Shown: piece after piece, positions 1 through 47,337 of the stretch
Layout: every line of letters begins with the position of its first letter
Numbering within the stretch: position 1 is the stretch's first letter
Assembly (NCBI GenBank): GCA_902586695.1
Contig: CACIIL010000008.1
Span: forward strand, 1-47,337
Reading direction: 5' to 3'
Length of the DNA stretch: 47,337 nucleotides
DNA from: an uncultured Alphaproteobacteria bacterium
GTDB lineage: Bacteria > Pseudomonadota > Alphaproteobacteria > HIMB59 > GCA-002718135
The notes under the pieces: model-generated
Databases searched by the model: none
What the model was told of the DNA's origin: nothing
Seen by the model: only the letters and a program-made list of their open reading frames with translations
Position numbers and translations under genes: made by a program

Positions 1-1
1 T

Positions 2-355
2 TTTTTAAACATACCAAAAGATTTAGATGAAAGCGCTATGTGCGATGGTTGTAATAGATTTCAAGCATTTAGATATGTGATCATTCCTATAATGTGGCCA
101 GGGGTAATCACTACTGGATTATTTAGTTTCCTTCTTGCTTACAATGATTTTACAGTTACATCCATGTTGCTTTCAGATGAAAATGAAACAATGATTCCAG
201 CAATTGCAAGTTTTCTAGGTACTGTCCAAGAAGAAGGTAAAGTAATGTATGCTGTAGCAGCCGTTGTTTCAGCAACTGCTCCATTATTCTTTTTTGTACT
301 GTTTTTTCAAAGACAGATTGTTAGTGGATTAACAGCTGGAGCAGTAAAAGGTTAA
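2..355 (+). CDS. Sugar ABC transporter permease, MalG-type (5' end cut off by window)
   Basis: This is the C-terminal part of an inner-membrane permease; the frame is open from base 2, so the gene begins left of the window. It carries the conserved cytoplasmic EAA loop (ESAMCDGCNRFQAFRYVIIP), which docks on the ATPase, then hydrophobic membrane spans, and it ends in GLTAGAVKG, a tail typical of carbohydrate (CUT1) permeases. Family knowledge: it pairs with a second permease, an ATPase and a sugar-binding protein, which should lie upstream. The next gene starts 5 bases downstream, so they are probably co-transcribed. The substrate cannot be read from this fragment. Confidence 0.85.
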   Translation, partial: FLNIPKDLDESAMCDGCNRFQAFRYVIIPIMWPGVITTGLFSFLLAYNDFTVTSMLLSDENETMIPAIASFLGTVQEEGKVMYAVAAVVSATAPLFFFVLFFQRQIVSGLTAGAVKG

Positions 356-360
356 AAGTA

Positions 361-1434
361 ATGAAATCAGATCAATTAAAAAAATACTTTGAAGATTATC
401 AAATAGCTACTCAAAATTTTAATAAAAATTCAATAAATAATTCTCTAACTAAATACTTCTCAGAACATTCTGTGTTTCAATTCTGTTATCCCTTTGGAAC
501 GTTTAATGGATTAGATAATTTTTTATCTAATTGTATCAATCCTCTTTTAGAAAGTATTCCAGATCTTGAAAGAAGAGATATGATTGTTATGGCAGGCACA
601 ACACCTGAAGATAAACACTGGGTAGGTACTATGGGTAATTATATGGGAACATTTTTAAAATCATTTTTAGATATTCCACCAACTGGTAATTTAGTTCATA
701 TGCGTTATCATGAGTTTTTCCAAATTGAAAATAATCAGATTATAGAAATGCAATCAATATGGGATCTACCTGAACTGATGATCCAGGCCAATGCATGGCC
801 AATGAGTCCTCAGCTAGGATCTTTTTTATGTACACCATCTCCGATGACCGGAGACGGTTTAAAAATAAAAGGCGATGGATCAAAAAATTTTGATCTTGTG
901 ATTAATATGCTTCAAGACATGGTTTTACACCCTAGTAATCCAGATCCACAAGTTATGAATTTAGATAAGTATTGGCACCCCAGATTTAATTGGTATGGAC
1001 CAGCTGGAATTGGAACTGGAAGAGGTATAGCAGGATTTCGCCATTGGCATCAAATACCCTTCTTACGTGCAATGCCGGATAGAAAGGGAGGTTCATCAAA
1101 TGATAGCTTAAAAAATGAGGGATTGAAGGATATGCTAACTCATTGGATATATGAAGGAGATTATGTCTGTGAAACTGGTTGGCCAAATATGCGATCTACA
1201 ATATCACAAGATGGATGGATGGGTATTGCTCCTTCAAACCAGATTATAGAAATGCGGAGTTTAGATTTTTGGAGAGTTGAAAATAATCTTATAAGGGAGA
1301 ATTGGGTTTTAGTAGATCTTCTGGATGTTTATCAGCAAATAGGCGTTAATGTTTTTGATAGAATAAAAGAATTTAACAAAGCAAGAAATGTTGGTGATAT
1401 TAACATTTCTCAAGGACTTGATTTAATTAAATAA
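361..1434 (+). CDS. Double SnoaL-like (NTF2-fold, ester cyclase family) protein
   Basis: The 357-residue protein appears to consist of two SnoaL-like cone folds, about residues 5-150 and 175-345. Each half ends with the typical motif of an Ile/Met-rich strand followed by W/D residues (EMQSIWDLPELM in the first, ENWVLVDLLDVYQQIG in the second). SnoaL-like proteins include polyketide cyclases, hydrolases and many uncharacterised enzymes, so no reaction can be assigned. It lies between a sugar permease gene and an SDR dehydrogenase gene, on the same strand with short gaps, which suggests a role in catabolism of the imported compound. It belongs to the accessory region bounded by tRNA-Ser fragments. 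Confidence 0.7.
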   Translation: MKSDQLKKYFEDYQIATQNFNKNSINNSLTKYFSEHSVFQFCYPFGTFNGLDNFLSNCINPLLESIPDLERRDMIVMAGTTPEDKHWVGTMGNYMGTFLKSFLDIPPTGNLVHMRYHEFFQIENNQIIEMQSIWDLPELMIQANAWPMSPQLGSFLCTPSPMTGDGLKIKGDGSKNFDLVINMLQDMVLHPSNPDPQVMNLDKYWHPRFNWYGPAGIGTGRGIAGFRHWHQIPFLRAMPDRKGGSSNDSLKNEGLKDMLTHWIYEGDYVCETGWPNMRSTISQDGWMGIAPSNQIIEMRSLDFWRVENNLIRENWVLVDLLDVYQQIGVNVFDRIKEFNKARNVGDINISQGLDLIK

Positions 1435-1451
1435 ATATTGATATAGAAGAA

Positions 1452-2219
1452 ATGTATTTACAAAAATTTGAAGTCAAAAACAAAACTGCATTAGTAACGG
1501 GAGCAGGAAAAGGTTTGGGAAAAGCATGTGCTATTGCTTTGGCTGAGGCAGGAGCCAATCTCATTATATTAAGTCGTACCAAAACTGACTTAACAAAAGT
1601 TGAAAAACAAATAATAAAATTAAATAGAAAATGTCGATCAATCGTATGTGATGTAACAAATTATGAAGATGTAAAAAAAACTTTTTCCTCCATATCTAAG
1701 TTAGATATTCTTGTTAATAATGCTGGAACTAATAGACCTGAATATTTTACAAAAATTAAAAAAAAAGATATGGATGATGTTGTTGATTTGAATATTAAAG
1801 CCGCATTTCATATTGCACAATTGGCTTCAAAAATAATGCTAAGATCCAAAAATCGAAAGAAAGTTGGGGCTTCCATAATAAATATGTCTTCTCAATTAGG
1901 AAAAGTAGGAGCTCCACGCCGAAGTGTTTACAATATGACGAAATTTGGAATTGAAGGATTAACCAAAGGAATGGCTGTGGATTTAGCTAAACATAATATT
2001 CGTGTCAATTCAGTTTGTCCCACATTTGTTAAAACGCCAATGGTTGAAAAGTTTTTTAAAGATAAAGAATTTATGAAATCTGTATTAAAAAACATTCCTT
2101 TAGGCAGAATAGGTTCAGAAAGCGATATTGCTACAGCTGTAGTGTATCTAGCCTCCAATGCATCATCAATGATTACTGGCTCATCATTAGTAATAGATGG
2201 TGGTTGGACAGCAAAATAA
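1452..2219 (+). CDS. Short-chain dehydrogenase/reductase (SDR) family oxidoreductase
   Basis: A classical SDR of 255 residues, the usual length. The NAD(P)-binding TGAGKGLG motif is at residues 16-23, NNAG at 89-92, the catalytic serine near 146, Tyr160 and Lys164 (YNMTK), and the C-terminal GG after SSLVIDGGW is typical. It would oxidise or reduce an alcohol/ketone group, often of a sugar or sugar acid. Sequence alone does not fix the substrate; the sugar permease and SnoaL-like gene just upstream suggest the same catabolic unit. The first tRNA-Ser fragment begins 100 bases downstream, so this is the last gene of its module. Confidence 0.9.
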   Translation: MYLQKFEVKNKTALVTGAGKGLGKACAIALAEAGANLIILSRTKTDLTKVEKQIIKLNRKCRSIVCDVTNYEDVKKTFSSISKLDILVNNAGTNRPEYFTKIKKKDMDDVVDLNIKAAFHIAQLASKIMLRSKNRKKVGASIINMSSQLGKVGAPRRSVYNMTKFGIEGLTKGMAVDLAKHNIRVNSVCPTFVKTPMVEKFFKDKEFMKSVLKNIPLGRIGSESDIATAVVYLASNASSMITGSSLVIDGGWTAK

Positions 2220-2318
2220 TTAAAATTTCTCGGCGCACATACGGCGCACTTAGACACCCGGTATTTACATTTTCACGTTTAATTTTTCCTAGAAACCTTA
2301 TACTTTGTATTTAATCAG
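2220..2318. other. Non-coding, between SDR gene and tRNA-Ser fragment 1
   Basis: Apart from the direct-repeat pair at 2232-2251, no gene is visible. The 20 bases or so directly before fragment 1 (CTTATACTTTGTATTTAATC) resemble those before fragments 2 and 3, so the homology between the three copies extends beyond the tRNA part. Confidence 0.5.
2232..2251 (+). repeat. Direct-repeat pair, 11-bp period (candidate integrase arm site 1)
   Basis: GGCGCAC occurs at 2232 and again at 2243, an 11-base period (about one helical turn). The pair lies 87 bases upstream of the first tRNA-Ser fragment. A similar pair lies 89 bases upstream of the second fragment. Tyrosine integrases bind short directly repeated arm sites around their core site, so this is a plausible arm site. 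That role is inference. Confidence 0.45.
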
Positions 2319-2381
2319 CACGCTTGGAAAGCGTGTATAGTGGCAACACTATCGAGGGTTCGAATCCCTCTCTCTCCGCCA
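2319..2381 (+). repeat. 3' fragment of tRNA-Ser(GGA), att-like copy 1
   Basis: This is the 3' part of a serine tRNA. It has an anticodon stem CACGC/GCGTG around a 7-base loop with anticodon GGA (2326-2328), the long class II variable arm (2337-2342 paired with 2347-2352), the T arm GAGGG-TTCGAAT-CCCTC (2354-2370), the 3' acceptor strand TCTCTCC, discriminator G and an encoded CCA. The 5' acceptor strand and D arm are absent: the preceding bases do not match. Such 3' fragments are left when an integrase recombines inside a tRNA gene. It is not expected to work as a tRNA. Confidence 0.85.
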
Positions 2382-2426
2382 TAAATTAGAAAATTATTTT
2401 AATAAATATTAGTGAAATACCTTTTA

Positions 2427-2445
2427 GGCTACACATAGGCTACAC
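2427..2445 (+). repeat. Direct-repeat pair, 11-bp period (candidate integrase arm site 2)
   Basis: GGCTACAC occurs at 2427 and 2438, separated by ATA, again with an 11-base period. It lies 46 bases after the CCA of tRNA-Ser fragment 1 and 62 bases before the first ATG of the dehydrogenase gene, so it is at the left end of the cassette. It resembles the pairs at 2232 and 3560. Confidence 0.5.
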
Positions 2446-2488
2446 TTTGAGTTACCTTTTTTTTCTATTGTGATAAATTAAATTATTA

Positions 2489-3553
2489 ATGAATTTTTCA
2501 ATTCCAAAACTAATGAATGCTGTTGTATTAACTGGTCATGGTGGAATGGAGAAACTGGAATATAGATCTGACGTTGAAGTTCCTGCTCCAAAAGATGATG
2601 AAGTGCTTATTAATGTAAAAGCTGCAGGCATTAATAATACCGATATAAATACAAGAATTGGTTGGTATTCAAAATCTTCAGCTGAGAATAGCGATGATGG
2701 TAGTTGGTCAGGAAATCCAATAAACTTTCCTATTATACAAGGAGCAGATATTTGTGGAATTATTGTAGGGGCAGGAAAATCAGTAGATAAAAAAAGAATT
2801 GGAGAGCGTGTTATTGTAAGAACAATGCAAGAAGTTCCTTTTAATCATGATAGCTATTCATCTTGGACAGTAGGATCTGAGTGTAATGGAGGATTTGCAC
2901 AATACACTTCAATTCGTTCTTCTGAAGCTTTTAGTATAATTTCAAATTGGTCAGATGTTGAGCTTGGATCTATTCCTTGTGCTTATTCTACTGCTGAAGG
3001 TTTATTATATCGTTCAAAACTAAAAAATGAAATTGTTTTTATTACAGGAGGTTCTGGAGGAGTTGGGTCAGCTGCTATTCAACTAGCAAAATTACGAGGA
3101 TCAAAAGTAATTGCTCAGTGCTCAGAAAATAAACACAAAGATGTTTTAAGAGTAGGTGCTGATAAAGTAATTGATCGCAATTCTAATATAATTCAAGAGT
3201 TGGGAAAAAATTCAGTCGATGTTGTGATTGATTTAGTAGCAGGTGATCAATGGGGACAGCTTCTAGAAATTTTAAAACCAGAAGGACGTTACTCAACTGC
3301 GGGCGCTATAGCAGGGCCATTAGTTGAATTAGATGTACGAACTTTATATTTAAAGGATCTAACTTTTTATGGATGCACAAAACAACCTAAAGAAGTATTT
3401 TCAAATTTAATTAGTTATATTGAGCAAAATAAAATTTCTCCCTTGGTTGCAAATACTTACCCTTTAAAAGATATTAAAGTAGCACAAGATGATTTTTTAA
3501 GTAAAAAATACACAGGTAAACTTGTGCTTATTCCTCCAAATGTAATTCAATAA
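2489..3553 (+). CDS. MDR-superfamily zinc-less alcohol dehydrogenase / quinone reductase-like protein
   Basis: A medium-chain dehydrogenase/reductase of 354 residues: GroES-like N-terminal domain (about 9-150), then a Rossmann domain with GGSGGVGSAA at 187-196. The catalytic-zinc cysteine is replaced (AGINNTDI, where zinc enzymes have GICGTD) and no four-cysteine structural zinc lobe is visible. It is therefore probably a zinc-independent NADPH:quinone-reductase-like enzyme; the substrate is unknown. A second start, Met9 at 2513 (MNAVVLTGHGG), fits the family N-terminus better; neither start has a clear ribosome binding site. It is the only gene between tRNA-Ser fragments 1 and 2. Confidence 0.85.
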   Translation: MNFSIPKLMNAVVLTGHGGMEKLEYRSDVEVPAPKDDEVLINVKAAGINNTDINTRIGWYSKSSAENSDDGSWSGNPINFPIIQGADICGIIVGAGKSVDKKRIGERVIVRTMQEVPFNHDSYSSWTVGSECNGGFAQYTSIRSSEAFSIISNWSDVELGSIPCAYSTAEGLLYRSKLKNEIVFITGGSGGVGSAAIQLAKLRGSKVIAQCSENKHKDVLRVGADKVIDRNSNIIQELGKNSVDVVIDLVAGDQWGQLLEILKPEGRYSTAGAIAGPLVELDVRTLYLKDLTFYGCTKQPKEVFSNLISYIEQNKISPLVANTYPLKDIKVAQDDFLSKKYTGKLVLIPPNVIQ

Positions 3554-3559
3554 TTATTT

Positions 3560-3578
3560 GGCTACATATAGGCTGCAC
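3560..3578 (+). repeat. Direct-repeat pair, 11-bp period (candidate integrase arm site 3)
   Basis: GGCTACAT at 3560 and GGCTGCAC at 3571 form another pair with an 11-base period. It starts 6 bases after the dehydrogenase stop codon and 89 bases before tRNA-Ser fragment 2. This matches the 87-base spacing between the first pair and fragment 1, which argues against chance. Confidence 0.5.
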
Positions 3579-3648
3579 TTACTGACTTAGTAATTAAAAA
3601 TAAATATTGATTTATCGCTGTATTCCCTATACTTTTTTCTAATCGTAA

Positions 3649-3706
3649 CACTTGGAAAGCGTGTGTAGTAGCAATACTACCGAGGGTTCGAATCCCTCTC
3701 TCTCCG
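3649..3706 (+). repeat. 3' fragment of tRNA-Ser(GGA), att-like copy 2
   Basis: The anticodon loop TTGGAAA (3652-3658), 3' anticodon strand GCGTG, variable arm, T arm and 3' acceptor strand are identical or nearly so to copy 1. The last bases read GCTA instead of GCCA. The 5' anticodon strand is AACAC and does not pair fully with GCGTG, so tRNA identity begins at about the anticodon loop. The variable-arm stem differs from copy 1 at two base pairs and both changes keep pairing (GTAGTA with TACTAC), so the piece came from a different but functional tRNA-Ser gene. Confidence 0.8.
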
Positions 3707-3739
3707 CTACACAAATAGATCTAACTGCTAATTTTTTAT

Positions 3740-3895
3740 TTAATCACTTTCATCTGAAATTGGGTTTCCTGTAACTGCATCCCTTGTATATACAGTAGCG
3801 GCTTTGATATCTCTACCAACACCTTTCACAGAACCTACAATAGTATTACAACCAAATAAAAATAACAACATTATTAAAATAAGAGTTCTAATCAT
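3740..3895 (-). CDS. Entericidin-like small lipoprotein (51 aa)
   Basis: Read from the reverse strand: 51 residues with a hydrophobic signal segment (residues 4-14), a lipobox LFGC with Cys16, then NTIVGSVKGVGRDIKAA, which matches the entericidin A/B pattern of Cys-Asn-Thr-x-x-Gly...Gly-x-Asp-(Ile/Val). Family knowledge: entericidins are tiny lipid-anchored membrane proteins; in Escherichia coli the EcnA/EcnB pair has been described as an antidote/toxin pair. The ATG at 3895 directly follows the stop codon of the sister gene, so the two are translationally coupled. The size is close to EcnB (48 residues). It lies inside the tRNA-fragment-bounded region. Confidence 0.75.
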   Translation of the reverse strand: MIRTLILIMLLFLFGCNTIVGSVKGVGRDIKAATVYTRDAVTGNPISDESD

Positions 3896-4027
3896 TTAAA
3901 CACCTGGCACAATACTTCTAACATCTTCAGCAATTCCTTTTGCAGTTCCAACAATTGTATTGCAGCCGAAATTAAAAGAACAAAATATCAACACAAGACA
4001 TAAGATTAATATTTTTTTCACCATCAT
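3896..4027 (-). CDS. Entericidin-like small lipoprotein (43 aa)
   Basis: Read from the reverse strand: 43 residues starting at tandem ATG codons (4027 or 4024). A Lys-Lys-led hydrophobic stretch leads to a lipobox FNFGC (Cys22), then NTIVGTAKGIAEDVRS, matching its neighbour and the entericidin family. Its stop codon abuts the ATG of the 51-residue gene. Size and order (shorter gene first) resemble ecnA-ecnB, where EcnA is 41 residues. A toxin/antidote role is inference only; entericidin-like proteins in alphaproteobacteria often occur singly. Confidence 0.75.
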   Translation of the reverse strand: MMVKKILILCLVLIFCSFNFGCNTIVGTAKGIAEDVRSIVPGV

Positions 4028-4151
4028 TTATTACATTGTTTTATTCGTTATTGTCTATTAATTGTTAGTAACTAATTGTTCATATATGCTAAGCTTATAA
4101 TTAATAATTAAGATTAAATAATTGTTGTATTCTCTCAATTCTTTTCTAATT

Positions 4152-4209
4152 GTAATGCTTGAAAAGCGTATATTTTGCAATAGTTGGGTGTTTGAAATCT
4201 CTCTTTGCA
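4152..4209 (+). repeat. Decayed tRNA-Ser 3' fragment, att-like copy 3
   Basis: This stretch aligns with copies 1 and 2 with many substitutions: TTGAAAA replaces the loop TTGGAAA, then GCGTATAT, TGCAATAGTT, and TTTGAAATCTCTCTTTGCAA where the T arm and acceptor strand were. The upstream bases (CTAATTGTAATGC) also match the upstream bases of copy 2 (CTAATCGTAACAC). It ends only a few bases before the yejF stop codon, so it marks the boundary between the accessory region and the core chromosome. It looks like the oldest of the three insertions. Confidence 0.55.
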
Positions 4210-4213
4210 ATAT

Positions 4214-5791
4214 TTAAATAACTGAGCGAATTAAATTTTTTGTGTAATCATCAATTGGATTATTAAAAACTAATTCAGTGTTATTATATTCAATTAATTT
4301 TCCTTTCTTGAGAACTATTATTTTATCAGAAACAGATTTGATTACATTCATATCATGGCTTATAAATATATAACTTAGAGAATATTTTTCTTGAAGGTTT
4401 TGAAGTAAATCTAAAATTTGATTTTGAATTGTGATATCTAAAGCTGATGTAGGTTCATCTAAAATAAGAATTTTAGGCTTTAATATTAATGCTCTAGCTA
4501 TTGCAATTCTTTGTCGCTGACCTCCTGAAAATTCATGAGGGTATTTATTATAATCACGATCATAATCCATTCCGGTTTCATTTAAGATATCTTTTAGCAT
4601 TTGTTTTTTTTCAATTTCAGAATATTTAGGAAAATGCACATCAATACCTTCAGTTAATATTTCCTGTACATTCATTCTAGGGCTTAATGATGAATAAGGA
4701 TCTTGAAAAACAATTTGAATATTTTTCCGAATAATTTTTAATTTATTTTTTTTAATTGTATTTAAATTAATATTATCAAATTTTATTTTTCCAGAAGATG
4801 TAATTAGTTTTAAAATAGCTAGGACAAGGGATGTTTTGCCTGAACCAGATTCTCCTACTATTCCTATTGTTTCTTTTTCTCTTAAATTAAAATTTATATC
4901 ATCAATTGCTTTAATGTAATCAACTGTTTTCCTAAAAAGACCTTTTTTAATTGGATACCAAACTTTTAAATTTTCAACTTTTAAAACTTCTAATTTTTTA
5001 TTTTGATTATTTTTTCTGATTTTATTTTGAAAACTAACTAATTGCTTAGTATAATTTTCTTTTGGTTTTTCAAATATTTTAACTTTATCCCCATGTTCTA
5101 TAATTTTACCATCTTTCATTACATAAATATAATCTGCTATTTTATTTACCACTCCTAAGTCATGACTAATAAATAAAATTGACATTTTTCTTTCTTTTTG
5201 AATTTTATTTAATAGTTCTAAAATTTGGAGTTGCACAGTTACATCTAATGCTGTTGTTGGTTCATCAGCAATTAATAAATCTGGATTATTTGCTATGCTC
5301 ATTGCAATCATCACTCTTTGACGTTGCCCCCCAGAAAGTTCATAAGAATAGATATTGGGTCTATCTAATAAATCTTCTAAATTTACTTCTTTTAATAACT
5401 TAAAAACAATTTTATTTAAATCTTTGGTATTTAATGTTTTATGTGTTGTAATAATTTCTTTAATTTGTTTATCAATCGTATGTAGAGGATTCAAACTTGA
5501 CATTGGTTCTTGGAAAATTGTAGTTATTCTATTACCTCTAATTTTTTCTATTTCTTCTAATGGAAGATTTAGTAAATCTTTATTGTTGAAGAAAATATTT
5601 CCTTTATTTATTTTTGCACTATTGGGTAACAATTTTAAAATACTTAAAGCAGTCAGAGTTTTACCAGAACCAGACTCTCCAACAATAGCAACAGTTTTAC
5701 CTTTAGGTATATCTACGTTAATTTCGTTAACTACTTTATTATCTTCTTTAAAACTAATTGTTAAATTTTTTATTGAAACAATATTATCCAT
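4214..5791 (-). CDS. yejF: YejF-type peptide ABC transporter, duplicated ATP-binding protein
   Basis: A fused double ATPase of 525 residues (YejF of E. coli is 529). The first half has Walker A GESGSGKT at 38-45, signature LSGGQRQR and Walker B with DEPTTALD; the second half repeats them (GESGSGKT, FSGGQRQR, DEPTSALD). It powers the YejABE importer, which in enterobacteria takes up oligopeptides and microcin C. It starts 1 base after yejE and is the last gene of the minus-strand operon. The decayed tRNA-Ser fragment follows its stop codon almost at once. Confidence 0.95.
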   Translation of the reverse strand: MDNIVSIKNLTISFKEDNKVVNEINVDIPKGKTVAIVGESGSGKTLTALSILKLLPNSAKINKGNIFFNNKDLLNLPLEEIEKIRGNRITTIFQEPMSSLNPLHTIDKQIKEIITTHKTLNTKDLNKIVFKLLKEVNLEDLLDRPNIYSYELSGGQRQRVMIAMSIANNPDLLIADEPTTALDVTVQLQILELLNKIQKERKMSILFISHDLGVVNKIADYIYVMKDGKIIEHGDKVKIFEKPKENYTKQLVSFQNKIRKNNQNKKLEVLKVENLKVWYPIKKGLFRKTVDYIKAIDDINFNLREKETIGIVGESGSGKTSLVLAILKLITSSGKIKFDNINLNTIKKNKLKIIRKNIQIVFQDPYSSLSPRMNVQEILTEGIDVHFPKYSEIEKKQMLKDILNETGMDYDRDYNKYPHEFSGGQRQRIAIARALILKPKILILDEPTSALDITIQNQILDLLQNLQEKYSLSYIFISHDMNVIKSVSDKIIVLKKGKLIEYNNTELVFNNPIDDYTKNLIRSVI

Positions 5792-5792
5792 A

Positions 5793-6821
5793 CTATCTAA
5801 ATGTCTTTCTGGGATCTAGAGCATCTCTAACTGCTTCACCAATAAAAACTAAAAGCCCAAGCATTAACCCTAATGTAAAGAAGCTTGTTAAACCTAGCCA
5901 AGGTGCTTGTAAATTATTTCGACCTTGATTTACCATTTCACCAAGTGATGCAGATCCTGGCGGCAAACCAAAACCTAAAAAATCTAATCCTGATAAAGCA
6001 GTAACTGAGGCACTTAAACTAAATGGAAGAAAAGTTATTGTTGCAACTGTTGCATTAGGTATCATATGCTTAAAAATTATTTTTGAAGTACTTACCCCAA
6101 GTGCTTTAGCTGCTCTTATATAATCAAAATTTCTAGCTCTTAAAAATTCAGCTCTAACAACTCCTACATAACCCATCCAGCTAAAAAGAAGTAAAATAAT
6201 TAGTAGCCACCAAAAATTTGGTTGTATAACACTAGCAAGTATTATTAAAATATATAATGTAGGTACAGCAGACCATATTTCCATAAATCTTTGAAAAAAC
6301 AAATCTGTTTTTCCTCCAAAATATCCTTGAATTGCACCAGCTGAAACACCGATGATCATAGAAAAAAAAGTTAAAGTAAAGCCAAATAAAATTGATATTC
6401 TAAAGCCATATATTAATCTTGATAAAACATCCCTAGCTTGATCATCAGTTCCAAGCCAATTTTTTCTACTTGGTGGAGAAGGAGCGGGACTATCTATATC
6501 GCGAATTATAGTATTGTATTTATAAGGAATTACTGGCATTATCATCCAACCAGAAGAATTAATTAAGTTTTTTACGAATGGATCTCTGTAATCAGCTTCT
6601 GTTTCAAAATCTCCCCCAAAGGTTGTTTCTGAATAGGACTGAAAAATTGGATAATAAAAATTATTTTCAAATTTTATTAGAAGAGGTTTTTCATTAGCGA
6701 TAAAATCAGCAAATAGCGAGATTATAAATAATATAGAAAAAATCCAAAAAGAATAAAGGCCACGTTTATTTGAAACAAAGTTTTTTAAACGTCTTTTGTT
6801 TAATGCAGATAAATTTTTCAT
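5793..6821 (-). CDS. yejE: YejE-type ABC transporter permease
   Basis: Inner-membrane permease of 342 residues (YejE is 341). An N-terminal cytoplasmic stretch and first span (about 22-42) are followed by a periplasmic insert and the DppC-like transport domain. The EAA loop is visible as [20 protein letters not shown]. The C-terminus [12 protein letters not shown] is typical of the family. It overlaps the end of yejB by 4 bases, so translation is coupled. It forms the channel with YejB. Confidence 0.95.
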
Positions 6822-7921
6822 TCTCTAGACTCAAAATCAATTCTAGGATCAATTAAAGAATACATAAAATCTCCAATTATACCCATGATAAGACCAAGTA
6901 ATGAAAAAAAATATAATGTAGCAAATATTACAGGATAGTCTCTTGTAAGTGCAGCTTCATAACCTAGTAACCCTAAACCATCTAAAGAAAATATTACTTC
7001 AATAAATAAAGAACTTGAAAACAATATTCCAATAAAAGCTGAAGGAAAACCAGCAATTACAATTAGCATAGCATTTCTAAAAACATGTCTATAAAGAACT
7101 TTTCTTTCTGATAATCCTTTTGCTCTTGCAGTCATTACATATTGTTGGTTAATTTGATCAATAAATGAATTTTTTGTTAAAAATGTTAGTCCTGCAAAAC
7201 CACTAACAATCATGGCAATTAAAGGTAGAGTTAAATGCCAAAAATAGTCTTTAATTTGACCAAGAAGACTCAACTCATAAAAATTTTCTGATACTAAGCC
7301 TCTTAATGGAAAAATATCATAAAAACGACCACCAGCAAAAAAAACAATAAGTATAACTGCAAATAAAAAATTTGGAATTGCATAGCCTATTGTTACAATA
7401 CTACTTGAAATAATATCAAATCTTGATCCATCTTTTATAGCTTTTCTTATACCGAGAGGAATTGAAATTAAATAAACTAACAATGTTGTCCATAAACCAA
7501 GAGATATTGAAACAGGCATCTTATCCAAAACAAGTGAAGTTACTTTTTGATCACGAAAAAAACTTTCACCAAAATCAAAAAAAATATAACTTTTCAACAT
7601 TTTGAAAAATCTTTCATGAGCAGGTTTATCCATACCGTACATTATTTCAATTTCTTTAATAATATCTGGATCAAGACCTTGGGCTCCTCTGTATTTTGAA
7701 TTACCATCTTCAAAGCTTGATACATCTAAACTTGAACTTAATTCCCCATCATCAGCTCCTGAAAAACGAGCAGTAGACTCAACAGCAGTTCCTGTCATTT
7801 GGGCAATCATTTGTTCTACTGGACCCCCAGGAACAATTTGAATAATTGCAAAGTTAATTAACATTATTCCAAAAAGTGTTGGAAATATGAGGAGTAATCG
7901 TCTTATTAAATAAGCACCCAT
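6818..7921 (-). CDS. yejB: YejB-type ABC transporter permease
   Basis: Inner-membrane permease of 367 residues (YejB is 364). It begins [20 protein letters not shown], the classic DppB-type first membrane segment, and has an EAA loop [20 protein letters not shown] and the C-terminus [11 protein letters not shown]. The region of about residues 45-90 is the YejB-type periplasmic insert. It follows yejA with a 40-base gap and overlaps yejE by 4 bases. Confidence 0.95.
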
Positions 7922-7961
7922 TAGAATGATTTTATATTATTTATAATGAATGTTTAACTTA

Positions 7962-9791
7962 TTAGTTTGATGATCTTTGAGAATTAATAAAATTAAATTT
8001 ATTTTGATTAATCCACCAAGTATCAAATCCTAGAGAATATTTAGGCTTTTGTTTAGGTTGATCAAACATATCCCAATATAGGACTCTATAAGCAGAAATA
8101 TGCCATTGAGGAATTACAAAATAATTCCATAGCAACACTCTATCTAGAGCTCGTGTAATAGTTATTAAATCTTCTCTATCTTTTGCATTAATCAGTTTTT
8201 CTATTAAAATATCAACAACATCATTTTTAATTCCAACAATATTACGAGAACCATTTGTATCTGCGGCATTTGAACCCCAAAAATTTCTTTGTTCATTTCC
8301 TGGAGATAAGCTTTGTGAAAATGTAAATACAACCATATCAAATTCAAAGCTTTCAATTCTTTTTTGGTATTGTGAGCTATCTATTGTTCTTAAGGATGCT
8401 TTAATGCCAAGTTTTTCTAAATTATCAATAAATGGTAATACTATTCTTTCAAAAGCAGGTGAAACTAATAAAATTTCAAATTCAAATGGCTCACCTTTCG
8501 AATTTTCAAGCTTTCCTTCTTTTAATTTCCATCCTGCGTCTTTAATTAATTTTGTAGCTTCTTGTAATTGATCTCTTATAAAACCTGAACCATCTGTTAC
8601 CGGGTTTTTATATTCTTTATTAAAAATTTCTTTTGGTAGTACATCCATATATGGACTTAAATAAACAAGTTCTTCCTTTGAAGGTAAACCACTTGATGAG
8701 AGTTCTGAATTTTCAAAAAAACTATCTGTTCTTTTATATGCTCCATAAAACAAATTTTTATTAGTCCACTCAAAATCAAAAGCATATGATAATGCTTTTC
8801 TAATTCTTTTATCTTTAAAAATATCTTTGCGTGTATTAAATGCAAATGCTTGCATTCCCTGAGGATTTTCATGAGATATTAGTTCTTTTTTAATTAATCC
8901 TTCTTTTACAGCATCAATTTCATAGCCTGTTGCCCATTCTTTTGAAGTATTTTCAGAAAAGAAATCAATCTCACCAGATTTAAAAGCCTCTCTTTCTACA
9001 CCTCTATCTTTATAATAATCATATCTTATTGTGCCAAAGTTATCCTTACCCACTTTAATTGGAACAACATTATTTTTAAAACCCCAATAATCCTCATTTA
9101 GTTCATAAGTAATTGATCTACCGGCATCAAAAGATTTAATTTTATAAGGACCACTTCCAATTGGAATATCTAATGTTGTTTCTTCAAAATTTTGATTTTC
9201 CCAATAATGTTTAGGTAGTACTGGAAGTTGACCAACAATTAATGGTAATTCTTTATTAGTATTAGTAGAAAAAATAAATTTAACTTTATTATCTGAAACT
9301 TTAATAACTTCACTTACATCTCCATAGTAATATTTATAGAAAGGATGCCCTTTTCCCATTAATGTATTAAAAGTCCAGACTACATCATCACTATTAATTT
9401 TTTTTCCGTCATGCCATTTAGCCTCATCTCTAATTGTGAATGCTACCCATGATCTGTCATCGGGCCATTCAATATTTTTTGCTAAAAGTCCATATTCAGT
9501 AAAAGCTTCATCGCTCGATCCAACAGTCAAACTTTCATATAATAATCCGATTCCGGCAGCAGAAGTTCCCTTTAATGTGAATGGATTAAAGGTATCATAA
9601 TTGCCAATTGAGCTTCTAACAATATTACCACCTTTTAAGGCACTATTACTAATGTACTCTACACTGACAAAATCTTTATTATATTTTGGTTCACCGTGCA
9701 TGGCAATAGCATGAGACACATTAGTATTTGCTAAAATGCTTTGGCAAATAGATAGAAGAAAGAAAGTCGCAGAAGTGATTAAAATTTTCAT
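7962..9791 (-). CDS. yejA: YejA-type periplasmic peptide-binding protein
   Basis: Substrate-binding protein of 609 residues of the SBP_bac_5 class (YejA is 604). It has an N-terminal signal peptide (hydrophobic about 4-20, likely cut after Ala21) and the YejA hallmark HAIAMHGEPKY just after it. The family captures peptides in the periplasm and hands them to YejBE. It lies 34 bases downstream of the HisN-type gene on the same strand, so no long promoter region separates them. Confidence 0.95.
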   Translation of the reverse strand: MKILITSATFFLLSICQSILANTNVSHAIAMHGEPKYNKDFVSVEYISNSALKGGNIVRSSIGNYDTFNPFTLKGTSAAGIGLLYESLTVGSSDEAFTEYGLLAKNIEWPDDRSWVAFTIRDEAKWHDGKKINSDDVVWTFNTLMGKGHPFYKYYYGDVSEVIKVSDNKVKFIFSTNTNKELPLIVGQLPVLPKHYWENQNFEETTLDIPIGSGPYKIKSFDAGRSITYELNEDYWGFKNNVVPIKVGKDNFGTIRYDYYKDRGVEREAFKSGEIDFFSENTSKEWATGYEIDAVKEGLIKKELISHENPQGMQAFAFNTRKDIFKDKRIRKALSYAFDFEWTNKNLFYGAYKRTDSFFENSELSSSGLPSKEELVYLSPYMDVLPKEIFNKEYKNPVTDGSGFIRDQLQEATKLIKDAGWKLKEGKLENSKGEPFEFEILLVSPAFERIVLPFIDNLEKLGIKASLRTIDSSQYQKRIESFEFDMVVFTFSQSLSPGNEQRNFWGSNAADTNGSRNIVGIKNDVVDILIEKLINAKDREDLITITRALDRVLLWNYFVIPQWHISAYRVLYWDMFDQPKQKPKYSLGFDTWWINQNKFNFINSQRSSN

Positions 9792-9825
9792 AAAGTTAAT
9801 ATAATTTATTTAATTTAAATTTAAA

Positions 9826-10608
9826 TTAATTTTCTTCATTTATTAGTTGAATTAATTTTGAGTGAAGCTCTTCATTGGCCGAAACTACTACACTTCCTTG
9901 AGAATCTGTATTTATTTCCTTTCCAAATTTATCTGTAATTTTCCCTCCTGCCCCCTCAATTACATTAACTAAAGCCATATAATCATGAATTTTCAAAGTA
10001 TCTTCAATAACAATATCAATTAATCCAGATGCAACCATTCCATACATATAGCAATCTCCTCCATACCTGTAATACTTCACTTTTTTAGTTATTTTTTTTA
10101 CTGCATTTCTTAAAAGAGGTTCATCAAAATATATACCTGAAGTAAAAAGATAAGCGTCTTCTATGTTTATTACTTTTGAAGATTTTGTAGTCTGTCTGTT
10201 ATAAGTAGAACTTTGATTTATTGCTCCCACCCATCTCTCCTTATGAGCAGGGCAATTTATTATCCCAATAATAGGTTTTTTATTATGAGTTAAAGAAATT
10301 AAATTACCAAAATCCTTATGTCCCGCAATATAACTTCTTGTACCATCAATAGGGTCTATAACCCAGATAAATTCTGCATTTGAATTAATGCTATCAAATT
10401 CTTCTCCTAATATACCATGAGCAGGATATTCTTTTTCTATCATGGATCTTATTTTTAGTTCAGTATTTTTGTCAGCAATAGTAACTGGACTTTGATCACT
10501 TTTGTTGTCAATATCTAGAGAAGTTCTAAAATACTGCATTGAAGTAGCGCTTGCTGCATCAGCTAGTTTGTTGGCAAAATCTAGATATTCTTGATAAGAA
10601 TTATTCAT
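9826..10608 (-). CDS. hisN: Inositol-monophosphatase-family phosphatase, HisN type (histidinol-phosphatase)
   Basis: 260 residues with the metal-binding motifs of the lithium-sensitive phosphatases: GILGEE (metal-ligand Glu) and VIDPIDGTRSYI (two Asp ligands), plus a C-terminal DYMALVNVIEGAGG region. SDQSPVTIADKNTE and YPAHGILGEE match the HisN branch, which removes phosphate from histidinol phosphate in histidine synthesis. Inositol or 3'-phosphoadenosine phosphatase activity cannot be excluded by sight. It lies 8 bases downstream of a cytochrome c gene and just upstream of yejA; none of these neighbours is in histidine synthesis. Confidence 0.8.
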   Translation of the reverse strand: MNNSYQEYLDFANKLADAASATSMQYFRTSLDIDNKSDQSPVTIADKNTELKIRSMIEKEYPAHGILGEEFDSINSNAEFIWVIDPIDGTRSYIAGHKDFGNLISLTHNKKPIIGIINCPAHKERWVGAINQSSTYNRQTTKSSKVINIEDAYLFTSGIYFDEPLLRNAVKKITKKVKYYRYGGDCYMYGMVASGLIDIVIEDTLKIHDYMALVNVIEGAGGKITDKFGKEINTDSQGSVVVSANEELHSKLIQLINEEN

Positions 10609-10616
10609 TATTTAAT

Positions 10617-11162
10617 TTAAGGAAGTGGAGCTGGATTATCAGATTGCTCTCTTAAAAATAATACTAAATTAGCTCTATCTTGAACCTTTTTTAAGCCTGA
10701 AAAATTCATTTTAGTTCCTTTTATATATTCTTTTGGTTTATACAAAAATTGAGCTAATTCTTCATAACCCCATACACCTCCAAATTTAGCTAATTCTTTT
10801 GAATAAGCATAGCCTTGTACATTAGCTTTTGGGTTATTAATTAAATTCCATAAGTTAGGCCCAACTTTATTTGCACCCTCTTTTTCGTAAGTATGACATG
10901 CACTGCATTTCTTAAAAATCTTTTGCCCTTTATCCAAAGAGGAGTTAGCTAGTAGCATTGATATTGGCTCTAAAGCTTCTTCTTCACTAGAAGTTACGGG
11001 TTTAGATTCTCCTGATTCAGGCAAATCAATTTTATAAGCAGTTTCTATTATTTCATCATTCTCAATATCAATTATTATATCGCCTAGATTACTAATAATT
11101 GTAACCACAAGAATAGCTAATATAATGGAAGCTAATATTTTGTTAACTTCAAGTCCAGACAT
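10617..11162 (-). CDS. Membrane-anchored class I cytochrome c (CycM-like)
   Basis: 181 residues: an N-terminal uncleaved membrane anchor (about residues 9-28), a linker rich in Glu/Ser, then a class I cytochrome c domain with haem site CSACH near residue 84. It has GPNLW after it and a likely axial Met in KGTKMNFSGL. It resembles the membrane-bound CycM-type cytochromes c of alphaproteobacteria, which carry electrons from the bc1 complex to cytochrome c oxidase, and petABC is in this window. First gene of the minus-strand string that continues through hisN and yejABEF. Confidence 0.88.
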   Translation of the reverse strand: MSGLEVNKILASIILAILVVTIISNLGDIIIDIENDEIIETAYKIDLPESGESKPVTSSEEEALEPISMLLANSSLDKGQKIFKKCSACHTYEKEGANKVGPNLWNLINNPKANVQGYAYSKELAKFGGVWGYEELAQFLYKPKEYIKGTKMNFSGLKKVQDRANLVLFLREQSDNPAPLP

Positions 11163-11253
11163 GTATAAAACATCTATATAGATTTTTTTTAAAATGAATA
11201 GAAATGAAAATGCTCAAAAAATTATTAAATACTGTTTAATTGTCGCATAAATC

Positions 11254-11994
11254 ATGAAAACAGCGATTATTATACCTTCACGAATGGCCTCTCAACGGTT
11301 CCCCAATAAGCCAATGGTAAAAATTAGTGGAGTTACTATGATTGAGCGAGTTTGGAGACAAGCATTAAAGGCAAATATAGGTGATGTAATCGTAGCTTGT
11401 AGTGAAAAGGAAGTATTTGATCTAATTTCTTCTAAAGGGGGTAAGGCAATAATGACTGATCCAAACCTACCCTCTGGAACAGATAGAGTACATGCGGCAT
11501 TCAACTTACTTGTTAATAAAAGTGATTATGAAAGCATAATAAACCTTCAGGGTGATATGCCAATGATAGACCCTATTAATATCAAAAGTGTAAATTTACC
11601 TCTTGAGCACGGATATGATATTGGGACAATAGCAACTAATATAACTAAAGAACAAGAAGAAAATAAAAATATTACTAAAGTTTCAATAGATTGGGAAAAA
11701 TCTGACCTTGTAGGTAAAAGTATAGATTTTTATAAATCATCAAAAGGGGAACTATCAAACGTGTATCAACATGTAGGTATTTATAGTTTTAGACCAATAG
11801 CTCTTCATAAATTTGTATCATTATCTCCTTCTAAAAGAGAGATTGATAGAAAATTAGAGCAGTTAAGAGCAATTGATGCAGGTATAAATATTGGAATAAC
11901 ATATGTAGAAAACATTCCAATTAGTATAGATACAAAAGAAGATTTAATTTTAATTGAAACTATCATAAAGAGAAAAAATGAAACAAATCAATAG
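11254..11994 (+). CDS. kdsB: 3-deoxy-manno-octulosonate cytidylyltransferase
   Basis: 246 residues, usual length. It activates Kdo with CTP to give CMP-Kdo for lipopolysaccharide core synthesis. The nucleotide-binding N-terminus IIIPSRMASQRFPNKP, the SGTDRVH motif, NLQGDMPMIDP and YQHVGIYSFR are all characteristic. The cell therefore makes a Kdo-containing outer membrane lipid. It is divergent from the cytochrome c gene, with 91 bases between them, and overlaps pheA by 17 bases. Confidence 0.95.
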   Translation: MKTAIIIPSRMASQRFPNKPMVKISGVTMIERVWRQALKANIGDVIVACSEKEVFDLISSKGGKAIMTDPNLPSGTDRVHAAFNLLVNKSDYESIINLQGDMPMIDPINIKSVNLPLEHGYDIGTIATNITKEQEENKNITKVSIDWEKSDLVGKSIDFYKSSKGELSNVYQHVGIYSFRPIALHKFVSLSPSKREIDRKLEQLRAIDAGINIGITYVENIPISIDTKEDLILIETIIKRKNETNQ

Positions 11995-12820
11995 TTTTGC
12001 ATTTCAAGGAGTAAATGGTGCTTATAGTGAACAAGCTGGTAAAAATGTTTTTCCAGATGCTAAAAGTGTTGCTTGTGCAACATTTGAAGATATGTTTGCA
12101 TGTGTAAGAAACAAACAAGCAGATATTGCATTGGTTCCTATTGAAAATTCTCAAGCTGGTAGAGTCGCAGACACTCAAAGATTAATTCCAGACTCTGATT
12201 TAAATATTGTTGGAGAATATTTTTTAGAAGTCAGACATAATTTATTAGGTATAAGTGGTACAAAAGTAGCTGATATAAAAAGGATTTATAGTCATGAACA
12301 AGCTATTGCACAGTGTAGAAATAAAATAATTAATTTAAATAAAGAAATGGTTATTGCAGCAGATACTGCAGGTTCAGCTAAAAAAATTTCTGAACTTAAA
12401 AATAAAGAAGATGCGGCAATAGCATCTACACTAGCAGCTAAAATTTATGATTTAGAAATAATTGAAAATGATTTTCAAGATTCAAAACACAATGTCACTA
12501 GATTCTTAATAATGTCTAAAAATACAAATCAGATTAGTTCATCAGATAAAGATATTTTAACTACTATAGTATTTGTTGTAAGGAGTATACCTGCTTCACT
12601 TTACAAATGTTTAGGAGGATTTGCTAGTAATGGAATTAATATAACTAAATTAGAGAGCTATATACATCCCCAAGGTTTTGACGTTGCTCAGTTTTATGTA
12701 GATTTTGAAGGACACCCAGAGCAAAATTCAGTTAAATTAGCATTAGAAGAAATGAAATTTTTTTGTAAAGAAATTAAAATATTGGGTGTTTATAAAAAGT
12801 CAGAATTTAGAAAAAAATAA
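11978..12820 (+). CDS. pheA: Prephenate dehydratase (monofunctional, with ACT domain)
   Basis: 280 residues. The catalytic domain (about 1-180) has FQGVNGAYSEQA and the TRF motif in KHNVTRFLIM; a C-terminal ACT domain (about 190-275) contains SIPASLYKCLGGFASNGINI, the phenylalanine-binding regulatory region. It converts prephenate to phenylpyruvate for phenylalanine synthesis and is likely feedback inhibited by phenylalanine. No chorismate mutase domain is present, as in other alphaproteobacteria. The start codon lies inside the end of kdsB. Confidence 0.93.
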   Translation: MKQINSFAFQGVNGAYSEQAGKNVFPDAKSVACATFEDMFACVRNKQADIALVPIENSQAGRVADTQRLIPDSDLNIVGEYFLEVRHNLLGISGTKVADIKRIYSHEQAIAQCRNKIINLNKEMVIAADTAGSAKKISELKNKEDAAIASTLAAKIYDLEIIENDFQDSKHNVTRFLIMSKNTNQISSSDKDILTTIVFVVRSIPASLYKCLGGFASNGINITKLESYIHPQGFDVAQFYVDFEGHPEQNSVKLALEEMKFFCKEIKILGVYKKSEFRKK

Positions 12821-12860
12821 ACATAATATATAAATCACAAGTTATTTTTTTATTCTTTAA

Positions 12861-12869
12861 TGGTATAGT
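12861..12869 (+). promoter_or_regulatory. Extended -10 promoter of the SRP RNA gene
   Basis: TGG-TATAGT is an extended -10 element (TGn followed by a near-consensus hexamer). It ends 7 bases before the first base of the SRP RNA stem, the expected distance to a transcription start. No good -35 box is visible 17 bases upstream, which fits the extended -10 class. Confidence 0.55.
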
Positions 12870-12875
12870 GTAAAT

Positions 12876-12963
12876 GGAAGGTTTGAGGGCGAGTATCTTG
12901 ATAATCCAGTCAGGTCTGAAAAGAAGCAGCTGTACCAAGTCTATTCGGGTCTTATAACCTTCC
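12876..12963 (+). ncRNA. ffs: Small signal recognition particle RNA (4.5S RNA)
   Basis: The ends pair (GGAAGGTT at 12876-12883 with AACCTTCC at 12956-12963), and the apical region carries the SRP core: CAGGTC, a GAAA tetraloop at 12918-12921, and AGAAGCAGC. In E. coli the loop is GGAA within GGTCCGGAAGGAAGCAGC. The RNA binds the Ffh protein and directs membrane proteins to the SecYEG channel. Its position directly before dnaX, ybaB and recR is the usual alphaproteobacterial order. Exact ends may differ by a few bases. Confidence 0.92.
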
Positions 12964-12971
12964 TTTGTAAT

Positions 12972-14642
12972 ATGGAAGACATTAAAGAATATAAAGTTTT
13001 GGCAAGAAAATATAGGCCACAAAAATTTGCCGATTTAATCGGACAAGATACGCTTGTTCAAATATTAACTAACGCCATAAAAACGAATAGAATAGCAAAT
13101 GCATATTTGTTAACAGGTGTTCGTGGTGTAGGCAAAACAACCACAGCAAGATTAATTGCAATGAGTTTGAACTGTAAAGAAAAGAATGAAACTAATTGTG
13201 AGCCATGTGGGAAGTGTGAAACTTGTAAATCTATTAGGACTGATCATAATTTAGATGTTATTGAAATGGATGCAGCTAGTAAAACTGGGGTCGACGATAT
13301 TAGAGAAATAATTGATAACGTAAAATACAAACCAGTTGATAGTCAATATAAGATATTTATTATAGATGAGGTCCATATGCTTTCTAAAAGCGCTTTTAAT
13401 GCACTTTTAAAAACACTTGAAGAACCACCGGAGCACGTCAAGTTTATATTTGCAACAACTGAAGTTAAAAAAATTCCTGTTACTATTTTATCTAGATGTC
13501 AACGTTTTGATCTTAAAAGAGTCAATTCACAAAAATTAACTGAGCATCTTATTAAAATATCTAATTTAGAAAAAGTTAAAATTGATGAAGAGGCAATTGC
13601 TCTTTTAGTTAGAGCAGGTGATGGGTCAGTTAGAGATTCATTAAGTTTGCTTGATCAAGCAATAATAAATAATAAAGATATAGTATCTTCAGAAATTGTG
13701 AATAATATGCTGGGACTTGCTGACAGGGGAAAAATTTACGATCTCCTTGAAAATATAACTAAAGGTAATGCATCTAAGTCATTATTCGTATTTAAAGATT
13801 TACATAATTCTGGAGCAGATATTTTGATGATTTTTGATGAATTATTAAATGCTATTCACTCAATTACTCAAATTAAGATTTCTCCAGATATAAAAGAAGA
13901 TATTTCAATACCTGAACTAGAAAGAGTTAAGGGAAATTATTTTGCAGACAAAATATCAATGAATTCATTGAGTATTATGTGGCAAGTTCTTTTTAAGGGT
14001 TTTCAGGAATTGCAAAATGGATTTCATTTATATCAGCATGGAGAAATGATTATTTTAAGATTAATCTACATAAGTGATAATCCAAATCCTGAAAATAATA
14101 TTGAAGAAAATTTAAATAATAATAAAAATCAAGATCAAACTGAAATAAAAAAAAAAAATAAAGTAAATAAAGAAATAGAAAAGAGTTCTGAGAATAGTTT
14201 AAAAAAAACAATTGGAAATGCAATATTAAATCTTAATAATTTTAGAACATTTGTAGATCTTTTTTATAAAAACAGAGAAGCATTGTTACACACGCAATTA
14301 TACAATTCAGTAAAATTAATTTCGTTTAAGGAAGGCGAGGTCTTTTTGAATACATCATCTATAAAAGATCAAAACTTTAATCGTAACGTTGCCAAACTTG
14401 TTTCAAAATGGACTGGTAGAATTTGGCAAATTCATTCTTCAGATAGTAATATTGGAACATCTTTAAGTGAAGAAGATATAGTTAATCAACAAAATGACAT
14501 AAAAGTTATGAAAAATCACCCTGAGTTAAAAAAAATTTTAGATGCCTTTCCAGGTTTGAGTATTCACTCTATAACTGATATTACTGATACGGTAGATGAA
14601 ACCAATAAACATAACACTGCTATAAAGAAGAAGGAGGTATAA
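12972..14642 (+). CDS. dnaX: DNA polymerase III subunit tau (and possibly gamma)
   Basis: The clamp-loader ATPase, 556 residues. Walker A GVGKTT is near residue 50, a four-cysteine zinc module (CEPCGKCETC) follows, then Walker B IIDEVHML and the SRC motif SRCQRFDLKR. Domain III ends near residue 370, followed by a Lys/Asn-rich linker and a C-terminal part that would bind the polymerase core and helicase. The linker contains a run of 12 adenines (14147-14158). Slippage by one base either way gives a stop within a few codons and a product of about 396 residues, like the gamma form of other bacteria. The stop overlaps the ybaB start (TAATG). Confidence 0.96.
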   Translation: MEDIKEYKVLARKYRPQKFADLIGQDTLVQILTNAIKTNRIANAYLLTGVRGVGKTTTARLIAMSLNCKEKNETNCEPCGKCETCKSIRTDHNLDVIEMDAASKTGVDDIREIIDNVKYKPVDSQYKIFIIDEVHMLSKSAFNALLKTLEEPPEHVKFIFATTEVKKIPVTILSRCQRFDLKRVNSQKLTEHLIKISNLEKVKIDEEAIALLVRAGDGSVRDSLSLLDQAIINNKDIVSSEIVNNMLGLADRGKIYDLLENITKGNASKSLFVFKDLHNSGADILMIFDELLNAIHSITQIKISPDIKEDISIPELERVKGNYFADKISMNSLSIMWQVLFKGFQELQNGFHLYQHGEMIILRLIYISDNPNPENNIEENLNNNKNQDQTEIKKKNKVNKEIEKSSENSLKKTIGNAILNLNNFRTFVDLFYKNREALLHTQLYNSVKLISFKEGEVFLNTSSIKDQNFNRNVAKLVSKWTGRIWQIHSSDSNIGTSLSEEDIVNQQNDIKVMKNHPELKKILDAFPGLSIHSITDITDTVDETNKHNTAIKKKEV

Positions 14643-14965
14643 TGGTTAATATAGGTAATATGATGAAACAAGCGCAACAGCTTCAAAAAAAAATGGCAGA
14701 TGCTCAAGAAAAGCTTAATTCAATTGAAGTTGAAGGGGCATCTGGTGGAGGTGTTGTTAAAGTCACTGCTACTGCTAAAGGTGAGATAAAAAGAATAAAT
14801 CTTGATGAAAGTTTATTAAAACCAGAAGATAAAGAAATAACTGAAGATTTAATAGTTGCTGCTATAAATGATGCAAAACAAAAAGGAGAGACGGCAGCTC
14901 AGGAAGAAATGAAATCAGTTACAGGAGGTATGCCATTACCACCAGGTATGAAACTACCTTTTTAA
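14642..14965 (+). CDS. ybaB: YbaB/EbfC-family nucleoid-associated protein
   Basis: 107 residues, usual length. N-terminal MVNIGNMMKQAQQLQKKM coiled segment, a central GGGVVKVTATAKGEIKRI strand region and a C-terminal PPGMKLPF are diagnostic. The protein is a small DNA-binding dimer found across bacteria between dnaX and recR. An AAGGAGG ribosome binding site precedes it (inside the end of dnaX), and its ATG overlaps the dnaX stop by one base. Confidence 0.95.
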   Translation: MVNIGNMMKQAQQLQKKMADAQEKLNSIEVEGASGGGVVKVTATAKGEIKRINLDESLLKPEDKEITEDLIVAAINDAKQKGETAAQEEMKSVTGGMPLPPGMKLPF

Positions 14966-14968
14966 AAA

Positions 14969-15568
14969 ATGGATGGTTCAGAAATAGAAAAATTAATAAG
15001 TGAATTTTCTAAATTACCAGGTTTAGGAAGAAGATCAGCTCAACGAATTGCTTTATACTTATTAAAAAATAAGGATCGTTCCTTATTACCATTTATAAAA
15101 ACACTTGAGTCTTCTCACAAACTAATTTCTGAATGTTCAGAATGTGGAAATGTAGATATGACAAATCCATGCAATATCTGCTTAAACTCAAATAGAGATA
15201 ATAAATCAATTTGTATTATTGAGGATGTTTCTGATTTATGGACTTTTGAAAGAGCTGGTGTTTATAGTGGTTTATATCATGTATTAGGAGGCTCTCTTTC
15301 GGCAATAAGTGGAGTTGGTATAGAAGAACTTTCAATAAACAAACTTTTAAAAAGAATTAAAAATAAAGAAATTAAAGAAGTAATTTTAGCACTAAGTACT
15401 ACAATGGAAGGGCAAACCACATCACATGTAATTGCTGATAAATTAGAATCTTTTAAAGATCTTATTGTAACAAGATTAGCCCAAGGAATTCCAATTGGAG
15501 GTGAAGTTCACTATCTTGATGAAAATACTTTAAACACTGCATTTCAATCAAGAAAAAAAATAATTTAG
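14969..15568 (+). CDS. recR: Recombination mediator protein RecR
   Basis: 199 residues, usual length. Helix-hairpin-helix region KLPGLGRRSAQRIALYLL, a zinc finger with four cysteines (CSECGN...CNIC) and a Toprim domain with IEDVSDLWTFERAG and YHVLGG. RecR works with RecO (and RecF) to load RecA onto gapped DNA. It starts 3 bases after the ybaB stop codon. Confidence 0.96.
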   Translation: MDGSEIEKLISEFSKLPGLGRRSAQRIALYLLKNKDRSLLPFIKTLESSHKLISECSECGNVDMTNPCNICLNSNRDNKSICIIEDVSDLWTFERAGVYSGLYHVLGGSLSAISGVGIEELSINKLLKRIKNKEIKEVILALSTTMEGQTTSHVIADKLESFKDLIVTRLAQGIPIGGEVHYLDENTLNTAFQSRKKII

Positions 15569-15576
15569 TGATCCTA

Positions 15577-16095
15577 ATGGAAATTTTATTAGCTCCACAT
15601 CCTTTACTACGACAAAAAGCAAATAAATTGAAAATTATTAAAGAAGAAGATATTAAAATTGCAAATCAAATGATGGAAATCATGGATAAAGCCCCAGGAG
15701 TTGGACTTGCAGCAAACCAAGTCGGAATTTTAAAGCAAATTGTAACAATTAATTTTGAAGATAAAGTAAACAATAAAAAATCTAAATATATATTATTCAA
15801 CCCTTCAATTATTAAATATTCTATAGAAACAGTGGTTATGGAGGAGGGTTGTTTATCATTACCTGAACAATATGCAGATGTAGAAAGACCTCAAGATATT
15901 GTTGTAGAATATATTGATGAAAATAAAAAAACTGTAAAAAGGGCAGTTGAAGGTTATGAAGCTAGAATATTACAACATGAAATAGATCATTTATCAGGAA
16001 AATTATTTGTTGATTATTTATCTTCTTTAAAAAGAAATATATTAATTAAAAAAGTAAAAAAATTACAAAATCTTAAAAAAAACAATGAAAGATAA
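15577..16095 (+). CDS. def: Peptide deformylase
   Basis: Removes the formyl group from the N-terminal methionine of new proteins. The three motifs are all present: GVGLAANQVG, EGCLSLP (metal-ligand Cys) and QHEIDHLSG (HExDH with two His ligands). The ATG at 15577 gives the normal MEILLAPHPLLRQKA start. An upstream in-frame GTG at 15568, overlapping the recR stop by one base, is possible and would add three residues. It overlaps fmt by 11 bases; the def-fmt pairing is functional, since Fmt adds the group Def removes. Confidence 0.95.
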   Translation: MEILLAPHPLLRQKANKLKIIKEEDIKIANQMMEIMDKAPGVGLAANQVGILKQIVTINFEDKVNNKKSKYILFNPSIIKYSIETVVMEEGCLSLPEQYADVERPQDIVVEYIDENKKTVKRAVEGYEARILQHEIDHLSGKLFVDYLSSLKRNILIKKVKKLQNLKKNNER

Positions 16096-17008
16096 AAAAA
16101 TAATTTTTATGGGAACACCGAATATAGCAGCTGAGCATTTAAAAGTTTTAATTAAACACAATCTAAATATTGTTGGAGTTTTTACTCAACCACCACGAAA
16201 AAAAAATAGAGGAATGAAGATTGAACAAACCGATGTTCATCAAATTGCAATTAAAAATAATTTACAGATTTTTTTTCCTACAGTTATAGATCAAAAAACC
16301 ATAAGCAAAACTAAAAACTTAAAACCCGATTTAATTATTGTAGTAGCGTATGGTTTAATATTACCAGAAAATTTTTTAAATATACCTAAATTTGGATGTA
16401 TTAATATTCATGTATCTCTATTACCAAGGTGGAGAGGTGCAACACCTATAGAACATGCTTTATTAGCAGGAGATAAAAAAACAGGAATAAGTATAATTAA
16501 AATTTCTCCTGAGCTAGATGCTGGAGATATTATAATTCAGGAAAGTCTTATAATTGATAAAGAAATATATAGTGATGATTTAAAATTGAATCTTATAAAT
16601 CTTGGTAAAAAAACAATGATAAAAGTATTGCCAAATATATTTGAAAATAAAATTAAAGCAGAAAAGCAAGATAAAAATAAGGTTACTTATGCTTCAAAAT
16701 TTTCTACTAATGATAGAAAAATAAATTTTAATAATTCTGCTGAAACTGTTTTAAATCATATTCGTGCTCATGGTCCAAAACCTGGATCATGGTTTATCTT
16801 CAAAGGAGAAAGAATCAAAATATTAAAAGCAATAAAGGGCAATATTACAGGTAAAAAATCAACAGTATTGAATAAAGATTTTTTATTAGCTTGTAATAAA
16901 GGAAGTATAGTTCCAACTTATATTCAGCGAGAAGGAAAAAAAGCAGTATCTCTAGAAGAGTTTTTGCGAGGTTTTTCATTTTTAATTGATGATAAGTTAA
17001 ATGCCTAA
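16085..17008 (+). CDS. fmt: Methionyl-tRNA formyltransferase
   Basis: 307 residues, usual length. The N-terminal domain begins KIIFMGTPNIAAEHL and contains the folate-binding/catalytic region NIHVSLLPRWRGATPI, with the conserved ELDAGDI after it; the C-terminal domain binds the initiator tRNA. It formylates Met-tRNA for initiation. It overlaps def (11 bases) and truA (8 bases), so the three are co-translated. Confidence 0.95.
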   Translation: MKDKKIIFMGTPNIAAEHLKVLIKHNLNIVGVFTQPPRKKNRGMKIEQTDVHQIAIKNNLQIFFPTVIDQKTISKTKNLKPDLIIVVAYGLILPENFLNIPKFGCINIHVSLLPRWRGATPIEHALLAGDKKTGISIIKISPELDAGDIIIQESLIIDKEIYSDDLKLNLINLGKKTMIKVLPNIFENKIKAEKQDKNKVTYASKFSTNDRKINFNNSAETVLNHIRAHGPKPGSWFIFKGERIKILKAIKGNITGKKSTVLNKDFLLACNKGSIVPTYIQREGKKAVSLEEFLRGFSFLIDDKLNA

Positions 17009-17735
17009 CTATAAAATTACCCTTGAATATGAGGGTTCTGGTTTTGTAGGTTGGCAGCAGCAAGAAAATGGAGTTTCTATCCAAGGTGAAATTCAATATG
17101 CTCTATTTAAGTTAACAGGCAATAAGGTTATTGTTTTTGGTGCAGGTAGAACAGATGCAGGTGTTCATGCTTATGCACAAGTTGCTTCTTTTAAATTGGA
17201 GAAAAAAATTGAAACTGATGTGATTAGAGATGCATTAAATCAACATTTAAGACCTAATTTAATTTCTGTATTATTAGTTGAAATAGTAAATGAAGAATTT
17301 CATGCAAGATTTTCAGCAAAGAAAAGATGGTATGAATATAAAATTATCAATAGAAGATCTCCATTAACTATCAATGCAAACAGAGCTTGGTGTGTTTATA
17401 AAAAATTAAACTTTGAAAAAATGAAAATCGAATCTTCTTTTTATATCGGCAAACATGATTTAAATGCATTTCGCTCTTCACACTGTCAATCAAAAAGTAG
17501 CATAAAAACAATTAATAGCTTTGATATTACTAAAGAAAGTGAAAATATTATTATAACTGTATCAGCCAAATCTTTTCTTCATTCTCAAGTTAGAATAATG
17601 GTAGGAACATTAGTTGATATTGGAAAAGGAAATCTTGATAGATCTATTAAAGAAATTATTAATTCAAAAAAAAGAGAATTTGCTGGTCAAACTGCGCCAG
17701 CTAAAGGTTTATATTTAAAAAACATTGAATATTAG
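17001..17735 (+). CDS. truA: tRNA pseudouridine(38-40) synthase
   Basis: 244 residues. The catalytic aspartate lies in GAGRTDAGVHA, and FHARFSAKKRWYEYKI and SFLHSQVRIMVGTLVDIGKG are family landmarks. It isomerises uridines 38-40 in the anticodon stem-loop of many tRNAs. Its stop codon interlocks by 4 bases (TTAG) with that of the convergent CIA30 gene, leaving no room for a terminator between them. Confidence 0.95.
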   Translation: MPNYKITLEYEGSGFVGWQQQENGVSIQGEIQYALFKLTGNKVIVFGAGRTDAGVHAYAQVASFKLEKKIETDVIRDALNQHLRPNLISVLLVEIVNEEFHARFSAKKRWYEYKIINRRSPLTINANRAWCVYKKLNFEKMKIESSFYIGKHDLNAFRSSHCQSKSSIKTINSFDITKESENIIITVSAKSFLHSQVRIMVGTLVDIGKGNLDRSIKEIINSKKREFAGQTAPAKGLYLKNIEY

Positions 17736-18298
17736 TAAAAGCCTATTTCTGATAAGCAAATATCTGCATAAAAATCATTAAATCCTGCAACGAGTCCAAT
17801 AGTTGTAATTTGTTGCTCTGATAAATTTTTGGGTTGATAAAAACTGGATCTTTTAAATTCATTGAAGGGAGCTTTTATTTCAATCCAATTTTCTTCTAAG
17901 TAAAATGAATAACTATAATACTGCCAGGGAGCCATTCCAAGAGGTGTTCTAACATGAACAGAATAATTTTGATTATTTCCTTTCACTTTTAAATATATAC
18001 CTTCATAATTATTAGCATCAATATTTGGATTAAGATTTGTTCTAATTTGAATAAACCCACCATTATTTTCAGTAGTTACTTTACCTGTCATTTTATAGCA
18101 TGGCATATCATTATCTGAAGTTACGATAGCTGTACCTTGTGATAAACCACCCATGACTCCATCAGTAAAAAAAGACCAATATTGTGACTGAGTTGTTTTT
18201 CCAGGATTTTCTAAATTATCAATTATAAGTTTTAATGACATTGATTTACTTGATCCAAAAATAAAAAATAAAAATATTAAAAAGTAAAATAATTTCAA
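17732..18298 (-). CDS. CIA30-family protein, exported
   Basis: 188 residues with a signal peptide (hydrophobic residues 3-16). The body matches the CIA30 (complex I intermediate-associated protein 30) family: WSFFTDGVMGGLSQG, NGGFIQIRT, then YEGIYLKVKGNNQNYSVHVRT. In mitochondria CIA30 helps assemble complex I; the bacterial relatives are mostly uncharacterised, carbohydrate-binding-like beta-sandwiches. The signal peptide suggests periplasmic location, so a direct complex I role is uncertain. It overlaps the DUF1289 gene by 4 bases. Confidence 0.82.
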   Translation of the reverse strand: MKLFYFLIFLFFIFGSSKSMSLKLIIDNLENPGKTTQSQYWSFFTDGVMGGLSQGTAIVTSDNDMPCYKMTGKVTTENNGGFIQIRTNLNPNIDANNYEGIYLKVKGNNQNYSVHVRTPLGMAPWQYYSYSFYLEENWIEIKAPFNEFKRSSFYQPKNLSEQQITTIGLVAGFNDFYADICLSEIGFY

Positions 18299-18573
18299 TT
18301 TTTTTTAGACTCTAATAATTTTTTCTTAATAAGTGATATGCCAAATTCTTTTTTTGATTTGTATGATGCATTAAATGCATCTAGCTGCCATCCATTAAGT
18401 CGTTTTTTTAGTTCTTCAATATTTTCTAATTTCCATTGATTGGTAGTATTTTCATCTTTCCATACTTTTTTTTCTTCATCAGTTCTACCACAACCATAAC
18501 AAAATCCACTAATAGGATCTGTTTTACACACACTAAGGCAAGGAGATATAATATTTTCTTCAGTCATATGCAT
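18295..18573 (-). CDS. DUF1289-family small cysteine-motif protein
   Basis: 92 residues. The conserved core is SPCLSVCKTDPISGFCYGCG, four cysteines spaced as in DUF1289 (a likely metal site), followed by W-K-E...W. These small proteins are common in proteobacteria; no function is established. Two starts are possible (ATG at 18573 or at 18567). It overlaps the downstream CIA30 gene by 4 bases, so the two are one operon. Confidence 0.85.
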   Translation of the reverse strand: MHMTEENIISPCLSVCKTDPISGFCYGCGRTDEEKKVWKDENTTNQWKLENIEELKKRLNGWQLDAFNASYKSKKEFGISLIKKKLLESKKN

Positions 18574-18618
18574 TTAGATATATTTTTTTTCGATCATTTC
18601 AAATAAAATACAACAAAC

Positions 18619-19584
18619 ATGTCAAAATTTAATTATTTAAATATTCAAGAAGCATATGAAAATATTAAGCACAAGCTTATTAAAACACCATTAATAACAA
18701 ATGATTACATTAATAAAATATTAAATTCTAAAGTTTATTTTAAATTAGAGAATTTACAAGTAACTGGTTCATTCAAACTTAGGGGAGCAACAAATAAAAT
18801 AAATAAATTGTCTAAAAAACAAAAATTAGCAGGTGTTGTTGCTTATTCATCAGGTAATCATGCTCAAGCTGTAGGATATGCATCTATGCAAGAAAATATA
18901 AGTGCAAAAATAATAATGCCAAAAAATGCACCAAAAATAAAAATTGATAATACGCGTAAATATAAAGCGGAAGTAATTCTTTATGATCCAGAAAAAGAAA
19001 TTAGAGAGGAAATTGGTAAAAAAATTGCAAGAAATGAAAATAGAACAATTATTAAACCTTATGATGATCATGATATTATTGCTGGACAAGGAACTGTTGC
19101 ATATGAAATTTCAAAAGAACTAGAAAATCACTCAATTATTCCTGATATTTATTTATGTTGTTGTGGTGGAGGAGGACTTATTGCAGGAACTTCAACATAT
19201 TTAAAATACAGATATCCAAATATACAATCTTTTGCTGTAGAGCCATTTGGTTTTGATGATACAAAACAATCACTAGATAATAAAAAAATTATTGCTAATA
19301 AACCTGGAAAAAGTTCAATTTGTGATGCGCTTTTTGCTCAACAGCCAGGAGAATTAACTTTTCCAATAAATTTAGAAAATCTTAAAGGTGGTTTTGTAGT
19401 AAGTGATAAAGAGGTTAAAAATTCTATTAAAGTATTGGCTGAACATTTAAAAATTATTGTAGAACCTGGGGGTGCTGTAGCTGCAACAGCAGCCCTAACA
19501 AATAAAATTAACCTAAAGAATAAAACTGTTATTGTGATGATTTCTGGAGGAAATATTGATTTTGATATGTTTGTTAATTTATGA
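18619..19584 (+). CDS. PLP-dependent threonine/serine dehydratase (or serine racemase-like)
   Basis: 321 residues, fold type II. The PLP-lysine is Lys53 in GSFKLRGA, and the phosphate-binding glycine loop CCGGGGLIAG is near residue 180. It lacks the C-terminal ACT-like regulatory domains of biosynthetic IlvA (about 500 residues), so it resembles catabolic threonine dehydratase or serine racemase. It would release ammonia and 2-oxobutanoate or pyruvate. It overlaps the aminopeptidase P gene by 4 bases. Whether it supplies isoleucine synthesis is open. Confidence 0.88.
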   Translation: MSKFNYLNIQEAYENIKHKLIKTPLITNDYINKILNSKVYFKLENLQVTGSFKLRGATNKINKLSKKQKLAGVVAYSSGNHAQAVGYASMQENISAKIIMPKNAPKIKIDNTRKYKAEVILYDPEKEIREEIGKKIARNENRTIIKPYDDHDIIAGQGTVAYEISKELENHSIIPDIYLCCCGGGGLIAGTSTYLKYRYPNIQSFAVEPFGFDDTKQSLDNKKIIANKPGKSSICDALFAQQPGELTFPINLENLKGGFVVSDKEVKNSIKVLAEHLKIIVEPGGAVAATAALTNKINLKNKTVIVMISGGNIDFDMFVNL

Positions 19585-21344
19585 AAAAAAATATAAAAAT
19601 AGCTAAAATTCAAAAACAATTAAAAGAAAAAAAAATTGATTGTTTAATAATTAATAGAACAGATGAATTTTTAAATGAATATATATCCCCAGATTCTGAA
19701 AGATTATATTGGGCTACTGATTTCTCCGGTTCAGCAGGTAAAGCAATTATTCATCAAGAAAAATCTTATTTATTCGTAGATGGCAGATATACTTTTCAAG
19801 CAAAAGAACAGGTAGATGAAATGGTAGTTACACTACTTCATCTTAATGAATTTTCATCTGAATTAAGTAAAAACTTTATTAAAGAAAATTGTATAGCATT
19901 GGATCCAAAACTTCATTCTATAGAAGAAATTAAAAAAATTATTGATTTAACAAATAAAAATGAAACGAAATTATATTTTACAGAATCGAACTTAATTGAT
20001 GAATTGTGGGAGCATAAACCTAACAGAGAATATGGTACTATTTTTGATCATTCTAATAATTATGCAGGAATTGATTCATTAAAAAAAATACACGCTTTTA
20101 TTAAAACTCTAAAAAAAAATAATTTAGATACATATTTTTTATCCAGCTTAGATTCAATAGCATGGTTATTAAATTTAAGAGGATATGATATTTTGTATAC
20201 ACCTGTAGCTTTTGCCTATTTATTAATTTCAGTTGATAGTAAACCAGTTTTATATTTATCTATTAATAAATTAGATGAAGATTTAAAATTGAGACTTGCA
20301 AATTTTTTAATTATAAAACCTATTGAGGAAATAGATAGTATTTTTGATAATTTGCAAAACAGTTTAAAAATTGGTTTTGATTTTAAAAATACATCATATT
20401 ATTTTTATAATTTAGCTTTGCAAAATAATCATCAAGGTGTTTCTTTAGAAAATCCATGTTTATTACCTAAAGCAACAAAGAATCTTATTGAACTTGAAGG
20501 CTCAAAAAGAGCACATATTAGAGATGGTGTTAGTATTACAAAATTTTTGTACTGGTTAAAAAACCATAAAAATATTGAAAAAGAAACTGAGATATCAGTA
20601 GCTAAAAAATTATTAGATTTTAGAAAAAGTAATGAATTATTTCACTCCGTTTCTTTTGATTCAATATCAGCTATTGGAAAAAATGCTGCTCTACCTCATT
20701 ACAGGGCAGATATTAACAATCCTATAAAAATGAAAAAAAATTCTATCTATTTATCAGATTCAGGAGGACAATATCTTGATGGTACTACAGATATAACTCG
20801 TACAATAATTTTAGGGAATCCAACTCATGAACAAAGAGATAGATTTACGCGTGTATTAAAAGGACATATAAGGCTCTCTTCACATGTATTTGCTAAAGGC
20901 ACAAAAGGAACTGATATAGATTATTTAGCTAGAGAGAGCTTACAAGAAATTGGATGTGATTATGATCACGGAACAGGTCATGGAATTGGAAGCTTTCTAA
21001 GTGTTCATGAGGCTCCTCAACGTATTTCTAAAAAAACTATGTTTCCTAGTGTTGAATTATTAGGTGGGATGATTCTTTCCAATGAGCCAGGTTATTATAA
21101 AGAAGGTGAATATGGTATTCGTATTGAAAATATAATTATTGTTCAAGAAGAGAGCAAGGATTTATTTAAATTTGAAAATATTTCCTGGGCACCAATTGAT
21201 AGAGATCTTATAAATACTGAAATACTTAGTAAGGATGAACTAGAATGGATAAATGTATATCATCAATCAGTTTTTGATAAATTATCTGAGTTTCTTAACA
21301 TAAAGGAGAAAGTCTGGTTACAAAAAGTAACTATGCCCCTCTAA
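19581..21344 (+). CDS. Xaa-Pro aminopeptidase (aminopeptidase P, M24B family)
   Basis: 587 residues, the long three-domain form. Two creatinase-like N-terminal domains (about 1-300) precede the pita-bread catalytic domain with metal ligands in DSGGQYLDGTTDITRT (two Asp), HGTGHGIG (His), NEPGYY (Glu) and GIRIEN (Glu). It removes an N-terminal residue preceding proline from peptides in the cytoplasm. With the yej importer in the same region, it could help process imported peptides (inference). It overlaps the upstream dehydratase gene by 4 bases. Confidence 0.92.
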   Translation: MKKNIKIAKIQKQLKEKKIDCLIINRTDEFLNEYISPDSERLYWATDFSGSAGKAIIHQEKSYLFVDGRYTFQAKEQVDEMVVTLLHLNEFSSELSKNFIKENCIALDPKLHSIEEIKKIIDLTNKNETKLYFTESNLIDELWEHKPNREYGTIFDHSNNYAGIDSLKKIHAFIKTLKKNNLDTYFLSSLDSIAWLLNLRGYDILYTPVAFAYLLISVDSKPVLYLSINKLDEDLKLRLANFLIIKPIEEIDSIFDNLQNSLKIGFDFKNTSYYFYNLALQNNHQGVSLENPCLLPKATKNLIELEGSKRAHIRDGVSITKFLYWLKNHKNIEKETEISVAKKLLDFRKSNELFHSVSFDSISAIGKNAALPHYRADINNPIKMKKNSIYLSDSGGQYLDGTTDITRTIILGNPTHEQRDRFTRVLKGHIRLSSHVFAKGTKGTDIDYLARESLQEIGCDYDHGTGHGIGSFLSVHEAPQRISKKTMFPSVELLGGMILSNEPGYYKEGEYGIRIENIIIVQEESKDLFKFENISWAPIDRDLINTEILSKDELEWINVYHQSVFDKLSEFLNIKEKVWLQKVTMPL

Positions 21345-21356
21345 TTCAGTTAAGAA

Positions 21357-21518
21357 TTATATGTAAAATCGATTGTATTTACCTTTTTGCTCTAACTCAC
21401 GTATTCTCTGCTCTAAATCGTAAGTATTTGAAGATTGAGATAAGTATTTTTCAATTTTTTTCCTATCATTCTCAAAAGTAGATGATTTAAAAAAATTATT
21501 AAGCAGCTTTTTTATCAC
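21357..21518 (-). CDS. Small DUF3563-like protein (53 aa, GTG start)
   Basis: Reading the reverse strand from GTG at 21518 gives 53 residues: MIKKLLNNFFKSS, then a charged stretch and KYLSQSSNTYDLEQRIRELE. The pattern of an aromatic-Leu-x-Gln followed by DLExRxRELE resembles DUF3563 (YhjA-like small proteins). An AAGGA ribosome binding site lies upstream of the GTG, inside the preceding small ORF, which it overlaps by 20 bases. The stop is 12 bases from the convergent aminopeptidase stop. The family match is by eye; function unknown. Confidence 0.6.
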   Translation of the reverse strand: MIKKLLNNFFKSSTFENDRKKIEKYLSQSSNTYDLEQRIRELEQKGKYNRFYI

Positions 21519-21681
21519 TTTTATTTTCCTTTTTATATAAATATTCTGTTAATGCTGATTGCCAATCTTTTCCGTATTCAGTTCTGAAATATCTGACTAG
21601 GTGTGGATCAACATTATCAAAGCCTAAATCATTTACAGCTTTATAAGTTGTGTTTAAAATTTTAATTAAGTTTTTTATCAT
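21499..21681 (-). CDS. Small conserved-looking hypothetical protein (60 aa)
   Basis: 60 residues, with ATG at 21681 preceded by an AAAGGA ribosome binding site. It contains an amphipathic helix (MIKNLIKILNTTYKAV), an aromatic/acidic core (DPHLVRYFRTEYGKDWQSAL) and a Lys-rich tail. No family is recognised. The good Shine-Dalgarno sequence, overlap with the DUF3563-like ORF and dyad sequences upstream support a real two-gene unit. Confidence 0.6.
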   Translation of the reverse strand: MIKNLIKILNTTYKAVNDLGFDNVDPHLVRYFRTEYGKDWQSALTEYLYKKENKSDKKAA

Positions 21682-21711
21682 TTTATTCCTTTCAATTTAT
21701 ATATAAGTATA

Positions 21712-21727
21712 TTGATATGCAAATCAA
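21712..21727. promoter_or_regulatory. Short inverted repeat upstream of the small-ORF pair
   Basis: TTGAT and ATCAA are separated by ATGCAA, making a 16-base dyad 31 bases upstream of the 60-aa gene. It may be an operator; such short A+T-rich dyads also arise by chance. Confidence 0.25.
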
Positions 21728-21743
21728 ACAAGTTAAATACATA

Positions 21744-21770
21744 TAATATATGCAATAAATGCATATATTA
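21744..21770. promoter_or_regulatory. Perfect 11-bp inverted repeat in divergent intergenic region
   Basis: TAATATATGCA at 21744-21754 and its exact complement TGCATATATTA at 21760-21770 flank a 5-base spacer. It sits in the 202-base gap between the minus-strand small ORFs and the plus-strand glycosyltransferase. Both it and the nearby dyad at 21712 are centred on TGCA. It is a candidate operator for divergent control, not a terminator, since no T-run follows in a fitting place. Confidence 0.35.
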
Positions 21771-21855
21771 ATTTATAAAATATTTAGGAAAAAAAAGAAT
21801 GTATACAAAATTTTTAAAAAAACATATTCTTGTTAAATTAAACATACACTTCACG

Positions 21856-21861
21856 TATAAT
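21856..21861 (+). promoter_or_regulatory. -10 box of the glycosyltransferase gene
   Basis: A consensus TATAAT lies 22 bases before the ATG of the glycosyltransferase gene, leaving a leader of about 16 bases. The -35 region is weak (TTAAAT at 21833-21838 with a 17-base spacer, or TTGTTA at 21830 with a 20-base spacer). Confidence 0.45.
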
Positions 21862-21883
21862 TCAAGATAGGTATATACCAAAT

Positions 21884-22999
21884 ATGATTATTATTTTAAC
21901 CCAATGTTTTCCTCCAAGAATAGGTGGTATAGAAAATTTAATTGAAAATTTATCTTTAGAACTAAGTAAGTATCATAATGTTTTAGTTTTAGCAGATCAA
22001 AATAATAATATGTTAGATAAATTATATGATGATAAGTTAAAAAATAAGTTAAAAATAAAAAGAATAAGTGGCATTAAATTTTTGCGCAAAAGAAGAAAAT
22101 TAAAAGAATTAAAAAAAATTATAAACAAAAATAAAGTTTTATGTGTAATTGGAGATAGTTGGAAAAGCTTTGAATCAACTATAAATTTTATAAATTTTTC
22201 TTCTGTTAGCTCTATATGTCTTGCACATGGGAATGAATTAATAGTCAAAAGTCAACGTCATAGATCACGTATTATTTCAGTTATGAATAAAATTTCTCAT
22301 ATTGTTTGTAATTCAAATTTCACAATAAATTTAGTAAAACAAATAGGTATAGCGAATGAAGAAATAAGTTCTATTTACCCCGGTGCCCAGAATAATATTA
22401 ATTTAAATGAAGAAATTATTGAAAATCTAAATGGTAAACCAATTTTAGTTACATTAGCAAGATTAGAAAAAAGAAAAGGTCATAAATTTGTATTGTCAGC
22501 AATAGCAAAATTAAAAAATAAATATCCAAATATCCAATATGTAATTGCTGGCTCAGGAAATGAATTAAAAAAATTAAAAAAACTAGTTATAGACTTAGAT
22601 ATTGTAAAAAATGTAATTTTTCTCGGTAATATTAATAATAGTCAAAAAAATTATTTATTTAAAAAAACAAACTTAATGGTAATGCCCACAACAGATGAGT
22701 CAAATGAGAGATCTGTTGAAGGTTTCGGTATATCATATTTAGAAGCAGCATTTTATGGCATACCCTCTATTGCATCAAATGTTGGGGGTACTCCAGAAGC
22801 AGTGCTGCACAATAATACTGGGATAATAATTTCTAATGTATATGAATTAGATAGCGTTTTAAAAAATATTTTATCAGATAATAATAATTTAAAAAAACTT
22901 GGTGAAAATGCAAAGATAAGAGCCGAGAAAAATTTTGTTTGGAGTCATATAATTAAGAAATATATTAAGATAATAAATAAATTTGATAAAAAAAATTAA
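21884..22999 (+). CDS. Glycosyltransferase family 4 protein
   Basis: 371 residues with the GT-B fold. N-terminal TQCFPPRIGGIENLI (glycine-rich acceptor-side loop), C-terminal domain beginning near PILVTLARLEKRKGH, and the nucleotide-sugar EX7E-type motif in VEGFGISYLEAAFYGIPSIASN followed by GGTPEAV. It is a cytoplasmic, membrane-associated type that transfers a sugar to lipid or polysaccharide; donor and acceptor cannot be told. Its last base overlaps the next gene (TAATG), so the two are translated together. Confidence 0.88.
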   Translation: MIIILTQCFPPRIGGIENLIENLSLELSKYHNVLVLADQNNNMLDKLYDDKLKNKLKIKRISGIKFLRKRRKLKELKKIINKNKVLCVIGDSWKSFESTINFINFSSVSSICLAHGNELIVKSQRHRSRIISVMNKISHIVCNSNFTINLVKQIGIANEEISSIYPGAQNNINLNEEIIENLNGKPILVTLARLEKRKGHKFVLSAIAKLKNKYPNIQYVIAGSGNELKKLKKLVIDLDIVKNVIFLGNINNSQKNYLFKKTNLMVMPTTDESNERSVEGFGISYLEAAFYGIPSIASNVGGTPEAVLHNNTGIIISNVYELDSVLKNILSDNNNLKKLGENAKIRAEKNFVWSHIIKKYIKIINKFDKKN

Positions 23000-23928
23000 T
23001 GAATATTTATTTTTATGCTACCTTTTCAAACCAAGATGAATTTCTTGCATCAGTAAAGAAAAAATTTAAATCTCATAAAATTTTCACTAAAAATGACAAT
23101 ATTAAGCTTGATATAATTGATGTTGCTTTAGTTTGGAAATTGCCAAATAAAATTTTAAAAAAATTAACTAACCTAAAAATTATCTTTTCTTTAGGGGCGG
23201 GAGTAGATCATATATTAAACCTACCAAGCTACCAGAAAATACCAATTATCAGAATAAAAGATCCAAATATGCGATCACGAATGTTTAATCATGTACTCTC
23301 TCAAATTTTAAATTATCAATTAAAGTTAAATGATTATAGGTTAGCACAAAATAAACAAAAATGGCTGGATGAAAAATATACATTACTTAATAAAGACCTA
23401 ACTATAGGAGTGCTAGGTCTAGGATATATTGGTAGTTTTGTAGCAAAAAAATTACAGTCTCTTGATTACAAAGTAATTGGTTATAAAAATTCAAGAAATA
23501 AATCTAAAATGTTATTTCCTGTCTATTATAAAAATTCAATTAGTACTTTTTTGCGTTCATCAGATATTATTGTATCAATTCTTCCTGCTACACCCAATAC
23601 AAAAAATATTATAAATACATCTTTTTTAAATCAACTAAAAAAAAATTGTTTATTAATTAATATTGGAAGAGGTTCATCTCTTAATGAAGATGATTTAATA
23701 AAACATTTAAAGAAAAATAAAAATTTTTTTGCTTCTCTTGATGTTTTTATCAAAGAGCCATTGCTTAAAAAACATCAATTTTGGAAAAATCCAAATGTTA
23801 CAGTAACACCTCATATAGCAGCAGTAACAGATGTTGATTCTTCCATCGATTATATTTTCACAAAATTTGAATACTTTAGAAAAAAAAGAAAAATTAAAAG
23901 TGATGTTTTTATAAATAGAGGTTATTAA
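22999..23928 (+). CDS. GhrA-type 2-hydroxyacid dehydrogenase (glyoxylate/hydroxypyruvate reductase A)
   Basis: 309 residues, usual for GhrA. LGAGVDHIL, the NAD-binding GVLGLGYIGSFVA near residue 140, the catalytic Arg in INIGRGSSLNEDDLI, and the catalytic His in TPHIAAVT are visible. It would reduce glyoxylate or hydroxypyruvate to glycolate or glycerate. It is translationally coupled to the GT4 gene, an unusual partner. Its stop codon interlocks with that of dapE by 4 bases (TTAA). Confidence 0.87.
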   Translation: MNIYFYATFSNQDEFLASVKKKFKSHKIFTKNDNIKLDIIDVALVWKLPNKILKKLTNLKIIFSLGAGVDHILNLPSYQKIPIIRIKDPNMRSRMFNHVLSQILNYQLKLNDYRLAQNKQKWLDEKYTLLNKDLTIGVLGLGYIGSFVAKKLQSLDYKVIGYKNSRNKSKMLFPVYYKNSISTFLRSSDIIVSILPATPNTKNIINTSFLNQLKKNCLLINIGRGSSLNEDDLIKHLKKNKNFFASLDVFIKEPLLKKHQFWKNPNVTVTPHIAAVTDVDSSIDYIFTKFEYFRKKRKIKSDVFINRGY

Positions 23929-25105
23929 TTTTTAATAAAATAATTCTCTAAAATTTGATAATAAATATTTTTTAATTCCTGAAGATCATTTAAATAAATA
24001 AATTCATCAATTTTATGGAGTGTTTGATTTCTAATACCAAGCTCAATTACTTCACAATAATTTTTTATGAAGCGTGCATCTGATGTGCCTCCATCAGTTG
24101 CCAATTCAGGCTCATTATTTCTTCCAGTAGCTTGAGATATAGATTTAGCCACGATCTCACTTAATTTCCCAGGTTTATTTAAAAAGATCGACCATTGATT
24201 TCATGACTGAATTTGCAAGAAACATTCTTTTTATTAGAAAAAATTGAATTTATTTTTTCTTCTAGCCATTCAATTAGTGATTCAGCAGTATGCTGATCAT
24301 TAAAACGAATGTTTATACTTGCTTTGGCATATTCAGGAATTACATTACTTGCGGGATTACCGACATCTATTGTTGGGATCTGAATAGATGTTGGTAAAAA
24401 AAATTCACTACCTTCATCAAGTGGTGTTTTAAGAATATTTGAAATAAGTTCTGTTAAATAATGAATAGGATTTTCAGCTCTATGTCCATTTGCTGTGTGA
24501 CCCTGTATACCTTTTACAGTTAAAAAAAAATTGATAGAACCTCTTCTTCCAATTTTAATCTTATCACCAATTTGCATATTTGAAGTAGGCTCCCCAACAA
24601 TACAATGATCTATTTTTATATTATTTTCTTTAGTCCATTCCATAATTTTAGGAGTTCCGTTTATTGCTTCACCTTCTTCATCTCCAGTAATTATATAAGA
24701 AATTTTACCTACAAAGTTTTTTCCATGTTTTTTCAAAAACTGTTCTGTTGCTGAAATGAAACAAGCAATATTACTTTTCATATCTTCTGTTCCCCTTCCA
24801 TATAACTTATCTTTTTCGATGGTGGCAGAAAAAGGAGGGTATTTCCATGATCCCTCATTACCTGGAGGAACAACATCAGTATGTCCGGCAAATGCTATAT
24901 GTTTTCCATCAGAACCAATAGTTGCAAAAAGATTATCAACATCATAGGAATTTTTATCAGAAAATGGCAGGCGAGTGCATTTGAAACCTAAATGACTTAA
25001 ATGATTTTGAACAATATCTAGTGCTCCTTCATCTTTAGGAGTTATGCTTGCACACTTTACTAAAGCTTGAGTTAATAGTATTGGATTATAATTTAAATTA
25101 TCCAT
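23925..25105 (-). pseudogene. dapE: Succinyl-diaminopimelate desuccinylase, split by a one-base frameshift
   Basis: Reading from 25105, 308 residues match DapE: metal ligands His75 and Asp77 in GHTDVV, Asp108 in GRGTEDMK, and GDEEGEA with the catalytic Glu. The frame hits TAA at 24181-24179 just after INGRSF. The next frame continues exactly as DapE should (FLNKPGKLSEIVAK, then GGTSDARFI and the last His ligand in NQTLHKIDEF) to a stop at 23925. One missing base in an A5 run (24181-24185, plus strand) explains it; six would restore about 392 residues. It may be a sequencing error, a real lesion or recoding. DapE gives LL-diaminopimelate for lysine and cell wall; it overlaps dapD by one base. 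Confidence 0.85.
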
Positions 25106-25935
25106 TAATCACGTAACAAATCATTAATAGAAGTTTTAGATCTTGTTTTTTCATCAACTTGTTTGATTATTACCGCACAATTTAATGAAGGAGCACTTGG
25201 ATTGTTTTTATCTGGTAATGAACCAGGTACCAAAACTGAATAAGGAGGTATTTTTCCATAAGTTATTTCTCCAGTATTTCTATCAACAATTTTTGTTGAT
25301 TGTCCTATGTACATCCCCATACTAATTACTGATCCTTCACCTACTATAACTCCTTCAACAACTTCAGACATTGCTCCTAAAAAAACATTATCTTCAATAA
25401 TAGTGGGCAAAGCTTGAGCTGGCTCTAAAACTCCACCAACCCCACTTCCTGCTGAAATATGACAGTTTTTTCCAATTTGGCAGCATGACCCTGCTCTCGA
25501 AAATGTATCCATCATTGTTCCTGATCCAATATAAGCCCCTGTGTTTACAAAGCATGGCATTAAAACAACATTTTTAGCAATGTAGGAACCTTTTCTTACA
25601 GGTGAATTTGGTACCATTCTGAAACCAGCTTTTTCAAATTCATTTTTAGTCCATCCTGCGGTTTTCCCTTTAAGAAGATGGGCTTTATCATACCATGAAC
25701 TGTAGGGCCCTGACAAAGCTTCCATATTATGAATTCTAAAACTCAACATAATTGCTTTTTTTATGTACTGATGAGTAATCCATTCTGAATTCAACTTTTC
25801 TGCTACACGTATTTTACCTTCATCTAAATCTTCAATAATTTGATCAACTGCATTTAGTATTGAGGCATCAGAATTTTGATTAATATCTTCTTTATTTTCC
25901 CAAGCATCATTGATTATTTTTTCTAATTCTTTCAT
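25105..25935 (-). CDS. dapD: Tetrahydrodipicolinate N-succinyltransferase
   Basis: 276 residues, usual length. An N-terminal helical domain is followed by a left-handed beta-helix of hexapeptide repeats (about 105-240) with GAYIGSGTMMDTFSRAGSCCQIG and a C-terminal KNNPSAPSLNCAVIIK. It adds succinate to tetrahydrodipicolinate in the succinylase branch of lysine/diaminopimelate synthesis, two steps before DapE. It overlaps the HAD gene by 4 bases and dapE by 1. Confidence 0.96.
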   Translation of the reverse strand: MKELEKIINDAWENKEDINQNSDASILNAVDQIIEDLDEGKIRVAEKLNSEWITHQYIKKAIMLSFRIHNMEALSGPYSSWYDKAHLLKGKTAGWTKNEFEKAGFRMVPNSPVRKGSYIAKNVVLMPCFVNTGAYIGSGTMMDTFSRAGSCCQIGKNCHISAGSGVGGVLEPAQALPTIIEDNVFLGAMSEVVEGVIVGEGSVISMGMYIGQSTKIVDRNTGEITYGKIPPYSVLVPGSLPDKNNPSAPSLNCAVIIKQVDEKTRSKTSINDLLRD

Positions 25936-26609
25936 ATATTCCCCTTGTTAACTTTTTCTAAAAATAAATGCAAATTAGTAGTTGTAAAATCTAAAAATTT
26001 TTTTGATGATTTAATATCGTCACTGAAATTCTCATAACCTGCATCAATCCAAATTGATGTAAAACCTACATTTTTAGCTGGAACTAAATTTTTTGCAATA
26101 TCATCAAACATAGCAGAAGAATTTGGATTCAAATTATATTTTTTTATAATTTCTTCATAAGGCTTTATTTCAGGTTTTGGAACATAATTTGCCATTTTAA
26201 TATCAAATATTTCATCAAAAAAATTCGATAATTCAAGTCTATCCAAAACTGAAAGTGCGTGTTGCATATTAGCATTTGTGTAAATAATTTTTCTTCCACT
26301 AAGTTTTTTTAATTCTTTATTTAGTTGATGATTTGGACCAACAATTGAATAGTCTAATTTATGAACTTCAGCTAAAAAATGATCAGGATTAACTCCATGA
26401 TTATCCATCATTCCTCTAAGAGTTGTTCCGTGTTCTTTATAGTAACTTCTTTGTATTTTTTTGGCTTCATCAATACTTATATTTAAATAAGATGACACAT
26501 ACTTGCCCATCAAATCATGAACCTGTTGAAAAATACCACTATCAGCGGAGTATAATGTATTATCAAGATCAAAAATCCATGTATTAATTCGTGATTGTAA
26601 TTTGCTCAT
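25932..26609 (-). CDS. HAD-superfamily hydrolase, pyrimidine 5'-nucleotidase type
   Basis: 225 residues. Motif I is FDLDNTLY (nucleophile Asp14, acid Asp16), motif II is IIYTNAN, motif III the Lys in PKPEIKPY, motif IV MFDDIAKN. The order and the tail match the pyrimidine 5'-nucleotidase / YjjG-like group common next to argB and dapD in alphaproteobacteria. The physiological substrate is unknown. It starts 2 bases after the argB stop. Confidence 0.85.
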   Translation of the reverse strand: MSKLQSRINTWIFDLDNTLYSADSGIFQQVHDLMGKYVSSYLNISIDEAKKIQRSYYKEHGTTLRGMMDNHGVNPDHFLAEVHKLDYSIVGPNHQLNKELKKLSGRKIIYTNANMQHALSVLDRLELSNFFDEIFDIKMANYVPKPEIKPYEEIIKKYNLNPNSSAMFDDIAKNLVPAKNVGFTSIWIDAGYENFSDDIKSSKKFLDFTTTNLHLFLEKVNKGNI

Positions 26610-26611
26610 AT

Positions 26612-27523
26612 TTAAGAATAAATTTGTGTACCAATTCCATGTTCGGTAAATAATTCCAAAACTAGAGAATGAGGTATTCTACCATCTAAAATAGTTGATT
26701 TATTAACTCCATTTTTCATTGCTTCTATACATGTTAAAATTTTAGGTTTCATACCTCCTATAATGAATTTTTCATCTATTATTTCAATAGCATTATTAAG
26801 ACTTAATGACGAAATTAAATTATTATCCTCATCTAATACACCAGCCACATCTGTTAAAAGCAATAATTTACTTGCTTTTAACTTACCTGCAATAAAACCT
26901 GCTGCTGTATCAGCATTAATATTGAATATGTTGTTATTTTTATCAATTCCTAAAGGAGCAATAACTGGAATTTCACCTTTAATAATATGATTCTTAATAA
27001 GATCAGTGTTTACATTAGTTGGTTGACCAACAAAACCAATATCAACTATTTTTTCAATATTTGAATCTGATCCTTTTATTTCTAATTTTAGCTTTGTTGC
27101 ACTCAAAAGATTATTTTGATTTCCAGCAAGTCCAACTGCTTTTCCACCCGATTCACTAATTGCTTTTACAATCTCAGTATTTATTTCATTAGTTAATACA
27201 TCCTCAACAACCTTTATTGTCTCATTATCAGTTACTCTCAAACCTTCAACAAATCTTGAAGAAATATCTTTTGATTTTAATTTTTCTTCTATTTGTGGTC
27301 CGCCTCCATGAACTACAACTGGAAATATTCCAACTTCTTTCATTAATCCAATATCCTTAGCAAAACTTTTTGAAAGTTTAGGATTGCCCATAGCATGACC
27401 TCCATATTTGATAACAATAATGTCTCCACTATGTTGTCTTATAAATGGTAAAGCTTCAACTAAAGTAGAAGCTTTGTGAATAAAATATGCTTGATCACTT
27501 TCTGATAAAAAATCGAATTTCAT
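26612..27523 (-). CDS. argB: Acetylglutamate kinase
   Basis: 303 residues. KYGGHAMGN and VVHGGGPQI bind substrate and ATP phosphate, and LLLLTDVAGVLDEDN and GGMKPK are later landmarks. It phosphorylates N-acetylglutamate, the second step of arginine synthesis, and is usually the feedback-controlled one. It overlaps engB by 1 base. The yidC-engB-argB order is a standard alphaproteobacterial one. Confidence 0.96.
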   Translation of the reverse strand: MKFDFLSESDQAYFIHKASTLVEALPFIRQHSGDIIVIKYGGHAMGNPKLSKSFAKDIGLMKEVGIFPVVVHGGGPQIEEKLKSKDISSRFVEGLRVTDNETIKVVEDVLTNEINTEIVKAISESGGKAVGLAGNQNNLLSATKLKLEIKGSDSNIEKIVDIGFVGQPTNVNTDLIKNHIIKGEIPVIAPLGIDKNNNIFNINADTAAGFIAGKLKASKLLLLTDVAGVLDEDNNLISSLSLNNAIEIIDEKFIIGGMKPKILTCIEAMKNGVNKSTILDGRIPHSLVLELFTEHGIGTQIYS

Positions 27524-28146
27524 TATTCCTTTGATAAAGTATAAATATCTCTTTGGATATCAATTATTCCTTGAAATTTTTTTGTACTTGTAAAAAAAAA
27601 GCTATTAAAAAATTTTTTGTAAGATTTCATCAAACTTCCAATAGAATGTTCTAAATCTGATAAGTAGGACTTTGAACATTTATCAACTTTTGTAAAAATA
27701 ATTGAAAACATTCTATCTGAGTTACTTAATAAATCTAACATATCAATATCACTATTCTTAATACCTACTTTAGAATCAATTAAAACATAAGTACGAATAA
27801 GGTTTATTTGATTTTCAATATATTCTTGAATCAGAATACTAAGATTATCTCTCATCACTTTTGAAATTCTTGCATATCCATAACCAGGTAAATCAACAAG
27901 ATTAATATTTTGGTTAATTAAAAAAATATTTATAGATTGGGTTCTCCCAGGAGTTTTACTAGTTTTTGCTAAGTTTTTTGTTCTTGTTAAAGCATTAATT
28001 ATACTTGATTTACCAACATTAGAACGACCAACAAAACAGCATTCATTTACATTTTCAATTTGTTTAATATCTTTGTATGATTCAAAGGATCCAATAAATT
28101 TATTATTTTTAAAAAAATTGTTTAAAGCTTTACTTCCATTAGACAT
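27523..28146 (-). CDS. engB: Ribosome biogenesis GTP-binding protein EngB/YihA
   Basis: 207 residues. G1 is GRSNVGKSS, G2 region TPGRTQSIN, G3 DLPGYGYA and G4 TKVDK. The GTPase helps assemble the large ribosomal subunit. It overlaps yidC by 8 bases and argB by 1 base. Confidence 0.95.
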   Translation of the reverse strand: MSNGSKALNNFFKNNKFIGSFESYKDIKQIENVNECCFVGRSNVGKSSIINALTRTKNLAKTSKTPGRTQSINIFLINQNINLVDLPGYGYARISKVMRDNLSILIQEYIENQINLIRTYVLIDSKVGIKNSDIDMLDLLSNSDRMFSIIFTKVDKCSKSYLSDLEHSIGSLMKSYKKFFNSFFFTSTKKFQGIIDIQRDIYTLSKE

Positions 28147-29866
28147 TTTTTGCGAGTATCTTTCTTTGTATAAACCACTGTTGAGCTATAGAAAGAATAT
28201 TATTTACTGACCAGTATAAGACCAAACCTGCGGCAAAACCTGCTAATACAAATGTAAAAACAAATGGAAGCAAGGCAAATATTTTAGCTTGTGTTGGATC
28301 AGCTGGTGCTGGATTTAATTTTTGTTGTAACCACATGGTAAGACCCATTATGATTGGCAATACACCAATATTAATAATTGATAAGATACCAGGTACATCC
28401 CAGGAAATTAAGCCAAAGAGGGTTAAAATTCCCAGTGGGTCAGGCGCCGATAAATCATGTATCCATCCATAAAATGGAGCATGATACATTTCAATTGTAA
28501 CAAAAAGTACTTTATATAAAGAAAAAAATATTGGAATTTGAACAAGTATAGGCAGACAACCTGCTACTGGATTTGCTCCTTCTCTTTTATACAAAGCCAT
28601 TAATTCCTGTTGCATTTTTTGACGATCATTTGGATAAGTTTCTTTAAGTCTTTGCATTTCAGGCTGAAGTTTTTTCATTTTTGCCATTGACTTGAAAGAC
28701 GCATGTGCCAATGGAAAAAGAATTAGACGCATTAATATTGTAAAAGCAATTATAGCTAAACCGAAGTTTCCAACATAACTATAGAACCAATTAATAGCAT
28801 ATGAAATTGGTTTAGTTAAAAATGCAAACCAGCCCCAGTCTATTGCATCTGTAAATCTTGGTATTGATAATTGTTTTGAATAGTTATTTAAGATATCTAA
28901 ATTTTTAGCTCCTGCAAAAATTTGTCCATTATATGTAATTGACTCACCAGGTAATACCTTAAATACTTGTCCTACATATCCAGCTCTATAACTATCACGA
29001 CCATTATTTCCGTGTCTGTAATTTACATTAATTGGTTCATTTGGATCAGGAATTAAAACTGACATCCAATATTTATCAGTAAATCCTAACCAACCTCCTT
29101 GAGTTTTTACATCACAATAAGAATCTTTTGTTGAAATATTTGAATTACAATCATCTAATAAATCATCATAATTTTTTTCAAGAAGTTCATCATTTGTTAG
29201 ACTAATTAAACCTTCATGTAATATGAAAAAGTTAATTGTTTTTGGTGTATTGATTCTTTTTATTAAGCGATAAGGATAAATTTCTAGATTAGTAGAACTA
29301 TTATTTATAACTTGTTGAGATACAGAGAACATATAATTATTATCAATAGATAAATTAATTAAAAAAGTTATATTTTCTTTATTTGTCCAACTTAAAATTA
29401 CTGGTGAATTAGGAGATAGAGTTGAAGAATTTGTTAACCATTTAGTTTCTAAATTAGGCAATTCTATTTTTTTGCTTTTTAACTCTTTCCAACCAAATTC
29501 TATATAATAAGGGTTTGAGGTGCCATCTGGTGAAAATAAATCTATATTATTTGAATTCTCATCAAGACTTTCCTTATAATTTGATAGTGTTAAATCATCT
29601 AAGATTGCTCCTGTTAAATTTATAGAACCTTTTACTGAGGGAGTTTCTATATTTACTCTTTTGCTAGATATAAGGACATCTTCTTTATGTTTAACAATTT
29701 CTAGAATATTATTTTTTTGATCATCAATTGAGGCAGCTGGGGCTATGATTTCATCTTCTGTTTCTCTAATTGGTTCAGTGATTGTAGTTGGAAAAAGCAG
29801 TTGAAAAAATACAATGATTGCTATGGAAATTGCAATTGCTAAATATAAGTTTTTTTGCTCGTTCAT
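28139..29866 (-). CDS. yidC: Membrane protein insertase YidC
   Basis: 575 residues, the long Gram-negative form. An N-terminal span (about 6-25) is followed by a large periplasmic beta domain, then the conserved membrane domain starting near residue 345, with MKKLQPEMQRLKETYPNDRQ (cytoplasmic helical hairpin), NPVAGCLPILVQIPIFFSLY and WLQQKLNP. It inserts proteins into the inner membrane, alone or with SecYEG. Together with SRP RNA in this window it serves the same targeting route. It starts 2 bases after yidD. Confidence 0.96.
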   Translation of the reverse strand: MNEQKNLYLAIAISIAIIVFFQLLFPTTITEPIRETEDEIIAPAASIDDQKNNILEIVKHKEDVLISSKRVNIETPSVKGSINLTGAILDDLTLSNYKESLDENSNNIDLFSPDGTSNPYYIEFGWKELKSKKIELPNLETKWLTNSSTLSPNSPVILSWTNKENITFLINLSIDNNYMFSVSQQVINNSSTNLEIYPYRLIKRINTPKTINFFILHEGLISLTNDELLEKNYDDLLDDCNSNISTKDSYCDVKTQGGWLGFTDKYWMSVLIPDPNEPINVNYRHGNNGRDSYRAGYVGQVFKVLPGESITYNGQIFAGAKNLDILNNYSKQLSIPRFTDAIDWGWFAFLTKPISYAINWFYSYVGNFGLAIIAFTILMRLILFPLAHASFKSMAKMKKLQPEMQRLKETYPNDRQKMQQELMALYKREGANPVAGCLPILVQIPIFFSLYKVLFVTIEMYHAPFYGWIHDLSAPDPLGILTLFGLISWDVPGILSIINIGVLPIIMGLTMWLQQKLNPAPADPTQAKIFALLPFVFTFVLAGFAAGLVLYWSVNNILSIAQQWFIQRKILAKNV

Positions 29867-29868
29867 TT

Positions 29869-30111
29869 TTATTTTTTTAAATCTTTTGATGGTATTGGAT
29901 CATATCCATGGCCTCCCCAAGGATGACATCTTGCTATTCTTTTTATAGTTAATATAATACCTTTAATTAAACCATGTGATTTTAAAGACTCAATCGCGTA
30001 CTCAGAGCAAGTAGGTAAAAAACGACAATTGCTTCGTAAGATAGGAGAGATTATAAGTTGATAAACTTTAATTATTATTAGTAATGGAAATATTATTATT
30101 TTATTTAACAT
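29869..30111 (-). CDS. yidD: Membrane protein insertion efficiency factor YidD
   Basis: 80 residues. CRFLPTCSEYAIESLKSHG and RCHPWGGHGYDPIP are the family hallmark with conserved cysteines. The small membrane-bound protein assists YidC-dependent insertion. It overlaps rnpA by 11 bases in the classic rpmH-rnpA-yidD-yidC order. Confidence 0.95.
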   Translation of the reverse strand: MLNKIIIFPLLIIIKVYQLIISPILRSNCRFLPTCSEYAIESLKSHGLIKGIILTIKRIARCHPWGGHGYDPIPSKDLKK

Positions 30112-30433
30112 TAATACTTTGTTCTAACTCCTCTAATAAGTCTATAAAATTTGCTTCTAATATTGATGGTTTGGCTATTAACACAAAATAAGTATTTATT
30201 TTACCTTTAATCAATATTTTTTTTGCCAATTCCCTCATTATTCTTTTCGCCTTATTTCTTTTAACAGCATTACCTATTTTTTTTGTAGCTGTGTAACCTA
30301 CTCCAATTTTGTTATTTAAATCCTGGTCAGATAGCCTTTGAATATTCATATTTTTACTACGTATAAAGATGCCTTTGTTTTTTATATGAACAAATGTTGC
30401 TCTTTTTTTGATTGTATATAAATTTAGGGCCAT
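30101..30433 (-). CDS. rnpA: Ribonuclease P protein component
   Basis: 110 residues. The basic signature GNAVKRNKAKRIMRELAKK (variant of the RNR motif) is near residue 54. The protein helps the RNase P RNA to cut 5' leaders from pre-tRNAs. It starts 9 bases after the rpmH stop codon. Confidence 0.93.
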   Translation of the reverse strand: MALNLYTIKKRATFVHIKNKGIFIRSKNMNIQRLSDQDLNNKIGVGYTATKKIGNAVKRNKAKRIMRELAKKILIKGKINTYFVLIAKPSILEANFIDLLEELEQSINVK

Positions 30434-30442
30434 AAGGCCAAA

Positions 30443-30577
30443 TTAAGCGCTAAGTTGAGCTCTTCCTTTTGCACGACGACGGTTTATAATTTGTCTACCA
30501 GCTTTAGTTGCCATTCTTGCACGAAAACCATGTCTTCGCTTTCTGATTAATTTACTCGGTTGATATGTTCTTTTCAT
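30443..30577 (-). CDS. rpmH: 50S ribosomal protein L34
   Basis: Reading the reverse strand from ATG at 30577 gives 44 residues beginning [20 protein letters not shown] and continuing through [18 protein letters not shown] to a TAA at 30445-30443. This is a full-length L34, a basic protein of the large ribosomal subunit. It heads the rpmH-rnpA-yidD-yidC-engB-argB string. Confidence 0.97.
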
Positions 30578-30610
30578 AATATCTTATTTTTTTAGCCCTA
30601 TTACGAATTG

Positions 30611-30638
30611 ATTGTATATAAGTCAAATATATACTCAA
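30611..30638 (-). promoter_or_regulatory. Candidate promoter of the rpmH operon
   Basis: On the minus strand TTGAGT (30638-30633) and TACAAT (30616-30611) are spaced by 16 bases. The predicted start is about 27 bases before the rpmH ATG. An overlapping alternative uses TTGACT with a 17-base spacer and a poorer -10. A strong promoter is expected for a ribosomal protein gene. Confidence 0.45.
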
Positions 30639-30735
30639 AAAAATAAGAAAATATTTAAAATGTATAAAAAATTACTGAAATATTGGGATATTTAAAGAAA
30701 AAATTTACGTTTAATTAATATAATTATATTTTTTG

Positions 30736-31344
30736 TTAAGGGATAAGCCAATCAAAAATTGGATTAATATCTTTGAATGTAATTTTCAATCTTCTGTGCC
30801 CATTGGCAGAAAGATAAAGCCAGTCGATTAGCTTTATATGATTTTCTATCACTGTAAAATTTTTATATCCTTCTTCGCTTTCATCTTTTGTTGGTTCTTT
30901 ACCTTTTAAACTTTTAGGGATGCCATCTTCAGGTTGATTTGTAATGGAACTAGGAGATTTTTTAGTTAAATAACATTTTCTGCTGTATAATTTTGTATTT
31001 TCCCACATTTCTTTACAAATGTGATTCTGGTTATTAATCGTTGAGGCAGTTTGTATACGTAATTGTATTTTTAATTTCTCATCATAGAAAACAAATAGAG
31101 AATTGTTATTTTTTTTAAGACTATTAACTTTAGGTGATCTAAAATCAGTATGAAAATTTAATATCATTTTTTTAGAATCAAATTTACGTAAAACTACTAT
31201 TCTTGAATCAATTGATCTTTGCTGATCTATATTGGAAAATATAGGAGTATGGAATCCATGTCTTCTATCTTTAACACCTATATTTAGATTTTTTTTAATA
31301 TCTTCAAATATTTCATAAGTATTTTCTTTTGAAGAAGTCGACAT
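30736..31344 (-). CDS. Pyridoxamine 5'-phosphate oxidase-family flavoprotein
   Basis: 202 residues with the FMN-binding split-barrel layout: RIVVLRKFDSKKMILNFHTD and the SPK segment (phosphate contacts) in the N-terminal half, and a C-terminal WLYLSANGHRRLKI strand. This matches the PPOX family and the branch related to Alr4036, not PdxH itself; substrate unknown. It has a gap of 158 bases to rpmH with no gene in it, and is divergent from the CCA enzyme gene (41-base gap). Confidence 0.75.
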   Translation of the reverse strand: MSTSSKENTYEIFEDIKKNLNIGVKDRRHGFHTPIFSNIDQQRSIDSRIVVLRKFDSKKMILNFHTDFRSPKVNSLKKNNNSLFVFYDEKLKIQLRIQTASTINNQNHICKEMWENTKLYSRKCYLTKKSPSSITNQPEDGIPKSLKGKEPTKDESEEGYKNFTVIENHIKLIDWLYLSANGHRRLKITFKDINPIFDWLIP

Positions 31345-31385
31345 AATTCATGTAATATAAATTGTTTTAGAAAAATAGCTAGCTA

Positions 31386-32180
31386 ATGAATAATAATAAA
31401 ATGTTAGATTTATTAAATAAGGATCATGTAAGATTTTTATTTAGTATATTTGAAAACACTAATTCAGAAATTCGTTTGGTAGGAGGAAGTATTAGAGATT
31501 CTATTTTGGGAAAAGAAATAATTGATATTGATACTGCAACTCCTCTTGAACCTGATAACATAATACATTTGCTGAAAAAAAATAATATTGAATATGATGA
31601 TTTTGCATTGCAATATGGTTCTATAGTTTCCTATCCTTTTAATAAGAAAATTCAAATAACTTCTTTGAGAGAGGATATTAATCAAATTGGGAGACATACT
31701 TCAGTAATTTATACAAATGATTGGAAAAAAGATGCGGCAAGAAGAGATTTTAGTTTTAATGCAATATATCTTGGAAAGGACAAAAATATATTTGATTATT
31801 ATCAAGGAATAAAAGATTTAAAAAATAAAAAAGTTAAATTTATAGGTGCAATTGAAGACAGAATAAAAGAAGATTATTTGAGAATATATAGATATTTTCG
31901 TTTTCTAGGTCTTTTTGATTTACCATCTATAAATTTTGAAGATCAACAAATTGTTGAAAAATATATTCATGAGTCTTTATTAGTTTTGACTAATGATGTT
32001 ATTAGGCAAGAAGTTTTAAAAATGTTTAATATGTCTTATCCTTTGAATTGTTTTTATCAATCAAATCAAAATCAAGTAAAGTACAAGTGGGTAGAGATAA
32101 TAAAAGAGCACTTTATTAGAACCAATTACGAACTTGGTTTATATAAATGTCTAAATAAAATTGATAATATAATAAATTAA
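31386..32180 (+). CDS. CCA tRNA nucleotidyltransferase / poly(A) polymerase family, short form
   Basis: Class II nucleotidyltransferase: the head domain has LVGGSIRDSILG, the catalytic DID in IDIDTAT, and the base-selecting region DAARRDFSFNAIY; the neck includes IKEDYLRIYRYFRF. At 264 residues it is far shorter than usual (about 380-420) and stops soon after NDVIRQEVLKMF, so most of the body and tail domains are missing. The convergent trmL gene starts 9 bases after, so no continuation exists in another frame. The family adds or repairs tRNA CCA ends; the tRNA-Ser fragment 1 in this window does encode CCA. Confidence 0.85.
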   Translation: MNNNKMLDLLNKDHVRFLFSIFENTNSEIRLVGGSIRDSILGKEIIDIDTATPLEPDNIIHLLKKNNIEYDDFALQYGSIVSYPFNKKIQITSLREDINQIGRHTSVIYTNDWKKDAARRDFSFNAIYLGKDKNIFDYYQGIKDLKNKKVKFIGAIEDRIKEDYLRIYRYFRFLGLFDLPSINFEDQQIVEKYIHESLLVLTNDVIRQEVLKMFNMSYPLNCFYQSNQNQVKYKWVEIIKEHFIRTNYELGLYKCLNKIDNIIN

Positions 32181-32189
32181 TTATTTAAT

Positions 32190-32642
32190 TTAAAATTGAT
32201 TTGTTTGTTTAAGTCCCTCACCTAATACTAATGCAACTGAGCTACTTAGATTGATTGATCTGACACCATCTTTCATAGGAATAGTTAGACGATAATCAGC
32301 TATCTTATGAATATTTTCAGGTACTCCTGCACTTTCTCTACCAAATAATAAAATATCAGATTTATGAAATTTAAATTTATAGTAACTTTTACTGCATTTT
32401 GTAGTCATTAAAATTAACCTAAAATTATTCTTTTTTACCCATTGATAAAAATTCTTCCAATCGATATGTCTTTTGTACTCTAGGTGATTAATATAATCCA
32501 TAGTGCTTCTTTTGAATTTTTTATCATCAAAAGTAAAGCCTGTAGGCTCAATAATATCTACTGGAATACCTAAACATGCCCCTAGTCTGAATATATTACC
32601 TGTGTTTTGGGGTATGTCAGGTTGATATAAAGCTATTCTCAC
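32190..32642 (-). CDS. trmL: tRNA (cytidine/uridine-2'-O-)-methyltransferase TrmL
   Basis: 150 residues, a minimal SPOUT methyltransferase with the trefoil knot: NTGNIFRLGACLGIPVDIIEP, LLFGRESAGVP and RSINLSSSVALVLGEGL. It methylates the wobble base of tRNA-Leu species. The convergent CCA enzyme also acts on tRNA. Confidence 0.93.
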   Translation of the reverse strand: MRIALYQPDIPQNTGNIFRLGACLGIPVDIIEPTGFTFDDKKFKRSTMDYINHLEYKRHIDWKNFYQWVKKNNFRLILMTTKCSKSYYKFKFHKSDILLFGRESAGVPENIHKIADYRLTIPMKDGVRSINLSSSVALVLGEGLKQTNQF

Positions 32643-32686
32643 AATTCTTTTCTACAGTATTATTATGATTGCGTCACGCTGGCACA

Positions 32687-32692
32687 TATAAT
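32687..32692 (+). promoter_or_regulatory. -10 box of the petABC operon
   Basis: A consensus TATAAT sits 44 bases before the petA ATG in the 94-base gap from trmL. A weak -35 (TTATGA at 32663-32668, 18-base spacer) is upstream. A start near 32699 would leave a leader of about 38 bases. Confidence 0.4.
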
Positions 32693-32736
32693 TTGGTATT
32701 TTTTTTCATATTTAAGTTATAAGAGAAAATCAATTT

Positions 32737-33264
32737 ATGGCAAAAAAACCCGATACTAAAAGAAGAGATTTTTTACAACTTAGTACCATTTCAATTGGAG
32801 CAGTTGGTACAGCTGCTTTTATTTGGCCTTTTATAAAAAGTATGAGTCCTGCTGAAGATACACTGGCTCTAGGAACAACGGAAGTTGATGTAAGTGAAAT
32901 TGAAGAGGGTCAAAGCATAACAGTAAAATGGAGAGGTAAGCCAGTCTTTATTCGAAAAAGAACCAAAATTGAGATTGAAGAGGCAAAATCAGTAAATATT
33001 TCAGATTTAAAACATCCTGAACAAGACGTTGATAGAGTTAAAAAAGAAGAATGGCTAGTTTTGGTAGGTGTTTGTACACATTTGGGATGTGTGCCACTAG
33101 GTCAAAAATTAACAGATACAAAAGGTGAATATAATGGTTGGTATTGTCCTTGTCACGGATCGCATTATGATACATCCGGAAGAATTAGAAAAGGACCCGC
33201 TCCCGAAAATTTACCAGTACCCCCATATTCTTTTTTAAACGAAACAACTATAAAGATTGGATAA
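32737..33264 (+). CDS. petA: Ubiquinol-cytochrome c reductase, Rieske iron-sulfur subunit
   Basis: 175 residues. A twin-arginine signal/anchor is visible ([17 protein letters not shown], membrane part about 15-34). The [2Fe-2S] cluster ligands lie in CTHLGCVP and CPCHGSHYD. The protein takes electrons from ubiquinol in the bc1 complex and passes them to cytochrome c1 in the periplasm. First gene of petABC, 2 bases before petB. Confidence 0.97.
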
Positions 33265-33266
33265 AC

Positions 33267-34532
33267 ATGAGTGGAAATTCTAAACATAGAAAATATAAAA
33301 ATCCTTTTTTAAATTGGATTGAATTTAGACTTCCAATAATTTCATACTTGGAAAGGGAATATGGTGAATATCCAATGCCTAAAAATTGTAATTATTTTTG
33401 GAGCTTTGGAGCTTTAGCAACAATTACACTTGTTGTTATGATTTTAAGCGGAATTTTTCTAGCAATGAATTATACACCTCATACTGACATGGCATTTGAT
33501 AGTGTAGAAAGAATTATGCGCGATGTCAATTTTGGTTGGCTTCTTCGTTATATTCATTCTAATGGGGCAGCCTTCTTTTTTATTATTGTTTATATTCACA
33601 TACTTCGAGGAATGTATTATGGCTCATATAAATATCCAAGAGAACTTAATTGGATACTTGGAGTGTTTATTTATCTTCTGATGATGGCTTCAGCATTTAT
33701 GGGATATGTTCTGCCTTGGGGACAAATGTCCTATTGGGGAGCAACAGTTATTACTAACTTATTTAGTGCTATACCCGTTATTGGTGAAGGATTAAAAATT
33801 TGGTTGTTAGGTGATTATACTGTTGGTAACGCAACTCTTAATAGGTTTTTTGCTTTGCACTATGTTTTGCCTTTTGTCATTTTAGGTGTTGTTGGTTTGC
33901 ATGTGGCAGCAGTTCATGTTCATGGATCAAATAACCCGGCAGGAATTGATATTAAATCAAAGAATGATACAGTAAGATTTTTTCCATATATGATTATGAA
34001 GGATGCTTTAGCAACTTGCGTGTTTGGTGTATTAATTTCTGCGGTAATATTTTTTGGACCTAACTTAATGGCTGAAGTTGATAATTATATACCTGCAGAT
34101 CCACTTGTCACTCCTGCACATATAGTTCCTAATTGGTATTTAGCTCCTTTCTATGCGATATTGAGAGCTATTCCAGATAAGTTAGGTGGAGTTGTCTTAA
34201 TGTTTGGATCCATTGTAATACTATTTGTACTTCCATGGTTAGATAGATCAAATGTTAGAAGTTGTAACTTTAGACCAATATATAAATGGTTTGTAATGCT
34301 ATTTTTTGTAAACTTTTTTATTCTTGGTTATGTAGGCATGTTACCAGCTGAAGGATTATACCTTTTAATAGCAAGAATAGGCCTTGTTTATTATTTTGGT
34401 TTTTTCTTAATTATAACTCCATTTATACATTTGGTCGAAACCCCAAAATCTCTTCCTATGGGCATTAGTGATGTTTATTTAGGAGCTGGAGAAAAAAAAC
34501 CAATTCTTACATCTCAAAAAGAGATTATTTAA
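33267..34532 (+). CDS. petB: Ubiquinol-cytochrome c reductase, cytochrome b subunit
   Basis: 421 residues with eight expected membrane spans. The haem ligands lie in two pairs of histidines, and the quinol-site motif is PADPLVTPAHIVPNWYLAPFY (contains the conserved PEW-like region as PNW). FMGYVLPWGQMSYWGATVITNL is the b-type signature at the quinol oxidation site. PNW instead of the common PEW is seen in some alphaproteobacterial relatives. It lies between petA and petC with 2- and 3-base gaps. Confidence 0.97.
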   Translation: MSGNSKHRKYKNPFLNWIEFRLPIISYLEREYGEYPMPKNCNYFWSFGALATITLVVMILSGIFLAMNYTPHTDMAFDSVERIMRDVNFGWLLRYIHSNGAAFFFIIVYIHILRGMYYGSYKYPRELNWILGVFIYLLMMASAFMGYVLPWGQMSYWGATVITNLFSAIPVIGEGLKIWLLGDYTVGNATLNRFFALHYVLPFVILGVVGLHVAAVHVHGSNNPAGIDIKSKNDTVRFFPYMIMKDALATCVFGVLISAVIFFGPNLMAEVDNYIPADPLVTPAHIVPNWYLAPFYAILRAIPDKLGGVVLMFGSIVILFVLPWLDRSNVRSCNFRPIYKWFVMLFFVNFFILGYVGMLPAEGLYLLIARIGLVYYFGFFLIITPFIHLVETPKSLPMGISDVYLGAGEKKPILTSQKEII

Positions 34533-34535
34533 CAT

Positions 34536-35288
34536 ATGAGATTTTGTATTATTATCTTAATATTTTTATTTTCTACAAATATATCAGCTGCTGAGTCCAA
34601 CTCAGGACCTATGCCTAGACATGAATGGTCTTTTAATGGGATAACAGGAACTTTTGACAAAGCCGCACTTCAGAGAGGTTTTAAGGTTTATCAAGAAGTT
34701 TGTGCAGGATGTCATTCAATGAAATTATTGTATTATAGAGATCTTTTAGACATTGGATTTTCTAAAGCAGAAGTAAAAGTTATAGCTTCTGAATATACAG
34801 TGCTTGATGGACCAAATGATGAAGGTGAAATGTATGAGAGAGATGCAAGACCTGCAGATAGATTTGTTTCCCCTTATTTAAATGATAATGAAGCTAGACT
34901 AAGTAACAATGGTGCTTATCCACCAGACTTAAGTGTAATAACAAAAGCTCGAAAATATGGAGAAGATTATATTTATAATTTATTGTTAGGTTACGAGGAA
35001 CCTCCTGAAGGTATGGAAGTTGGTGATGGTATGTATTACAATAAATGGGTAGGTGGTAACCAAATATCTATGCCAGAACCAATATATGATGAGAGTGTAG
35101 ATTATGATGATGGAACAGATAACAGTGCTAAGCAAATTACAAAGGATGTAGTTACATTTCTAAAGTGGGCGGCTGAACCTGAACTTGAAGTTAGAAAAAA
35201 TCTTGGAATTAAAGTTATTCTATTTTTCTTAGTTTTAGGTACAGTTATTTATTTAGCTAAAAATAGACTCTGGAGAGAAATTGATTAA
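34536..35288 (+). CDS. petC: Ubiquinol-cytochrome c reductase, cytochrome c1 subunit
   Basis: 250 residues. Cleavable signal (about 1-18), haem site CAGCHS near residue 56, RPADRFVSPY and PPDLSVITKAR in the haem domain, and a C-terminal membrane anchor (about 225-243). It accepts electrons from the Rieske protein and passes them to a soluble or membrane cytochrome c such as that at 10617. Its stop interlocks with that of ychF by 4 bases (TTAA). Confidence 0.97.
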   Translation: MRFCIIILIFLFSTNISAAESNSGPMPRHEWSFNGITGTFDKAALQRGFKVYQEVCAGCHSMKLLYYRDLLDIGFSKAEVKVIASEYTVLDGPNDEGEMYERDARPADRFVSPYLNDNEARLSNNGAYPPDLSVITKARKYGEDYIYNLLLGYEEPPEGMEVGDGMYYNKWVGGNQISMPEPIYDESVDYDDGTDNSAKQITKDVVTFLKWAAEPELEVRKNLGIKVILFFLVLGTVIYLAKNRLWREID

Positions 35289-36385
35289 ACATTAAAAAGA
35301 AAGTGCATTATATCTCCATCTTTAACCAAATATTCTTTCCCTTCTTGTCTTAACTTTCCAGCTTCTCTGCTTCCAGCTTCACCATTGAACTTTATGAAAT
35401 CATTATATGCAATAGTCTCCGCTCTAATAAATCCTTTTTCAAAATCAGTATGAATTTTTCCTGCTGCTTGAGGTGCTGTTGTCTCTTCACCTATAGTCCA
35501 TGAACGAGTTTCTTTTGGACCACAAGTAAAATAATTAATTAAATTAAGTAAATCATAACCGCTTTTTATAACTTTACTAAGAGTTGTATAATTTAATCCC
35601 ATTTCTTTTAATAATTCTAGTTTCTCATTATTGTTTTCTAATTCAGCTATTTGAGATTCTATCGATGCTGATACAATAACAGAATTATGATTATTATTAT
35701 TTGCATATTCAGTTACTTTTTTAGATAGTTGATTACCATTTTTAATTGATTCTTCATCTACATTACAAATATATAGCATTGGTTTAATTTTTATTAAGTT
35801 TAGTGATTTTATAAATTCATTGTCTTCTTCAGAGAATTCATTTTTCTTGTATGAATAATTATTATTTAAGTTATCTAAAAGTTTTTTAACTATATTAATT
35901 TGATTTTTTATTTCTTTATCTCCTTGTTTGCCTTTTTTTTCTAAAGATATCTTTTTTAACTCTAAAGTTTCTATATCTGCTAATTCTAGTTCAGTATTAA
36001 TTATTTCTATATCGCTAATAGGATCAATAGAATTTGAAACGTGAGAAATATTATCATCATTAAAACAACGAACTACATGAGCAATAGCATCAACTTCGCG
36101 AATATGTCCTAGAAATTTATTACCTAACCCTTCACCCTTAGAAGCGCCTTGAACTAATCCAGCTATATCTACAAAATCCATATATGATGGAATAATTTTT
36201 TCACTTTGCCCTATCTTTCCTAATATTAATAACCTCTCATCTGGAACGGCCACTCTTCCGACATTAGGCTCTATTGTTGCAAAAGGATAATTCGCTGCTT
36301 CAGCCTTACTAGATTCTGTAAGTGCATTGAAAAGTGTTGATTTTCCTACATTTGGTAATCCAATAATACCACACTTAAAGCCCAT
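35285..36385 (-). CDS. ychF: Redox-regulated GTPase/ATPase YchF
   Basis: 366 residues. GLPNVGKSTLFNAL (P loop) and DIAGLVQGASKGEGLGNKFL are diagnostic; a coiled-coil region occupies about 130-200 and a TGS-like domain is at the C-terminus (FIRAETIAYNDF...KEYLVKDGDIMHFLFNV). It hydrolyses ATP or GTP and binds ribosomes. It overlaps pth by 11 bases. Confidence 0.96.
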   Translation of the reverse strand: MGFKCGIIGLPNVGKSTLFNALTESSKAEAANYPFATIEPNVGRVAVPDERLLILGKIGQSEKIIPSYMDFVDIAGLVQGASKGEGLGNKFLGHIREVDAIAHVVRCFNDDNISHVSNSIDPISDIEIINTELELADIETLELKKISLEKKGKQGDKEIKNQINIVKKLLDNLNNNYSYKKNEFSEEDNEFIKSLNLIKIKPMLYICNVDEESIKNGNQLSKKVTEYANNNNHNSVIVSASIESQIAELENNNEKLELLKEMGLNYTTLSKVIKSGYDLLNLINYFTCGPKETRSWTIGEETTAPQAAGKIHTDFEKGFIRAETIAYNDFIKFNGEAGSREAGKLRQEGKEYLVKDGDIMHFLFNV

Positions 36386-36944
36386 TATTTTCCTTAACCA
36401 ATTTTGTTAAAAAAAGACTAGAATCTCTTAATAGAATTTCAAAATTTTCAGTAATTTTAATAAGTTTTTCTTCAATAATATTTTTTTCATCTTTATTAAA
36501 TTTATTTAAAACATAATTTGAAACCATATCTTTAATACCTGGGTGATCAATACCTATACGAAGTCTATAATATTCTTTGCCTATTTTTTTATCTATACTT
36601 AATAGTCCGTTATGACCTCCATTTCCACCACCGAATTTGAATTTAATTTTTCCAAGCTCTAAATCTATATCATCGTGAATGACATACAGTTTATTTTTTT
36701 CAATTTTATAAAAATTCATAATTTCTTGAACTGGTTGACCTGATAAGTTCATAAAGTTTAAAGGCTTTATTAGTAAACAAGGATAATTATTTATTGAGCC
36801 TTTCAAAACTTCTTTTTTATTATCTTTTTTTAATAGATTAAAATTATAATATTTCGAGATTTTATCTATCAGATTAAATCCAATGTTATGTCTTGTATTA
36901 ATATATTCCTTTCCTGGGTTTCCCAGGCCACAAATTAAAAACAT
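36375..36944 (-). CDS. pth: Peptidyl-tRNA hydrolase
   Basis: 189 residues, usual length. GLGNPGKEYINTRHNIGF contains the catalytic His (about residue 19), and KPLNFMNLSG, VIHDDIDL and GGGNGGHNGLLSI are all present. It recycles peptidyl-tRNA dropped from ribosomes. Between rplY and ychF, in the usual rplY-pth-ychF order. Confidence 0.96.
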   Translation of the reverse strand: MFLICGLGNPGKEYINTRHNIGFNLIDKISKYYNFNLLKKDNKKEVLKGSINNYPCLLIKPLNFMNLSGQPVQEIMNFYKIEKNKLYVIHDDIDLELGKIKFKFGGGNGGHNGLLSIDKKIGKEYYRLRIGIDHPGIKDMVSNYVLNKFNKDEKNIIEEKLIKITENFEILLRDSSLFLTKLVKENNGL

Positions 36945-36963
36945 AATTTATATATAGATTAAT

Positions 36964-37659
36964 TTACTTGGATTCTTCTTTAGGATTTGATTCTTCCTTC
37001 GAACTTTCTTTAGACTCTTCTTTTTTGTCCTCAGTCTTGTCTCCATCTTTACTTTCTTCAGTTGACTCTTCATCTTCTTCAGCTGGTTTTGTTTCCTCAA
37101 CTTCAACTGTTGGAGGGACTAGTGTTGCGACTACAAAATCTCTATCAGTTATTGTAGGCATAACACCTTCTGGTAGTTCAATATTGCTAATTTTGATAGA
37201 ATCACCAATTTCACTTGAAATAAGATCAAATTTTAGTTTGTCTGGAATATTATTAGCATTACAGCTAAGTTCAACCTCACGTCTAACTAAGTTAAGTACA
37301 CCACCTTTTTTTAATCCAGGACAAGTTTCTTGATTTAAAAATTCTACAGGAATCTCAACAGTTACTTTGGTATCATCTTGAACTCGTAAAAAATCAAAAT
37401 GAATTAATTTGTCTGTTACAGGATGGTATTGTAATTGTTTAGGAAGAACTTTTTCAGCTTTTCCTCCAATATCAATATCAAGAATTGTCGAATAAAATGC
37501 TCCAGAATGCATTAATTTTTGAAGAATTTTATTTTCAAAAGCAATTTTTGTAGGCTCGGTATCTTTTCCATAAACTATACCTGGCACCATACCTTTGCTG
37601 AGCATAGAATATGTTGAGCCTGTATCCTTTGATCTTTGAATTACTTTATACTTTTCCAT
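36964..37659 (-). CDS. rplY: 50S ribosomal protein L25/general stress protein Ctc
   Basis: 231 residues: an N-terminal L25 domain (about 1-95) that binds 5S rRNA and a C-terminal TL5/Ctc domain to about 185. The last 46 residues or so are a low-complexity tail of Glu, Lys, Ser and Asp, longer than in most relatives. It starts 11 bases after prs on the same strand. Confidence 0.93.
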   Translation of the reverse strand: MEKYKVIQRSKDTGSTYSMLSKGMVPGIVYGKDTEPTKIAFENKILQKLMHSGAFYSTILDIDIGGKAEKVLPKQLQYHPVTDKLIHFDFLRVQDDTKVTVEIPVEFLNQETCPGLKKGGVLNLVRREVELSCNANNIPDKLKFDLISSEIGDSIKISNIELPEGVMPTITDRDFVVATLVPPTVEVEETKPAEEDEESTEESKDGDKTEDKKEESKESSKEESNPKEESK

Positions 37660-37670
37660 TTTTTTTAAAT

Positions 37671-38606
37671 TTAATCAAAAAGGGCTGAAACAGATGAATC
37701 ACTGTTAATCCTTTTAATGGCCTCACCCATTAAAGGAGCAATACTAATATGTCTAATATTTTTTGTATTTTTTACATCATCAGAGGCTTGAATGCTGTCT
37801 GTAAGTACAAGCTCTTTAATTGCTGAGTTTTCTATCTTATTTAATGCTTCCCCAGATAATACACCGTGAGCGATGTATGAATATATTTCTTTAGCACCAC
37901 TTTTCTTAAGGGCTTTAGCTGCATTGCATAAGGTGCCTGCAGAATCAGCAATATCATCAAGCAGAATACATGTTTTTCCATCTACTTCACCTATAATATT
38001 CATTACTTCAGATTCACCTGCTTTTTCTCTTCTTTTATCTGCGATTGCTAAACCTGCATTTAGACGTTTTGCAAAAGCTCTTGCTCTAACAACACCTCCT
38101 ACATCTGGAGATGCAATAACCAAATCATTACTATTAGAAAATTTTTCTTTCATATCTTTAATTATTGGTGGTGCAGAAAAAATATTATCAAGAGGTATGT
38201 CAAAAAAACCTTGTATTTGACCAGCATGTAAATCCATTGTTAAAACTCTATCTGCTCCAGCAGAAGTAATTAAGTTTGCTACTAATTTTGCTGTTATTGG
38301 TGTTCGCGGTCCTGTTTTTCTATCTTGTCTTGCATATCCATAGTAGGGAATTACTGCAGTAATTCTTTTTGCAGATCCTCTTTTTGCTGCATCAATTGTG
38401 ATTAGTAATTCCATTAAGTGGTCGTTTGCAGGATGTGAAGTAGATTGAATTATAAAAACATCTTCTCCTCTTATGTTTTCATTAATTTCAACAAATATTT
38501 CTCTATCTGCAAATTTCCTTAAACTTGTATTTGCTAAGGATACGCCAATGTATGCAGATATTGCTTCAGCTAAAACTTTATTACTGTTACATGCAATAAT
38601 TTTCAT
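37671..38606 (-). CDS. prs: Ribose-phosphate pyrophosphokinase
   Basis: 311 residues, usual length. [26 protein letters not shown] and the PRPP-binding [17 protein letters not shown] are diagnostic. It makes phosphoribosyl pyrophosphate for purine, pyrimidine, histidine and NAD synthesis. First gene of prs-rplY-pth-ychF. Confidence 0.96.
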
Positions 38607-38650
38607 TTAATTATTTCCCTCAATATATAACTATATAAATAGATCAACCC

Positions 38651-39424
38651 TTAAGTAATAGAGATAATATTTATTAATCTTCCTGAAGAATTATGCCCTT
38701 TATGGACAGATCTTCTATAACTAAAGAATAATGATTCATTAAAATATGTATCTTTTTTTATATTAAAGGTTTTTTTGATGCCTAACTCTTTAATCTGAAA
38801 ATTGATAATACCTCTTAAGTTAAATAATGATTTTTTTTTATTTTTGGATTTGAAAAATTTTTTATATCTATTATTTTTTTTCAAAAATTTTTTTTCAAAA
38901 TTTTTATCAACCTCATAATTACTTGAAGCTAAACATGGACCAACAATTGCAATTAAATCCTTAGTTTTAATATTATATTTATTAAAAATTTTTACTGCAT
39001 TTTTAGTAATATTTTTTAGAGTTCCTCGCCATCCAGAATGCAAGCAGCATACAAATTTACTATTAATATCAAAAATAAAAATAGGCGCACAATCAGCTGT
39101 TAATACTGCTATTGCTATATCTTTTGAAGAAGTTATTAAGCCGTCGGCTTGAATAATGTCGTTTTGATTATTTTTTTTTATTCTTACAACTTTTGAAGAA
39201 TGGGTTTGTTTTGCTAATATTAATTTTTTTGAGTTTATTTTTAATTTTTTCATAGCAATAATTTTATTTTTATTTACTAAATTTTTACTATCTCCATTTG
39301 AAATACTGCAATTTAGAGACTTAAATTGTTTTTTTGAACAGCCACCCATTCTTGTAAAAAAACCATGGACTATTCCTTTTGGTTTAATCGATTTGATTGA
39401 TAAATATTTTATTCTTAAAGGCAT
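38651..39424 (-). CDS. pgeF: PgeF/YfiH-family multicopper-like oxidase (peptidoglycan editing factor)
   Basis: 257 residues. QTHSSKV, ADGLITSSKDIAIAVLTADC and CLHSGWRGTLKNI carry the metal-binding His/Cys of the family. Family knowledge: described as a polyphenol oxidase, a purine nucleoside phosphorylase (LACC1 homologues) and, in E. coli, a factor that corrects peptidoglycan precursors. It overlaps midA by 10 bases. The lysine-rich segment about 185-200 is a lineage feature. Confidence 0.9.
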   Translation of the reverse strand: MPLRIKYLSIKSIKPKGIVHGFFTRMGGCSKKQFKSLNCSISNGDSKNLVNKNKIIAMKKLKINSKKLILAKQTHSSKVVRIKKNNQNDIIQADGLITSSKDIAIAVLTADCAPIFIFDINSKFVCCLHSGWRGTLKNITKNAVKIFNKYNIKTKDLIAIVGPCLASSNYEVDKNFEKKFLKKNNRYKKFFKSKNKKKSLFNLRGIINFQIKELGIKKTFNIKKDTYFNESLFFSYRRSVHKGHNSSGRLINIISIT

Positions 39425-40458
39425 GATACAATTAAAACCTTAAAATCTTCTCCCATTTGAGAGCTCTCTGTTAAACGTTTAAAATCTTTTTCTAATTTTT
39501 GTCTCATTGTATTATCTTTGTTTCTTTGTAAATTAATCTTTCTTGGCTCAAGTCCATTTATTAATAAAAAATCTTTTTGGGAGCAATAAGTATCTATTGT
39601 TAAGTTATTTTCTTTAGCAATATTTATCAATTCACCAAAATCAACAAAAGCAGTAATATCTTGATTTCCAAGATTATCAAATAAGTGAGATTTTTTATGT
39701 CTATATATTGTTTGTAAAGAAAAATGATTAATAGGTTCTAAATATCCATAATCAATAGTTATAATTATTCCTTTATTTTTTTTTATGAATTGACAGATTT
39801 TATTAAAATATTTTTCTCTAGACAAAGATATTTCAGCAACATTATAATTATTAAATTTTTTTAATTTATTTATTAAATATGAATCTTTAGTGCTCTTGTT
39901 CTCAAAATAAAAAATATCTTCTACAGAATTATATTCTATATATTTTTCTATCCATTTTTCTTTTTTATAAAATTGTTTAATTGGAAAACAGTCAAAAAAT
40001 TCATTTGAAAAAATAATTGAAGGATATTTATTATTAATATGAAAATCATTTATCCAATTTGGCTTATAAGTATTTTGATTCTTTATAAGAGATTTTTGTA
40101 AGTCAATTAATTGATAATTTTTTTCAATTAAAGTAAGATTCATTAATTTTATAAATTTTTTGTTAAGATTTCCTACCTTTAAAATATCATTGATTAATGT
40201 TCCTTTACCTGGACCTAATTCAATTAAATTAAATACACCTCCTATATTTTCTTCCCAGTAATTAATAATATATGAGCCTAATATTTCACCAAACATTTGA
40301 GAAATTTCAGGAGCAGTAATAAAATCTTTTTGTTTGCCAATAGGATTTTTATTTGAATAATATCCATGATTTGAGTTTAGGCAAATATTTATAAATTCAC
40401 TTACATCAATGCTTTTCTTTTCTTTTATCTGAGAAATAACTCGTTCTCTAATATTCAT
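39415..40458 (-). CDS. MidA/NDUFAF7-family SAM-dependent methyltransferase
   Basis: From the ATG at 40458 the protein has about 347 residues, begins MNIRERVISQIKEKKSIDVS and continues with HGYYSNKNPIGKQKDF, TAPEISQMFGEI and LIELGPGKGTLINDIL (SAM site). This start overlaps the lgt stop as ATGA, which I prefer to the longer ORF from 40503 (15 extra residues with no family match). In eukaryotes the homologue dimethylates an Arg in complex I; in bacteria the role is unclear. It sits between lgt and pgeF. Confidence 0.88.
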   Translation of the reverse strand: MNIRERVISQIKEKKSIDVSEFINICLNSNHGYYSNKNPIGKQKDFITAPEISQMFGEILGSYIINYWEENIGGVFNLIELGPGKGTLINDILKVGNLNKKFIKLMNLTLIEKNYQLIDLQKSLIKNQNTYKPNWINDFHINNKYPSIIFSNEFFDCFPIKQFYKKEKWIEKYIEYNSVEDIFYFENKSTKDSYLINKLKKFNNYNVAEISLSREKYFNKICQFIKKNKGIIITIDYGYLEPINHFSLQTIYRHKKSHLFDNLGNQDITAFVDFGELINIAKENNLTIDTYCSQKDFLLINGLEPRKINLQRNKDNTMRQKLEKDFKRLTESSQMGEDFKVLIVSCL

Positions 40459-41231
40459 TTGCGATAATATATTAGTATTCCAAATATAATTAGTGGAAAG
40501 CATAAAATCTGTCCCATTGAAAGATGATTGAAATACAGACCTAATTGAAAATCTGGCTCTCTTAAATATTCAATAAAGAACCTAAAAAAAGAATATAAAA
40601 TTAAAAACAAAGCACTTATCCTTCCAATATAATATGTTTTCGAATTTTTTTTGAAGTATAAAAACAAAATAATAAATAATATTAATCCTTCAAAGAGTGC
40701 TTCGTAAAGCTGCGAAGGATGTCTTGGTTTTTCATCTATTGTTGGGTATATTATAGCTAATTTAAAATCTGTAACTCTTCCGTACAATTCTGTATTAATA
40801 AAATTAGCAATTCTTCCAAAAAACAAACCTATTGGTGCTACTATAGCAATTAAATCTGACAAATAAAAAAAACTTAAATTATATTTTTTACAATAAAAAT
40901 ATATTGATATAATCATCCCTAGAAGACCACCATGAAAAGACATCCCGCCTTTCCATATTTGGAACATATATAAAGGATCACTTATAAATAATTCTGTTTG
41001 ATAAAACAGAACATAACCTATCCTACCTCCAATAATTACTCCAGTTACAGACCAAATAAAAAAACTATCAATTTGTCTATCAGTAATTAAATTGTAGGAA
41101 GCAGTGTTTATTTTTTTTATTAAAATTGATCCAAAAACAAAAGCAATTATATATGATAAACTATACCAACGTACTTCTAATATACCGAGAGAAAATATTA
41201 CAGGATCAATTGATGGTTGAATAAAAATCAT
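40455..41231 (-). CDS. lgt: Prolipoprotein diacylglyceryl transferase
   Basis: 258 residues with several membrane spans. GRIANFINTELYGRVTD is the Lgt signature, and HPSQLYEALFEGL and FFIEYLREPD follow. It attaches diacylglycerol to the Cys of lipoproteins, such as the entericidin-like proteins at 3740-4027. It overlaps midA by 4 bases (ATGA). Confidence 0.95.
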   Translation of the reverse strand: MIFIQPSIDPVIFSLGILEVRWYSLSYIIAFVFGSILIKKINTASYNLITDRQIDSFFIWSVTGVIIGGRIGYVLFYQTELFISDPLYMFQIWKGGMSFHGGLLGMIISIYFYCKKYNLSFFYLSDLIAIVAPIGLFFGRIANFINTELYGRVTDFKLAIIYPTIDEKPRHPSQLYEALFEGLILFIILFLYFKKNSKTYYIGRISALFLILYSFFRFFIEYLREPDFQLGLYFNHLSMGQILCFPLIIFGILIYYRK

Positions 41232-41256
41232 TATGTTTTAAATAACTTAATATATT

Positions 41257-41535
41257 ATGGTTAATAAAAGCAAAATTCTATCTGACTTATCAAAAATTGC
41301 TGTTGATGCAATGGGTACATTCTCTAGTTTAAAAAAAGAAATTGAAACACTGGTTTCTCTTAGGGTTAACAAAGTTATTAATAAAATGAACCTTGTAAAA
41401 CGTGATGAATTTGATGTTTTTAAAAAAATGGTGCAAAAAATGGCTGCTGAAAATGAAAAAACCCAAAAAAAGAAAAAAAAACCTAAATTAAAAAAGAAAA
41501 AGAGCCTTAAGAGCAAAAAAAAGCCTAAAAACTAA
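41257..41535 (+). CDS. ubiK: UbiK/BMFP-family accessory factor
   Basis: 92 residues: N-terminal amphipathic helix, a coiled-coil core (LSDLSKIAVDAMGTFSSLKKE through EFDVFKKMVQKMA) and a Lys-rich tail. UbiK homologues form trimeric coiled coils, bind membranes and assist late ubiquinone synthesis. The family match rests on the core helix. Divergent from lgt with a 25-base gap, as in many alphaproteobacteria. Confidence 0.78.
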   Translation: MVNKSKILSDLSKIAVDAMGTFSSLKKEIETLVSLRVNKVINKMNLVKRDEFDVFKKMVQKMAAENEKTQKKKKKPKLKKKKSLKSKKKPKN

Positions 41536-41598
41536 CAATTATCCACTTTTTATTTAATTTCATTTGAATTTAACTTGCGAAACTACTTCTTAATTATG

Positions 41599-41619
41599 TA
41601 AACTATATTTAGTAGTTTA
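41599..41619. promoter_or_regulatory. Inverted repeat upstream of the YbjN-like gene
   Basis: TAAACTA at 41599-41605 and TAGTTTA at 41613-41619 form a perfect 7-bp dyad with a 7-base spacer, 24 bases before the start codon at 41644. It could be an operator. No T-run follows, so it is not a typical terminator of ubiK. Confidence 0.25.
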
Positions 41620-41643
41620 TAGAATTGAAATACTACATAAAGT

Positions 41644-42132
41644 ATGGATACAGATAATTTACCCTTAAATCCTATTGATATTGTTGAGGACGTAATTTAC
41701 GAAAAAAAGTGGAATTTTAGTAGAGCTGATGATTATGAGTTAGTTGCTGATATTTCATCAAAATGGTGCCAATATAGACTTTATTTTACATGGTCTGAAA
41801 ATGTTAGAGCTATGAGCTTTACAATAACATTTGATTTAAAATTCCCTGAATCTAAACTTTTAAATGCATATGAGTTAATTGGACTAATAAATGAAAAACT
41901 ATGGATTGGCCATTTTGATATAACAAGTAAAAATGGAATACCTGCATTTCGTCATACTATATTATATAGTTCTTATAATGATTTTTTGCATAAAAAATTA
42001 GAGAATTTAGTAGACATAGCAATATATGAATGTGAAAAATATTATCCATCTTTTCAACAAGTACTATTTGAAGAGATTTCAGCAAGGCAATCTTTAGTTT
42101 TCGCAAATTTTGAAGTTATAGGCACATCTTAA
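41644..42132 (+). CDS. YbjN domain-containing protein
   Basis: 162 residues with a YbjN-like fold (chaperone-like alpha/beta): NFSRADDYELVADISSKWCQYRLYFTW, a central ESKLLNAYELIGLINEKLWIGHFDI and a long helix at the C-terminus. YbjN-family proteins are widespread; the E. coli member affects motility and stress, but no biochemical role is known. Spacing to proC is 43 bases. Confidence 0.8.
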   Translation: MDTDNLPLNPIDIVEDVIYEKKWNFSRADDYELVADISSKWCQYRLYFTWSENVRAMSFTITFDLKFPESKLLNAYELIGLINEKLWIGHFDITSKNGIPAFRHTILYSSYNDFLHKKLENLVDIAIYECEKYYPSFQQVLFEEISARQSLVFANFEVIGTS

Positions 42133-42175
42133 AAAACTATTTATTTTTTTTAAAATGTATAATTAAGTAAAAATA

Positions 42176-42994
42176 ATGAGTAATGTTCTTTTAGTAGGAT
42201 GCGGGCATATGGGGTCGGCGCTTATAGATTCATGGATAGAATTAAAATCATACCATTTTACGATTGTTGATCCTTTTAATTATAATTATTTAAAAAAAAA
42301 ATATAATAAAATAAATAATATTCAAATTTTAGATAACACACCCTCGCAAGATCAAATTACAAAAATTGACATAATTATTTTTGCTATTAAGCCTCAAGTA
42401 TCTGAAAAAGTAATAAATAATTATAAAGATTTTTATTTTAAAAAAAACTCAGTGATTGGCAGTATAATTGCAGGAAAAAAAATTAATTTTTTTAAATCAA
42501 AAATCAAAAACTCGATTCAACTTGTAAGAATAATGCCTAATATGCCTTCTTTAATTGGAAGTGGTGTTAGTTGTTTTTTGGCTAATAAGCATTTAAGTAA
42601 ATATAATAGAAAAAAAATTAATGATCTTTTCCTTAATGTTGGAAAAACAATATGGTTAAAAAATGAAGATGAAATTGACATGGCAACAGCAGTATCAGGA
42701 AGTGGTCCTGGATATATATTTACATTAATTGATGCTATGGAAAAAGCTTCACAACAAATTGGATTGTCAAAAAAAATATCTAGAGAGCTTGTTTTATCAA
42801 CAATTTTGGGTTCTACAAAACTTATGGAGCAAATAAAAAAAAATCCAAAGGATTTAGCTAATTCAATAGCAATAAAAGGAGGGACAACTGAGGCAGGTAT
42901 TAAAGTTCTAAATAAAAATAAAATTAATAAAATAATTTATAATACTTTTTTAGCTGCATATAAAAAAGCTTCATCTCTTGGAAAAAACAAATGA
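42176..42994 (+). CDS. proC: Pyrroline-5-carboxylate reductase
   Basis: 272 residues. GCGHMGSAL binds NAD(P)H, and RIMPNMPSLIGSGVS and AVSGSGPGYIFTLIDAM are the family signature; C-terminal GGTTEAGIKVL is near the end. It performs the last step of proline synthesis. It contains a 10-base A run, in frame. It overlaps the next gene by 4 bases. Confidence 0.95.
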   Translation: MSNVLLVGCGHMGSALIDSWIELKSYHFTIVDPFNYNYLKKKYNKINNIQILDNTPSQDQITKIDIIIFAIKPQVSEKVINNYKDFYFKKNSVIGSIIAGKKINFFKSKIKNSIQLVRIMPNMPSLIGSGVSCFLANKHLSKYNRKKINDLFLNVGKTIWLKNEDEIDMATAVSGSGPGYIFTLIDAMEKASQQIGLSKKISRELVLSTILGSTKLMEQIKKNPKDLANSIAIKGGTTEAGIKVLNKNKINKIIYNTFLAAYKKASSLGKNK

Positions 42995-43542
42995 TTGATT
43001 TGGAAAAGAAAATTGCAGTTAAAACCTTAAACATCTTGAAAAAAAAAACTTTAAATAAGTTATCTTTGGATGATGTTTTAAAAAAAAATATCAATAGTAA
43101 AATTAAAAATAAAATTAAATCAAAAATAGATTTGCTTAACAATATTAGTAGATATATTGATAATTTATTAATTGACCAAATGAAATCAATAGAAAAATCA
43201 TCAAATAAAGATATGTTATTTGAAGTGTTAATGGCTAGATTTGATTTACTTCAAAAATATAGATTATCTTTTATTTCCATTTATGAAGGTTTCAAGAAAT
43301 CACCACAAAAATTTATTAAATTATTACCATCCTTTCTAGAGAGTATGATCATTTCTGCAGAGTTAGCAACATTTAATGTAAATGGTTTTAAGGGAACAAT
43401 AAGATTAAAGGGATTAATTATAGTATATTTTGCAACTTTTTTTGTATGGCTGGATGATAATACTGCTTCTTTAGAAAAAACTATGATGGCACTAGATAAA
43501 AATTTAAACCAAGCTGAAAAATTTGGAAAATTATTATCATGA
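42991..43542 (+). CDS. TetR/COQ9-like protein
   Basis: 183 all-helical residues. The C-terminal segment YFATFFVWLDDNTASLEKTMMALDKNLNQAE resembles the ligand-binding end of TetR-type regulators and of COQ9 (which is TetR-like and binds ubiquinone intermediates). The N-terminal region (residues 1-45) is Lys-rich and a helix-turn-helix is poorly visible. With ubiK nearby, a COQ9-like role is conceivable, but this is inference. It overlaps proC and the next gene by 4 bases each. Confidence 0.6.
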   Translation: MIDLEKKIAVKTLNILKKKTLNKLSLDDVLKKNINSKIKNKIKSKIDLLNNISRYIDNLLIDQMKSIEKSSNKDMLFEVLMARFDLLQKYRLSFISIYEGFKKSPQKFIKLLPSFLESMIISAELATFNVNGFKGTIRLKGLIIVYFATFFVWLDDNTASLEKTMMALDKNLNQAEKFGKLLS

Positions 43543-43880
43543 ATGATTTTATTACTTATCTTGAATTTAAAAAAATAGATATTAGGGTTGGAAAAATTAT
43601 TTCAGCAGAAATAAATAAATCATTACATAAGCCATCAATCGTATTAAAAATAGATTTTGGTAAAGATATAGGTATAAAAAAAAGTTCTGCTCAATTAATT
43701 AAAAATTATAGCTTAAATAAATTAATTGATAAACAAATAGCTGCTGTTGTTAATTTTCAACCAAAACAAATTGGTAATTTAATATCAGAAGTTCTGGTTC
43801 TTGGCTTCCCTGATGATGACAATGAACCCATTCTTATAGGTCCTGATAAAAAAGTGTTTAATGGGGGAAGGTTATACTAA
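43539..43880 (+). CDS. CsaA-type tRNA-binding domain protein
   Basis: 113 residues, one OB-fold of the tRNA-binding (MetG C-terminal) type: DIRVGKIISAE, KPSIVLKIDFGKDIGIKKSSAQL, VNFQPKQIGNLISEVLVLGF. CsaA proteins bind tRNA and have been linked to export/chaperone activity. Its stop interlocks with the histidine kinase stop by 4 bases (CTAA). Confidence 0.88.
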   Translation: MNDFITYLEFKKIDIRVGKIISAEINKSLHKPSIVLKIDFGKDIGIKKSSAQLIKNYSLNKLIDKQIAAVVNFQPKQIGNLISEVLVLGFPDDDNEPILIGPDKKVFNGGRLY

Positions 43881-45172
43881 ATAGGAAGTTGAATAATTGA
43901 TTTAAGACCACCAAGATTTGATCTACCAAGTTTAATTTCACCACCATGTGATCTTATAATGTCTCTTGTTATTGATAGACCTAAACCACTTTCTCCTTTT
44001 AACTTATTTCTTGAAGGGTCTAGAGTAAAAAATGGTTTAAAGACATCCTCATAATTTTTGTCTGGAATACCTGGCCCATTATCTTCTAGTATTATACGAC
44101 ACCCTTCATCATTTATAAAGATTTCAATATTAATTTTTTTGGAATATCTAATTGAGTTATCAATTATATTTTGAAAAGCTCTTTTTAATTGTAACGTTCT
44201 ACCAGAAGTTTTTACTATATTTTTTTCTATAAAATTTATTTCAAAATTATTTAGATCAAAATTTTTTATTATATCTTTTAATAATTGGTTTAAATTAATA
44301 TTTTCAATTGGCTCTGGTGCTTCAGTTCTTACAAAACTTACATAACTATCAAGCATTGCGGTCATTTCATTTATATCTATTTCTAATTCCTTTTTTGCTT
44401 TTTCATCTTTCAATAAAGATAACTGAAGTTTCATCCTTGTAAGTGGAGTCCTTAAATCATGACTTACACCAGCAAGCATATCTGTTCTTTGTTTCAAAAA
44501 TCTTTTTATACGAGTTCGCATTTGGTTAAAAGCGTTTGCTGTCTGTCTAATTTCAGCTGCCCCTGCAGATTTGAGTTCAGGTGCATCTAATCCTCTGCCG
44601 AATGTTTCAGCAATTATTGCCAATCTTTTTAAAGGTCGAATTTGTTTATTCATAAAAAAATAGGAGAAAATTAAAAGAAGTATGGAAGCAAATATCATCC
44701 ATAATAAAAAAACAAATGCTGTTTCGCTATATAATCTATCCTTGTTAACATTAACGATAAGTAAATTGTTATCTAGTTGAATAATGATTTTTACACCTTC
44801 ATCAATATTGCTTAAATTGTAATCAAAAGGTTTATTTAAATTTACAAGAGATTGTTTTAATCTTTTAGAAAGTATTCCTCTTTCTTCCTGATAAGAAATG
44901 TTATTAATAGTTGAATTTTTTTTTATATTTACTTCCATTTTGAAGTCTTCTCTTGCAATTTTAATTGCTTCTAATTCTAAATCTTGATTTATTAATTTAA
45001 CAATAACATTAATATCAGCCACAACTGATTCAGTTAGTCTTTTAGAAATTATATTCCATGAAGTCTGATAAAAAATAACAGAAGTAATTAATACCAATAT
45101 AATTATTGGAACAAAAATTATTATTATAGATCTTCCAAGTAATGACAAAGGAATAATTTTTTTAAAAATCAT
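43877..45172 (-). CDS. Sensor histidine kinase, EnvZ-like
   Basis: 431 residues. Two membrane spans (about 15-35 and 151-174) flank a periplasmic sensor region of about 115 residues, then HAMP (about 175-228) and the dimerisation domain with His238 in GVSHDLRTPLTRMKL. The ATPase domain has an N box (NIIDNSIRYSKK), G1 (DNGPGIP) and G2 (GESGLGLSI). It would phosphorylate the response regulator whose gene overlaps it by 4 bases. The stimulus is not readable from sequence. Confidence 0.93.
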   Translation of the reverse strand: MIFKKIIPLSLLGRSIIIIFVPIIILVLITSVIFYQTSWNIISKRLTESVVADINVIVKLINQDLELEAIKIAREDFKMEVNIKKNSTINNISYQEERGILSKRLKQSLVNLNKPFDYNLSNIDEGVKIIIQLDNNLLIVNVNKDRLYSETAFVFLLWMIFASILLLIFSYFFMNKQIRPLKRLAIIAETFGRGLDAPELKSAGAAEIRQTANAFNQMRTRIKRFLKQRTDMLAGVSHDLRTPLTRMKLQLSLLKDEKAKKELEIDINEMTAMLDSYVSFVRTEAPEPIENINLNQLLKDIIKNFDLNNFEINFIEKNIVKTSGRTLQLKRAFQNIIDNSIRYSKKINIEIFINDEGCRIILEDNGPGIPDKNYEDVFKPFFTLDPSRNKLKGESGLGLSITRDIIRSHGGEIKLGRSNLGGLKSIIQLPI

Positions 45173-45849
45173 ATTTCTCTACAAACAAGCATATAACCTT
45201 TACCTCTAATAGTCTTTATAAATTGAGGATATTTTGGCGTATTTTCAATTTTTTGTCTTAGTCTTGTAATTCCAACATCAACTTTTCTTAATTCACTCTC
45301 ATCAAATTCTTTATCAGCCAATTCTTCTCTAGATAAAATATCATTTCTTTTATTAATTAACTTTAAAAGTAAATTATTCTCACCTTCAGTTAAATATAAT
45401 TCTTTATTATTTTTTTTGAGAGAATTAGTTTTTGTGTCAAAAATATAATCACCAAAAACAATTTTTAATTCTAATTTATTAAGATTTTCATAAAGTTTAA
45501 GTAGATTATTTATACGTAAATATAATTCTTCTGGTTCAAAAGGCTTAGGAACATAATCATCTGCACCAGTTTTTAAGCCTTGAATTTTATTATTATCTTC
45601 ACCCATAGCTGTTAACATAATAACTGGAGTATCAGATGTTTTTTTTACATGTGTAATTAAATCAATACCATCTCCGCTAGGCATCATTCGATCTAGTATA
45701 ATTAAATCGAAAATAAAAAAATTTAAAATTTCTTTAGCTTCTAAAAAATCTTGTGATGTATAAACTTTAAAGTCTTTTTCTTTTAAATAATCTTTTAGTA
45801 AATCTCTTAATCTCTGATCGTCATCAACTAATAAAATTGTTTTGCTCAT
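45169..45849 (-). CDS. OmpR-family response regulator (PetR-like)
   Basis: 226 residues. Receiver domain with acidic pocket (DDDQ), phospho-acceptor Asp53 in LIILDRMMPSGDG and the Lys in YVPKPF; C-terminal winged helix (about 130-222) ending with FIKTIRGKGYML. Gene order MarR-regulator / OmpR-type regulator resembles petP-petR of Rhodobacter, which is needed for bc1 expression; petABC is 12 kb away here. That link is inference. It follows the MarR gene with a 2-base gap. Confidence 0.9.
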   Translation of the reverse strand: MSKTILLVDDDQRLRDLLKDYLKEKDFKVYTSQDFLEAKEILNFFIFDLIILDRMMPSGDGIDLITHVKKTSDTPVIMLTAMGEDNNKIQGLKTGADDYVPKPFEPEELYLRINNLLKLYENLNKLELKIVFGDYIFDTKTNSLKKNNKELYLTEGENNLLLKLINKRNDILSREELADKEFDESELRKVDVGITRLRQKIENTPKYPQFIKTIRGKGYMLVCREI

Positions 45850-45851
45850 AT

Positions 45852-46337
45852 TTAATCATTAAGTTGTTCAAATATTTTTTTGTTATTAATATCAATCATT
45901 TCATATAAAATTTTTTTGAAACCATTTATATTTTCTTCACTAAAATTATTTAAAACTTTTTTTATTTTCTTTACTTGAATAGTAGAAAGTTCTAACTCAA
46001 GCTTCCCCCCTTTTTCAGTAAGTGATAAACTTTTAGTTCTTTTATCTAATCCACTTGATACAATAATATAACCTTCTTCAACTAATTGATTAAGTACCCT
46101 GGATAAACTCTGTTTAGTAATTTTTAATACTATTAAAAGCTCTTTAATTGTTATATTATTTTTTTTTCCTACAAAATATATGACTCTATGATGAGCTCTT
46201 CCAAACTTTAATTTTTCAAGAATTTTATCAGGACCTGATGTAAAATCTCTATAGGAGAAAAAAAATAATTCTAACACCTTTCTGATTTCTTTTTCATTAA
46301 GAAAAAAAGGAGATATTAAATTATTTAGGTCAGCCAT
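45852..46337 (-). CDS. MarR-family transcriptional regulator (PetP-like)
   Basis: 161 residues with a MarR winged helix: TIKELLIVLKITKQSLSRVLNQLVEEGYI and a wing GLDKRTKSLSLTEKG (the DxR motif). It is the first gene of the MarR-response regulator-kinase operon and divergent from ilvE, with a 62-base gap that contains a dyad. Possible autoregulation. Confidence 0.9.
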   Translation of the reverse strand: MADLNNLISPFFLNEKEIRKVLELFFFSYRDFTSGPDKILEKLKFGRAHHRVIYFVGKKNNITIKELLIVLKITKQSLSRVLNQLVEEGYIIVSSGLDKRTKSLSLTEKGGKLELELSTIQVKKIKKVLNNFSEENINGFKKILYEMIDINNKKIFEQLND

Positions 46338-46369
46338 ATTGACTTAATTATGCATCACTGATAGTCAAT
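46338..46369. promoter_or_regulatory. Inverted repeat in the MarR/ilvE divergent region
   Basis: ATTGACT at 46338-46344 and AGTCAAT at 46363-46369 are perfect complements with an 18-base spacer. The left arm abuts the MarR start codon. This placement fits an operator that represses the MarR operon and/or ilvE, but MarR sites usually have shorter spacers. Confidence 0.35.
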
Positions 46370-46399
46370 TGTCATTAAAAAAAGACTTAAGGAAAAAAA

Positions 46400-47284
46400 A
46401 TGAGTAATTCATTTGAAAAAAGAGATGGTTGGATTTGGATGAATGGGGAATTTATTCCTTGGAAAAATGCTACATCACATATTATTTCTCAAGGTCTGCA
46501 TTATGCTAGTGCAGTATTCGAGGGAGAAAGATGTTATGATGGCAAAATTTTTAAATCTGAAGAACACACAAAGAGATTTTTTAAATCTGCAGAAATAATT
46601 GGCATTAAAATTCCATTCACTGAAACTGACATAAATATTGCTAAAAATGAATTAATTTCAAAAATGAAATTTAAAAATTGTTATGTTAGACCTTTAGCTT
46701 GGAGGGGTGGGGATCAAATGGGTATATCAACATCAAATTCTAATATTAATGTAGCCATAGCTGTTTGGGATGATTGGGCTTCTTATTTTAAAATTGAAGA
46801 TCGAAAAGCAGGACTTAGATTAATAACTTCACCTTGGAAAAGACCTTCTCCTGATACAGCACCTTATCAGGCTAAAGCATCCGGACCATATATTATATGT
46901 ACCATGTCAAAGGAGTTTGCAGAAAAAAAAGGATACCATGATGCTTTGATGTTAGACTATAGAGGTTATGTTGCAGAAGGCACTGGAGCAAATATTTTTT
47001 TTATTAGAAATAAAGAAATTCATACCCCAATACCTGATTGTTTTTTAAATGGAATTACAAGACAAGCTGTTATAAAAATGTCAACAAGTCAAGGTTTCCA
47101 GATTATTGAGAGACATATAATGCCAGAAGAAATTTCAAAATATGATGAAGCATTTTTAACAGGTACTGCTGCAGAAATAACACCTATAAGATCTATTGAT
47201 GATGTTAATTTTACTACTGGTGATAATACCATTACATTTAAATTTATGAGTGATTTTAGCGAATTGGTTAAAAGCTCTAATTAG
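46400..47284 (+). CDS. ilvE: Branched-chain amino acid aminotransferase
   Basis: 294 residues, fold type IV PLP enzyme: QGLHYASAVFEGERCYDG, the PLP-lysine in APYQAKASGPYI (about Lys158), EGTGANIFF and LNGITRQAVI, and TGTAAEITPIRSID near the end. It makes leucine, isoleucine and valine from their 2-oxo acids. It is preceded by AAGGAAAAAAA, a fair ribosome binding site. The last 53 bases of the window after it hold no visible gene. Confidence 0.94.
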   Translation: MSNSFEKRDGWIWMNGEFIPWKNATSHIISQGLHYASAVFEGERCYDGKIFKSEEHTKRFFKSAEIIGIKIPFTETDINIAKNELISKMKFKNCYVRPLAWRGGDQMGISTSNSNINVAIAVWDDWASYFKIEDRKAGLRLITSPWKRPSPDTAPYQAKASGPYIICTMSKEFAEKKGYHDALMLDYRGYVAEGTGANIFFIRNKEIHTPIPDCFLNGITRQAVIKMSTSQGFQIIERHIMPEEISKYDEAFLTGTAAEITPIRSIDDVNFTTGDNTITFKFMSDFSELVKSSN

Positions 47285-47337
47285 AATTTATTAACCATTC
47301 ATTATTATTATTGTAAATTTCATTTTTCCAAAATGGC

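Follow-up and report, generated by a model that had tools for sequence, protein, structure and literature searches.

Displaced tRNA-Ser(GGA) 3' halves in an array of integrase-free, probably trans-mobilised cassettes of HIMB59 Alphaproteobacteria

Genomic islands inserted into tRNA genes by tyrosine integrases, as catalogued with Islander, have an intact tRNA gene at one end and a same-orientation fragment of it at the other, and anticodon-centred sites are common among them (PMC4383910). For a tandem array, Islander demands one integrase per member, and it reports only four tandems of three or more islands (PMC4383910). CIMEs are att-flanked units that retain attL and attR without integration genes, descend from a conjugative or mobilizable element whose transfer genes were lost, and become stacked at one gene end by tandem accretion (PMC5704250). 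Marine bacteria also carry tRNA-linked cargo in the form of Tycheposons, which are elements of 4-200 kb with a tyrosine recombinase, as far as the definition quoted in PMC10872708 goes. The additive island of Methylopumilus has recurring ends of tRNA-Lys (PMC10872708, PMC5217437), and integron cassette arrays and CALINs consist of small cassettes with the recombinase located elsewhere (PMC11389934). For HIMB59 itself, a study of genomic islands reported that tRNA genes are absent from the borders of its islands (PMC10734472).

The locus described here lies in a window of 47,337 nucleotides (contig CACIIL010000008.1, positions 1 to 47,337, assembly GCA_902586695.1) from an uncultured HIMB59 alphaproteobacterium, and was compared with relatives for which handles such as G061 or L129 are used. 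Like Islander islands, it has a probable anticodon-centred site and, in relatives, an intact tRNA gene plus a same-orientation displaced fragment, the intact end of the window's own array lying beyond the contig; unlike them, its units contain no integrase (0 of 47 cassettes), mostly hold one or two genes and form arrays with up to five displaced halves. Like CIMEs, the cassettes keep both ends (tRNA halves and matching arm repeats) and lack an integrase, but they are short pieces of cargo that recur in diverged genomes, and the ORFs read gave no sign of a conjugative parent. Many units are smaller than 2 kb and none has a recombinase, which places them outside the Tycheposon definition in the form quoted in PMC10872708. 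The likeness to the Methylopumilus island lies in the recurring tRNA ends, and the likeness to integrons and CALINs in the arrays of small cassettes; unlike the integron site, the site here would, to judge by the junctions read, be half of a working tRNA gene accompanied by arm repeats. The array is a variant of tRNA-targeted integration with CIME-like accretion, set apart by its length and by small cassettes that lack an integrase and are reused horizontally. No description of such arrays in this order was found in the open-licence literature searched.

Three displaced 3' halves of tRNA-Ser(GGA) are present on the forward strand of the window: copy 1 (2318-2381), copy 2 (3647-3708) and a decayed copy 3 (approximately 4151-4208). 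The variable arm of copy 1 is composed of ATAGTG (2337-2342), the loop GCAA (2343-2346) and CACTAT (2347-2352), and that of copy 2 of GTAGTA (3665-3670), GCAA (3671-3674) and TACTAC (3675-3680). The original prediction had placed the latter arm at 3664-3681, which is the correct location but includes one extra flanking base on each side, and had stated that the two arms differ by two complete base pairs with pairing kept in both, which was borne out by re-reading. Between the anticodon loop and the 3' end, copies 1 and 2 differ at five positions, four of which are the two sides of two variable-arm base pairs; the chance that four random substitutions on 45 nt produce two complete stem pairs is about 1e-4, considering position alone. 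The fifth difference (2380 C versus 3708 T) is located at the junction of a small deletion beside copy 2; the loop, T arm and acceptor strand had been noted as otherwise nearly identical. Further differences at 2319/3647 and 2322/3650 lie 5' of the anticodon loop and belong to the sequence of the neighbouring cassettes. The variable arm of copy 3 has lost its pairing.

ARAGORN called no tRNA genes in the window, and the resident tRNA-Ser(GGA) could not be read, because the assembly of this genome, which is 75% complete, yielded no intact copy. The assembly does contain tRNA-Ser(GCT) and tRNA-Ser(TGA); the other tRNA-like matches in this genome were rejected as additional tRNA-Ser(GGA) copies, those on C5 and C11 representing these two genes. 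The only Rfam match in the window at the gathering score was a bacterial small SRP RNA (12874-12968).

The halves separate three cassettes. A 12-kb cassette is truncated by the contig edge, and only its right end (1-2317) lies in the window, with cargo on the forward strand consisting of the end of a transport permease gene and genes for a SnoaL-like protein (361-1434) and an SDR dehydrogenase (1452-2219). Its right arm-repeat pair is TCGGCGCACAT ACGGCGCACTT (2230-2251, forward strand); in G001, G061 and G062, where the cassette is complete, both of its ends have this pair. The second unit, also on the forward strand, has a left arm-repeat pair, AGGCTACACAT AGGCTACACTT, at 2426-2447, 45 nt past copy 1 and with a score of 14 of 14, an ORF of the zinc-type alcohol dehydrogenase/quinone oxidoreductase family (2489-3553; Pfam PF00107 and PF08240) and a right pair, TGGCTACATAT AGGCTGCACTT, at 3559-3580, 82 nt ahead of copy 2. 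In the short cassette at 3709-4150 (cassette 2), the minus strand has two small ORFs that are lipoprotein-like (approximately 3740-3895 and 3896-4027); alignment with the cassettes of G002 and G005 showed that about 45 nt are missing at its left end and that its arm repeats have decayed. Relatives of this cassette are located directly behind intact genes with the GTAGTA arm in G002, L106, L139 and L170, with no right-hand half seen in the three L genomes; in G005 a relative follows a GTAGTA half.

The array is bounded by a core gene encoding a yejF-like ABC transporter ATPase (4214-5791, minus strand). In relatives, the order of the locus is an intact tRNA-Ser(GGA) gene, a repeated unit of cassette and 3' half, and the convergent yejF gene, and all cassette junctions examined are tRNA-Ser halves. 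In three genomes with empty sites (G020, G026 and G035) only about 8 nt separate the tRNA gene from the end of the yejF match. The last half in G063, G066, G067 and G074 has the same spacing from yejF as the empty-site tRNA, as does copy 3 in the window, and because of this spacing the last half, copy 3 in the window, is inferred to be the oldest resident one. Some other genomes have 1-2 kb of other sequence between the last half and yejF. A mixed series was read in G061, where five halves follow an intact gene and the arms, that of the intact gene first, run ATAGTG, ATAGTG, GTAGTA, ATAGTG, GTAGTA and AAAGTA/TACTTT, and the series in G063 was much like it. A full-length decayed tRNA-Ser pseudogene with both halves was seen beside yejF at the array end in G066 (L217, oriented 6380-6469).

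The 47 cassettes, defined as the intervals read between halves, range from 0.3 to 13 kb; most are below 4 kb and many have one or two ORFs. Most carry two 11-bp repeats, NGGNNNCACAT NGGNNNCACTT, starting about 45 nt past the left half, and a second pair about 82 nt ahead of the right half, and only 4 of 747 interior windows scored at least 11 of 14. The left and right pairs of a cassette share 5.79 of 8 variable positions, compared with 3.95 +/- 0.27 after shuffling (0 of 10,000 shuffles). These paired repeats look as arm-type integrase sites would be expected to look, and their covariation offers a possible route for matching cassettes with helper integrases by sequence.

The arrangement is most readily explained, and with good probability, by copy 2 being a displaced tRNA-Ser(GGA) 3' half in an array of integrase-less, site-specific cassettes that are mobilised in trans and enter at the anticodon loop. 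In its circular form each cassette would have an attP in which its own 3' half of tRNA-Ser lies between two 11-bp arm-repeat pairs, and a tyrosine integrase acting in trans would exchange strands within the anticodon loop, presumably at TTGGAAA flanked by the half-sites CACGC and GCGTG. The crossover would lie to the right of GTAACGC, because this sequence precedes one class of half and is present in none of the intact genes, and to the left of the variable arm if arm alleles are swapped. The host 5' half and the cassette 3' half would together restore a working tRNA, while the previous 3' half would be displaced to the cassette's distal end, and repeated insertion would leave a row of formerly working 3' halves with the oldest beside yejF. 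Each half would belong with the cassette on its right, because insertion joins the 3' half of the element to the host 5' half and displaces the old one; copy 1 would go with the oxidoreductase cassette, and copy 2 would have arrived with the lipoprotein-like cassette at 3709-4150. The two base-pair differences would be alleles of functional tRNA genes, with pairing constrained as long as a half was in service.

Linkage between halves and cassettes is not strict, since the oxidoreductase cassette follows three different arms and the displaced half in G065 carries ATAGTG although its sister L129 has GTAGTA. Homologous exchange between the 64-bp repeats, or events since lost, must therefore be assumed.

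The cassettes have moved recently and horizontally into separate arrays, because they are nearly identical between genomes whose yejF genes have diverged and because they occupy differing array positions. The first 2,312 bp of the window have 99.6-99.9% identity to the ends of 12-13-kb cassettes in G001, G061 and G062, and the oxidoreductase ORF has 96.0-99.6% identity in seven other genomes, whereas yejF DNA identity, where comparable, is 71-82% overall (81% for G001 and 71% for G062). The same cassette was found at differing array positions, behind differing arms. These data bear on the possibility that the array is a set of immobile remnants of once-autonomous elements that lost their integrases after insertion, in the manner of CIME-like decay and accretion. 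The absence of an integrase from every cassette, the decay of several ends (including those of cassette 2 of the window) and the frequency of integrase remnants beside other tRNA genes are all in keeping with such a history. It is nevertheless unlikely, as many cassettes retain intact, matching ends on both sides, and near-identical integrase-less cassettes at differing array positions among diverged core genes point to movement after the loss of whatever integrase there was. No transfer genes were recognised in a non-systematic look at the cassette ORFs read.

The 3' half was searched for in 60 relatives and in a species-level genome collection, and arm counts were taken from the non-redundant set. 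The GTAGTA/TACTAC arm of copy 2 is present in 55 of 71 intact tRNA-Ser(GGA) genes, the ATAGTG/CACTAT arm of copy 1 in 10 (one with a different loop), and the remaining six carry ATAGTA/TACTAT, a single-step intermediate between the other two. Among 55 scorable fragments, 36 exactly match one of these three arms and three (in G015, G061 and G063) have the fully paired AAAGTA/TACTTT, which is absent from intact genes and is perhaps a formerly working allele. The other fragments are mostly decayed, several with broken pairs, such as ATAGTA/CACTAT in G001 and GAAGTA/TACTAC in G034. The 26 distinct halves, of which two come from the sister family, qualify as tRNA-Ser(GGA) 3' halves, pairing being kept in 96.8% of variable-arm cells and 93.8% of T-arm cells, and over three stems 10 pairs changed on both sides, compared with 3.8 in shuffles. 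Both arms occur in intact genes and the covariation exceeds that of shuffles, for which reasons the compensation arose within functional tRNA genes.

The original prediction was that copy 2, rather than being a duplicate that decayed in place, had been copied from a functional tRNA-Ser of another strain or species and had come with a mobile element. Much of this agrees with the present data: decaying fragments often lose pairing, as in G001, G034 and copy 3, both arms occur in working tRNA-Ser(GGA) genes of the genus, and the half is situated inside a cassette array. The claim that the arm marks a foreign donor fared differently. The compensated pairs do show descent from a working gene and cassettes do cross between diverged genomes, but the search for the GTAGTA-GCAA-TACTAC arm among intact genes, which was meant to reveal a candidate donor, named none, as more intact genes of the genus carry this arm than any other, and it cannot mark a donor for that reason. 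Frequent occurrence of such differences within one population had been given as an observation that would speak against a foreign donor; at the level of the genus it was largely what was found, because 55 of the 71 genes share the copy 2 arm and arms are mixed within single arrays. An origin from a different strain or species, betrayed by the arm, is thus improbable.

The rarer, cassette-linked allele appears to be that of copy 1 rather than that of copy 2, which likewise counts against a foreign source of copy 2. An arm-repeat pair was located directly 3' of the intact gene for 9 of 10 ATAGTG genes and 13 of 53 GTAGTA genes (Fisher p = 1.6e-4, kinship ignored). ATAGTG is scattered at several points of the yejF tree, but the independent pairs, only about four, are too few for a relatedness correction. 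The presence of the arm pair directly behind 9 of 10 ATAGTG genes supports the suggestion that this allele was delivered by cassettes.

No helper integrase was found on the 3' side of tRNA-Ser, and tblastn with 21 recombinases against the tRNA-Ser loci returned a single remnant, which lies 5' of the tRNA gene in G004. In IMG/VR, two patterns for a phage attP with these halves gave zero matches; a looser attP pattern matched 13 contigs, of which 11 carried complete tRNA-Ser(GGA) genes and none had an arm pair beside tRNA sequence, and no relatives of the tRNA-Gly-linked integrase were confirmed. In the genus, genes for tyrosine integrases of about 334 aa immediately follow tRNA-Gly, -Leu, -Arg, -Val and -Gln genes, often with a repeat pair of 11-bp spacing between the tRNA gene and the start codon, and members or remnants of this family were detected in 28 of 101 genomes of the genus. 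In L251 (tRNA-Gly) and L267 (tRNA-Gln) the integrase-side repeat pair is closely similar to the cassette motif. Short N-terminal integrase pieces (approximately 50-120 aa matched) were seen directly behind tRNA-Gly(GCC) in L266, L269, L271, L272, L274, L277 and L278. The nearest helper candidate is found in G004 and G107, where a remnant of this family of about 334 aa adjoins a displaced 5' half of tRNA-Ser; the arms of these remnants, TGATCACAAAT TGATCACACTT and TGATCACACAT TGATCACACTT, resemble the cassette arms AGATCACACAT AGATCACACTT in G070 and L172.

Another candidate is a 352-aa tyrosine recombinase (G000:C25 2321-2902; L208 1880-2938), detected at the PF00589 level in most genomes of the genus, including the window's own, and adjoining cobB in the three loci read. 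Its wide presence and conserved neighbour, together with cassettes that lack integrases, speak for the conceivable reading that this single enzyme moves the cassettes, as in a chromosomal integron. We give this little credence, as arm-type repeats are absent near its gene, the diverse, covarying cassette arms suggest several integrases and not one, and the protein may be a plain chromosome-resolution recombinase. No strong XerC/XerD-like match was found in these incomplete genomes of the genus, as against two in the sister family. A simple tandem duplication of part of the tRNA gene, with later divergence, would account for the direct order of the repeats but is hardly tenable and was rejected, as the spacers are unrelated cassettes common to other genomes, the copies start at the anticodon arm with different flanks, and both empty and filled sites exist.

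Insertion of integrase-less cassettes at the anticodon loop, if it occurs as proposed, would give streamlined uncultured ocean bacteria a compact route for trading single genes across diverged genomes, and such cassettes would be missed by island finders that demand one integrase per island. Seryl-tRNA synthetase reads the variable arm of serine tRNAs. The evolution of an essential tRNA may partly be the doing of mobile DNA, with the variable arm delivered already compensated. A broader scheme can be put forward tentatively, with chances somewhat below even: the genus may maintain an integron-like platform on an essential tRNA, served by several arm-specific integrases acting in trans, with entry from the 3' side at the anticodon loop and of related elements from the 5' side. 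Both halves of the tRNA, with the variable arm and the D arm, would then be replaced repeatedly by mobile DNA, and the array would list, in order, the alleles that had once been in use.

Displaced 5' halves of tRNA-Ser(GGA) were observed in G004 (L059), G023 (L071), G033 (L078), G107 (L284) and G140 (L281). An intact tRNA-Ser(GGA) gene is located downstream of the displaced half in G004, G023 and G033, and the start of an integrase lies just past it in G004, G107 and G140. Elements seem to insert into this tRNA gene on its 5' side as well, bringing a new 5' half. The D arm of intact tRNA-Ser(GGA) genes is of two types, TGA/TCA in most and GCC/GGC in a minority, a difference that is again compensated; in G033 the displaced 5' half has TGA/TCA and the working one GCC/GGC.
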